A DNA stretch of 46,146 bases from a virus. The DNA lies in IMG/VR virus record IMGVR_UViG_3300032342_001227, positions 1 to 46,146 of that record, one strand, 5' to 3'. The position numbers and the translations under genes were made by a program. Below the pieces are notes generated by a model. That model ran no database searches. It was not told where the DNA came from and worked only from the letters and a program-made list of their open reading frames with translations. Positions 1-46,146 of the stretch are shown one piece after another (position 1 is the stretch's first letter; each line of letters begins with the position of its first letter).

Positions 1-1
1 T

Positions 2-478
2 TCTAATCAAGGATTAGCAGAAACAAAAAATACTGGATTTAATGAAAGTACATCTAAATGGGCAATGACATTAGATGATGATGATTATTATATAAGAAAT
101 GCAATAGATAATTTAAAAGAATTTATTATTATACATCCCGAAGCAGATATTATTCATCATAAGATTAAAAATTATGACCCCTGGAACAAAGAAACAAAAG
201 AATGGGGAGTAGAAACATTTACATTAGAAGAGATAAAAGAAAATAATAGAATTACGGGTACAAGTTTAATTAAAAAAGATACATGGAATAAATTAAATGG
301 TTTTAAAAATATTCCTTACGAAGATTGGGAATTTTGGATTAGAGCAAAAGAAGCAAATTTTAATTTTTTATTTTTTCCCGAAATATTTTATATGAGAATA
401 TACAGTGGAACTGGATTAGAATGTAGAACAAAGAAACAAATTACAGTTAAAGAATGGAAAGAAAAATATGTTAAATAA
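2..478 (+). CDS. GT2-like glycosyltransferase, 5'-truncated by window edge
   Basis: C-terminal part of a GT-A-fold glycosyltransferase (family 2-like) that transfers a sugar from an activated donor. The frame is open from base 2, and NQGLAETKNTG is encoded before the first ATG at 65, so that ATG is internal. NQGLAETKNTG matches the family's Asn-x-Gly-Leu-Ala helix, and the acidic run TLDDDDYY is the metal-binding DxD. Downstream, TGTSLIKKDTWNKLNGF and YEDWEFWIRAK look like the acceptor region with its E-D-W catalytic-base segment. It overlaps the next gene by 11 bases, so the two are probably translationally coupled. The donor and acceptor sugars cannot be read from the sequence. Confidence 0.82.
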   Translation, partial: SNQGLAETKNTGFNESTSKWAMTLDDDDYYIRNAIDNLKEFIIIHPEADIIHHKIKNYDPWNKETKEWGVETFTLEEIKENNRITGTSLIKKDTWNKLNGFKNIPYEDWEFWIRAKEANFNFLFFPEIFYMRIYSGTGLECRTKKQITVKEWKEKYVK

Positions 479-1700
479 TATTAAATTTATTAAAGAACAA
501 TTAGAAGAGAACAATATTAAATTCTGGATAGATTGTGGAGAATTGTTACATATTTATAGAGATAAAAAATTAGAAAAAGATGATGTTGATTTTGGATTAA
601 TGCTTTCTGAGTACGATAAAGTATTTAATTTAATTAAAATATTAGAACAAAAAAAAGAAATTAGTATTTGGAGAATATGGGATAAAGAAATTAGTATTCA
701 TCGCAATGGAATAAAATTCGATTTTATTTTTTGTACTGAAGATAAAAATCATCTTTATATGTATTCATATAGAAAAAATCCATTTGATAAATCAGGAGAA
801 TGGAATTGGGAATGGCGAGGAATTTATCCAAAAGATGCTTATTTTCCATTATCCAAAATAACTATAGAAGGATTAACATTTAAATGTCCTGGTAATATAG
901 AAAAGAAACTCGAAACTTGTTATGGTACAGATTGGAAAACTCCTAAAAATGTACCCGAATGGACATATGATTTATCTCCTCATAGAGATTTAAGTTATCA
1001 TCCTATTGCAATATGTATGACTACTTTTATTAGAGATGATATGATGATGAAAATAATTCCTTCTTATTTAAAATATCCTCTTAAATTATATTTAATAGAC
1101 CAGGGATATAGAACAGAAAAGAAAGATATATATTATACCGAATTAAAAAAACAAGGACATTGGATAGAATATTCAGATTTTGATATTGGACTAAGCAAAG
1201 CAAGAAATATAATTTTAGATAATATAACAGAACCTTTTGTTTTAATGACAGAAGATGATATGGAACTTACTACCAATCCATATAGTATATTAGGATATTT
1301 TTCTGATTTATCTTTAGGAATGGTTGGAGGGTTAACAATAAGACAACCTGAAGGAATAAAAGAAAAATATGCTTATGAATTAGAAATAAAAGACAAAATA
1401 TTATATTATAAAATTACAGGAAAATATGATATTATAGATAATTTTTTTGTTAGTAGAAGAAAAGTATTTGATGATGTACAATATGATGAAAATTTAAAAT
1501 TAGCTGAACATACTGATTTCTTTTTACAATTAAAAAATTTAAATAAATGGACAGTAACCACAACTGATTTATTAACTGGCAATCATTATGCAATTAGACC
1601 AAAAATTTACCAACAATATAGATTAAGAGCATTAGAATATGCTAAAATTATGAGAAAAAAATGGAATATTACGGAGGGAATTTATGAAAAATCAATCTAA
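468..1700 (+). CDS. LicD-like nucleotidyltransferase fused to GT2-like glycosyltransferase
   Basis: A 410-residue two-domain protein. Residues about 1-165 resemble the LicD/fukutin nucleotidyltransferase fold: WIDCGELLHIYRDKKL followed by the acidic DDVDFGL, then IDFIF-type strands and the closing motif EGLTFKCPGNIEKKLETCYG. LicD enzymes move phosphocholine or related phospho-groups onto glycans. Residues about 175-400 are a GT-A domain: AICMTTFIRDD start, GLSKARNIIL helix, MTEDDME as the DxD, and LKLAEHTDFFLQLK as the catalytic-base segment. The same EH-(D/A)-FF signature recurs in the gene at 4393, so the two GT domains are paralogous. The start overlaps the previous stop. A fusion of a phospho-transfer domain with a glycosyltransferase suggests one protein doing two steps on one glycan; substrates unknown. 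Confidence 0.75.
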   Translation: MLNNIKFIKEQLEENNIKFWIDCGELLHIYRDKKLEKDDVDFGLMLSEYDKVFNLIKILEQKKEISIWRIWDKEISIHRNGIKFDFIFCTEDKNHLYMYSYRKNPFDKSGEWNWEWRGIYPKDAYFPLSKITIEGLTFKCPGNIEKKLETCYGTDWKTPKNVPEWTYDLSPHRDLSYHPIAICMTTFIRDDMMMKIIPSYLKYPLKLYLIDQGYRTEKKDIYYTELKKQGHWIEYSDFDIGLSKARNIILDNITEPFVLMTEDDMELTTNPYSILGYFSDLSLGMVGGLTIRQPEGIKEKYAYELEIKDKILYYKITGKYDIIDNFFVSRRKVFDDVQYDENLKLAEHTDFFLQLKNLNKWTVTTTDLLTGNHYAIRPKIYQQYRLRALEYAKIMRKKWNITEGIYEKSI

Positions 1701-3090
1701 AAAATTAATAATAGAAATATCATCAAATCCTTGTGCAAATAGTGCATATGAAGTTGCAAAATTAATTAATGGTTACTCTAAAACATATTATGCTAGATAT
1801 ATTATGTGCTGGACATATGGTACATGTTACAAGGAAATTCCTTTTAGAGCATTTCCCCATGATTTAAAATGGGGAGATAGCAAAGAAGAATGTATTGGAT
1901 TATTAAAAACAGCCGATATTATTCATATTCACAGTTCTATTCCTGAAGAAATGGTTTCTTATATTAATCCAAATGCAAAAGTAGTATGGACTGTTTATAA
2001 TATTAATAGTTCTTTAAAAGTTGCCAATACTGAAGAAAATCAAAAATATTATAAATTTATAAAAGAACATGCTAATTTAGTAACTGTAGTAGACCAACCA
2101 ATGCAAAAACAAATTTATACTTATTTAGGAGAAACTACTCTTCCTTTAGTAAAATATTTATTTAATGAAACTATAACTAGAAATAATAAAATACCTGTTA
2201 TTATTTTTGCTCCAACTAATACTCATCCATTGCTTTCAGGAAATGCTTCTACAAAAGGTTATGATTTTGTTATAGCAGTTATAGAAAAATTAAAAAAGAA
2301 ACATTTAAAATTTGAATTTGATTTAATAATGGGTGTGCCATATGAAGAAAATCTAGAAAGAAAAAGAAAGGCTGATATTATTATAGACGATGTTGTACAC
2401 GAAACATTTCATAATACTTCATTGGAAGGAGCATTGTTTGAATCTGTAATATTAACTAATTATAGTGATAAAGAATATCCATTTTTTAAAACTTCTTTAG
2501 TAAATTTAGAAGACCATTTAATAAAATTAATTCGCAACCCCAAATTAAGAATGAAAGAACGAGATAAAATAATAAAATGGAAGAAAAAAATATATACTCC
2601 TGAAAAATTATTAGAACGATTTGAAAAAGTATATAATAAAGTATTAACTATTGAATCGTTAAAATTTATTCCAAATGAACAAAAAATAGTTCCATTAATT
2701 ACACCAATAATTTCTACTGTTCAACAATCGTCTTTTAAAGTAGAAGAAATAACTATTAAATCTATAGTTAAAAAACTTAAAAACTCATTGTTATTTTTTA
2801 TACTTATTAAAGATAGTTGTTTGGATGCTACTTTATTTAATATTCCTAAAATTAATACACAAAAACTTTTTATAGCAGTGGATAATATAGAAATTATGGA
2901 AAAAATAAATAATATTCTTTCTGTGGAAGAACTTAAAAAAATAGAAATAGATATTCATAAATTTAATAAATATAAAGTTAGAAATTATTGTGATATAGAA
3001 TGTTATGTTCCCTTACCTGTAGTTACATATTTAGAAGAATATTATAATAAATCTTATGCAGAATTAGAAAAATTAAAGGAGACTTTATAA
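1684..3090 (+). CDS. GT-B (GT4-like) glycosyltransferase with C-terminal extension
   Basis: A 468-residue protein. Residues about 1-320 look like a GT-B glycosyltransferase: an N-terminal half with IIHIHSS (typical 'D-x-x-H-x-H' style strand), and a C-terminal half with the donor-site pattern HNTSLEGALFESVILTNYSD, where a Glu sits before a Pro/Val-Thr strand as in GT4. Residues about 330-468 form a lysine- and isoleucine-rich extension that I do not recognise. A good ribosome binding site (GGAGGG) precedes the ATG, and the gene starts 17 bases inside the previous one. The stop overlaps the next ATG. It probably extends the same glycan as its neighbours. Confidence 0.68.
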   Translation: MKNQSKKLIIEISSNPCANSAYEVAKLINGYSKTYYARYIMCWTYGTCYKEIPFRAFPHDLKWGDSKEECIGLLKTADIIHIHSSIPEEMVSYINPNAKVVWTVYNINSSLKVANTEENQKYYKFIKEHANLVTVVDQPMQKQIYTYLGETTLPLVKYLFNETITRNNKIPVIIFAPTNTHPLLSGNASTKGYDFVIAVIEKLKKKHLKFEFDLIMGVPYEENLERKRKADIIIDDVVHETFHNTSLEGALFESVILTNYSDKEYPFFKTSLVNLEDHLIKLIRNPKLRMKERDKIIKWKKKIYTPEKLLERFEKVYNKVLTIESLKFIPNEQKIVPLITPIISTVQQSSFKVEEITIKSIVKKLKNSLLFFILIKDSCLDATLFNIPKINTQKLFIAVDNIEIMEKINNILSVEELKKIEIDIHKFNKYKVRNYCDIECYVPLPVVTYLEEYYNKSYAELEKLKETL

Positions 3091-3737
3091 TGAAAATATT
3101 GTTCGTAGGTGCTCATTATGATGATATTGAACTTTCTGTTGGAGGAACAATCGCTAAATTTATTCAACAAGGACATGAAGTATATATTATAATTGTTAGC
3201 AAATCTGATTATACTGATTATAATAATAAAATACTTCGTTCATCTGAACAAGCAGTTAATGAAGGATTTACTGCTTTAAAAATATTAGGTATTCCCACTG
3301 CCAATATTATTCCTTTATATTATCCTACAAAAGAAGTACCTTTTAATAAATTTTTAATAGAAGATATTAATAGAGAAATAGATAATATTAAACCCGATTT
3401 AATTATTACTCATCATTATTTTAGTGATTCTCATCAAGACCATATTAATACAGCAAAAGCAGTATTATCTGCTTCAAGGTATCAAAAAAATATTTGGTTT
3501 TTTGAAACTTTGTATCCTGCAAAATTAAGTATAGACCCATTTAAATCTCTTATTTATATAAATATTACCGATACTTTTGATAAAAAATTAGAATCAATTA
3601 AAGCACATACTAGTCAAATAAAAAAATATCCTGAATGGATTAAATATGTTACTGCTTTAAATACAGTAAGAGGAATTGAAAATCAGTGTATGTATGCAGA
3701 AACTTTTTATCCTATAAAAATGGAATATTTGATATGA
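3090..3737 (+). CDS. PIG-L (LmbE-like) zinc-dependent deacetylase
   Basis: A 215-residue deacetylase of the PIG-L/LmbE family, which removes acetyl groups from N-acetylated sugars. Two defining motifs are present: GAHYDDIELSVGG near residues 7-19 (the AHxDD metal and catalytic motif) and HHYFSDSHQDH near 107-117 (the HxxDxHxDH metal site). Length is normal for the family and no key residue is missing. The start codon overlaps the end of the preceding glycosyltransferase and the stop (TGA at 3735) overlaps the next start (ATGA), so these genes form one translation unit. In this context it most likely deacetylates an N-acetylhexosamine made or attached by the neighbouring enzymes. Confidence 0.9.
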   Translation: MKILFVGAHYDDIELSVGGTIAKFIQQGHEVYIIIVSKSDYTDYNNKILRSSEQAVNEGFTALKILGIPTANIIPLYYPTKEVPFNKFLIEDINREIDNIKPDLIITHHYFSDSHQDHINTAKAVLSASRYQKNIWFFETLYPAKLSIDPFKSLIYINITDTFDKKLESIKAHTSQIKKYPEWIKYVTALNTVRGIENQCMYAETFYPIKMEYLI

Positions 3738-4411
3738 AAATTTGTATACACCAACCTGAATTTTGTAGTTATTTAGGATTTTATGATAAAATTTCTAAAG
3801 CAGATGCATTAGTTATTGCTGATTCTTTTCAAGTTAAGAAAAATTATTTTGATAACAGAAATAAAATAAGAACTTCTCAAGATTGGCAATGGATAACGAT
3901 TCCAATAGAACAAGATAATCATAAATCATTTAGAGAAGTAAGAATAATGAATGAACATAATTGGCGAACAAAAATGTTAAATGCTATTAGACAAAATTAT
4001 TCCAAAGCACCTTATTTTAATGAATATTATCCAAGAATAGAAGAAATAATTTGCCAAAAATATAATTTTCTTTTTGATTATAATTATGATTTTATATGTC
4101 AAATAATGTCATGGTTAAATATAGGAACACCGCATATTGCATTTACATCAAGTTTAAATTTACAATCTGATAATGGGTCTGATAAATGTTTAGAAATTTG
4201 TCAAAAATTAATGGCAACCTCTTATCTTTCAGGAAAAAGCGGAGAAGATTATTTAAATGTGGATAAATTTAATAAATTAGGAATTCAAGTAGAATTCCAT
4301 GAATTTGAACATCCTGTTTATGAACAGGTATATTATCCTTTTATTCCAGGTATGTCAATACTTGATTATCTTATGAATTGCGGAGGAATATTGTGGACAA
4401 AATCGGTATAA
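3734..4411 (+). CDS. WbqC-like family protein
   Basis: A 225-residue protein of the WbqC-like family, found in O-antigen and other surface-polysaccharide loci. The N terminus MKICIHQPEFCSYLGFYDK and the nearby NRNKIR and WITIPI are the family's signature segments. I place the start at the ATG overlapping the previous stop (ATGA); the frame is open 16 codons upstream, but the conserved family N terminus begins exactly here. The family's biochemical role is poorly defined; it is usually assigned to amino-sugar or acylated-sugar biosynthesis. Its presence next to PIG-L and glycosyltransferases supports a glycan role in this phage. Confidence 0.82.
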   Translation: MKICIHQPEFCSYLGFYDKISKADALVIADSFQVKKNYFDNRNKIRTSQDWQWITIPIEQDNHKSFREVRIMNEHNWRTKMLNAIRQNYSKAPYFNEYYPRIEEIICQKYNFLFDYNYDFICQIMSWLNIGTPHIAFTSSLNLQSDNGSDKCLEICQKLMATSYLSGKSGEDYLNVDKFNKLGIQVEFHEFEHPVYEQVYYPFIPGMSILDYLMNCGGILWTKSV

Positions 4412-5184
4412 TAGTTACTACTTTTTTAAGAGATGACTTATTATACAAAACTATACAGACTATAATTAATAACTTACCAGATAATTGTATAATTTTAATA
4501 GGAGACCAAAATCCTACGGAAGCAAAACTACACACATTTTCACAAGAGAAAGTTTATTATTATGGATTACCATTTGATTATGGTTTATCCGCAAGCAGAA
4601 ATTTTCTTGTGCAAGAAGCACAAAAATTAAAATGTAATTATATATTGTTATCCGCAGATTCTATCGAATTTACTAAAAAATATGATTTTGAATCTATTAT
4701 ATCTTTCTTAGAATCAAATAAAGACTATGGGCTTATAGGATTAAGCGATGATTCTATTCCCTGGAATGTAAATATGGAATTAATACCTAAAAAACATTGG
4801 CAATTAGATATTTCTCATACAGAAAAAATAATATATAATAATATTGAATTTCTTCCTTGTGATATGTGCGGAAATTTCTTTTTAGCTAAAATAGAATGTT
4901 TATTAGAAAATAAATGGAATAATGATTTAAAATTAGCGGAACACGAAGCATTTTTTTGGGAACTCAAAAAATTAAATAAATGGAAAGTATTTTATACTGA
5001 TTATATTGTTTCCAAACATATTATTGCTCATAATGAATCACAATATAATTCTTATAGACAAAGAATTTATACAGAATTTAGAAAAAAATTACAAGAAATT
5101 TATAATATAACTGGTTGGGTTACTTATACTCCAGACCTAATTAAAGTATTTAACAACTACAAAAGGACACACAAATGCAGATAG
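4393..5184 (+). CDS. GT2-like glycosyltransferase
   Basis: A 263-residue GT-A glycosyltransferase. The chosen start is GTG at 4393, because GGAGG at 4382-4386 lies six bases before it; the in-frame TTG at 4378 lies upstream of that site. Motifs: KIGIIVTTFLRDD at the start, GLSASRNFL helix, LLSADSIEF in the position of the DxD (here weakened to A-D-S), and DLKLAEHEAFFWELK as the catalytic-base segment. It is paralogous to the C-terminal half of the protein at 468-1700. The first codons overlap the WbqC-like gene. The degenerate DxD may mean altered metal dependence. Confidence 0.76.
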   Translation: MDKIGIIVTTFLRDDLLYKTIQTIINNLPDNCIILIGDQNPTEAKLHTFSQEKVYYYGLPFDYGLSASRNFLVQEAQKLKCNYILLSADSIEFTKKYDFESIISFLESNKDYGLIGLSDDSIPWNVNMELIPKKHWQLDISHTEKIIYNNIEFLPCDMCGNFFLAKIECLLENKWNNDLKLAEHEAFFWELKKLNKWKVFYTDYIVSKHIIAHNESQYNSYRQRIYTEFRKKLQEIYNITGWVTYTPDLIKVFNNYKRTHKCR

Positions 5185-5324
5185 GTGAAAAAGTATTGAT
5201 TCGAGAACAAGGCGAAATAAAAGAAGTAACAGTTATAGAAATATTAAAAGAAGATTTAATTCTTCGTGGAGAAAGTAGTGAAGAATTTAACCGAAAATTT
5301 TGGGAGATTAATAAATTAAAATGA
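5175..5324 (+). CDS. Small acidic protein, 49 residues, unknown
   Basis: A 49-residue ORF beginning MQIGEKVLIREQGEIKE, with an AAAAGGA site seven bases upstream. It starts ten bases inside the previous gene and its stop overlaps the next start (ATGA), the packing seen between all real genes here. The alternation of charged and beta-branched residues and the phrase IGEKVLI resemble small SH3-like beta-barrel proteins, but it is too short to assign. No function is proposed. Confidence 0.6.
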   Translation: MQIGEKVLIREQGEIKEVTVIEILKEDLILRGESSEEFNRKFWEINKLK

Positions 5325-5995
5325 AAAACAAACCATTGCCTAATTATAGGAAAAAAGTTTATTCTCTTCGTTGGAGTCCAGAAATTGAAGTAGAATTTCC
5401 TGAAAAAATAGATATTAATACACTCCATGAACGATATGATAAATTTTTAGGAGGTTGGCAAGTAACTACAGATGGAAGTTTAGATAATGGTCTTGAATTC
5501 AAACCTAAAAAATCGCATAAATTATATTATAATTCTGAAACTTTTGAAGAAATAAGAGAAATATTTCATTTAATTAAAGGACATAAAGGTAAAGTAACTA
5601 AAAAATGTGGTTTGCATATTCATATAGATGCAAAAATTTTTACAGATGAACAAATAGTAATGATTGTAAAAGAATTTATTCATAAACAAAGATTTATAAT
5701 TAAACGATTTAAAGTACAAAAAAGTAGACTTGAAGATATGTGTAAATTATTACCGCGTAATGGATTATCTAAAGTAACTCCGCAAATTATTCATAAAGTT
5801 AGAACGAAAGATGAATGGACATTGCCAGATTATCCTTATTTCCAAGATAAACACCATGCTTTAAATATTCTTAATCTTAAAGATTATGGAACATTAGAAT
5901 TTCGATTATTTGAAGCTAGTTCAAAAGTAAAAGAAATAAAAGAAATCGTAAAATGGTTATTTGAATTTTTAATTAATTCTTTGGAAAGAGAATGA
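5321..5995 (+). CDS. Putative amidoligase (ATP-grasp/GCS-like, Amidoligase_2 type)
   Basis: A 224-residue protein matching the phage/bacterial putative amidoligase family, predicted COOH-NH2 ligases of the glutamine-synthetase/GCS fold. The order of motifs is typical: SPEIEVEF (family 'G-x-E-x-E-F'), WQVTTDGSL, GLEFKP, CGLHIHIDA (the metal-binding Cys-Gly-x-His-x-His), and near the end YGTLEFRLFEAS. Such enzymes are thought to link an amine to a carboxylate, for example on peptides, cell-wall or glycan-linked amino acids. It is coupled to both neighbours by ATGA overlaps. Sitting directly behind the glycan genes, it might add an amino acid to a sugar acid or a protein; that is inference. Confidence 0.8.
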   Translation: MKNKPLPNYRKKVYSLRWSPEIEVEFPEKIDINTLHERYDKFLGGWQVTTDGSLDNGLEFKPKKSHKLYYNSETFEEIREIFHLIKGHKGKVTKKCGLHIHIDAKIFTDEQIVMIVKEFIHKQRFIIKRFKVQKSRLEDMCKLLPRNGLSKVTPQIIHKVRTKDEWTLPDYPYFQDKHHALNILNLKDYGTLEFRLFEASSKVKEIKEIVKWLFEFLINSLERE

Positions 5996-6033
5996 CAAAA
6001 GTAGTTAATTTTAAAAATGAAAAATATGAATAA
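5992..6033 (+). pseudogene. 13-codon remnant resembling the start of a DUF4326-type phage gene
   Basis: Immediately at the amidoligase stop, an ATGA overlap opens a frame reading MTKVVNFKNEKYE and then stop. That string resembles the beginning of DUF4326-type phage proteins, which commonly start with Val-Val-Asn, a few charged residues and Tyr before a Tyr-Ile-Gly-Arg core, here absent. The ATGA coupling suggests a formerly translated gene whose body was deleted. The next gene starts inside it at 6017. The match rests on memory of the family and only 13 residues. Confidence 0.35.
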
Positions 6034-6871
6034 TTGCAATCAATTAATAATTTTAGGTGGTGGTTATAGTATAAAAAAAGGAATTTCTCTTGGTTTATGG
6101 GAGAAAATAAAAGATAAATTTACAATAGGTTTAAATTTTACAGGAATAGATTTTCCAACTACTTTTCTTTGTTTCGTTGACCCAATGAGATTTTATGTAA
6201 AACATAATTCTTTATTAAAAGAACTTCCTTTAATAATAGGAAGATATAGTACAGATATTATTCGTATAAAACATCCAAATACTATTCTTTTAAAAGAATC
6301 AGAAAGATATACTAGAAATTTAGAAACAGGAGTATATAATGCTTTTTTATGTGGTCTATCAGGATTAACATTAGGTATTTATTTATTAAATATAGGAGAA
6401 ATATTTTTATTAGGATATGATGGAGGCAGTCTACCTCCAGAACCAGGAGTTAAAACATTAACAATAAATTTTAATGATAAATTAATGACTGTACCTGTAG
6501 AAGAAATATGTCCTAATTCAAGTTTATTGACAGATTCACATCATAAAAAAAATATAATTTATCTAAAAGGAAAATCATATAGAGTATTAAGTCATTATTA
6601 TCAGGATAAAATAGAACATGTTGGAGTAGGAAGAATAAAATTTTATCACGCTAGTGATAATGTCAATAAATTATTTCAAGTATATAAAAACGAACATTCT
6701 TGTAAAATATATAATATAGGATTGCAATCTAATATAACTACATTTGAAAAAATTGATTATACTACGTTTTTCTCTAAATTGAATAATGTAGTATATAATC
6801 AAGATGAATTAAGGCAAGAAATAAGAACAAAATTAAATAGTTTACCAAAAACAATAAATATAAATTTATAA
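6017..6871 (+). CDS. MptE-like/DUF115-type protein
   Basis: A 284-residue protein with LIILGGGYSIKKG at the start, ITIGLNF and LCFVDPMRFYV in the middle, and GLSGLTLGIYLL followed by IFLLGYDGG. This arrangement (nucleotide-binding-like glycine loop, then a Leu-rich helix leading to L-L-G-Y-D) is that of the MptE-like/DUF115 proteins, related to glycosyl- or pyrophospho-transferases and common in flagellin- and surface-glycosylation loci. The C-terminal 90 residues (SHYYQDKIEHVGVGRIKF onward) include IYNIGLQSNITTFEKIDY, typical of phage members that end in a sugar-transfer-like pocket. No strong ribosome binding site is visible; another ATG lies three codons downstream. Confidence 0.62.
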   Translation: MKNMNNCNQLIILGGGYSIKKGISLGLWEKIKDKFTIGLNFTGIDFPTTFLCFVDPMRFYVKHNSLLKELPLIIGRYSTDIIRIKHPNTILLKESERYTRNLETGVYNAFLCGLSGLTLGIYLLNIGEIFLLGYDGGSLPPEPGVKTLTINFNDKLMTVPVEEICPNSSLLTDSHHKKNIIYLKGKSYRVLSHYYQDKIEHVGVGRIKFYHASDNVNKLFQVYKNEHSCKIYNIGLQSNITTFEKIDYTTFFSKLNNVVYNQDELRQEIRTKLNSLPKTININL

Positions 6872-6881
6872 AGGAGGAAGA

Positions 6882-7274
6882 ATGAAAAGTAAAAAACAGT
6901 TAATGAAATTTAAACAAATAAAAAATAGGGTAAAATCATTACGTAAAATTCCACTTAAATTTTTTGAATCCTTAGAAGGATTATATCCTATTCAAAGAAA
7001 ATATTTAGAAGAATATTCTCGAAGAATCAAAATAGGAAAAGGCAATTCTGCCTTATTAGAAAAAATAGGAATTATATTACTAAAACCTTCTATTTCTAAT
7101 CCTATTGATTCTTATGATTATTCTATTAATTATAATAAATATAAAAAAACACAAAAAGTTACTCCAAAGGAGACAATCAATGAACCAAAAAAAGAATCTT
7201 TGTTTCAAAGGATTAGTAGGTATATTAATTTCATTGGTATGCGGATTATTGGGTGCTTTAAGTGGAGCAGATAG
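6882..7274 (+). CDS. Basic hypothetical protein, 130 residues
   Basis: A lysine- and arginine-rich protein preceded by a textbook AAAGGAGG site. No family is recognised. The last 31 codons overlap the next gene in another frame, an unusually long overlap for this phage, so the C-terminal segment may be a recent extension after loss of an earlier stop. The KKQLMKFKQIKNRVKSLRK region would favour binding to nucleic acid or membrane surfaces, but no specific claim can be made. Confidence 0.55.
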   Translation: MKSKKQLMKFKQIKNRVKSLRKIPLKFFESLEGLYPIQRKYLEEYSRRIKIGKGNSALLEKIGIILLKPSISNPIDSYDYSINYNKYKKTQKVTPKETINEPKKESLFQRISRYINFIGMRIIGCFKWSR

Positions 7275-7722
7275 GTCTTCTAAAATATTTAGAAGATTTT
7301 TAATGCCAATAAGTATTACTGGATTTGCTTTTTGGATAACAGAAAGTATATTTACTTTAACTATTATGAGTATGTCTGTTATTCTTGGATTAGGTTATGG
7401 TATACCAGATGCGACAGACCCAAAACCATCTACAATAGGATTATTCTTTTTTAAATTATATAATGGCAATATTTGGTTGGCAAACATAAGTACTAGAATA
7501 TTAATAGGAAAATTATTAGCTTTATCTTTAATATCAATACCTATTATTAAACATAATTGGATAACTTATGGTTTGTGTTCTTTTGGAATAATATTAAGTT
7601 ATGCTATTATTAGTTGGAGAGATTTAGGTACTTATTATTTATTTGGCAGACAATTATCATGGACTGAAACAATTATATATTTATTATTAACTTTGTTTTC
7701 AATAATAATAATATTAAAATGA
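7180..7722 (+). CDS. Multi-pass membrane protein
   Basis: A 180-residue protein with four or five hydrophobic segments: LVGILISLVCGLLGAL near the start, ISITGFAFWI, LTIMSMSVILGLGYGI, ALSLISIPII and the C-terminal IIYLLLTLFSIIIILK. I start it at ATG 7180, with AAAGGAGA seven bases upstream; the frame is open upstream but the added residues are not needed. GADRSSKIFRRFLMPI and GYGIPDATDP are loop motifs I associate with phage-encoded membrane proteins of unknown role. It could act in host-envelope modification or superinfection exclusion. The stop overlaps the next start (ATGA). Confidence 0.65.
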   Translation: MNQKKNLCFKGLVGILISLVCGLLGALSGADRSSKIFRRFLMPISITGFAFWITESIFTLTIMSMSVILGLGYGIPDATDPKPSTIGLFFFKLYNGNIWLANISTRILIGKLLALSLISIPIIKHNWITYGLCSFGIILSYAIISWRDLGTYYLFGRQLSWTETIIYLLLTLFSIIIILK

Positions 7723-7913
7723 GTCATAGACAAGTAAAAAAAATAAAAAGAACACAAAAAAAGTTTAAATATTTAATTGTTCCTAAAGAAAGAGGAAAAA
7801 TAAAAGATATAGTAGATTGTATTGTTTCAGCAATAAAAGATGAATATCTTACTTCAGAAGATTTTAAAAAAATAAGCAAACTTGTGGAAGAGAGTATTAA
7901 AAATGAAAAATAA
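7719..7913 (+). CDS. Small basic hypothetical protein, 64 residues
   Basis: A 64-residue protein, Lys/Arg-rich in the first half (MSHRQVKKIKRTQKKFKY) and more acidic and helical in the second half. It is coupled to the membrane-protein gene by ATGA and overlaps the following start by 11 bases. No family is recognised. The charge split suggests a small nucleic-acid-binding or regulatory protein, but nothing specific supports this. Confidence 0.55.
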   Translation: MSHRQVKKIKRTQKKFKYLIVPKERGKIKDIVDCIVSAIKDEYLTSEDFKKISKLVEESIKNEK

Positions 7914-8139
7914 AAAACTCTTAACTCCTATAAAAGCAATTAAAAAATTCTGCACATTATGTGCAGGAAATCAAAAATTAGTGAGATTATGTAATTCTCC
8001 CGATTGTTTACTTTATCCTTATAGATTAGGGCATAATGTCAATCGAAAAGGGATTGGAGGTAATCCAAATATCAAAAATCTTAAACATTCTAACAACTCA
8101 AGTTGTAAAAATCAGTCTACAATCGAAGATAAAGGATAA
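7903..8139 (+). CDS. Small zinc-binding phage protein
   Basis: A 78-residue protein with four cysteines in the pattern FCTLCAGN then RLCNSPDC, followed by LLYPYRLG. This CxxC...CxxxxC-LxPYRxG arrangement is a known small phage zinc-finger family of unknown function. The start chosen is the ATG at 7903, where family members usually begin with a basic Pro-Ile-Lys-Ala-Ile stretch (here TPIKAIKKFC); seven upstream codons are open but start with a rare codon. The last 35 residues are asparagine- and lysine-rich and unconserved in appearance. Confidence 0.7.
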   Translation: MKNKKLLTPIKAIKKFCTLCAGNQKLVRLCNSPDCLLYPYRLGHNVNRKGIGGNPNIKNLKHSNNSSCKNQSTIEDKG

Positions 8140-8143
8140 ACCA

Positions 8144-8548
8144 ATGATATTACCTTCTACGGTTAATTTACTACAGGAATTGATTAAAAAAGTAGGTCTA
8201 GAAGAATGGACTATCAATATCACTCAGATAGAACCTCGTTCTATTTGTCAAATTTATAATGGACATTCTAATTATATTTTTGAAGATGTATGGGCAATTA
8301 CTTATTGTTTACCTACTTCTAAAATAGCTGAAATATATTTATTACCAGGAAGTTTATGTGAAGATTTAAAAATAATTTTAACCCATGAGTTGCTTCATGT
8401 TAAATATTCCCCAGGAATATATAAACTAATGTCTGAAATTGAAAACAATCCTACCTTAACTCCTGAAGAAGCAAGAGAATCCCACCTAAAACTACGAAAC
8501 ATGGAACACGAAGTAATTAACCTATTTCTTCCAACCTACCTAAAATAA
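8144..8548 (+). CDS. HExxH metalloprotease-like protein
   Basis: A 134-residue protein with the zinc-protease motif THELLHVKY (HExxH) near residue 84 and a later helix RNMEHEVINLFLP that could supply a third ligand (Glu or His). The size and single HExxH resemble small phage SprT-like/putative metallopeptidases. I choose ATG 8144, preceded by AAAGGA with seven bases of spacing; the ATG at 8036 would overlap the zinc-protein gene by 104 bases. It is the last plus-strand gene before the convergent junction. Confidence 0.6.
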   Translation: MILPSTVNLLQELIKKVGLEEWTINITQIEPRSICQIYNGHSNYIFEDVWAITYCLPTSKIAEIYLLPGSLCEDLKIILTHELLHVKYSPGIYKLMSEIENNPTLTPEEARESHLKLRNMEHEVINLFLPTYLK

Positions 8549-8574
8549 AAGGAGAGTTTTTTAGACCCTCCTTA
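8548..8574. terminator. Weak hairpin at convergent gene junction
   Basis: AAAGGAG and its complement CTCCTTA flank a 13-base loop between the converging plus- and minus-strand blocks. The stem is only seven pairs and the loop contains the T-run (GTTTTTT), so an intrinsic terminator is possible but not strong. Confidence 0.3.
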
Positions 8575-8598
8575 ATATTTCCTATCTTTGATAAAAAA

Positions 8599-9684
8599 TT
8601 AACCTACCATTCCCACTACATCTATCGCCTGGGCAATTTCCAAATAATCAATATAAAAAGTATTTGCTGAATCCGCATTAACTATTGTAATTACTATTTT
8701 ATCTATTGCATCTTTATTCACATCTGTTACTACTGATATATCCCAATGTACTCTTTGCCAAGTATTTGCTGTTATTATAGTTGGAGTAATTTCTGCCCTC
8801 ATATTTGCGCCTTCATATATACCTATTTTAATATTGCTTCCAGTTATACTAGAATAAATATCAAATTTTAAATTATTTACACCAGATAGATTAGATACAG
8901 GAGATAAGGTTTTTGATAAAGTTTTATTTAAACCCAAAGTAGTTGCAATTCCTTTTAATGAATAAGAACCCTGTATTTTAATTGTATTTTCAGAAAAAGA
9001 TTGAAGAAAATAGAAATTTGGATTTATAGAAGTTCCACTGCCAACCTTACTCCAATCTATATAAGATAAACAATTTGCAGTAGTTGTTCCTGTTTGAGTT
9101 AAGCTTAATGTTCCATTTGCCGTCGCATTGACAGATGAACAATCCACTCCAGATGCTTGCAATATTCCATCACAATAAATGTCTACTGTTTGCGCTGTCC
9201 AATTTATATCATAAGTCCATTCTTGCCAAGTATCTGCTACAACTATATTAACCCCCACTTCATTAAATACTGCCCCATCAAATACAAAAAAACCATCAGA
9301 GGCTAACCTAGTTCTGCATGTGCTAGTTCCATTATATAATTGGATTACTAGATTATCTCCTGCGGTTTGACCTACCCCAATATCCTCAATATATATGGAA
9401 ATAGATATTACTGTTCTAGTACCAAAAGTTCCTAAATCTTGAGTACGAGCGGCATAACTTCCTGCATTCCCCGATAATAATTTCATGCAAGATTTTCCAG
9501 AAAAAGTAACTTGTGTGCTTGTACCACCAGTTCCAGAATCTGCATCTGTCCAATCGGTAATATCTGCCATATCTTCATCATCTAAATCTGCATTTGAAAT
9601 AATAGCGGTAGCATTTGATATATATCCCGCTTGTGCTAGAGCATCTGAAGCGTATTCCATATTATCAATTTCTAATTGAGCCAT
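8599..9684 (-). CDS. Tail fibre/receptor-binding-like protein with two jelly-roll domains
   Basis: A 361-residue, Ser/Thr/Asn-rich, Cys-poor structural protein, the last gene of the late block. Two beta-rich modules are visible. Residues about 25-215 resemble a concanavalin-like lamin-G fold (ISISIYIED, TWQEWTYDINW, VDIYCDGILQASG). Residues about 225-355 resemble a carbohydrate-binding jelly roll (IQGSYSLKGIA, LKFDIYSS, NTWQRVHWDIS, FYIDYLEI). Such domains at the distal end of a tail operon usually bind host glycans. The start has a strong AAGGAGG site. Binding target unknown. Confidence 0.65.
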   Translation of the reverse strand: MAQLEIDNMEYASDALAQAGYISNATAIISNADLDDEDMADITDWTDADSGTGGTSTQVTFSGKSCMKLLSGNAGSYAARTQDLGTFGTRTVISISIYIEDIGVGQTAGDNLVIQLYNGTSTCRTRLASDGFFVFDGAVFNEVGVNIVVADTWQEWTYDINWTAQTVDIYCDGILQASGVDCSSVNATANGTLSLTQTGTTTANCLSYIDWSKVGSGTSINPNFYFLQSFSENTIKIQGSYSLKGIATTLGLNKTLSKTLSPVSNLSGVNNLKFDIYSSITGSNIKIGIYEGANMRAEITPTIITANTWQRVHWDISVVTDVNKDAIDKIVITIVNADSANTFYIDYLEIAQAIDVVGMVG

Positions 9685-9698
9685 TTTCCAAATCCTCC

Positions 9699-10988
9699 TT
9701 AATTAATAGTATATTCAAAGGTAACAATTACTCTAGTTACCGCACCACTTACTGAAGTTGTTTTCCACCCTAAATAATTACCCGATGCTATTCCAGCGTT
9801 TGTTAGAGAACCATCATCATTAGCATTTGTTCCAGCAGTAGCGGTAATATCTGCATCTACTGTAGAGCCATTTAAACCATTAGCATCATATTCCCATAAT
9901 TGTCCAACTATATTAGTTCCATCCATACAAAGTACATGAATTGCAGTTATTGTAATGTTTGCTGGTGCTCTCCATAAAGGACTATCCATTGTTGAAGTAG
10001 GATTTGTTAATACAAAAGAGCGAGAAAATGTAATTTTAGGAGAATATAATCCATCAAAATAAATTTTTAAAAATGCTTTTATATTAACCCAAGATGCCTT
10101 CTTTTTCTGATTTACTGGAGTAGAGGCACTATCCTCTATTAAAATAACATCTGCATCTACTGGAGTTGTTTTTCCTGTCATTGCAGCTATTTCCCCAGCA
10201 ACACCAGCACCGCCTAAGGGTTTAGGACTGAAAGCGAAACAGGATTCTCCCTCAACGCATATAGCCCCGTCGAAGTAGGCAGAGGTGTTGCCTGTAGCGA
10301 TAAAACATAAAAACGCCATTGCTGTAGCAGAAGCACCGATAGTAGCAGTAACACTTAATAATTGCCAAGTGGAATCCCCAGTATGATAGGAAGATGGTGT
10401 AACTGTAACGTCATCGCTTATATATATTAGTGCTCTATTTGCTACAGTTGCATATACCCAACATCCCAAAGTAACCTTACGACCCCTCCAGTAGGCGATT
10501 CCCTTTGTGGTATGAAAATATTGTTCTAAGTAACAATTTGCACCTGCCCTTGTTAATTTAGCCGAGTAAGTTCCCAACTTTACTATAGTTGCTTCCCTTG
10601 CTATAGTTGCTGATGCACCCACTAATGTCCACCCATCAGGATCAGCAGAAGCACCAGCACTCCAAACTTCAAAGTCTCCATTTGAAAGTAAGTTAGTAGG
10701 ATTTACAGAACTACCTAAATATTCAGCCCAAGCTGAACCATCATATTTATAATAAGTATCTTCATCATCAACCCAAACTATCATTCCTTCGATTGGAAGA
10801 ATATAAGACCAAGCAGCTCCGTCAGATATAGCTATCTGATTTTCTTTTCCAGACCAATCTCCACTAGCTGTAGCTATAATTAAATATCTATTACCTTTAG
10901 TGTGTGCTGGAGGAGCTGTTAATCTATCTACTACAGGTTTTTGCCATTCAAAGTTTTCTAAGATAGGTACTTTATAATCGCTTGCCAT
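9699..10988 (-). CDS. Tail fibre protein: DUF2793-like head, carbohydrate-binding module, C-terminal domain
   Basis: A 429-residue protein in three parts. Residues 1-95 are a DUF2793-like module ([36 protein letters not shown]) shared with the proteins at 12118 and 37286. Residues about 98-255 are a carbohydrate-binding jelly roll that opens with NLLSNGDFEVW and contains the strands LGTYSAKLTRAG and YFDGAICVEG. The C-terminal part ends in an unidentified beta-rich domain. The DNA coding the binding module is clearly richer in G+C than its surroundings, suggesting acquisition by transfer. The start lies one base after the stop of the glycosyltransferase gene. Confidence 0.72.
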   Translation of the reverse strand: MASDYKVPILENFEWQKPVVDRLTAPPAHTKGNRYLIIATASGDWSGKENQIAISDGAAWSYILPIEGMIVWVDDEDTYYKYDGSAWAEYLGSSVNPTNLLSNGDFEVWSAGASADPDGWTLVGASATIAREATIVKLGTYSAKLTRAGANCYLEQYFHTTKGIAYWRGRKVTLGCWVYATVANRALIYISDDVTVTPSSYHTGDSTWQLLSVTATIGASATAMAFLCFIATGNTSAYFDGAICVEGESCFAFSPKPLGGAGVAGEIAAMTGKTTPVDADVILIEDSASTPVNQKKKASWVNIKAFLKIYFDGLYSPKITFSRSFVLTNPTSTMDSPLWRAPANITITAIHVLCMDGTNIVGQLWEYDANGLNGSTVDADITATAGTNANDDGSLTNAGIASGNYLGWKTTSVSGAVTRVIVTFEYTIN

Positions 10989-10989
10989 T

Positions 10990-12069
10990 TTATTCTTTCT
11001 TTACATTTTCTTCAATTATAATTATATTATCTTTTAATCGTTTATTATTTGGGTTTTTTTCTGAAGCAATTATCGCATATTTTAATGCCTCTTCAAAATA
11101 TCCCAACTGAAAAGAAGATACACTTAAATAATCCCAAAGTTTATAATCTTCCTCTACAATATCTGTTATTGCTTCAAATGAATTTTCTACTTCTAAACAT
11201 TTTTTACATGCCCAATACATACTTATCCAATCTTCTTTTAATTTAAAAACTTCACATATTTCAACATAAACATCTTTAGAATTAAGATTTTCTCCTAATG
11301 CTCTAAAAAACCATCTTATAGATTTATCAAATTCTCCTTTATACATTAAAGTTTTGGCTACAAATCGCATTGCTAAAGCACGTTCTTCTTTCCAATCAGA
11401 ACGAGGATGATTTAAATATTCTATAAAATATTTAATACTTTCATCCCACATCCCTTTATAAAAATATTGACGAGCTAAATAATAACTACTTCTTTTATTA
11501 TCAGAATTTTCTTTATAATCTAATTCTAACAAAGTTAAATCATCGGGTTTATTTCTATTACTATGATAATGAGACATTGTTAAATTTATAGTTTTTCTAT
11601 TTTCAACAGTATTATTTAATGGAACAAGAACTTCATGTGTTGCGTGTTTAAAAATATATTTATTCAATCTAAATATTCTACTATTATAATATATACTTTT
11701 AGGTTTTCCTGAAGAAAACCAGTTCCAAATATATAAATATTTTAATTGTGTAACAGAATCTTCAATATTTTTAAAATTTTCTTTCCAATTTTCACTCAAT
11801 CGTTCATCTAAATCTAAAGAAATAACCCATGTATTAGAATCATCTTGTGGAAGTAATTTTAAAGCATCATTTCTTGCTACATCATATCTAAATTGTGAAT
11901 AAAATACAGTAGAAACATTAATACCTAAATTTCTTGCTTTTTCTACACTTCCATCAGTAGAACCAGTATCAAGAATAAAAATTCCATCTGCATCTTTACA
12001 AGAATTATAAAAATTTTCTATATTATGTTCTTCGTTCTTCATTATAGAACAAATATAAATTTTATTCAT
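10990..12069 (-). CDS. GT2-like glycosyltransferase with C-terminal TPR-like helices
   Basis: A 359-residue protein. Residues 1-200 are a family-2 glycosyltransferase: ICSIMKNEEHNIENF, ILDTGSTDGSVEKA (nucleotide site), FRYDVARNDAL, ISLDLDERL with the DLD metal motif, and FKHATHEVLVP. Residues about 205-345 form paired helices in TPR style (ARQYFYKGMWDESIKYFIEY, FVAKTLMYKGEFDKSIRWF). This SunS/Alg5-like type of GT with TPR helices is often a protein O- or S-glycosyltransferase, the TPR part holding the acceptor protein. It sits between two fibre genes, so the fibres are the most likely acceptors (inference). AAGGAG precedes the start. Confidence 0.82.
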   Translation of the reverse strand: MNKIYICSIMKNEEHNIENFYNSCKDADGIFILDTGSTDGSVEKARNLGINVSTVFYSQFRYDVARNDALKLLPQDDSNTWVISLDLDERLSENWKENFKNIEDSVTQLKYLYIWNWFSSGKPKSIYYNSRIFRLNKYIFKHATHEVLVPLNNTVENRKTINLTMSHYHSNRNKPDDLTLLELDYKENSDNKRSSYYLARQYFYKGMWDESIKYFIEYLNHPRSDWKEERALAMRFVAKTLMYKGEFDKSIRWFFRALGENLNSKDVYVEICEVFKLKEDWISMYWACKKCLEVENSFEAITDIVEEDYKLWDYLSVSSFQLGYFEEALKYAIIASEKNPNNKRLKDNIIIIEENVKKE

Positions 12070-12084
12070 TTTTCTCCTTGTTAG

Positions 12085-12114
12085 GAGAGAAAGTACTATT
12101 AAGTACTTTCTCTC
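12085..12114 (-). terminator. 13-bp perfect hairpin after the collagen-like fibre gene
   Basis: GAGAGAAAGTACT and its exact complement flank a four-base loop, just past the stop of the collagen-like gene and before the glycosyltransferase ribosome binding site. There is no long T-run, so it may be a processing or attenuating hairpin as well as a terminator. Confidence 0.55.
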
Positions 12115-12117
12115 TTA

Positions 12118-12618
<501 letters not shown>

Positions 12619-12639
12619 TTGTATTCACCTCCTCTTTCA

Positions 12640-13044
12640 TTAAACTTGTTCCCCTGGTACAATATAACATTTTAAATCAGGGTCGTACACTAATTTATCT
12701 AATTTACTACCATCTTCAGATATATCTCTTCCATCAACAGTTTTTCCATTTTCAACCGTAATATTGTGATTAATATTACCATTATTAATTATTTCTTCTC
12801 CAGATTCATTAAGTAATTTAGTATCTGTATTTTGAGTATGAGCTAATTCATCTCCACTCTCAGGAGCAGTATTTATATATAATTCCCAATCAGATAAACT
12901 ACCAACATTAAGAATACTATTCCAAAAATAAATATTTCCAGTATCTATAGTTTTTCTTATATCACCATATATATTATCAGACAAAGGCAAAATTGCATAG
13001 TTTAATACATCTGGTTTTCTTTTTAATGGTGTTTGATTGTTCAT
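12640..13044 (-). CDS. Small fibre-associated protein
   Basis: A 134-residue protein in the fibre cluster. The N terminus (KPDVLNYAILPLSD) is unrecognised. The middle contains ELAHTQNTDTKLLNE, which shares a 27-bp exact DNA match with the fibre gene at 37286. The segment GKTVDGRDISEDGSKLD is a motif common in phage tail-fibre proteins just before a trimerising end. The C terminus YDPDLKCYIVPG resembles the [12 protein letters not shown] end of the collagen-like protein. AAGGAATAAT precedes the start. Probably a fibre adaptor or short fibre. Confidence 0.6.
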   Translation of the reverse strand: MNNQTPLKRKPDVLNYAILPLSDNIYGDIRKTIDTGNIYFWNSILNVGSLSDWELYINTAPESGDELAHTQNTDTKLLNESGEEIINNGNINHNITVENGKTVDGRDISEDGSKLDKLVYDPDLKCYIVPGEQV

Positions 13045-13054
13045 ATATTATTCC

Positions 13055-14410
13055 TTATATTATAGGTCTTTGTGTAGAAACAACACATTCTACAATTACT
13101 ATTAAATCTTCTGGTAAATCATTTCCAGATTCATATGGTATATCTATGACATCAACAGTAACAATATCATTTTCTTCTAAATATATTTTATTTTGGTCTA
13201 TATCTCCAGAAATTAATAATGTTCCATTGGGTGTATTTTTTGGAATTTGAATCCTATGTTCTTCTTCAGATTCTATTTCAAATATAGATACTCCATTTAT
13301 TTTTACATCTATTATAATAGAATCAATATCTCCTGATTCTAACATAGAATTTCCTAAATAAACTTTTGTTGTTATTATCTTCATTGTTTCTGGTACTATT
13401 TCTGCCACATCTATATTAGATTCTTCACTTAATATTCCTTCTCTTTTAAATATAAATTTAAATGGTACTTCTAAAATATCTTCACAACTTCTTTGCATCC
13501 TAATATCAATCATATCTTCAGTTAAAATAATTGTTTCTGAAGTTAATCCACTTATTTTACCTAAAACTAATTGATACCGTTCAACTGTTTCTGTACTTTC
13601 AATTTGTTTATAATCTATTTTATAAATCAATTCTGAATTATCAATATAACCATGAGCAACAATATAATAATCTTGAGAACCCGATTCTGGTAATTCTAAT
13701 GTCAATGTATCTTCTGATAAAATAATAATATGCCCTTGCATATAAATCAAAGCACTTGTATTAGGTTGAATATGTATTCTTACTTCTCCAGACTCGCTTG
13801 CATCTGTTAATTCTACATCATCTATACCCACTAAAGAATTAGGTATAATATTATACAATTCTGCTTGTTGACTTCTTATTCCATAAATTTCTGCAAGACT
13901 CGCTACTCTATTAGGTCTTATATCTACAATAAATTTAGGATTAATTTCAGTAGAACCTGTTTCTACCCAAATCATTGCCAAAGGAATATAATCTTCATTC
14001 GTAGATATAATAGGAGAATATTTATTAGAAATAATTTCTCCATCTTTTGTTAAATAAACATATACCCATTGGTCATATTCATATCCAACTATCGTAAAAA
14101 TTTTTCCATTGATTGATTCTACATATTTATTAATATCAAAAAATGCACTTCCTGAAAAAATATATACTTGCATACCCGTGCAAGCCTCTGTGCGAACCAC
14201 TCTATAACCTGTAAATATTCTATCCCCTAAAACAGCATCAAGAAAAGGAATAATTTTATTATTAGTTTCTTCAGATGCATTGGATTGTGTTAAATCTTGC
14301 CTATAATCAGAAACAGATTTATTATTACTAATGATAGGAGTAACTATTTGTTCTCTAAGAGCCTGTTTAATTTGTTTTTTAACTATATGTGATATTGATT
14401 TTCTTTTCAT
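13055..14410 (-). CDS. Baseplate or tail-tip structural protein
   Basis: A 451-residue beta-rich protein between the very large tail protein and the fibre genes. The first 30 residues are basic and helical (MKRKSISHIVKKQIKQALR), which could anchor the protein. The rest alternates short strands with loops rich in Glu-Ser-Gly (four occurrences). ILGDRIFTGYRVVRTEACTGMQVYI and LAMIWVETGS resemble tail-tip proteins of siphophages that carry a bound fibre. Clear AAGGTG site. No specific family is claimed. Confidence 0.55.
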   Translation of the reverse strand: MKRKSISHIVKKQIKQALREQIVTPIISNNKSVSDYRQDLTQSNASEETNNKIIPFLDAVLGDRIFTGYRVVRTEACTGMQVYIFSGSAFFDINKYVESINGKIFTIVGYEYDQWVYVYLTKDGEIISNKYSPIISTNEDYIPLAMIWVETGSTEINPKFIVDIRPNRVASLAEIYGIRSQQAELYNIIPNSLVGIDDVELTDASESGEVRIHIQPNTSALIYMQGHIIILSEDTLTLELPESGSQDYYIVAHGYIDNSELIYKIDYKQIESTETVERYQLVLGKISGLTSETIILTEDMIDIRMQRSCEDILEVPFKFIFKREGILSEESNIDVAEIVPETMKIITTKVYLGNSMLESGDIDSIIIDVKINGVSIFEIESEEEHRIQIPKNTPNGTLLISGDIDQNKIYLEENDIVTVDVIDIPYESGNDLPEDLIVIVECVVSTQRPII

Positions 14411-14419
14411 ATTTTCACC

Positions 14420-17400
14420 TTATATTTGATTCTCTAAAAATTCTGTAGATTGTGAACTTTCTATAAGTGGCATTAAATTTTTCATTAACGTTCCTGTATA
14501 TCCATATAAATTACCTTGAAATTCAAATACATTTGTATAGTTTCCTTTTAAGGCAAGTTGTTTTCTACTTCCAACCAATCCCCAATCTCTATTAACAAAC
14601 ACTCCTTTTAATAATAATTTTTTATTAATATAATCATATTCGCATAAACAAGAAGGATATGTTTCATACGAACAATACATAATAAAATATGTTTTTCCTT
14701 TATATTCAAAATTACATCTTGGAACAGGAATATCTGCTCCAGAACTAACATATCCATATTGTAATTCCCATAAATAAGTAGAAGAATTCCATTTCCAAAC
14801 TGCAAATTTATAAAAACTTAACTGAGAAATAGAATATAATTCTTTATTAGCAATAAATGGATATGAAGTAGCAGAATTTCCATTCCAAACACCTATATTT
14901 TGTTCATAATATCCTGCCAAAGAGCCATCTGAATTAATAATACGTGTTTTAGTTTTATGGTCTCCTGTAAAATGTCCTGGGGTAATAAAATATAATTGAT
15001 TATTAAAAACTATCACATCTGGATAACGACTAGGGTCTATATTTAAATTTGTAAGGGTCTTTCCATCATATAAATATGTACTTCCACCAGATTCATAACC
15101 ACCTATACTAAATTGCAATAGTATCTGTCCTGCAAAATATAATTTTGGTGTAGGATGAATATAAATACTATGAGCATGGTCAAAATAATTTCCCCAATTA
15201 ACCCATTCTTGAGTAGCCCAATCATAATATTTAATTTGGTAACGTAGTCTAGTAATTACTTCAAATAAACCATAAATAGTCTGTCCATATGTTACACATC
15301 CAAATAAACCATTGGAATCTGTATCTAATATTTTATGAACATCAAAAATATCAGTAACAAATTGTTTACCTTCTTCTGTAGAAGAAGCACTTCCAGTAAC
15401 TTTACTATAACTATCATAAATAATAGAATGACCAAAATTACCCATTGGTAAAATATACTGAGGTTTTAAAGTACCTGAAAGAATACATCTTAATTTACAA
15501 CCAAATGTCTTATATTTTGTAGGATTGGTGGTTTCATAAAATTTAAAAATTACTGTTTTATCAGTATACCAAGCATCTCCTGTAAGTAATTCGTCTGGAG
15601 TTTTTGTTCTTCCTCCAACTCCATCTTCATTCCAAGCAATATAAAAATTAAGTTCTGCTATACCTTTTTGCCACATTTCACTTTTAATTGTATTTTCTAA
15701 TAATCTAATAGTAGTAGAATCTTCGCAACTCAATACTTCTAATTTACATTCTTGAGCATAATCTTCTCTAATATCTCCATTTTCATTCAAAGCATCTACA
15801 GAAATCATTCCTGTATAAAAATTATTTGTTGAAAATTGGTAAACGTTACCTTCACTAATCATTTTTGTTCCATTACTTGCATAAGCAATCATATATTTAG
15901 GATAATGAATTTTCCAATCTTTATAAATATCTGGATTTTCTTCTTGATATTCATAATCTTTTAATTCTAAAAAAGAAGTCATTCCAATTGAACAAGAAGG
16001 TATAAATTTTTCTGACATACCAAAATTTATTGAATCTATATAAAATATTCTTCTTAAAGATAATTCATTGTTAACTAACAATATTGATTGGCCAAACTTT
16101 ATATCGGGTCTATAAACAATATCTAAATTACTTGGAAAAATAGACCTTGTTAATTCAGGAAGCAATAAACCTGCTCTGTCTATACATTTTTGATGAGTAT
16201 ATAATCCTTCATCCTCTTCTTTATATAATTTTATACCTATCTTTTTTAATAATTCTTTATTTGTAAAAGAAGCATAAAAAGTAGTTTCATCTGGATGTTT
16301 TTCATCTAATGTCCAAGTACCACAAATAACATCACCTATTTCTGGAGGAATTAAAAATGAAACAATACCAGTAGTATTATCATAAGTATAATCTACATCT
16401 TGCACTAATAAATTTGAATAAGAATTTTTGTATAATGTAATAAAAATAGGATACTTATTTGTCCAACCCCATCTATTTTCAAGATAATCTTTAGTCTTAA
16501 AAGGAGTATTAGGAATTTGAACTTCTTCGGTTACTCCATCTCCTACTAAAAGACAATTATCAAGTCTTGCTTCTGCAACTAATATGGGTTTATCCCAAAC
16601 TTCAATTTCAGCAATTGAAAAACAATAATAATAATCTACACTCACACTAGTACTTTCCCATATCCAACCCGATGTAGTTGTTGTTACTGTCCAGCTCCAG
16701 GGTTCACTAAGATAAATTCTTATATATTTTATGGGGGTATCTTTATTAAAATTATTTTCAAATGTAACCCAAGAATTTCCAGACCAAAATCCGCTTCCTT
16801 TTCTACGAACAAATAATAAATGATAAGGAACTGTTAAACAATATACTTTTCCTTGATAATCTTCTTCAAAAATTTCGGATTTTTTTAATGGTCTATTTCT
16901 AAAATAAGTAATAGGATGTTTATTCAAAGCAATTACATAACAATTATTTCTTTTGTTAATTTGAAAATCATATTTTTTTATAGAAAAATTAGTTGTATAT
17001 CCTAATTTTAAAGAAATCTCTTCAAATTGTTTCGCTAATTTTAAAGAAATAGTATAATAATATAATTGTTCTTCTACATATCTATTGTTTCTCCATCCAT
17101 CTCCAAGCATTAAATAATCAAATAATATTTTTAATTGTCTTTTAGATAAATTTAATAATTCTTTTGGTATAAATTTATCTTTGGCTTTGCCAAATTGTTT
17201 AAGATAATTATATAAAATTTTCTTAGATATAATAAATTTAACTGCACCAGGATTATCTGTATATTCTTGCTCGTAAAAATGCAATCCTAATAAATTTAAA
17301 GTTTCTCGAATTTTAACTTTTACATCTTCTTTTTTCTGAGTTATTACAACAAATCTATTACCTGTTAATCCTCCTTCACTTAAATATAATCCTAAAAATT

Positions 17401-20400
17401 TAAGCCAATCATCCATTTTAAATCTTAATTCTTTATTAAATTCTTTAACATTATTTCCTCTACCAGATTTATGATTTATTTTCCCTTTAATAATAAAATA
17501 TTCTTGCTCTGTTCCTTCCCAACCAGGAAAATCTCTTCTTAAAATAATATCAGAAGTTTGTTTTAATAAATCTTTTCCCTTTAACCATTTCCATTGATTT
17601 TCTGCAAAAAAATTATTTTTTATATTATTATTTTGTTTTGCTATCCAACAATTATGGTCTGGAGTAACTAATAAATTAGAACCTTTATTTTCTAACTTAA
17701 TCATTTTTCCATTATAATCATATTCAAAATAATTATCAGGATAATGATATTCTACTTTGTTAGTCTTGGGATTAAGAGTAGCTATTTTAATCTTTAATTT
17801 TTGGTCAACTATATCTTTTAATAACATCCAACCGTTTTCAGTCATAACTTCTGTGTCAGAAGAATAACAACCAGTAGAACCTGGCTGAATTTTAAGCATA
17901 TTTCTTTCTGTATACCACCAATTGCCAAATTCATCTCCTACTTTAATATAAAATGCTTGTTTTATAATTTTATTATCATATGACCCTACTAAAATATCTA
18001 TTCTCTCCCAAATAACTGCTTTTTCTAATTCTAACTGACATATTAATTCATTGGGGTCTGGAGCATCGTTCTTTTTAAACCAATACATTCCAGTATTTGT
18101 GTCAAAATCATTCATTGCTTCTACACCACCTGCTATTGGTGTATTATTTTGATTTGCTAATTGGTCAAAAATAGAAGTAGTGCCTCCTATTGCTGGTCTT
18201 CCAAAACTATTATATTGAGACCTATCAAGTGTTACTTTTTTAGAAAGATATGACTTTCCTGATATCCATGCACACTCATCTGTTATTGTGCCTCTGAGTG
18301 CAACATTTTCTGGTTCAGTATTTTTACCAATCACAATCGCACCAGTATACACTTCTTCGTCGCTAATATTAAATGTTAAATGTTTAGGTAATGTAATTTC
18401 ATATTGTTCTCCATAATAACTTCTAGTATATGCACGTTGTCCTTGATTAAAATTGCTCCAAATAGTAAGAGAATCTCTTAACAATTGTTGATTAGAATAT
18501 TCTCCTATTAATTTATTGTCCTCATTTATATAAACTAAATAATTAGGAGCAACTTCTTTTAATAAATTTTGAACACCTTGAAATGCGTTATCAACATTTT
18601 CATAATCAAAATTTACTTTTGAAAGAGTTATTCCTGTTGCTTGTAAAGTATAATAAGAATAAGAAGCAGTATATAAATTTCTTTTTAAATAAATATTATC
18701 TAAATAAATAATTATATCCGAAGCTCGTAATCTTAAATATTTTATTTCTTTATAAACTTCTGCCAATCCACTAATATCCCAACTAATTGTTTGCCAAGAA
18801 GAAGTAACATTTATTATTTTACTTTCCCAATTAACATTATCATAACTTATATCTAAATATGCAATACCTATTATATTTGCTTTTATATAAAATTCTAAAT
18901 ATTTTTGACCAGTAATTGTTGCATTATATAAATCGCCTAACAAATCTCTTAATACATATCCTCCGTTTTCTGGAAAGATAGTTTTAAGACATCCTCTACC
19001 TTCAATTTGATTAATTATATCTATTTCTTGTATTACTGATTCTCCAGAAGTATCTGCTACTGCATCATCCCATAACCAATCACAATCTTCAATTTGCCAA
19101 TCTTTATCTACATAATTTAAAGTATCTAATGTTATAATTCCATTTTTTTCATCCAAATCATAATCAGAAGAAGAAACTGTAGACCCATCTTGTTTAAGTA
19201 TCAAACTAATTAAATTATTCTTTCCTGTATATAAATATTTTTGGTCTCGTAAAATTAAAATTTCATCTGTAACAGAACCTTGTATATCAGCAATTGGAAT
19301 CCCTGCTTTAATGGATAAATCTTTAATAATATCTTCTACATCATTACTTCCAGCAATTTCATAAGAATAAAGTGCTTTTACTACTGTAGTTTTTCTATAA
19401 ACTACTACTATTAATTGTTCTTTTATATTTCCCAATACTTCAGAAGAATTATCGGGGTCTAATGCATTATAAAGAATAATATTTCCATTTTCATAGTCAA
19501 CATAATAATCTTCGTTCTCTATAAGTTCCTCTGTATATCCTGTCCATTGATAAAGCCAACCAGAATAATCATTACAAGAAAATCTTTCATATCTCTGATA
19601 AGAATAATAAACCTGTGGTAAAATTGAATTATCAAAACTTATACCTGCTACCCAAGTCTTCATATCATCTAAAGGATTAGTACAAGTAACAGTTTCAGTT
19701 TGTAATTGTGAAAGAGCATTGCCTTTATAAAGTATTTGTCCTCTTACAAAATCAACAATATATTTATCAGGTTCTATTTCCTTATCATTTAATTTTATTT
19801 TTGGTGCTGGATATTCTGACCAATCCATGTGTTCTGAATAATAAGTAAATCCATCAAAAGTTCTTAAAGTTTCATCTATAACTTCTTGTTTAGTAGTATT
19901 ATATTCTAAATTATTCGGTAAATAATTAATTAATTTCTCTAAATTATCTTGTGCAATAATATTTATACCTGTTTTAAAAGAATCTTTAACAAGTTCTATA
20001 TTTTTAATTTTTCCTGTAAATTTAGTAAAGGATTGAATACCTTCTTTAGTAAATATTTTATGAATTACTTTTATAATATTTCCAAAATAAAGAAGAGGGT
20101 TGTATATTCCACTTACTTTATTTATATCACTTGCAGTATTCAAAGGAGTATATTCAAAATTTTTATCTATTAAATTAAATTGTGTTTGTGAAGCACCAAA
20201 TTGTTTATCTTTAGAAATAGAATGACTTTCTACTATATCAGATATATCATAATTCGTATCATCTCTTGTTACAATAATTTGAGAACGAACTTTAAGATTC
20301 TTTTTATCAAGAGTATCAGTAATTAATTGGATATCTGTATCTATAGCATATTGAATTTTAATCCAATATTGTACCCAATTCGTAGTTGCAGTAATATTAG

Positions 20401-22327
20401 AAATATAATTATCATCATTTATTATTAAATCATCAGATGTTTCTATAATTGTACAAGGAAGATAAGTATCTCCATCATCTTTAGTAAAATCAAAACGAAG
20501 AGTTATTTTTTCATAATTCAAATCTTTTACACTAAATAAAATTTTTGCTAATCCAGAACCATCATAATATTTTTCTATACTATCTACTCTAACCTGTGCA
20601 CTGCTATCTTCTATAATAAAAGATTGAATAGAAGATATAGTCTGGTTTTGATAAATGTCTGTAACTATAACTCTCCAATACCATGTTCCAAACATTAAAG
20701 GTCTTATTATATCCGTATAATCCCATATTTCTATATCTGTTAAAGTAGGAGATGTAATAATTGGATTAAAATCTCCTCCTCCAAGAATAGATAATTGATA
20801 TACCACCAAATAAGAAGAATTATCGGTTACATCTATTTCAAAAATAAATCTAATTAAAATTTGTGATATTTCATCTTCTGGTGTTACCAAAGAAACAATA
20901 GGATTTTTTACATCTAAACTAAATGTATTTCCTTCCCAATAAGAAATATGTCCTGCATAAATAGTTTTAATTCTTATTTTACATCCTACTAAATATGAAC
21001 CATCTATATCTGTTTTTGCAGTCCAAGTACCTGATTTAGAATTCCATTCTCCTGGAGTTAAAGATATAGAACCTTCTCCTGTAGTTGTAGTACAATCTAA
21101 CCAAGTAGAACCAGTCCAATATTGAAAATCTATTGTTACAGGAGACCCTTGATTAAATAATTCATAGGTAATATCAACTTTTCCATCTATTGTAGATTGA
21201 GAAGCAACAACGTTCCTTACAGAAGGAATATCAATTATATCCAATGTATCATCTGTAAGAATTCCACCGCTTTCCTCAAATCCAGATTCATCATATATTT
21301 CATAAGTAGTTATACCAAAATTTTCTGACAAAGACAATGTTTCATTTAATACAATATTTCCTTCTTCTTCATAAGAAATTTTTAAAATTATTTGATTAAT
21401 AGACATTACTCTAGTAGATGCGTTTACGTTTAAACCGTAAATTTTTATATCTAAATTTTGAATATCATCCCATGTCCAAGTTTCAGGAGCATTTGTACCT
21501 GTAGTTATATCTATCCAATAAATATTATCAGAAGTTGTTAAATAACCACTTATAGGCAATATAAATATATCTCCTGTATCAATTCCATCAAATATAGGTA
21601 TACATTTTGCTGTTAAACTGCTACTAACATTAGCCTTACCTTCAAATCCTAATTCAACTTTTTTAATTGTTCCTAAATTAGTTACTACTGGCATTGCAGA
21701 GCCTAATAAATAGTTAGCACTATCATCTGCACTATTATTAGGAATTGTTCTTGTAGCAAAAGTACCTGTATTAGAATCTACTGCATTTGCACCGTTTGTC
21801 CAATTAACATTAGATTGTGCATTATAATCAATCACATCGGCAGTATAAGTTATTCTTAAAAATATATTATATAAATGATAATGATACGTTCTTGAAACAG
21901 CAATATCAAGACCATATGTTTTTATATCTAAATTTGCTATATCTTCCCATGTCCATATATCAGGTACATTAGTACCTGTAGTTATATCTATATATTGATA
22001 ACCCAATCCTGTAGTAAAAACAGAACCAGTAAATATATCTCCATTTAATATTCCGTTAAAAATAGGAATAAATTTAGGATAAACAACACCATTAACATTA
22101 GAATTAGCATATATTCCTATCTCTACTTTTGATATATCTCCATAAACAAGATTAGAAGCTAATGCTGTTACTAATAAATAATTAGCACTATCATCTGCAC
22201 TATTGCCAGGAACTAATCTTTCACCAAATGTTGCAATGTTTCCATCATAGGTATTTGCACCATTTACCCAATTGACATTAGAACCAGCATTATAATCTAT
22301 ATTTAGAGTTACTGATTGTGTTGCCAT
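14420..22327 (-). CDS. Giant tail-tip/hub protein (2635 residues) containing an intein
   Basis: The largest gene in the window. Parts in order: two tandem copies of a roughly 155-residue module (about 9-157 and 165-322, each with SADDSANYLL and TWEDI/TWDDI-NLDIK); Ig/FN3-like domains to about 660; a late-control-D/tail-hub-like section (about 680-960, with KDKQFGASQTQFNLIDKNFEY); a carbohydrate-binding-like jelly roll (about 1080-1225); a discoidin-like (F5/8 C) domain around 1400-1900 split by an intein at 1487-1851; a hub-like strand set (FGQSILLVNNELSLRR) near 2080; and a C-terminal propeller-like, Trp/Tyr/Gly-rich region from about 2330. After splicing it would be 2270 residues. It lies after the tape measure and two tail genes, the usual place of the tail-associated hub/host-binding protein. 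Confidence 0.8.
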   Translation of the reverse strand: MATQSVTLNIDYNAGSNVNWVNGANTYDGNIATFGERLVPGNSADDSANYLLVTALASNLVYGDISKVEIGIYANSNVNGVVYPKFIPIFNGILNGDIFTGSVFTTGLGYQYIDITTGTNVPDIWTWEDIANLDIKTYGLDIAVSRTYHYHLYNIFLRITYTADVIDYNAQSNVNWTNGANAVDSNTGTFATRTIPNNSADDSANYLLGSAMPVVTNLGTIKKVELGFEGKANVSSSLTAKCIPIFDGIDTGDIFILPISGYLTTSDNIYWIDITTGTNAPETWTWDDIQNLDIKIYGLNVNASTRVMSINQIILKISYEEEGNIVLNETLSLSENFGITTYEIYDESGFEESGGILTDDTLDIIDIPSVRNVVASQSTIDGKVDITYELFNQGSPVTIDFQYWTGSTWLDCTTTTGEGSISLTPGEWNSKSGTWTAKTDIDGSYLVGCKIRIKTIYAGHISYWEGNTFSLDVKNPIVSLVTPEDEISQILIRFIFEIDVTDNSSYLVVYQLSILGGGDFNPIITSPTLTDIEIWDYTDIIRPLMFGTWYWRVIVTDIYQNQTISSIQSFIIEDSSAQVRVDSIEKYYDGSGLAKILFSVKDLNYEKITLRFDFTKDDGDTYLPCTIIETSDDLIINDDNYISNITATTNWVQYWIKIQYAIDTDIQLITDTLDKKNLKVRSQIIVTRDDTNYDISDIVESHSISKDKQFGASQTQFNLIDKNFEYTPLNTASDINKVSGIYNPLLYFGNIIKVIHKIFTKEGIQSFTKFTGKIKNIELVKDSFKTGINIIAQDNLEKLINYLPNNLEYNTTKQEVIDETLRTFDGFTYYSEHMDWSEYPAPKIKLNDKEIEPDKYIVDFVRGQILYKGNALSQLQTETVTCTNPLDDMKTWVAGISFDNSILPQVYYSYQRYERFSCNDYSGWLYQWTGYTEELIENEDYYVDYENGNIILYNALDPDNSSEVLGNIKEQLIVVVYRKTTVVKALYSYEIAGSNDVEDIIKDLSIKAGIPIADIQGSVTDEILILRDQKYLYTGKNNLISLILKQDGSTVSSSDYDLDEKNGIITLDTLNYVDKDWQIEDCDWLWDDAVADTSGESVIQEIDIINQIEGRGCLKTIFPENGGYVLRDLLGDLYNATITGQKYLEFYIKANIIGIAYLDISYDNVNWESKIINVTSSWQTISWDISGLAEVYKEIKYLRLRASDIIIYLDNIYLKRNLYTASYSYYTLQATGITLSKVNFDYENVDNAFQGVQNLLKEVAPNYLVYINEDNKLIGEYSNQQLLRDSLTIWSNFNQGQRAYTRSYYGEQYEITLPKHLTFNISDEEVYTGAIVIGKNTEPENVALRGTITDECAWISGKSYLSKKVTLDRSQYNSFGRPAIGGTTSIFDQLANQNNTPIAGGVEAMNDFDTNTGMYWFKKNDAPDPNELICQLELEKAVIWERIDILVGSYDNKIIKQAFYIKVGDEFGNWWYTERNMLKIQPGSTGCYSSDTEVMTENGWMLLKDIVDQKLKIKIATLNPKTNKVEYHYPDNYFEYDYNGKMIKLENKGSNLLVTPDHNCWIAKQNNNIKNNFFAENQWKWLKGKDLLKQTSDIILRRDFPGWEGTEQEYFIIKGKINHKSGRGNNVKEFNKELRFKMDDWLKFLGLYLSEGGLTGNRFVVITQKKEDVKVKIRETLNLLGLHFYEQEYTDNPGAVKFIISKKILYNYLKQFGKAKDKFIPKELLNLSKRQLKILFDYLMLGDGWRNNRYVEEQLYYYTISLKLAKQFEEISLKLGYTTNFSIKKYDFQINKRNNCYVIALNKHPITYFRNRPLKKSEIFEEDYQGKVYCLTVPYHLLFVRRKGSGFWSGNSWVTFENNFNKDTPIKYIRIYLSEPWSWTVTTTTSGWIWESTSVSVDYYYCFSIAEIEVWDKPILVAEARLDNCLLVGDGVTEEVQIPNTPFKTKDYLENRWGWTNKYPIFITLYKNSYSNLLVQDVDYTYDNTTGIVSFLIPPEIGDVICGTWTLDEKHPDETTFYASFTNKELLKKIGIKLYKEEDEGLYTHQKCIDRAGLLLPELTRSIFPSNLDIVYRPDIKFGQSILLVNNELSLRRIFYIDSINFGMSEKFIPSCSIGMTSFLELKDYEYQEENPDIYKDWKIHYPKYMIAYASNGTKMISEGNVYQFSTNNFYTGMISVDALNENGDIREDYAQECKLEVLSCEDSTTIRLLENTIKSEMWQKGIAELNFYIAWNEDGVGGRTKTPDELLTGDAWYTDKTVIFKFYETTNPTKYKTFGCKLRCILSGTLKPQYILPMGNFGHSIIYDSYSKVTGSASSTEEGKQFVTDIFDVHKILDTDSNGLFGCVTYGQTIYGLFEVITRLRYQIKYYDWATQEWVNWGNYFDHAHSIYIHPTPKLYFAGQILLQFSIGGYESGGSTYLYDGKTLTNLNIDPSRYPDVIVFNNQLYFITPGHFTGDHKTKTRIINSDGSLAGYYEQNIGVWNGNSATSYPFIANKELYSISQLSFYKFAVWKWNSSTYLWELQYGYVSSGADIPVPRCNFEYKGKTYFIMYCSYETYPSCLCEYDYINKKLLLKGVFVNRDWGLVGSRKQLALKGNYTNVFEFQGNLYGYTGTLMKNLMPLIESSQSTEFLENQI
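16775..17869 (-). mobile_element. LAGLIDADG intein inside the giant tail protein (365 residues)
   Basis: Intein spanning host residues 1487-1851. N-terminal splicing block: Cys1 in CYSSDTEVMTENGWMLLKDI. Block B: LLVTPDHNCW with TPDH at intein residues 69-72. Two LAGLIDADG endonuclease motifs: LGLYLSEGG (about 159-167) and FDYLMLGDG (about 250-258), both with the acidic residue. Block F: YQGKVYCLTVPYHLLFVRR. It ends WSGN before Ser+1. The usual penultimate His is Gly here. The frame is intact, so both splicing and homing activity are possible. The host strands before (QPGSTG) and after (SWVTFENN) join smoothly. Confidence 0.9.
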
Positions 22328-22356
22328 ATTATTTCTTACCTCTCATACTATTTTTA

Positions 22357-22821
22357 TTATGCAAAAGTAATAGTCCATTCTATTGCTACTGATTCTCCAT
22401 CACCTAAAATCTTCTGCGATAAAAATACTCTTCGAGCCAACATATTACCAACTGCTCCTGCATCAAAAATTCCTGCTTCTTTTAAAGTAACCGAACCACC
22501 ACTACCATTTGTAAAAGTAGCATTTATAGTTGCTTTGTAATCTACTTCGTAATCACATGTAGCTTCTTTTCTTGCCAAACCAGTTGTAGAAGTTTCTACA
22601 TCTAACTCAGTATCTCCTACAAGTGCTTCTGTTGCACCTGTTCCCAATGCAATATATTTAAATGGAAGAACAGATACTCCATTAAGCAACTTAGAAGCAA
22701 ATTCTTTACCAGCGTTAACAATAAGATTCTTTCCTTTTTCTACTTCTTTAATAGAACCATCTTTATTAAAGATAGTAACTTTCTGTTTACCTAAAACTTT
22801 TAAAGCACTGTTTATTCTCAT
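22357..22821 (-). CDS. Tail-tip/baseplate-like structural protein
   Basis: A 154-residue protein between the 277-residue tail gene and the giant tail gene. NLIVNAGKEFASKLLNGV, KYIALGTGATEA and GDTELDVET are the signature of a phage tail or fibre-associated family whose members carry the Ala-Leu-Gly-x-Gly segment before a set of beta strands. AGIFDAGAVGNMLARRVF follows the same family pattern. The ribosome binding site is strong (AAGGAGG). Likely part of the tail tip; exact place unknown. Confidence 0.68.
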   Translation of the reverse strand: MRINSALKVLGKQKVTIFNKDGSIKEVEKGKNLIVNAGKEFASKLLNGVSVLPFKYIALGTGATEALVGDTELDVETSTTGLARKEATCDYEVDYKATINATFTNGSGGSVTLKEAGIFDAGAVGNMLARRVFLSQKILGDGESVAIEWTITFA

Positions 22822-22832
22822 TTTTATCCTCC

Positions 22833-23666
22833 TTAAAAACGATTAGAAAATTTTAATTCCATAGGAATTGCATAAATTTGTGGGTCTTGTCTTTCTATAT
22901 AACCTATTCCTATCTTCATAATTTCCACACAAAATAATTTATCTTCGTGTGTAATCATAACAAATTCTTTACCTACCCAATTTTCCATAATATTTTTAAA
23001 ATCTATATCTACCCATGCCCAAGTAGGCTGAATATCTTCTAATATTGTACGTCTATTCTCATCCAATGCTTCTATTTTAACTTCTGTTCCATCTAATACT
23101 GGAGAAAATTTTGCGGTCGCTGTTTTACTATAAGAAAAAGTTGTAGGATTAATATCTACTTCTGTATTAATAGTTTCAGCTATAATTATACTATCCAAAT
23201 AAACAGTCATTGCAGTACCACCGTTTTGAGAAAAAGTAATTCTTAACTGAGTAATTGTTTCACCACTTACAACAGCAGTAAAAGTTTCTATTTGTTTTGT
23301 TAATTCAGAAGTGGTTGTATATGTATCTGAAAATAATGTACCTACTGAATCATCGTTTTCATCTAATGCTTCTATAATTACATTTAACGTTCCTGTTACA
23401 ATATGAGTATAAAAAATAAATGTATAATCATTTGTTAGTCTATCAGAAATATCAATTATCTGATAAATACCTTCACTAGAAGCATCTCCTATTATTTTTT
23501 GAGAATTACCGCCTTCTTTTACATAAGAAGAAATAGTATTTAATGATACTGTAGGTGTACCTATTTTAGTCCAAAATTTACCTAATCCTAAAACAGTAGC
23601 ATCTTCTTTTTCAAAAGACCAATTATCTACAATATTATGAAAAAATTTCCATCTCACTACTGACAT
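22833..23666 (-). CDS. Distal-tail-like protein with carbohydrate-binding-like insert
   Basis: A 277-residue protein directly downstream of the tape measure, the position of distal tail (Dit) proteins in siphophages. Residues about 12-165 look like a jelly-roll carbohydrate-binding module (NWSFEKEDATV, SYVKEGGNSQKIIGDA, VYLDSIIIAET). Residues about 175-277 form a second beta domain (FSPVLDGTEVKIEALDEN, MELKFSNRF). Dit proteins carrying such inserts help bind the host surface. The assignment rests on position and fold impression. Confidence 0.5.
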   Translation of the reverse strand: MSVVRWKFFHNIVDNWSFEKEDATVLGLGKFWTKIGTPTVSLNTISSYVKEGGNSQKIIGDASSEGIYQIIDISDRLTNDYTFIFYTHIVTGTLNVIIEALDENDDSVGTLFSDTYTTTSELTKQIETFTAVVSGETITQLRITFSQNGGTAMTVYLDSIIIAETINTEVDINPTTFSYSKTATAKFSPVLDGTEVKIEALDENRRTILEDIQPTWAWVDIDFKNIMENWVGKEFVMITHEDKLFCVEIMKIGIGYIERQDPQIYAIPMELKFSNRF

Positions 23667-23681
23667 GATAATATCCTCCCA

Positions 23682-26537
23682 TTAAATTTGATTATTTAAA
23701 CCACGATTTAATTCACGATTATAAATATCCGCAACTTTTCCAGCAATAGTATTTGCTATCTCTTCATTAGTACCCTCAATTTTATCTATATTAATATTTA
23801 TTACTGATTGACCTCTGCCTCTACGTTGTTGTCCTGCAAAATATCTAGAAGAAGGCAAAGGATATGTTTCGGGTAATGGAGCTATTCCTCCAAATAAATT
23901 TAATGGCAACATTTCTGGTGCTTTTTGTGCTTGCCAAGAACTTTGTGTAGAACTTGATTTTTTCCCCATAAATAATGAACCTATCATCATTGCTATTCCT
24001 AAAGGAGCTAAAGGAGTCATTGTTAACATTGAACCTATTCCTCCCATAATTGCTCCAGTACCGCCACCTGATTGATAACCACCCATTGCACCTGTTATTC
24101 CTGCCATACCTACTTGTGCATAAGAATTATTTCCCCAAAAAGAACCTGCATTATTTCCTAATCCTAAAAATCCACCTGGGCGTTTTATTGGTACTTTACC
24201 CATACTTCCTGTATTTGCATATTTTGCCTGTTCTGCTGGAGTTAAAAAAGGATTTCTTAAATCTCCAAATCCACCTACTCCTCCTGATAAAGTACCACCA
24301 TCACCACCACCTAAATATCCTGCACCGTTGGCACATCCTTTTTCAATTGCCATTTGTAATATTTGCCCACCTTTATAAAAAGATTTTTCAAGAGGAGAAG
24401 CAAAAGGGTTTTCTACACCACCAAAAATATTACCAAATGTTTTTCCTAATCCACCAAAAGAAGTAATTTTTTCACTTAACATAGTAGAAGAAGATTCTAC
24501 TAATGCTTTTTTCCATGCAGTACCTATAGAAGTAGTTAAACTTGTTAAATTTAAAGTTCCTGCATTTAATTGTTCTGCAATATTAGATTTAAGAGTATCT
24601 TTAAGCATATCTGAATATTTTTCTACTATTTTTGCTCGTTCATCATAAACTTTATTTACTAATTTTCCAATTTCTAATAATTTCTTTTCATCGTCTCCCT
24701 GTAATCGCATTAACTCTTCAATTTTTTGATAATTACCTTCAAGTGCTAAAGAAGATATTACTTCCACATTTAATTGTGGAACAATTTGATTATTAATATC
24801 TACTTTTTTATTATTCCAATCAACTGTTTCTTTAATATATCTATTTAAATTGATAACTGCTAATTGTTCATTATTATAACCATTTAATCCCATCTCTATT
24901 AATTCTTTTGCTCTTTGTAAATCATTTAATTGGTTAGAAATATCTGGAGAAATAGAATAAGTTGACATACCAACAGGAGCAGAAGAAGTTCCTGGTGTAG
25001 ATGTTGGTTCTTGAAAATTATATTTTTTCTTTAATGCTTCTAAATCTTCAAGAGCTTTTTTATTTAATTCATTTGCTTGTTTTTGTAATCGAGAAATAGG
25101 TATTTTCATCATTTTTTCTTGCAAACCAACAGGAGAATATTCCCATACTAATCTTAAAGCATTGCCTAATCCTTTAGCTACAACTGTCAATTCTTTCATA
25201 TAAGATGCCATTGATTTCATAGCATCTGTAAAATTGTTAGCACCTGTTATTCCTTCTATAAAACCTTTTCCAATATCTTCCTGCAATTCTTTCATTCTTT
25301 TTTGTATACGTTCAGGAGCATCTTCTGCTTCTTTTAATTTTGAAACATATTCACCTAATAACTGATTAATTTTTGTTTGAGCATTTGCTCCTTCTGTACC
25401 AATACTTTTATAATTTTCTCTAAGTTTATCAAGCATTTCAATTAAAATTCTACCACCTGTTGATGGTCTTACTCCTCCAAATAATTCATTAATCCATTTA
25501 TTTTGTTGTCCTGTAGAACTCATTTTATCAATAGTTTCTAAAACCATTATTAATGTTTTAAAAGTATCTTGTCCTGCTTCTGCCATAATACCTAAATCAC
25601 TTGCTACTTGTGGTAAATTTTTCGTAAACTGTAAAATAGATTGTTTTAATCTTTGTCCTTCGTCTCCTTCAACATTTGAAAGAGTTGCTAATAATGCTAA
25701 AGTCTGGTCTAAAGTTAAATTTACAGATTTTCCTATTGGTAAAAAAGAAGCCAAACTTTTATTAAAACTATTTGTATCTATTAAATTGTTTTTTCTTAGT
25801 TCTAATAATTTTGCCTGTAATAATGTGGTTTGTTGTTCTATTGGTATATTTGCATTTAAAGTATCTTTGTATAATATATATGTTTTAAGAACCGCATCTG
25901 TAACTCCTTTTAATTCTCCAAAACTAGCAATACTTCCGTTTATAGTTTCTTTTGTAACTTTCATAGCTTGGTTTACAGACATACCTGCTTGATTAAATTT
26001 TTGAAATGTTTCTGTAATTGCAGATTCATCTTCACCTGTAGTTGTTGCTAATTTATTTATATCTTTTCGTACTGCATTTAATGTTTCTTGTAATGTTCCA
26101 CTGTATCCTTTTATAGTTTGCGATAACTTAATAAACGCAGTTTCAAATTTAATTAAATCTTGTAAACCCATTTGAAAGGTTTGAGTAACCCACATCATAA
26201 TACTTCTAAAAATCATCCATGTAGGAGCAACAATAACTACTCTTCGCAAAGCTCTTTCAAAATCACCCATTTGAGCAGTTGCTTGTCCTGTATCTTTTAT
26301 AATTGTTTTAAAAGTTTTGCCAGAAGCAGTTTCTATATTATACATAGATTGAGTAGTAACTTTTCCCATATTTGAAGTTACTTGGGTAGATGCTTGTGTT
26401 ATCTTAGTTGCTTGTTCCATCCCCATACCCATTTTATCCAAAATTGCTTGAGCTTTAGTAACATCTCCTGTTAATTTTGCCAATCCAGAAGTATCTGCTT
26501 CTACTATTATAAGTTTACGAAAAGTATCATCTGGCAT
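23682..26537 (-). CDS. Tape measure protein
   Basis: A 951-residue protein of TP901-type tape measure design; it sets tail length and fills the tail tube. The N-terminal half carries the family core (KLATTTGEDESAITETFQKF, MSVNQAMKVTKETINGS, SNVEGDEGQRLKQSI, WINELFGGVRPSTGGRIL). The middle is charged and helical. The C-terminal quarter has a Gly/Ser/Pro-rich low-complexity part and a hydrophobic stretch (GAIMGGIGSMLTMTPLAPLG, then IAMMIGSLFMG), typical of the membrane-inserting end. Position after the chaperone-like genes and before the tail-tip genes agrees. Confidence 0.9.
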   Translation of the reverse strand: MPDDTFRKLIIVEADTSGLAKLTGDVTKAQAILDKMGMGMEQATKITQASTQVTSNMGKVTTQSMYNIETASGKTFKTIIKDTGQATAQMGDFERALRRVVIVAPTWMIFRSIMMWVTQTFQMGLQDLIKFETAFIKLSQTIKGYSGTLQETLNAVRKDINKLATTTGEDESAITETFQKFNQAGMSVNQAMKVTKETINGSIASFGELKGVTDAVLKTYILYKDTLNANIPIEQQTTLLQAKLLELRKNNLIDTNSFNKSLASFLPIGKSVNLTLDQTLALLATLSNVEGDEGQRLKQSILQFTKNLPQVASDLGIMAEAGQDTFKTLIMVLETIDKMSSTGQQNKWINELFGGVRPSTGGRILIEMLDKLRENYKSIGTEGANAQTKINQLLGEYVSKLKEAEDAPERIQKRMKELQEDIGKGFIEGITGANNFTDAMKSMASYMKELTVVAKGLGNALRLVWEYSPVGLQEKMMKIPISRLQKQANELNKKALEDLEALKKKYNFQEPTSTPGTSSAPVGMSTYSISPDISNQLNDLQRAKELIEMGLNGYNNEQLAVINLNRYIKETVDWNNKKVDINNQIVPQLNVEVISSLALEGNYQKIEELMRLQGDDEKKLLEIGKLVNKVYDERAKIVEKYSDMLKDTLKSNIAEQLNAGTLNLTSLTTSIGTAWKKALVESSSTMLSEKITSFGGLGKTFGNIFGGVENPFASPLEKSFYKGGQILQMAIEKGCANGAGYLGGGDGGTLSGGVGGFGDLRNPFLTPAEQAKYANTGSMGKVPIKRPGGFLGLGNNAGSFWGNNSYAQVGMAGITGAMGGYQSGGGTGAIMGGIGSMLTMTPLAPLGIAMMIGSLFMGKKSSSTQSSWQAQKAPEMLPLNLFGGIAPLPETYPLPSSRYFAGQQRRGRGQSVININIDKIEGTNEEIANTIAGKVADIYNRELNRGLNNQI

Positions 26538-26541
26538 GTTA

Positions 26542-26919
26542 TTATTTGTCCTTTTTATTTCTATTCAAAAATACTATTTTATCTCTCCCATCAGAAGGGG
26601 TTACTCCATTAGGAATATTATCAACTTTACGTTCATCTTTTTTATTCTTTTTATATAATAAATATGCTTCTGCCCTAATCCAATCATTAATAACTTCTTC
26701 TGTAATTAAATCTTCTCCTGATAATAAATCCATATATAATCCACTAATAATTTCTAAATGTTGTAAAAATCTTAATTGAAGATTAGTGAAATCAATTTTA
26801 TTATTAAATAAACAAACACTTCCTGACAAGTCTTTAACTCTGTGGTAAAGGGCTTGCCAATAATAAGATTTAGCTAATGTTCTTAGTGGTTCTTCTTTAA
26901 TAATAATATTATTTTTCAT
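26542..26919 (-). CDS. Second tail-assembly chaperone-like protein
   Basis: A 125-residue protein between the 215-residue chaperone-like gene and the tape measure, the slot of the second (T-type) tail assembly chaperone. Its start lies 11 bases inside the upstream gene. The DNA at the overlap lacks a clean X-XXY-YYZ slippery heptamer and the frames differ by +1, so coupling by re-initiation is more likely than the lambda-type -1 shift. Asp/Trp-containing VINDWIRAEAYLLYKK is a typical chaperone-like helix. No sequence family is certain. Confidence 0.5.
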   Translation of the reverse strand: MKNNIIIKEEPLRTLAKSYYWQALYHRVKDLSGSVCLFNNKIDFTNLQLRFLQHLEIISGLYMDLLSGEDLITEEVINDWIRAEAYLLYKKNKKDERKVDNIPNGVTPSDGRDKIVFLNRNKKDK

Positions 26920-27556
26920 TGTAAATTATTAAACTCATATAATGTGCTGTTTTATTTAATAAATCATCAGATTTAGAATCCATAAAGGATTCATAAGTAT
27001 TAAATGCTCTTATCCAATTATTCTCTATCTTTTTTTCTAAACATAAATAACAAATATAAGAATTTATTAAAGATAAAAGTTCATTCTCAATACTATAGGA
27101 AAGCAAATCCATTTTTTCTAATGATATTGCTCGTTGTTCCATTTTCATATTAAATATTTCCATTTTTAAATCTATTACTTTCTGACTTTCTGATTCTTTT
27201 ATATTACCTAATTCAGCTAATTTTAATTCAACTTCATTAACTTTTTCTTCTAACTTAAGTTGTTGTTCTATCATTTTTGCAATACTAATTCCTTTTTTTT
27301 CATATAATTCAATTAATTGTTTTTCATAAAGATACCTATCATCTCTAAGAAGTTCTGTATTTCTTTTTAACTTTATTTCTCTTACTTCTTGGCGTTCAGT
27401 ATAAGTAGGTTTTCTTACTCTATAAGTATTTCCTTCAACTGACCACTCAATAATATTATTTTTCAACATCTCTTCCAAATTCTCTAATTCATCAGCTTGA
27501 GTAGTTGACTCTAAAATTTTCTTTGCTTCCTCTTCTTTTTTAATTTGGTCTGACAT
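26909..27556 (-). CDS. Tail-assembly chaperone-like protein
   Basis: A 215-residue protein upstream of the tape measure. WSVEGNTYRVRKPTYTERQE near residues 38-57 is the start usually seen in siphophage tail assembly chaperones, which keep the tape measure soluble while the tube forms. Residues about 75-150 form a long charged helix, probably coiled coil (KQLIELYEKKGISIAKMIEQ, LEEKVNEVELKLAELG). Strong AGGAGG site. Functional call relies on position and fold style. Confidence 0.6.
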   Translation of the reverse strand: MSDQIKKEEEAKKILESTTQADELENLEEMLKNNIIEWSVEGNTYRVRKPTYTERQEVREIKLKRNTELLRDDRYLYEKQLIELYEKKGISIAKMIEQQLKLEEKVNEVELKLAELGNIKESESQKVIDLKMEIFNMKMEQRAISLEKMDLLSYSIENELLSLINSYICYLCLEKKIENNWIRAFNTYESFMDSKSDDLLNKTAHYMSLIIYNEK

Positions 27557-27600
27557 CTTACTCCTCCTTACAGGTTAATAAACAAAAATACCCAAAGTTA

Positions 27601-27855
27601 TCATTCTTTGGGTTTCTGATTAAAAATAATTTTTCCCGATTCAAAATTTGCTTTAATTAATTTAAGTAAAAATCTATTATTTTCATAAATTGAATCTTTA
27701 ACAAGATTCACATAAATTTCTTTTATTTGTAAAAAAGATAAAGACTGTGTATTAGATATGTTTAAATTTTCTAATCGTTTAAGTAATATACCTACTAAAC
27801 TTTTAGAATTATCATTTAAAATATCGGTTAATTTAATTAATTCTTGTTCGTTCAT
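27601..27855 (-). CDS. Small hypothetical protein, 84 residues
   Basis: An 84-residue, helix-rich protein (MNEQELIKLTDILNDNSK) with a strong AAGGAGAGG site, placed between the major tail protein and the chaperone-like genes. No family is recognised. The position suggests a tail assembly factor. Confidence 0.55.
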   Translation of the reverse strand: MNEQELIKLTDILNDNSKSLVGILLKRLENLNISNTQSLSFLQIKEIYVNLVKDSIYENNRFLLKLIKANFESGKIIFNQKPKE

Positions 27856-27885
27856 CTTACCTCTCCTTACAATTTAGCGATAAAG

Positions 27886-27908
27886 GAAGGGGTCATTTTG
27901 ACCCCTCC
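27886..27908 (-). terminator. Hairpin after the major tail protein gene
   Basis: AGGGGTCA and its complement TGACCCCT flank a three-base loop 14 bases past the tail protein stop, with a CCTTCCTTTAT tail on the minus strand. It looks like an intrinsic terminator or a partial one that reduces read-through after an abundantly made protein. Confidence 0.6.
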
Positions 27909-27919
27909 CTCCGCACATA

Positions 27920-29140
27920 TTATGCATCTATTGTTGCTTTTACTGTAGAAATAGTCAAATCCTGACCTGTCAAGGTATTTCCTGCTTCTACATAATTTCC
28001 TATTGATGCTCCACCACGAATTTCTGAAGGTGCTAAATCAATTGCTTTAAAACCAATTTCAAAATCTCCTATTTCTTTTTCTTTATCAGTATACAAATAA
28101 ACTCTTAAAATAAACTTATCTGAAAATTCTCTAATATCAAGTTTTCCAAAATCAGCAACTTGACCTGCCAATATTTCTTCGATTGTAAATGTCTGTAAAA
28201 GTCTTCCTAATGTAATTGTAACTGTCTTTGTCCTAACTCCTCGAAGAACTATTTCACTGTTTCCTATTTCTGAAATATCAAATCTTTCAAGTCTTACATC
28301 TATAGTTACACTTTGTAATCTATAAACATAATTTCCAGAAGCTAAGAAAATAGAAGCAGAATCAGCATGAATTGCAGGAAGGTCTGTATCATTTTCTTCA
28401 AAAGGAACTTCTCCAGACTCAAAAGAACCTGCTGTATACCAATATTTAATAACATCTCCAAGTATACAATCTTCTATCGTTAATGTTCCACCAGATTCAT
28501 AAGTATAATCTGTGTCTTCTACTAATTCGGTAGAAACTCCATTGCTTATTTTTACTACTCTTTGTATAACTTTGCCAGTAATAGGGTCTGTTACTGCAAT
28601 AGGGTCTTCCACTGTAAATTCTATTGTATCTCCAGAAATTATATCTCCTGATTCAATTGTTTCCTTTTTCATAATGAGATACTTATTTGCTCCTTGCCAA
28701 ACTATCCAATCTTCTCCAACAAAATCAAAATTTCTTTGTATAAGAGCCTGTGGGCTTCCTATATTAATAGAAAATCCAGAAAGTCTTAACTTTGGCAACC
28801 ATTGTGTTCCTTTAAAAGTTCCATCATCATCAGTTAAAAAAGCACAAATATCAAAAGTAGATGTTTTGAAATCATTTAAATCAAGAGTATCAATATTATC
28901 TGCAACATTAGCTAATTTATTAAAAAAGCTAATTGAACCATATTCCATCTGAGTTAACCTATAAGTTACCGAAGGCGGTTGATTTACATACTCAACAACT
29001 CCATCTCTTCCTATTTCCTCTACTTTAATTTTATTGAGAGTGCCAGTTTTATCAATAGACTGTGCCCTATCAATATTACTCCAATCGCCAGTTCCTAAAA
29101 CTGGTATAATCTTTGGGTCAAAATCTGTGTAATTTATCAT
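27920..29140 (-). CDS. Major tail (tube) protein
   Basis: A 406-residue beta-rich protein preceded by a strong AAGGAGGA site and followed by a terminator-like hairpin, both expected for an abundant structural protein. It lies upstream of chaperone-like genes and the tape measure, the standard place of the tube protein. An internal Ig-like section is suggested by RVVKISNGVSTELVEDTDYT, SGGTLTIEDCI and VIKYWYTAGSFESGEVPFEE (about 195-250). The C-terminal part (TVTITLGRLLQTFTIEEILA, FILRVYLYTDKEKEIGDFEI) is compatible with the tube-protein fold. There is no sheath gene next to it. Confidence 0.75.
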   Translation of the reverse strand: MINYTDFDPKIIPVLGTGDWSNIDRAQSIDKTGTLNKIKVEEIGRDGVVEYVNQPPSVTYRLTQMEYGSISFFNKLANVADNIDTLDLNDFKTSTFDICAFLTDDDGTFKGTQWLPKLRLSGFSINIGSPQALIQRNFDFVGEDWIVWQGANKYLIMKKETIESGDIISGDTIEFTVEDPIAVTDPITGKVIQRVVKISNGVSTELVEDTDYTYESGGTLTIEDCILGDVIKYWYTAGSFESGEVPFEENDTDLPAIHADSASIFLASGNYVYRLQSVTIDVRLERFDISEIGNSEIVLRGVRTKTVTITLGRLLQTFTIEEILAGQVADFGKLDIREFSDKFILRVYLYTDKEKEIGDFEIGFKAIDLAPSEIRGGASIGNYVEAGNTLTGQDLTISTVKATIDA

Positions 29141-29235
29141 TTTTTATGTCCTCCTTAGACATTTTTTATAAATCTATTTAGTTTTTTCTCTTCAATAGAA
29201 TAAACTAAAATTATCTCTTGCATACAATTTATCTA

Positions 29236-29475
29236 TTATTTTCGCTTACTTGAAACTTTTCCTTTTAAAAACGCCACATCAACTGCTAATTTATCTATTT
29301 TTATATCTTGTTCTTCAAATTTCTTTTTTATTTCTTCTAAAGATATTCCAATATGTTTTAAATCATTAAATTTAACTTTAACCAAAACATAAAAATTAAG
29401 TGCAAAAAATATTAATGTAGTCATTGCTGGAAAAACTCTAAATCCCCAATCAAATGGAATAGAAATCTGTGTCAT
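29236..29475 (-). CDS. Small membrane-anchored coiled-coil protein
   Basis: A 79-residue protein with one hydrophobic segment (FPAMTTLIFFALNFYVLVKV, about 15-34) followed by a charged helix with heptad spacing (ISLEEIKKKFEEQDIKIDKL). Small one-segment proteins of this shape occur among phage holin-like and neck-linked proteins. It lies among neck and tail genes, not next to a lysin, so holin is only one option. Site AGAGG upstream. Confidence 0.55.
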   Translation of the reverse strand: MTQISIPFDWGFRVFPAMTTLIFFALNFYVLVKVKFNDLKHIGISLEEIKKKFEEQDIKIDKLAVDVAFLKGKVSSKRK

Positions 29476-29476
29476 A

Positions 29477-30004
29477 TTATACCTCTACTTTCGATTTAAA
29501 ACAAGGTAAAATTATTTGCCATCTATATCTATCTTGAGGGTCTATACTTGCCTTGTCCTCTCCTAAATTTATTTCATTATCTATTATATTTTCAACATCT
29601 ACAATAAGTCTTCCATCTATTTCTACTCCAGATTCATAAATAGCATCCGAAGTTTCTCCCTCACGAACAGTATATTCATAATAATTTATTCCAGATTTTA
29701 AATTGCTTATTAAACAATCCTTAAGGTCTTTTATTTGTCCATCTGAAGTTCCAAAAATATCAATTACAATTAAAACTCTTCTTTGCGTAAGATAAGAACC
29801 TATTTCTATACCTTTATGTGTTGTTCTATTCACTTTAACACATATTATTGCATTTTTTAATTCATAATCTAATTTTGTTTTGTTTGCTTGTTTAAAAGAT
29901 TTTACAACAGTAACTTTTTTATACCTATTAGCAATTAAAATAATTCTTATTGTATCTATTGCTGACTTTTCTATATTTCTTTCTTCTCCATATATTGTAG
30001 ACAT
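29477..30004 (-). CDS. Tail completion/neck-type protein
   Basis: A 175-residue protein upstream of the tail protein gene. I take the start at ATG 30004 (MSTIYGEERNIEKSAID), preceded by AAAAGG; the frame is open 15 codons farther up through a hydrophobic stretch inside the previous gene, which is unlikely to be real. Position and size match the tail completion or tail terminator protein that caps the tube. No diagnostic motif is visible. Confidence 0.5.
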   Translation of the reverse strand: MSTIYGEERNIEKSAIDTIRIILIANRYKKVTVVKSFKQANKTKLDYELKNAIICVKVNRTTHKGIEIGSYLTQRRVLIVIDIFGTSDGQIKDLKDCLISNLKSGINYYEYTVREGETSDAIYESGVEIDGRLIVDVENIIDNEINLGEDKASIDPQDRYRWQIILPCFKSKVEV

Positions 30005-30008
30005 TTTT

Positions 30009-30365
30009 TTACCTTTTATAAATATATAAACGAATATAACTACCATCATCTCTTATCTGTGTTTTTCCACTGTTGTCCTTCCAACTAACATATTCATCCG
30101 TATCTATTACAATTTTATAACTTTGTTCTATAGTATTTCTCCATTTGTTTTCTAAAATAATTTCTTTTCCTTGAATTTCTGATAATCCTGGTGTTTTCCA
30201 AGACATTTGAGCACTTGTTAAATCATTTACAATTGCTTTCACAGGAATTGGATTATAAGTAATAACTTTTTTATCTTCCTCTTCGGGGTCTTGAGAAATC
30301 TCTTGTCCTAAATATATATATATTATTTTTCCTATTTCATTAAATATATCAACAAATTCTTCCAT
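30009..30365 (-). CDS. Head-tail joining-type protein
   Basis: A 118-residue protein placed between the gp10-like gene and the tail completion gene. A GGAGG site precedes the ATG. The barrel-like alternation (PVKAIVNDLTSAQMSWKTPG, KIVIDTDEYVSWKDNSGK, GSYIRLYIYKR) is that of small head-tail stopper proteins of siphophages, but sequence alone does not prove it. Confidence 0.5.
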   Translation of the reverse strand: MEEFVDIFNEIGKIIYIYLGQEISQDPEEEDKKVITYNPIPVKAIVNDLTSAQMSWKTPGLSEIQGKEIILENKWRNTIEQSYKIVIDTDEYVSWKDNSGKTQIRDDGSYIRLYIYKR

Positions 30366-30442
30366 TATTATTTTCCTCCATATGTATGTTTTGAACTTCC
30401 TTTAAACCCTTCTGGATTAAAATCTATTCTACTTCTCCACCA

Positions 30443-31000
30443 TTATTTTTTACCAGTTGTACCTCCCAATGCTTTATCAATATTTTTTAACATTTTAGGA
30501 ATATCCTGATTCAATTTATCTTGTGTATGTGCTATAAAATTTTTTGCTTCTATTGGTTTTTTGGGTATTAATAAATAATCTCTTTTATCTCCTGTATGCA
30601 TCCACATTTCATTATTAATTTCAGAAGTAGGTTTGCCTGTTCCTTCAAAAATACCCATATTTGGAGGAGGAGTCGTGCGACCTGTTCCAGCAACTCCATA
30701 ATTTAACCATCTCCATTGTTTTGCATTTTCATTAAGATAATTTATATCCCCTATCCAAAATCTACAAGTAAATCCTTTTGTTTCAAAATTAAAGTGAATA
30801 CTTCTAGCTAAATTTCCAGTAGAACCATCTCGTTTAATATTATTTTGAATATCTTCTTGCATAAACCTATGAGCATTTTGTCCTATTTCATGGAGTTCGT
30901 TTTGAATCTGCCACCAAACTCTCTTTTCTATATCCTGTGCCCATACTTTAGGTTCTTGTCCAATTGTTACCATTCTTATATTTATTACATTATTTGGCAT
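30443..31000 (-). CDS. HK97 gp10-like neck protein
   Basis: A 185-residue protein with the layout of HK97 gp10-like neck/minor tail proteins: an N-terminal helix (WWQIQNELHEIGQNAHRFMQ), a middle of short strands (NLARSIHFNFE), a loop with YGVAGTGRTTPPP, and a C-terminal helix after the IEAKNFIAHT motif, typical of the family. The start overlaps the region of the preceding stop (TGGTAATAATATG) and lacks a strong ribosome binding site, so coupling is likely. After the TAA the same frame stays open for 24 more codons. Confidence 0.65.
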   Translation of the reverse strand: MPNNVINIRMVTIGQEPKVWAQDIEKRVWWQIQNELHEIGQNAHRFMQEDIQNNIKRDGSTGNLARSIHFNFETKGFTCRFWIGDINYLNENAKQWRWLNYGVAGTGRTTPPPNMGIFEGTGKPTSEINNEMWMHTGDKRDYLLIPKKPIEAKNFIAHTQDKLNQDIPKMLKNIDKALGGTTGKK

Positions 31001-31004
31001 ATTA

Positions 31005-31355
31005 TTACCAGTTATTATTTCTATTTTTAAACCATATCTCTATTTCACAAAGAGTATATATTTTAGTACTTAATATTCCTACTAAATTTAATCTATAACT
31101 TATATCATCTTCTAAATTAGTGGTTATACTTGTGGGTATACTTAATACAACTTTTCCTCCTGAAGTAGTAAGATATGTACTTCCTGACATTTCTACTTCA
31201 TTCATATTTGCAGAATTTAAATATACTTTAAATTCCCATGAAGAAATATCATTTACCAAAAGTCCATTAGAATCTTTAATCACAAAATTAAAATCAATAT
31301 CATCTCCAATTATAAATATTCGTTCTCTTTCAATTAAAGTTGCTTTATATTGCAT
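31005..31355 (-). CDS. Small beta-rich neck-region protein
   Basis: A 116-residue protein in the connector block. The beta-rich pattern (DIDFNFVIKDSNGLLVNDIS, WEFKVYLNSAN, YRLNLVGILSTKIYT) resembles phage BppU-like or Ig-like accessory domains that decorate virions. AAAGGAG precedes the start. Placement within the neck genes suggests a virion component; no stronger statement is possible. Confidence 0.5.
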   Translation of the reverse strand: MQYKATLIERERIFIIGDDIDFNFVIKDSNGLLVNDISSWEFKVYLNSANMNEVEMSGSTYLTTSGGKVVLSIPTSITTNLEDDISYRLNLVGILSTKIYTLCEIEIWFKNRNNNW

Positions 31356-31375
31356 AGTATACTCCTTTTAATTCT

Positions 31376-31954
31376 TTAATCATTTTCACCTGTAAGATTA
31401 ATTGTACCTACAATACCCATTTTTGACATTTTAAATTTACTAATTAATCTTTCTATTTTTATATCTTTTTCCATTGTTCTTGGATATACTATGGATACAG
31501 TAGCTGTTCTGTATTGAGACCAATCTGGTTTAATTAATACTGAAACTATCATTGCTATTAAACTTTGTTCTTTTGGTAAAGGTATAGGATAAATTTCTAT
31601 ATTTCCCGACCCAATATCAAAATGAATAGGATAAGTATATACATCCATATATACTAATGCAGAACGAATATAATCATTTAATTCAGTATCAGAATATTTT
31701 GTATAAGTATATATTATAATTACAACATTTCCAGTTACAACCGAACCTGATTCAATTGTTACTATTTGAGAAGTTGAATCATAAGAAAAATCTCCAGATT
31801 CTAATGCATTTCCATTTACTAATACATTAATTACTGTATCTGCATTGGGTTGAGAAATAGTAAATGTACTTCCAGAAGCGATAAATGTTTCTGTGCCTGT
31901 TTTAGAAGAATCTTGTAAAATTGCTCTAATATTTGTATTAATTTGAGATAACAT
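31376..31954 (-). CDS. Head-tail connector/adaptor-like protein with beta-hairpin insert
   Basis: A 192-residue protein directly after the 179-residue gene that follows the capsid gene. Residues about 22-80 form a beta unit (VINVLVNGNALESGDFSYDS, IVTIESGSVVTGNVVIII) like modules seen in phage structural proteins. Residues about 85-165 are helical (YSDTELNDYIRSALVYMDVY, QSLIAMIVSVLI), the form of head-tail adaptor proteins. AAAGGAG site. Assignment from position. Confidence 0.5.
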   Translation of the reverse strand: MLSQINTNIRAILQDSSKTGTETFIASGSTFTISQPNADTVINVLVNGNALESGDFSYDSTSQIVTIESGSVVTGNVVIIIYTYTKYSDTELNDYIRSALVYMDVYTYPIHFDIGSGNIEIYPIPLPKEQSLIAMIVSVLIKPDWSQYRTATVSIVYPRTMEKDIKIERLISKFKMSKMGIVGTINLTGEND

Positions 31955-32494
31955 TTATTTTCTCCTTTTATGAGCAAGTTTTCTATTATCTTCTTCTTTA
32001 ATAAAAACAAAATCATCTTTTAAACTTGCTTTTCTATATAACAAGAGTTCTTTACCTCTACCACCCTTAAATTCAAATCCATTTGTATAAAATATTTTTA
32101 ATAATGGATTTGTTTTTTTAATTTTAGTATATAATTCTAATTTTTTAAAATTTCCATTTATAAATTGAAGCAGACGGTCTGCATTTTTTTCATCTTTAGC
32201 CAATAACTTTATTATTTTTCTACTTTTTCTAATTTCTTCTTGTTTAGTTATTGGATTAAATACTTTAATTGTTTTTTCAGCAAAACCTGTAATAATAGCA
32301 ATTCCATCTTCACCATAAATAACTTTGTCGCCTTTTTTAAGATTTTCCCATAAAGAAGATATATTATCCTTAATAAAAATTCTTAAATTATTTTTTGTTA
32401 AATAAAATTCTCCATAAATATCGGATATTTCATTTATTGTTACTAAAATATTCCATTTCTCTTTATTTGTCAATCCCTGTTTTAAGTAAAACAT
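31955..32494 (-). CDS. Basic hypothetical protein after the capsid gene
   Basis: A 179-residue Lys-rich protein transcribed right after the major capsid gene and ending flush with the next start. A small beta-barrel-like part (KKGDKVIYGEDGIAIITGF, about 55-73) is followed by helices. It is in the connector block, so a head or head-tail accessory role is possible. Not recognised. Confidence 0.5.
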   Translation of the reverse strand: MFYLKQGLTNKEKWNILVTINEISDIYGEFYLTKNNLRIFIKDNISSLWENLKKGDKVIYGEDGIAIITGFAEKTIKVFNPITKQEEIRKSRKIIKLLAKDEKNADRLLQFINGNFKKLELYTKIKKTNPLLKIFYTNGFEFKGGRGKELLLYRKASLKDDFVFIKEEDNRKLAHKRRK

Positions 32495-32543
32495 TTTGTG
32501 TTCCTCAAAAATTAAAAGTTTAATCTATAACATTTTAAAGAAC

Positions 32544-32572
32544 GGGAGGAGAGAATAATTTTCTCCCCTCCC
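32544..32572 (-). terminator. Terminator-like hairpin after the capsid gene
   Basis: GGGAGGAGAGAA pairs with TTCTCCCCTCCC with one A-C mismatch, five-base loop, six bases past the capsid stop. The minus-strand sequence continues with GTTCTTTAAAATG. A hairpin after a highly expressed gene is expected; genes beyond it must still be transcribed, so it is either leaky or bypassed. Confidence 0.62.
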
Positions 32573-32577
32573 AAGAA

Positions 32578-33597
32578 TTATGCTAAATAAGCAGTCAAAT
32601 CGGCAGATTTGCAAATAGCATAAGGATTAACTATTGCCCAAATTATTGATTCATAACCATACACGCCATATGCTAATGTATTAACACCACCAACATTTAT
32701 AGGTGTAGGATTAACAATCAATGCTCTTTGAGCTTTATCAACTTCAGCACCCATCAATTGTGCGATTGCAGCATTAATTTTACGTCTTACGAATATGATA
32801 GGTTTGCCTTGTGCAATTCTTGAATTCTTAGCAAGCAATATACACTTGGTAGCATTTAACAAAGCAGTAACAGAACCATCATCAGCATAACCACCAGAAC
32901 CTATGTTATGTAAACCTGTACTATAAGAAGTCCATTTTACAGTACCAAAAATTTTCATAACATCAATTCCTAATTCCTTTAACTTGGAAGTTAAAGTAAC
33001 ATTATACTGAAATGTTCCTGCATAATCTTTATCAAATGTGTCAATTTTTTCTTTTATGGTTGAACCACAAAGAAATACATATGTATCACCGTAATCCTCG
33101 ATTTTATGTTTCATCTTTAAAATAACATCATAAAGGTCATCACCCGAAGCGAGAGTAGGAGTAAGAATCGCATCTTCGAGAGAATGTGTTCCACCTACCA
33201 TGCCAGGGGTTCTTCCATCTATGATTGCATTTAAGATGCAACGAAGTTCGAGTTTGTCCATTGCGTGAGCAATGCGTTCTTTTTTTCTGCCAAGTACATT
33301 AACATCAGCAGAACCAAGAACAGTATCAACCAAAACATATTCGAGTTGTGAATTCAGACCTTTAAAGGTCAATTGTGTATCAGATACGGGTGTTCTTGCC
33401 TGTGGAGTAATTCTTCCATCAGATTCAACATCAAGTATCTGGTCTACATCAGTATCATAACCATCAAATCTCCAAACCTTTTCGCCAGCATCAGCTTCAG
33501 AAACATCTGCTATGGCAGAAATTTCTACTGGAACTGGAAGAGAAGGATTGATTGGTTCGCCTATGAGTTTTGAAAGCTCAAGGATAATATTTTCCAT
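32578..33597 (-). CDS. Major capsid protein (HK97-fold)
   Basis: A 339-residue capsid protein. I start it at ATG 33597, with GAGGTG seven bases upstream (the GTG inside that site at 33606 is in frame but unlikely). The gene sits after the protease-scaffold and is followed by a terminator hairpin. The protein has an N-terminal arm, then TPVSDTQLTFKGLNSQLEYV, a helix (RKKERIAHAMDKLELRCILN), and a P-domain-like end (IIFVRRKINAAIAQ, YGVYGYESIIWAIVNPYAIC). It is less A+T rich than its neighbours, as often seen for the most abundant virion protein. Confidence 0.85.
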   Translation of the reverse strand: MENIILELSKLIGEPINPSLPVPVEISAIADVSEADAGEKVWRFDGYDTDVDQILDVESDGRITPQARTPVSDTQLTFKGLNSQLEYVLVDTVLGSADVNVLGRKKERIAHAMDKLELRCILNAIIDGRTPGMVGGTHSLEDAILTPTLASGDDLYDVILKMKHKIEDYGDTYVFLCGSTIKEKIDTFDKDYAGTFQYNVTLTSKLKELGIDVMKIFGTVKWTSYSTGLHNIGSGGYADDGSVTALLNATKCILLAKNSRIAQGKPIIFVRRKINAAIAQLMGAEVDKAQRALIVNPTPINVGGVNTLAYGVYGYESIIWAIVNPYAICKSADLTAYLA

Positions 33598-33638
33598 AAT
33601 AATCACCTCAAAAAAACTTAATTTTAATATTTATCTTT

Positions 33639-33667
33639 TTTATATATTTTGATTCTATTATCTTCAA
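33639..33667 (-). promoter_or_regulatory. Possible promoter for the capsid gene
   Basis: TTGAAG, 17 bases, TATAAA on the minus strand in the gap between the protease-scaffold stop and the capsid ribosome binding site. Two mismatches in the -35 box; in A+T-rich DNA such matches are common, so this is a candidate only. Confidence 0.35.
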
Positions 33668-33668
33668 A

Positions 33669-35615
33669 TTATTTCTTTATAGTATGTCCAAATGCAACTT
33701 TATTAACTTCTTGTTGTTTTTGAACATAATAATCATTATCTTTTGATTTATCTCCAACAGTTGTAGATGCTGTTTCAAGTTTAGGTTTCTGGATGGAAGT
33801 CTCTAATATTGACGTTTCAATTTTCTTTTTTAATTCAATATTTTCTGTTTCCAATTGAGTTAATTTGGAAGATTGAAGTTGAATCTGTTTGTCTTTTTCA
33901 GTCATATCATTTTTGCAAGATTTGATTTTACCAACTGCTTTACGAAGAAGTTTTTGAACTTTAGATTTTTGCATTTCATGTCTTTTAATTAATTCATTCA
34001 TTCCAAGTTCTCTTGCTTTTGCAAGTATTTTTTTTATAACCGAATCAGGACTAACTCCTAAACTTTCCAATTCTTTTCTTGGTGCATCTTGTCCTAAACG
34101 AGCAAGGGCATTGCGAACATGTGCTTCATCTTTAATAGGATATTTTCTAATCTTACGAGGTTCTCCTGTAACTTTATTTTTTACAGTAATAACAACTGCG
34201 AAATCACTATCTGATAAACCTTGTTTTTCCTCATAAGATAATTTCTTAGATTCTACCAATAATTCACCAATCTCATCTTTATCAACAATATTTAAAATAT
34301 CTTCTGAAATTTCTAATTTAGATTCCTCTAAAATATACATCTTTATATCCTCCTTTTTATTATCTGGAATAACAATCTTACTTTCTTCAACACTTTCAAT
34401 ATCTCTTTTGAGTGTATCAGTTATATCAAAAGAAAATCCCAACTTACATTTTTTACAAGATAATTCCATTACTTTTTGAGTTGATGGAATTGCAAATTCA
34501 GTATAAGTAGAACATTGTGGGCATACCACTTTTCCTGTTCTCAAGAACATAACTTTACTCAATAATTCCTTATATGCTTCAGGAACTACATGAAACTTAA
34601 TATTATATTCTTTTTGGCAAGAATTACATTTAATACGAGCCTCGTTATCTTTCGATTCTACTATTAACCAATTATTCCTTGCTTGACAATTTTTACAAGA
34701 CAAATCAAAATTTTTTATCTGCGGAGGATAAATTATTTTGCCTGTCTGGTCTAATATTGCAGAACAATTAGGACAATTTATGGGATTGTTCTGCCCTTGT
34801 ACAAAAAGATGTTCAAAATTATTTCCACAGTGTTGACATATTATTTTCATTTTAGAGGGTTGTGCTGGTACTGGTATTGGAGATGACATTTCTGTTTGAC
34901 TTGTAATTAAATTTTTACATATTTTACAGTGTCCTTCTCCTGTCTTACATTTTCCACATGTTAAATTTTCTAAATTTTCTTTATTTATCATTGAAAATAT
35001 TAACTCCTTTTGACCTTCATAACTTTGCATAGCCATTTCTAATACTAATGCTTCTTCTACAGAAGGTTTGTTTTGAGAATTATCCATAAAAACTACTGTA
35101 CAACCTGCAAACTCAAAATCGTGTATTTTAAATGTACCATCTGGTAATATTTCTCTTTTATTAGTAGGAGACCATATTTCAGAAGATAAACCTATTTTCT
35201 TTTCTTTAAATAACTTCAACATTTTATCCCATTCTGGTTTAAAACAGTTCTTAAAAATTATCCCATATATAATAACTTTTTTTTCTTTTTCAATATACCG
35301 ATAATCTAAAATAAATCCAATTACAAAACGTCTAACGTGTTCAACCGTTATGGGTTTTCCAATTAATTGAGGAAGTTTCTTTAAAAGTTCTTGTTCTGGT
35401 ATTCTTTTTTTATTTCCATCTACTTTATCAGCTAAAGTAAATATTCCCTTAAATACTCCTAAATCTCTAGAACCTTCTACAAGAATTTTCTTAGCTTTCG
35501 CTACCTCAAATAATTCATTTTCTTTAGATTCTTCCAAATCAAAAGAAATATCTAACTCATATTCAAATTCTTTAAGAAATTCTTTTAAATCTTCTTGTAA
35601 ATAAGTCTCTTCCAT
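33669..35615 (-). CDS. Prohead protease-scaffold fusion with four zinc-knuckle modules
   Basis: A 648-residue protein starting at ATG 35615 (AAGGAG site; the in-frame upstream TTG is inside that site). Residues about 40-195 look like a DUF2213-type prohead maturation protease: H93 in KPITVEHVRR and S144/S145 in IGLSSEIW are the likely catalytic pair. Residues 220-390 hold four four-cysteine modules (C220/223/230/233; C260/263/281/284; C307/310/330/333; C365/368/387/390), as in zinc ribbons. Residues about 467-535 carry the KYPIKDEAHVRNALARL segment found at the end of many phage proteases. Residues about 545-610 are a coiled coil suitable for scaffolding. It precedes the capsid gene, as expected. 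The zinc array inside it is unusual. Confidence 0.78.
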   Translation of the reverse strand: MEETYLQEDLKEFLKEFEYELDISFDLEESKENELFEVAKAKKILVEGSRDLGVFKGIFTLADKVDGNKKRIPEQELLKKLPQLIGKPITVEHVRRFVIGFILDYRYIEKEKKVIIYGIIFKNCFKPEWDKMLKLFKEKKIGLSSEIWSPTNKREILPDGTFKIHDFEFAGCTVVFMDNSQNKPSVEEALVLEMAMQSYEGQKELIFSMINKENLENLTCGKCKTGEGHCKICKNLITSQTEMSSPIPVPAQPSKMKIICQHCGNNFEHLFVQGQNNPINCPNCSAILDQTGKIIYPPQIKNFDLSCKNCQARNNWLIVESKDNEARIKCNSCQKEYNIKFHVVPEAYKELLSKVMFLRTGKVVCPQCSTYTEFAIPSTQKVMELSCKKCKLGFSFDITDTLKRDIESVEESKIVIPDNKKEDIKMYILEESKLEISEDILNIVDKDEIGELLVESKKLSYEEKQGLSDSDFAVVITVKNKVTGEPRKIRKYPIKDEAHVRNALARLGQDAPRKELESLGVSPDSVIKKILAKARELGMNELIKRHEMQKSKVQKLLRKAVGKIKSCKNDMTEKDKQIQLQSSKLTQLETENIELKKKIETSILETSIQKPKLETASTTVGDKSKDNDYYVQKQQEVNKVAFGHTIKK

Positions 35616-35625
35616 ATTTGTCTCC

Positions 35626-36189
35626 TTAATCAAAAATATCTAATGCTATCAATATATTTGTAATATCTTTCTTTCCTTTAATATTATATTTGCTATCTGT
35701 TTTAATTAATTTACTTCCTAATAATTCAATTTTATTACTAAAATCAAATTGTTTACTTCCTATTAAATCTTTATTCTCTACATATTTAAATAATTTAGAA
35801 CCAATTATTGATATTTTATTATCAAATCCTATTTGTTTTATTCCTTTTATTTTAACAGTATGTAAAATACTAAATTGTTTTCTACCTAATATATTTCTTT
35901 TAAATATAAAACTTTTTAAAGTTTTAGAAATTATTTTATAATTCTTATTAAAATTTAATATTTTGTTACTTATAATTTTTATATTATATGAAAAATTTAT
36001 TAATTTATTTCCTACTATTATAAAAACTTTCTTAAACTTCAATACTTTCCAAGCTTTTAATTTTAAAATTTTCTTAAAAACTTGTTTTATATAAGGTTCT
36101 CCACCATTTTTTAATTTTCTTATTAATTCCTCATTAAATTTTATAAAAAAATCGTTAAATTTTATAAAAAAATCGTTAAATAAACCCAT
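35626..36189 (-). CDS. Lysine-rich protein made of about nine 13-14-residue repeats
   Basis: A 187-residue basic protein (Lys, Ile, Phe, Asn). After a 50-residue start containing a duplicated NDFFIKF, the sequence falls into about nine units of 13-14 residues, consensus close to x-I-I-G-S-K-L-F-x-F-x-N-K: for example VFIIVGNKLINFSYN, RNILGRKQFSILHT, ISIIGSKLFKYVENK, DLIGSKQFDFSNK. A short repeat with Gly-x-Lys and alternating hydrophobics suggests a stacked beta-solenoid. It sits between fibre-like genes and the protease-scaffold. I do not recognise the family. Confidence 0.6.
   Translation of the reverse strand: MGLFNDFFIKFNDFFIKFNEELIRKLKNGGEPYIKQVFKKILKLKAWKVLKFKKVFIIVGNKLINFSYNIKIISNKILNFNKNYKIISKTLKSFIFKRNILGRKQFSILHTVKIKGIKQIGFDNKISIIGSKLFKYVENKDLIGSKQFDFSNKIELLGSKLIKTDSKYNIKGKKDITNILIALDIFD
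36134..36180. repeat. 21-bp tandem duplication at the repeat-protein N terminus
   Basis: The 21-base unit ending AAAAAAATCG is present twice exactly plus a partial third copy, encoding NDFFIKF twice. It keeps the frame and looks recent. Confidence 0.85.
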
Positions 36190-36203
36190 TATTTATCCTT
36201 TTC

Positions 36204-36446
36204 TTATACATTAAATAAAACATCTATTTCTTCCTGAGTAAATCCTAAATTTAATAATTTCTGATTTGCTGTTTGTCTCTTAATTAATTTTTGCTCTTCC
36301 TCTATTTTTAACTTATATTCCTGAAATTCACTGTTTGTCATACATTCTACACATTTAGAAAATAAATTCCAATTTATTCCATCTTCAGATTGATATATAC
36401 AATTAATACATCCACTTCCATATATTTCAAAAAAAGTTTTTTCCAT
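36204..36446 (-). CDS. Small protein with two Cys pairs, 80 residues
   Basis: An 80-residue protein, starting at ATG 36446 one base past the stop of the previous gene; the frame is open farther up, but only inside that gene. C-I-N-C and C-V-E-C (in GSGCINCIYQ and SKCVECMTN) could bind zinc. The C-terminal half is a helix ending GFTQEEIDVLF, a pattern seen in small phage proteins encoded next to fibre genes. Function unknown; it is probably translated with the gene before it. Confidence 0.6.
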   Translation of the reverse strand: MEKTFFEIYGSGCINCIYQSEDGINWNLFSKCVECMTNSEFQEYKLKIEEEQKLIKRQTANQKLLNLGFTQEEIDVLFNV

Positions 36447-36447
36447 A

Positions 36448-37038
36448 TTACACAGATGTTCCTTTTCTTGCCGATAACCAAGACCCTGCAAATATTGTAG
36501 TAGTTTGTCCATTTGTAACAGAAGCGACTTGTATAACACAATTTCCTGGTGTTGCTCCGTTAACAATAGCAAATCTAATTCTATCTGGTGCTGGTGTATT
36601 TACTACTGTATGTAATGCTATTGAATTTAAAGTATTTATTGTTGTTATTCTTTGATAACTTAAAGTTGTAATTGCTCCAAGAGAAGAAAGTATCCATCCT
36701 TCTATAGTTGCTCCTATAGGAGCTTTTATTGCATATTTTATTCCAGCATTACCAGAACATTGTACAGTTAATTCTGCTTCTACTATATAAACTTCGTTTT
36801 CTGACATACCAAATAATAAATTAGTATCCTGTGCTGTTATTACTGTAGTTGTAAAATTTATATTTAATCTTTTATTAAATAATATTCCTTTTATAATATC
36901 AGCAATAGAAATACTGTTGTTTCCATCTGTTAAACCACCCGTATATACTTGATAAAAATAACCTCGTATCCATTGTTTTAACACTGTTCCTATATTACCT
37001 TCTCCATCATTTCTAGGCACAATATTTCTTGTGGACAT
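36448..37038 (-). CDS. Fibre/appendage-like structural protein
   Basis: A 196-residue protein. The N terminus MSTRNIVPRNDGEGNIGTVL followed by KQWIRGYF is a common start of phage tail-fibre proteins. Residues about 55-190 are beta strands with Thr/Val/Ile runs (TTTVITAQDTN, TLSYQRITTINTL, GQTTTIFAGSW), compatible with a trimeric C-terminal domain (a TNF-like or complement-like jelly roll). AGAGG precedes the start. It lies in the head gene region, so a head fibre is possible. Confidence 0.65.
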   Translation of the reverse strand: MSTRNIVPRNDGEGNIGTVLKQWIRGYFYQVYTGGLTDGNNSISIADIIKGILFNKRLNINFTTTVITAQDTNLLFGMSENEVYIVEAELTVQCSGNAGIKYAIKAPIGATIEGWILSSLGAITTLSYQRITTINTLNSIALHTVVNTPAPDRIRFAIVNGATPGNCVIQVASVTNGQTTTIFAGSWLSARKGTSV

Positions 37039-37040
37039 TT

Positions 37041-37235
37041 TTAACCTCTTGGTTGAAGATTATTATTGCTATCTAATTCTAAAAATTTATCATTTTCATT
37101 TAATATTATTGGCATTAAATCACCATTAAAATCTATTTCTAATAATCCTATTTGACCACCCCAATCATCTATTGGCTGTAAATCATTAGTATAATTTATA
37201 GAAAATAAAGATATAAATATAAATTTAACAAACAT
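37041..37235 (-). CDS. Small fibre-associated protein, 64 residues
   Basis: A 64-residue protein: a hydrophobic start (MFVKFIFISLF) resembling a short signal or anchor, then LLEIDFNGDLMPIILNENDK and LELDSNNNLQPRG, repeated leucine-aspartate-asparagine phrases of the kind that link phage fibres. It is flush with the fibre gene at 36448 and preceded by a hairpin. Whether the first 15 residues are translated is uncertain. Confidence 0.45.
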   Translation of the reverse strand: MFVKFIFISLFSINYTNDLQPIDDWGGQIGLLEIDFNGDLMPIILNENDKFLELDSNNNLQPRG

Positions 37236-37248
37236 TTTAAATATCCAT

Positions 37249-37276
37249 AGAGAGGGGAATAAAATTTCCCCTCTCT
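37249..37276 (-). terminator. 11-bp hairpin after the fibre-like gene
   Basis: AGAGAGGGGAA and its complement flank a six-base A+T loop, ten bases past the stop of the 244-residue fibre-like gene. Minus-strand continuation is TATGGATATTTAAAA, without a clean U-run; the hairpin may attenuate or protect the transcript. Confidence 0.5.
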
Positions 37277-37285
37277 TCTTATATA

Positions 37286-38020
37286 TTAAAGGTCAAAAAA
37301 TATTATTCCTAAATCATTGTCTATCTGTGCTCTTTTATTATAAGCATCATCATAATTTGCTTTTAATACGGTAGTGAAAGAAACGTCAATTGCATCAAGA
37401 ATTGCTTTGTTAGTATGAGTGTGTGAATTTGTTACTGCACCTTTTACTTCAGAAGCAGATACTTCATTTGCTCCACCTTCATCTAATTTAGTATCTGTAT
37501 TTTGAGTATGTGCCTTTGAAACTGCATCATCGTATGATGTTTTTAATGCTGTAGTAAATGCTTGTTCAATTGCATCAAGAATTGCTTTGTTGCTATGTGC
37601 ATGTTTCTTATCTACTGCATCTTTAATATCGCTTGCAGTTGCAGTATTTCCAGCACCATCATCTATTGATTCTGCTTTGTCTACAATACCATTCTCATCT
37701 GTATCATAAACTGTTTTAAGCATATCACCCAAACCAAGTTCTTCCACTAAAAGAACCCAATTTGAATCGTTGTAAAAATAAAAAATATTTTCATCACTAA
37801 CAAAAACTAATGTTCCTTTTTTTGGAGCATCAAATTTCCATTCTACTCCATCATACCAAGCAATATTTTTTTCTTTTGTTGCCCAATCACCTGATGCAGA
37901 AGAACCTACTATGTACCTATCACCTTTTACTACTCCGCTTTCGGGCGTAGATAAATCTTTATCCAATACCGCTGGTTGAAATTCAAAATTTTCTAAATAT
38001 GGAACTCTCACTTTTACCAT
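37286..38020 (-). CDS. Fibre-like protein with DUF2793-like head and repeated helical units
   Basis: A 244-residue protein. Residues 1-95 are the DUF2793-like module (KGDRYIVGSSASGDWATKEK, WKFDAPKKGTLVFVSDEN) shared with the proteins at 9699 and 12118. Residues about 135-235 have two copies of a unit (SNKAILDAIEQAFTTALK and TNKAILDAIDVSFTTVLK), each with Tyr-Asp-Asp-Ala, joined by AHTQNTDTKLDEGGANEVSA, whose DNA shares 27 exact bases with the gene at 12640. Strong AAAGGAGA site. A fibre shaft or trimer; it lies among head genes. Confidence 0.7.
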   Translation of the reverse strand: MVKVRVPYLENFEFQPAVLDKDLSTPESGVVKGDRYIVGSSASGDWATKEKNIAWYDGVEWKFDAPKKGTLVFVSDENIFYFYNDSNWVLLVEELGLGDMLKTVYDTDENGIVDKAESIDDGAGNTATASDIKDAVDKKHAHSNKAILDAIEQAFTTALKTSYDDAVSKAHTQNTDTKLDEGGANEVSASEVKGAVTNSHTHTNKAILDAIDVSFTTVLKANYDDAYNKRAQIDNDLGIIFFDL

Positions 38021-38036
38021 GTTATTTCTCCTTTTT

Positions 38037-38297
38037 TTAAATTATATCAATATACAATATCTTTAATTCTTTATCATATGTTAATAACTTCAAAGTGCCA
38101 TCGGAATTTAAAGAAACATTTAATCTATCTTTTAAACTTTCTTTTGTTCCTTCCACCCCACCAGCACCTAAATTTTTTTGAATAGCAACTATTTCTTCAT
38201 TTTGTTTTTTTTCTATATCAGCATGATTTTCTCCACCTAATGTTCCTTCTGGATTAGGGTTATGTAATTCTGCGATTTTAAAAGGAAAATCTGCCAT
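38037..38297 (-). CDS. Small fibre-like protein, 86 residues
   Basis: An 86-residue protein with a short helical linker (NHADIEKKQNEEIVAIQKNL) after HNPNPEGTLGGENHA and before GVEGTKESLKDRLNVSLNSD, all typical of phage fibre connectors. It is read right before the 244-residue fibre-like gene. AGAGGA site. Role in virion decoration is likely but unproven. Confidence 0.55.
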   Translation of the reverse strand: MADFPFKIAELHNPNPEGTLGGENHADIEKKQNEEIVAIQKNLGAGGVEGTKESLKDRLNVSLNSDGTLKLLTYDKELKILYIDII

Positions 38298-38308
38298 TTA
38301 ATTATCCT

Positions 38309-38602
38309 CTATTTATAAAGTTCTTGTGCTTTTACAAAAAGTTCAGCGTGTAATCCTTGTTTTAAAGTAACTTCTGGATTATATTCAAGAACTAATTTTT
38401 CGCTTTCTTTATATTTTAATTCTTTTGGTGCTTCAATTATTTTTATCTCTGAAGAAGCGGTACTGAATTCTAAATTAATTAATGAAGCAAGAGAATCGTT
38501 GTATACATAAAAAATAAACTGTTTACTTTCTCCAGCAGAAACAATTCCTAAATCTAAATCTTGAATTTCTTCAATTAAAGAACTATCCTTAAATATTCTC
38601 AT
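38309..38602 (-). CDS. Ig-like small structural protein
   Basis: A 97-residue protein starting at ATG 38602, with GGGAG seven bases upstream, overlapping the portal stop by 14 bases. DLGIVSAGESKQFIFYVYND and PKELKYKESEKLVLEYNPEV form a CARDB/Ig-like beta pattern found in small phage virion proteins next to portal genes. Likely decorates or connects the head. Confidence 0.6.
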   Translation of the reverse strand: MRIFKDSSLIEEIQDLDLGIVSAGESKQFIFYVYNDSLASLINLEFSTASSEIKIIEAPKELKYKESEKLVLEYNPEVTLKQGLHAELFVKAQELYK

Positions 38603-40664
38603 TTTTTCTCCCAAGTAATCGGTCTAACAAACTCAATTTTTTATTTTTAAGTTCTAATTCTAATATTTCTTCTGCTAATTTATCGTTTGTTTCTGGATGT
38701 TCTAAAACAGATTTAACTAATTCCGCATTAGAAGTATTTTTTGCTTTTGCCCATGCTGTCTTAAACGCCATTGTCTCGGCTCTTTTTGCATCCCCAAATT
38801 TCTTCAAATAAAAATGATATGCTGAATTCCAAATTGTCATCCAACTTCTCTGTCCTTCTATACTTAATCTTTTCCTAACAGAAGGTGGTAAATCTGCAAG
38901 TTCTGAATAAGGTGCTCCTGTTAATTCTTTTCTTCCTTGTCTATGTTTATTAATCCATTCAGAAGCGGATTCTTTTGTAAATTTTTCTTTATCCAATAAA
39001 TAAGATTGAATAGAAGTAGTATCTTGTCCTTTTTGTTTACCAATTACTGCTTTAATTCCTTTGGATTCTGATAACCAAATAGTTTTAAAAGAACCTTTCT
39101 CAAATTTATCTGGACTTGTTTGCCCAAATCTATAATATTGAGCAGGTGCTCTATTTTTAACCCATTTAGCTAATTCCAATTCTTCTTCCTTAGAAAATAC
39201 TAGTTCATCATTTATTTCTTCGTCTTCTTCTAACATTGCGTTTACAAAATTCTTTTTTTCAATTCCTTTTTTATCCTCTGGAATATTTTCTTTTAATTTT
39301 TTCTCTGGTGTAGATTTTTTTTCTCCTTGAATATCAATTCCTTTGTCTTCCATATTCTGAACCATCTTAGGATACATTGTATATTCATCACCATTTTTTA
39401 TTTCTTTAACTCTATTTCTAACTTCCATATCATAATTAAGTCCTCCACAAATAAATACTGTAGTTGCATTAGAAACCAATCCTCTATCAGAAAGGCTTCT
39501 TATTAATGTTTTAAATTCTTCTGACATAAATTCTGTTATTGATTTATAATTTACTATCCAAGTTTTTGCATTGTGCTTTCTTGAATCTGGATTTTCTTCT
39601 TTTATTAAATCTAATAAATCTTTTAATACAGTGTTTACAAAATCAGTAATTCCTTGATTACATTCTTTAATAAATGGTCGGGGATTTAAAACACTTTCAC
39701 TCCTAGAAGAAGTAACTGCGTTTGCAATATCAATAAAACCAAGTCCTGCTAAAATTTGTTTTTCAGCAGAAGCAAATAATTCTGCTTGAAACATTGCTTT
39801 TAAATCTGGAATCAAATGAGTTATTTCTTCATCCCAATTTCTTGCTCTAATTGGTGTTTTTTTACCTAACTGTCCATCATCAGTAAATTGAACCTGATTT
39901 AATTTATTAATTAATTCTTGAACTTTAGATTTTACTCCCTCTAAATCATCATCGGTATAAGTAATTTCTTTATTTAATAATTGTTCGTTTCCTTTACTAA
40001 TTAATAAAAGATAAGGAATAATTTGGTCTACTAATTCTATTTCCTTATTCTTTATCATATCAATTAATTTCCAGTTTTTATAAACTCCTCTCCTAATTAA
40101 ATAAGGGGTGGGATATTTATCAAACCAACGGACAAAAAGTTTATACATTAAATAAGCTTTACCTTTTATTTTTTCGCTTTTCGCTTTTCCTAAATAATAA
40201 TTATAATTAATCAAATCTATTGTTTCCGAATTAGTTTTTTCTACTGCATAAATACTTTCGCCTTTTGCAAAAACCATTGAAATAGGAAGATTCATTCCAT
40301 CAATTTCTTTCCATTTTGTAATTTTTAATACTGGAAAAGAACCACCTCTCCATCTTTCTTTTAAATATTCTTTTAATAATCCTCGAATACCTGTCTCAAT
40401 TCCTTGTCCTCTATATTCAGAATTAATATTTTGTAACCAATCATTAAAAGTTTCATCCAGAGCATCACTTTCAGTATCTATATTTATATCTACTGTAGCA
40501 CAATCTACCTGAAATTGAGTCAACGAATCTACTAAACCAGAAGTATCAGATGATAACATCATATTTACTAAAGTTGCTTGTTCGTGAAACTCCGTCGGTA
40601 CTATTATTTTCGATAATAACAAAGACATTACTAAATTTAAATAATTAACTGTCTGGTCTGGCAT
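38589..40664 (-). CDS. Portal protein with C-terminal ChaB-like extension
   Basis: A 691-residue protein. Residues about 1-460 look like a phage portal: RGQGIETGIRGLLKEYLKER with RWRGGSFPVLKI, the stem-region DDLEGVKSKVQELINKLNQV, and AEKQILAGLGFID before the wing. Residues about 515-585 (YYRFGQTSPDKFEKGSFKTI, then SIQSYLLDKEKFTKESASEW and INKH) match a unit usually found at the end of phage proteases or XkdF-like proteins. Residues about 592-645 (LPPSVRKRLSIEGQRSWMTI, NSAYHFYLKKFG, AFKTAWAKAK) are ChaB-like. Strong AAGGAG site. The fusion is unusual; it may place an accessory domain at the portal. Confidence 0.8.
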   Translation of the reverse strand: MPDQTVNYLNLVMSLLLSKIIVPTEFHEQATLVNMMLSSDTSGLVDSLTQFQVDCATVDINIDTESDALDETFNDWLQNINSEYRGQGIETGIRGLLKEYLKERWRGGSFPVLKITKWKEIDGMNLPISMVFAKGESIYAVEKTNSETIDLINYNYYLGKAKSEKIKGKAYLMYKLFVRWFDKYPTPYLIRRGVYKNWKLIDMIKNKEIELVDQIIPYLLLISKGNEQLLNKEITYTDDDLEGVKSKVQELINKLNQVQFTDDGQLGKKTPIRARNWDEEITHLIPDLKAMFQAELFASAEKQILAGLGFIDIANAVTSSRSESVLNPRPFIKECNQGITDFVNTVLKDLLDLIKEENPDSRKHNAKTWIVNYKSITEFMSEEFKTLIRSLSDRGLVSNATTVFICGGLNYDMEVRNRVKEIKNGDEYTMYPKMVQNMEDKGIDIQGEKKSTPEKKLKENIPEDKKGIEKKNFVNAMLEEDEEINDELVFSKEEELELAKWVKNRAPAQYYRFGQTSPDKFEKGSFKTIWLSESKGIKAVIGKQKGQDTTSIQSYLLDKEKFTKESASEWINKHRQGRKELTGAPYSELADLPPSVRKRLSIEGQRSWMTIWNSAYHFYLKKFGDAKRAETMAFKTAWAKAKNTSNAELVKSVLEHPETNDKLAEEILELELKNKKLSLLDRLLGRKNENI

Positions 40665-40682
40665 TTAAATCTCCTTTTTAAT

Positions 40683-40949
40683 TTATTTACAATTATTACA
40701 TACATTTATTTCTTTAACAATTTCTTGTCCTGAAGTAATATATTCTTTTAAAATTTTATATCCTTTTTCATTTTTTAAATTGTCTAATATTTGTAAATCT
40801 TTTTCTCTATACTGAAAAAATTTTTTGGTCTTTGTAATAAAATCTAATACAACTACATTCCAATAAGTTCGTTTTCGCTGAGTAATTATTTTCTTATTTT
40901 GTTTTTCTTCTAATTTAGAAATATTTTTACATTGTTCGCATTTATACAT
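40683..40949 (-). CDS. Small zinc-ribbon-like protein
   Basis: An 88-residue protein starting at ATG 40949, with GGAG six bases upstream (the frame is open seven codons farther, inside terL). A Cys pair at each end (YKCEQCKNIS and NVCNNCK) with a basic core (RKRTYWNVVVLDF) would fold as one zinc ribbon. It lies between terL and the portal and may be a packaging accessory or DNA-binding protein. Confidence 0.6.
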   Translation of the reverse strand: MYKCEQCKNISKLEEKQNKKIITQRKRTYWNVVVLDFITKTKKFFQYREKDLQILDNLKNEKGYKILKEYITSGQEIVKEINVCNNCK

Positions 40950-40950
40950 A

Positions 40951-43047
40951 TTATGCTCCGCATTTACCATGTCTTTGTTTTAACGTACTTATTGTTTTAG
41001 AAAATCCTTCGTATGCTATTTTCCATTCACAAATAGCAAATACTTGAAATGCTTGCCAAAGATGGTCTTCTTCAGTTGCACATTCATATGAAATGGTATT
41101 TCCTCGTATAATTGCAACAACCGCATTTAATTGTTCATCTAATTTATAATCCAATGGTAAAAATAATAATGCTTCATATAATAAATGACATAATCTTTCA
41201 ACCGACCAAATAGTTGTGTTTTCAAATTTTTGAATTAATTTACCATTATCTCTAATAGGATTTCCTTTAACATCTTTTTCAATACCTACTTCAATTTTTT
41301 CTCCAAAGTCTACCCATATCAATCTACTTTTATCAATTTCGGGGTCTGATTCTAAATATCCATATACTCCTCGACCTGGACTACCACCTGTACAATCTAA
41401 TGCTAAATAATTTGGGTCTAATCTTTGATATAAATATTTAAATATTAAATAAGAATCTTTCTCTGGTAAATTTCTTACTGTAATATTATAAAGATAACGC
41501 CATTTATTATTTATTTCTGCCATCACAATAATTTCTGTTGTACCACCTATTTCTCCAACATCAGAAGCAATTACCAATCTATCAATATGTTGGGGTTTAT
41601 CTACAACACACAAGGCTCGATACATTCCAAAATTCTTTTTATCAATTTCAATGTTTTTAATTGTAACATTTTCATCCAATGTTCCATCTTTTTTTCGAGG
41701 ATAACATAATTCACTTATTCTCTGCATATCAAGTGCAGAAACACCTTCTTGAATTACATCTCCATCTACAAAAACTCTAAAACCTATTGATTGTTTGCCA
41801 CCATATTTTTTAATTGCTTTTTTTTCTTCCTTCTCATCATAATTAGGATTACAATATTGTGGAAGATTAAGTACTTGTTCTGGATGTTCATTTTCAAAGA
41901 ACATTTTTCCAGCAGGAGAATTTTTTGTAAAATTCGTCATGCCAGCTATTCGTTCTACACAATTATGAACAATAAATCCATTTGCTATAAAATTTCCTGT
42001 AGAAGTAGTTAAATCATAACAATCTATATTTTTTTCAAATCCATTTAATTTTATTTCTAAAGAATCTCCCCATAAAATACCTTTATAATTATCTTTTGCA
42101 ATATCTATATAATTTATTGTTTGTGTTTTATAAGTTGTCAAAGAACATTTGATTGCTTCGTTCCATCTATAAATTCTGTGTCCTTTGCTTAAAACTCTAA
42201 TTTTATGGTCTGGAGTAAGCCAAAGATTATGACCATTTTCTTGTAAAATATTGATTACATTTTTATTGCCTTGATAAATAACATTTAAAATTTTAGCTTT
42301 GCATGTTTGATTTTTTTCTTCGTCATAAGCCAAAATTTCATCTCCAATTTTACAGTCTTCTATATTCTTTGTTTTTAAATCGCTTAATAAAATTTTTGAA
42401 CCTTTTGCTACACAGCCCATTTCGTGTCGAGAATCTGCACGTTTTTCGTATACTATTTTATTTTCTTTGCTTGCTTCTTCAATATAAAGTCTTTTAAAAT
42501 GTTTTTGAAAAAATTGGTCTCCTGCTCTTTTACCATCGGCTATATTCATATTTACCGATTCTATAGTTACTCCATTACGAGTAGTTATTCTATAATTCAA
42601 ACCTCTATTAATACTTTTTTTAAAAATTTTCAATATTGGATGATATTCCAATGCTTTTATAATTGTTTCAAGAACTCCCCTGATATGCATCATGTCAAAA
42701 GAACTAAATCCTGCTTCTTCGTTTTCACCAAACATTACATATTCACATGTATCAATTTTTTCTACTGTCCAAGTCTTACCATAACCTCTACCACCAAATT
42801 GAAAAATATTTCCACAATTTTCTTTAAATGCCATTTTTTCTTTTTCTGATAATCCTGGTATATCACTAAAAATACCATACTCCCAAGAAAGCATAGGAAT
42901 TTGTGCTAATCTCATATGAATAAAATCTTCTTCTGTAAAAAGAGCAAGATTATCTGGATTAGAAAATAAACATTCTGCTACACATTGAGAATCATAAAAA
43001 AGTTCCATCCATTCTAATTCAGATTCATTTAATTTTTCTTCTAACAT
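40951..43047 (-). CDS. terL: Terminase large subunit with in-frame mini-intein
   Basis: A 698-residue precursor (547 after splicing) of the DNA-packaging ATPase-nuclease. ATPase: Walker A GGRGYGKT (residues 85-92), Walker B RLYIEEAS (186-193), and downstream of the intein MTNFTKNSPAGK, the coupling segment. Nuclease: RuvC-like acids in VIASDVGEIGGTTEII and YLALDCTGGSPG. The mini-intein occupies residues 212-362, just after Walker B. AAGGAAATT precedes the ATG, close to two small hairpins in the leader. It pumps genome into the prohead through the portal encoded next to it. Confidence 0.92.
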   Translation of the reverse strand: MLEEKLNESELEWMELFYDSQCVAECLFSNPDNLALFTEEDFIHMRLAQIPMLSWEYGIFSDIPGLSEKEKMAFKENCGNIFQFGGRGYGKTWTVEKIDTCEYVMFGENEEAGFSSFDMMHIRGVLETIIKALEYHPILKIFKKSINRGLNYRITTRNGVTIESVNMNIADGKRAGDQFFQKHFKRLYIEEASKENKIVYEKRADSRHEMGCVAKGSKILLSDLKTKNIEDCKIGDEILAYDEEKNQTCKAKILNVIYQGNKNVINILQENGHNLWLTPDHKIRVLSKGHRIYRWNEAIKCSLTTYKTQTINYIDIAKDNYKGILWGDSLEIKLNGFEKNIDCYDLTTSTGNFIANGFIVHNCVERIAGMTNFTKNSPAGKMFFENEHPEQVLNLPQYCNPNYDEKEEKKAIKKYGGKQSIGFRVFVDGDVIQEGVSALDMQRISELCYPRKKDGTLDENVTIKNIEIDKKNFGMYRALCVVDKPQHIDRLVIASDVGEIGGTTEIIVMAEINNKWRYLYNITVRNLPEKDSYLIFKYLYQRLDPNYLALDCTGGSPGRGVYGYLESDPEIDKSRLIWVDFGEKIEVGIEKDVKGNPIRDNGKLIQKFENTTIWSVERLCHLLYEALLFLPLDYKLDEQLNAVVAIIRGNTISYECATEEDHLWQAFQVFAICEWKIAYEGFSKTISTLKQRHGKCGA
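41962..42414 (-). mobile_element. Mini-intein in the terminase large subunit (151 residues)
   Basis: Starts at Cys (CVAKGSKILLSDLKTKNIED), has block B LWLTPDHKIRV with TPDH at intein residues 67-70, and block F IDCYDLTTSTGNFIANGFIV, ends VHN with the next residue Cys. All splice residues (Cys1, TPDH His, penultimate His, Asn, Cys+1) are present, so it should splice. There is no LAGLIDADG or HNH endonuclease; 151 residues is near the minimum for a working intein. Confidence 0.93.
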
Positions 43048-43062
43048 AATTTCCTTATAAGG

Positions 43063-43104
43063 GCGTGGTATTAACTAAGGACTCACCCTTTCGTATATCC
43101 ACGC
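43063..43104 (-). ncRNA. Hairpin element in the terL leader
   Basis: GCGTGG and CCACGC enclose about 30 bases in the 240-base gap before terL, with a short inner AAGG/CCTT stem; an adjoining CCTTATAAGG palindrome ends in the ribosome binding site. It could control terL translation. Farther upstream a 19-bp palindrome (43193-43211, AGCTTTCT/AGAAAGCT) and an 8-bp stem (43125-43148) are also present. Confidence 0.4.
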
Positions 43105-43192
43105 ATCGTGATACAATTGTTTTATGTATTTATGTTTTTTATAAATACTAAAACATAAGAATTATTACTAATAATTCTATTAATCAATAATT

Positions 43193-43211
43193 AGCTTTCT
43201 TAAAGAAAGCT
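43193..43211. repeat. Palindrome in the terL upstream gap
   Basis: AGCTTTCT, three bases, AGAAAGCT, lying in the non-coding 240 bases between the gene at 43288 and terL. It may be a weak terminator read on the plus strand (TTTT follows) or a protein site. Nothing else in that gap resembles a gene. Confidence 0.5.
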
Positions 43212-43287
43212 TTTAATTCATATACTATATTAATATTATAATAGAACTTAAACCGAAAGGATTTGAAACGAAAAACAAAAGCGGAAA

Positions 43288-44130
43288 TTAATCCTGTCCT
43301 GATTCTTTTATATCCCCACTCTCTTTAAGTGGGTCAATATTCTCTTGAACATTATAAATCTTTTTTTCTAACCAATCTATGTATAATATACTTTTACATT
43401 CTTTGCCTAATAAAATTTTAGACATATCCTCTTTAGTAAGTTTTCCTAATTTATAACATTCCCATAACCAATCATTTGCAAGAACTTTATCTTTAAACCA
43501 GGGATGTTTACATGCCTCCCAAACATCGGGTCTCATATAAAACATTATCGGTTTAGAACAATGAGGACATATTCTGAATCTGCTTGCTTGATATTGTTCT
43601 CTAGCCCATTTAAGACACTTCTTTTTAAATTGATTTATATAAAGCAAAGGGTCATCTCCCTTTTGCTCTTGAGCCAATCCTAAAACTTTCTTAATTTCAA
43701 TAATTCTTTCATTTATTTCATTTATTGTTTTAAGTTCCTGAGAAGGAACATCATACATTTCTTTTTCTTTTAATTTTCTAGTATATTCATCATTTACAGC
43801 ATTATAAATTCTTTGTAATTGCATTTCATAAAAAATTAAATTTTTCAAAAGAGCAACATCCGAAGGGTCTTCTATACTTCTAGATTTTACATAAATATCA
43901 AATAATTTTTTTGCTTCCTGTGCTTCTTCTTTACTAACCCAAATACCAACTTCATTTTTTATCGTAATACATTTAGAAGTATCTAATAATTTTTTTTCAA
44001 TATCAGTTCCATATTTCTTATTATAAAGTTCAGAAGCAATTTTAGAAAATTCTTCTTCTGGTGTATCTTTGTACTGTTTAAATTTTCTTAATCTAATTTT
44101 ATATCCTTCAAAATCTGGTCTTTTAGTCAT
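43288..44130 (-). CDS. Putative terminase partner (small-subunit position) with zinc motif
   Basis: A 280-residue protein one gene before terL, the usual place of the small terminase subunit. It is mostly charged helix (KYGTDIEKKLLDTSKC, LKEKEMYDVPSQELKTINEI). Around residues 185-215 are ICPHCSKPIMFYMRPDVWEA and CKHPWF, with C-x2-C and C-x-H that may bind zinc. It ends KESGDIKESGQD. AAGGACTT precedes the start. Small terminases often lack sequence similarity, so the call is by position; a DNA-binding packaging factor is the broader reading. Confidence 0.5.
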   Translation of the reverse strand: MTKRPDFEGYKIRLRKFKQYKDTPEEEFSKIASELYNKKYGTDIEKKLLDTSKCITIKNEVGIWVSKEEAQEAKKLFDIYVKSRSIEDPSDVALLKNLIFYEMQLQRIYNAVNDEYTRKLKEKEMYDVPSQELKTINEINERIIEIKKVLGLAQEQKGDDPLLYINQFKKKCLKWAREQYQASRFRICPHCSKPIMFYMRPDVWEACKHPWFKDKVLANDWLWECYKLGKLTKEDMSKILLGKECKSILYIDWLEKKIYNVQENIDPLKESGDIKESGQD

Positions 44131-44206
44131 AAGTCCTTCTTAGATAATGAGTTAAGAAATTAAAGTGTATTCCTATCCCTTTGTCTATTTATATATAAAA
44201 ATTTAA

Positions 44207-44404
44207 TTATTCCCCAAAACTATCCAGAGGAAATATATTTTTACAATTTTTACAAAGTAAATAAATATTCGTAATCCCATTTCGAGTAACAGTCGCATGA
44301 TACCTTTTACAATTTCTATGTAAATAATCCCATTCCAAGAGGTTAAGACTTGTTTCAAATATAGCTTCTTCTCCCTCATTAATATCATCGGAACTGTCAA
44401 ACAT
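44207..44404 (-). CDS. Small His/Cys protein, first gene of the late block
   Basis: A 65-residue protein, with HRNCKRYHAT and CKNCKNIF providing a CxxH/CxxC-like zinc site. An alternative frame over the same bases is open too, but only this one has the Cys/His pattern and a start with a nearby ribosome site (AGAGG). It is the first protein gene behind the structured leader. Confidence 0.6.
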   Translation of the reverse strand: MFDSSDDINEGEEAIFETSLNLLEWDYLHRNCKRYHATVTRNGITNIYLLCKNCKNIFPLDSFGE

Positions 44405-44542
44405 TTTATTGCCTCTAAGTATTTATATTTAAATGACTTATATCTAAATAAATTGGGCTAAAATCTACCGACCAGGAATCCCCAGTCCATCGTAAACTTT
44501 AGCCCGATAAGAGGGAGGCGATTCATTCCTCCCTTTGAGTTT

Positions 44543-44562
44543 GTTCTGAACATGTTCAGAAC
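44543..44562. repeat. Perfect 20-bp palindrome
   Basis: GTTCTGAACATGTTCAGAAC is exactly self-complementary. It could be the fourth leader hairpin (8-bp stem, CAUG loop) or a protein-binding site for a dimeric regulator about 170 bases downstream of the promoter. Its GAAC-AT-GTTC core resembles but is not a LexA box (which needs four bases between half sites). Confidence 0.85.
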
Positions 44563-44659
44563 TATTTGAATAACCTTCTTCGAGGCTTCAACGTCTTAAA
44601 GCAGTCAAAGAAGGAGTAAATACGGGAAGAGGAGCATATTTAGTGAATTACTTTCGTAA

Positions 44660-44698
44660 TCAGGCAAAAGCTCCTCTTTGAGTGTGTCTTATAGACAT
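44660..44698 (-). CDS. Possible 12-residue leader peptide
   Basis: The ORF MSIRHTQRGAFA starts about 28 bases into the predicted late transcript, with AAGAGGAG (44708-44715) nine bases upstream of its ATG. A second AAGAGGAG copy lies inside the ORF, and both can pair with the downstream CTCCTCTT, giving mutually exclusive structures. This is the layout of a translation-sensitive leader. No similarity evidence. Confidence 0.35.
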   Translation of the reverse strand: MSIRHTQRGAFA

Positions 44699-44731
44699 AT
44701 TTAATCACTCCTCTTTATGCCTCTCACTATA

Positions 44732-44761
44732 AGTATAACATATTTTAAGGTAGTTTGTCAA
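44732..44761 (-). promoter_or_regulatory. Strong sigma70-type promoter for the late block
   Basis: TTGACA (44761-44756), 18 bases, TATACT (44737-44732), with TG one base upstream of the -10 box (extended -10), reading leftward. It would start RNA near 44725, just before the structured leader. It is the best promoter match for the whole leftward structural block. Confidence 0.75.
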
Positions 44762-44813
44762 GTCTGGAGGAAAAATATTTTCCCAACTACTACTTTTAGT
44801 ACACCCCCTTGCT

Positions 44814-44839
44814 AAATAAAACCTCGCCTCTGGCTCGGT
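44814..44839 (-). terminator. Terminator with tandem G-A pairs
   Basis: ACC-GA-GCC, loop AGA, GGC-GA-GGT, followed by TTTTATTT on the minus strand. The two stems are joined by a tandem G-A/A-G mismatch, which forms sheared pairs in RNA. It ends the structured element to its right and insulates the late promoter. Confidence 0.55.
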
Positions 44840-44955
44840 GGCTCTATAACTCCCAAAGAAGTAAATAATAGCTAAGAATCATCCTTGTCTGCCTTTCGGC
44901 AGGGATTCTCTTAGCCATGGCGTTCCTACGCTTAATCTGACCCATTGTAGACAAG
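44840..44955 (-). ncRNA. Second GC-rich structured RNA element
   Basis: Minus strand: CUGCC-GAAA-GGCAG (44889-44902) nested inside GCUAAG...AAUC/GAUU...CUUAGC, then GCGU-AGGA-ACGC, with CUUGUCU (44949-44955) able to pair with AGACAAG (44884-44890) as an alternative. It ends at the terminator at 44814-44839. G+C is 30 of 60 bases at 44881-44940. A 33-codon basic ORF (44844-44945) crosses it without a strong ribosome site; I consider an RNA more likely. No known riboswitch class fits from memory. Confidence 0.45.
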
Positions 44956-45078
44956 AATAACAAATATATTTATATCTATTTTTATATATCATAAATAAGA
45001 ACGGATATAAAATCTATAACTCATTGGTATTATTAAAGATATATTTTTTATATTTTAAAAATAAATATTAAGTAAATA

Positions 45079-45107
45079 TTGACCTAACTAATTGATATTA
45101 TTATACT
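45079..45107 (+). promoter_or_regulatory. Rightward sigma70-type promoter without a gene behind it
   Basis: TTGACC (45079-45084), 17 bases, TATACT (45102-45107). RNA would start near 45114. No ORF longer than 14 codons with a usable start follows within about 300 bases, so the product may be a non-coding RNA. Confidence 0.6.
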
Positions 45108-45181
45108 TATATTTATTCTATTATAATTAATTCTGGCTTCTTCTAAGTTATTAATATTGTATATCGGGCTTTTTTCTTGTA

Positions 45182-45208
45182 GGAACGGAGATGATTTCTA
45201 TCCGTTCC
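45182..45208. repeat. Inverted repeat GGAACGGA/TCCGTTCC
   Basis: Eight perfect pairs around an 11-base loop, in the segment downstream of the promoter at 45079. The core AACGGA also recurs at 45000, 45251-45262 (reverse) and 46138, suggesting a family of sites or an RNA hairpin. Confidence 0.65.
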
Positions 45209-45296
45209 GAGATTGAAATGATGATACGGTCGTAGGCTTTTTATCGTTTTTTGTCCGTTCTGCTAAAAATGACCCTACCTCCTTAGATTGTTGTAA

Positions 45297-45315
45297 CTTG
45301 TTGTAAGACAACAAG
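45297..45315. repeat. Inverted repeat CTTGTTGT/ACAACAAG
   Basis: Eight perfect pairs with a three-base loop, directly after a TTGTTGTAA direct copy. Hairpin-forming on either strand. Confidence 0.7.
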
Positions 45316-45383
45316 GTTTATCATCTTAAAATGTATGATTTTGGGATTCAGTTCTAATAATTGAATTATTTTATTAAATAAAT

Positions 45384-45420
45384 TTAATGTAAACCATTGT
45401 CCCCCAACAGTTTACATTAA
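45384..45420. repeat. Inverted repeat TTAATGTAAAC/GTTTACATTAA
   Basis: Eleven perfect pairs around CATTGTCCCCCAACA. The right arm sequence (G)TTACATTAA recurs at 45464-45473 and 45753-45762, so this may be a set of binding sites; with the later TTATTTTTT it may also serve as a terminator for RNA from 45079. Confidence 0.7.
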
Positions 45421-45509
45421 TTCCTTATTTTTTAATTCTTTATAACCTTATTAATTCCAATAAGTTACATTAATTTAATAAATTGATTAATTAAATCAAT
45501 TTTTTTGAT

Positions 45510-45555
45510 CCTGGTCTATACCAGGCAACAGACTAAGCTTATTGATCCTTAGTCT
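45510..45555. repeat. Pair of hairpins CCTGG/CCAGG and AGACTAAG/CTTAGTCT
   Basis: Two neighbouring inverted repeats (45510-45525 and 45530-45555), both beginning near GATCCT, preceded by AATTGATT/AATCAATT (45481-45501) and a seven-T run. They may form a rho-independent-like terminator followed by control hairpins. Confidence 0.6.
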
Positions 45556-45674
45556 ATTAGTACCTTGTTTATTATTTATCTATTCTTTTAGGTTATTATT
45601 TACTTTTTATTATTTATTGCTTTTAATGATTTAATTTATAATACTACCAAGAAAAAATATTTATTATTAATTAG

Positions 45675-45750
45675 TATAACTTCTTTAATTACAATAACTT
45701 ATAATAATAAAACTATTTTTTAAATTTATTATAACTTATTTAATTATAAT
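45675..45750. repeat. Two 21-bp imperfect direct repeats 55 bases apart
   Basis: Copies at 45675-45695 and 45730-45750 read TATAACTT-N-TTTAATTA-N-AAT and match at 19 of 21 bases. The second lies just upstream of the promoter at 45773, as activator or iteron sites would. Confidence 0.7.
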
Positions 45751-45772
45751 GGGTTACATTAAAAATATTTAT

Positions 45773-45801
45773 TTGACAAGTATTTATTTATGAGTTATAC
45801 T
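45773..45801 (+). promoter_or_regulatory. Consensus rightward promoter for the early-type block
   Basis: TTGACA (45773-45778), 17 bases, TATACT (45796-45801), an almost perfect sigma70-type promoter 27 bases before the ATG at 45828. A GTTACATTAA site and a 21-bp direct repeat lie just upstream. Confidence 0.8.
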
Positions 45802-45827
45802 TAATTAGAAAAACAAAGGATATTAAA

Positions 45828-45929
45828 ATGGCAAGATTAATTAAAAAAATAAAAAATAGGATAAAAGAATTAAGACAGTCAAAATCTTTAACAGTAGATT
45901 ATGTTTTTGTTTTTTATGGCTGGAATTAA
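45828..45929 (+). CDS. Small basic leader protein, 33 residues
   Basis: A 33-residue basic peptide (MARLIKKIKNRIKELRQSKS, then a hydrophobic VDYVFVFYGWN), first gene behind the consensus promoter and with AAAGGA eight bases before its ATG. Such short, highly charged first genes are common in phage early operons and often act on host proteins; no similarity is recognised. Confidence 0.6.
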   Translation: MARLIKKIKNRIKELRQSKSLTVDYVFVFYGWN

Positions 45930-45944
45930 TAAGGATAACTAAAA

Positions 45945-46146
45945 ATGATTAAATTGTTGATACCTATTGACAAAACAAAAAAGTATAAATCAGATTTACG
46001 CGGTTTTTGGTATAGCCAAGAATCAAAAAAATTGTATTATGATTACATTATAACAAAAAGATATAAAAACTCAAATAAAAATTATTTAGAATATTTAAAA
46101 CAAAAGTATAATCAAGAGAGTTTATTTTACCTTCAGAACGGACAAG
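45945..46146 (+). CDS. Hypothetical early-type protein, cut by window edge
   Basis: Open from ATG 45945 (AAGGA site) to the window end, 67 codons and no stop. It starts MIKLLIPIDKTKKYKSDLRG and is rich in Lys, Tyr and Asn (KLYYDYIITKRYKNSNKNYL). No family recognised. Same strand and spacing as the preceding small gene, so probably one transcript. Confidence 0.6.
   Translation, partial: MIKLLIPIDKTKKYKSDLRGFWYSQESKKLYYDYIITKRYKNSNKNYLEYLKQKYNQESLFYLQNGQ

Follow-up and report, generated by a model that had tools for sequence, protein, structure and literature searches.

A short open reading frame in a hairpin-rich leader ahead of the terminase operon of an uncultivated phage, and its candidate role as a translation-coupled gate

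The window, that is the whole 46,146-base virus record that was analysed, has its late genes on the minus strand, where they extend from position 44404 down to 8599. Between the promoter and the first of these genes lies a stretch of about 270 nucleotides whose RNA folds into one hairpin after another. Why should a phage place such an RNA between polymerase and its packaging and virion genes? An earlier note on this DNA had answered with processive antitermination of the HK022 put or Bacillus EAR kind, by which polymerase would pass terminator-like hairpins inside the late block. Here we analyse the leader itself, compare it with the leaders of related phages and weigh the mechanisms that it may serve. 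The features are as follows, all of them on the minus strand.

44761-44732: late promoter, TTGACA-N18-TATACT with its -10 extended by TG; transcription predicted to start near 44725
44455-44725: structured leader RNA with six stems
44698-44660: putative leader ORF ATGTCTATAAGACACACTCAAAGAGGAGCTTTTGCCTGA, with start AUGUCUAU and product MSIRHTQRGAFA, 12 codons
44680-44710: H1, weak (z -2.0), overlapping part of the SD and the start codon
44628-44677: H2 (z -5.1), its 5' arm made of leader-ORF codons and the ORF stop in its loop region
44574-44614: H3 (z -5.3)
44543-44562: H4 (z -3.1), the perfect 20-nt palindrome GTTCTGAACATGTTCAGAAC
44509-44535: H5 (z -2.5)
44455-44505: H6 (z -6.0), a 14-bp stem including G-U pairs, with an inner hairpin
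44207-44404: operon gene 1, 65 aa, with zinc-ribbon-like C/H pairs and without a family match
43288-44130: TerS, named by position; it aligns with the products of the genes that immediately precede TerL in relatives
40951-43047: TerL with an intein-like insert, named by position and a conserved motor-like region, without a family match

Promoter, fold and reading frame of the window leader

The promoter, TTGACA-N18-TGTTATACT, is near-consensus, with 11 of 12 matches and the extended -10, and is the top minus-strand site within 42000-46146. Folding of the minus strand from 44727 to 44440 yields -98.1 kcal/mol, compared with -66.6 +/- 4.9 kcal/mol in dinucleotide shuffles (z -6.45), and none of 200 such shuffles matches it. 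Both results confirm what had been proposed, a strong leftward promoter followed by the folded leader of a late operon, and all six adjacent stems, including H6 with its 14 pairs, are present in the minus-strand fold. In a 100-nt scan of the window's whole minus strand, the segment 44446-44545 comes second among 461 (z -5.5). The G+C content of 44455-44725, which had been put near one half, is 41.3% against 27.7% window-wide, and is therefore raised only.

G-U pairs and a GAAA tetraloop had also been described as confined to the minus-strand RNA, and the case for that strand holds in part. As minus-strand RNA, H3 reaches -18.9 kcal/mol and H6 -26.5 kcal/mol, much better than the -11.1 and -14.2 kcal/mol of their plus-strand counterparts, but the plus strand of the leader also folds well (z -5.44), so that the asymmetry is modest overall and the strand argument rests mainly on these two hairpins. 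A search of the leader against Rfam 15 with gathering and relaxed thresholds gave no match (at E<=5, one meaningless hit); the earlier note, too, had matched the RNA to no riboswitch or large phage RNA class.

What had been overlooked is a 12-codon ORF at 44698-44660, inside the leader RNA. It begins within about 30 nt of the predicted transcription start and is preceded by an SD (AGGAG) at a spacing of 9 nt from the AUG. In shuffles of the first 65 nt of the leader, ATGTCTAT arises 17 times in 20,000, and together with a properly spaced SD once in 20,000. Part of the leader looks coding. The putative ORF spans H1 into H2, where it takes up the 5' arm and ends in the loop region; when the fold is constrained by placing a ribosome on the ORF stop, H2 is lost while H3-H6 stay. 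One copy of AAAGAGGAG (44716-44708) lies at the SD and a second (44679-44671) in the ORF, and either copy can pair with CUCCUCUU (44634-44627). The SD/anti-SD pairing of the window is equalled by 25 of 500 shuffles, and such long-range pairing was rejected as a family-wide switch (mean z -0.24).

We note that strong minus-strand hairpins also stand between late genes, at 12060-12125, 27850-27930, 32543-32573 and 37249-37276, one of them directly after the coat-like gene. Their 5' arms are mostly purine-rich and their U-tracts poor. Further into the operon, the insert in TerL is a Hint / Intein_splicing domain at residues ~203-362 that is missing from the aligned relatives.

A leader plan shared by related phages

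No close homologue of the window leader was found. Comparison of its DNA with GenBank phages returned chance pieces only, and tblastn of the coat-like protein (MCP) and TerL against the same phages gave no match, hence no isolate of the lineage. Likewise, neither the gene-2 protein nor the portal, each searched by itself, found anything in viral contigs, and TerL found nothing in bacterial genomes. We turn to relatives gathered from IMG/VR by a promoter-pattern scan and by profile scans with TerL, the coat protein and a second TerL profile. These are uncultivated phages, tens in number, whose terminase, portal and coat genes are homologous. A pattern scan with TATACTTATA..ATATGTCTAT returned two family phages already in the set, its other records being without family genes.

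Most members of one clade of these phages share a common plan ahead of the terminase operon. It consists of a promoter of the same type as in the window and an RNA that often starts with AGAGG; an SD and a short ORF follow, the latter in many cases starting with AUGUCUA, and then come an intrinsic terminator with a U-run and the first gene. In at least 17 related phages, an intrinsic terminator with a U-tail separates this type of promoter from the terminase operon. We quantified 16 leaders that were chosen for having promoter and U-tailed terminator, so that their number is no test in itself; shuffles of those 16 leaders yield 0.14 terminators. Between the terminator and the first gene lie 17-66 nt, and at most 47 nt in 14 of the 16, which leaves no room for a further promoter in most leaders. 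With the terminator lying between the sole evident promoter and the first gene, it must be passed conditionally.

The position of the ORF stop relative to this terminator is regular, too. An early AUG (no later than nt 60) occurs in 13 leaders, and in all 13 the in-frame stop is placed between 15 nt inside the stem and 18 nt before it, as against 2.6 expected from shuffled ORF bodies, with a P of ~1e-10 that is somewhat flattering given that the bounds of the interval were fixed after the first nine leaders had been viewed. The rule was, on the other hand, set down before the second terminase scan, and the newly found L094/L095, L096, L100 and L131 obey it. L093 and L120, which have their leader farther upstream, fit by eye, and three leaders (L042, L050, L092) have the terminator and no early AUG. 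This placement of the stop points to a logic of ribosome-held antitermination.

The start of the ORF recurs as well. TGTCTA (UGUCUA in the RNA) occurs in the first 65 nt of 10 of the 16 leaders, compared with 0.18 expected, and ATGTCTAT starts only 1 of 144 other ORFs (of at least 100 aa). A conserved leader peptide was nevertheless rejected, for M-S-(I) alone recurs and UGUCUA is out of frame in L094 and L100. Examples of the ORFs are MSMIICFFKILFNIEHTLSVYN (L043), MSICIKILWLNI (L046), MSIYYLYRYS (L047), MSIINILYITTGVISS (L131) and MSMSFLYINLGVSIY (L120). An unconserved peptide fits a frame whose translation itself matters. It also weakens the reading in which each leader ORF is simply a small gene ending in a terminator of its own, a reading that the stops 3-18 nt before the stem would fit.

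Two relatives deserve separate mention. L003 has, at 1327-1401, a second promoter of the same type, the RNA of which begins with AGAGCAG, complementary to CTGCTCT about 70 nt downstream. In L112 (~1990-2030), the terminator begins nearly at the predicted transcription start, and a 3-codon frame, MRV*, stops in its loop.

How does the window relate to this plan? It has a promoter of the family type (TTGACA-N17/18-TGNTATAMT-type) ahead of its terminase operon and, like the clade, an SD with a short AUGUCUA-starting ORF. Its coat protein reaches up to ~56% to relatives inside the leader clade. The TerL tree, by contrast, places the window on a long branch outside that clade, and the relatives' terminator scan found no U-tailed terminator in the window leader. 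The tails of H2-H6 score 0.12-2.62 vs mostly 2.7-5.9 in relatives, two of which have tails at only 1.5-1.8 because the U-run begins two bases past the stem. H6, followed by the poor U-tract AAUUUAUUUAG, scores 1.30. Its end nonetheless lies about 50 nt from the first gene, which is the position of the relatives' terminator. The ORF stop, in turn, falls in the loop region of H2, which has no U-tract, and the relation of H2 to the stop resembles that in L041, L093 and L100. Two properties of the relatives' terminator are in this way split in the window between H2 and H6.

The six stems themselves are carried by no relative found, and a conserved multi-hairpin RNA is absent from the same site in the relatives. 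The nearest coat-protein relative, L069, offers no leader sequence, its record ending inside TerL. In the sister clade (L048, L051, L110, L112-L116), we find no six-hairpin leader and instead scattered structured stretches, some of which are tRNA genes. With coat-protein relatives of the window inside the leader clade, the leaders of the window and of its relatives are nonetheless likely to share descent. Control of termination at the site of the window leader is likewise likely, given that the relatives carry a terminator there. The earlier idea of control over termination is to this extent supported by the relatives, and its put/EAR form is unsupported. The obstacle that it had placed inside the late block is, in the relatives, present in the leader as well.

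A candidate translation-coupled gate and its alternatives

Taken together, the anatomy, its recurrence among relatives and the statistics are best explained by the leader acting as a translation-coupled attenuator of pyrBI-like logic that would gate the terminase and virion genes, including a version in the window. We give this reading a probability of roughly 0.47. Host RNA polymerase would initiate at the near-consensus promoter, and a ribosome would load at the SD and the AUGUCUAU start within ~30 nt and translate a short ORF of unconserved sequence. In the relatives, this ORF ends at or inside the U-tailed terminator that directly precedes the terminase operon. A leader without translation would then lead to termination, whereas in a translated leader the terminator would be held open and late transcription would proceed. 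The reading supposes that a ribosome translates the ORF and serves as the antiterminator, and that the terminators are functional but conditionally bypassed.

The window retains the promoter, the SD and the AUGUCUAU ORF, with the 5' arm of H2 made up by the ORF and the stop in the loop region. H6 stands in the terminator's place before the first gene, the canonical U-tract gone, and the U-poor hairpins would have to belong to the same scheme. Against a gate in the window itself stand the missing canonical U-tract, TerL outside the clade and the position of H6, which lies 150 nt past the leader ORF, too distant for a ribosome on the ORF to shield it. The leader element is therefore well supported at the level of the family, and is a stronger finding than the window's own mechanism, which we infer.

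The closest known parallel is the pyrBI attenuator of E. coli, with its SD-led leader ORF (pyrL) and an intrinsic terminator before the operon. There, a ribosome on the leader ORF that is coupled to polymerase prevents the intrinsic terminator from forming, read-through occurring when the ribosome closely follows polymerase (PMC5021804). Here, the operon is a phage late operon, the ORF begins with AUGUCUAU and the window has no U-tailed terminator. The placement of the stop differs too, for the pyrL ORF stops beyond its terminator, whereas in the relatives the stop is usually just before or in it. The likeness extends to U-runs inside the ORF of some relatives, which are possible pause sites: L003, L041, L043 and L044 have runs of 6-8 T within the leader ORF. 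By analogy with pyrBI, polymerase might pause at these runs in a nucleotide-sensitive manner.

To gate their late genes, phages rely on Q-like proteins, sigma factors of their own or phage RNA polymerases. Were a leader ORF and a terminator to serve as the gate, no regulator protein from the phage would be required, and virion output would be tied to the host's translation or nucleotide state; a search of the open-access literature found no paper describing such a leader-ORF late gate. A bolder extension holds that the whole lineage gates packaging and virion genes by a throw-away ORF, with the ribosome holding the terminator open, and that in the window the two copies of AAAGAGGAG compete for the CUCCUCUU arm, which may together form a multi-hairpin switch. 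If true, late expression would read the cell's translation state. We regard this extension as doubtful.

The alternative that survives best replaces the ribosome with a protein. As in the lambda PR'-tR'-Q system, transcription from a constitutive promoter would stop early at the leader terminator, which a phage factor would later bypass; such a factor offers a competing logic (PMC7171158), perhaps loading near the promoter via the UGUCUA region, with the leader ORF secondary. Indeed, the relatives show a strong promoter and then a terminator to be passed before the late genes, and the recurrence of UGUCUA out of frame in L094 and L100 means that it is possibly a nucleotide signal. What a Q-like factor leaves unexplained is the tie of the leader ORF to the terminator, with 13 of 13 ORF stops placed there. 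In addition, the window has no canonical terminator, and no antiterminator or Q-like protein was named among the window proteins scanned, a subset of the genes (19 against PHROGs and 10 against Pfam). We hold this explanation to be unlikely.

Somewhat less probable again is a role of the hairpins in the stability or processing of the late mRNA, at whose 5' end their array would be a target of RNase or a shield from it, with no part in controlling termination. The poor terminator tail of H6 agrees with such an array, as do the similar U-poor hairpins between late genes at the positions given above. It would, however, account neither for the SD and AUGUCUAU ORF common to the relatives nor for their terminators at the same place.

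A cis-acting antitermination RNA, the original proposal, we now consider improbable. The strong structure directly after the promoter recalls HK022 put, whose hairpins likewise open a phage transcript, and hairpins that polymerase would have to pass do exist inside the late block. Yet put is an RNA of ~70 nt with two stems on early transcripts (PMC9378689), whereas the window has six stems over 270 nt of a partly coding-like late leader, and the relatives have no such structure at this site. The Rfam scan returned no put match, which would speak against membership insofar as Rfam carries a put model. The leader shares with Bacillus EAR and LoaP-type leader antitermination a structured leader on a long operon, and differs in having no conserved RNA among relatives. 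The EAR covariance model is in Rfam, and no EAR match was obtained in Rfam 15 at either threshold. Membership in either class is hence not upheld.

Finally, a DNA site for packaging (cos/pac) or an operator that folds as RNA by chance is very improbable, since, for all its position adjoining the terminase genes and the perfect palindrome of H4, G-U pairs make H3 and H6 far stronger as minus-strand RNA and the relatives examined have no such repeats at this site.

The sequence upstream of the promoter shows features of its own. The stretch 44770-45000 is richer in G+C and folded (z -2.55), and ARAGORN found no tRNA in it; tRNA-array-like sequences precede the terminase operon in some relatives (L048, L050-L052). 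Farther upstream, three AT-rich 46-nt direct repeats (70-78% identity) at window positions 45428-45762 lie beside a 16-bp hairpin at 45384-45420, and could together represent a replication origin or iterons.
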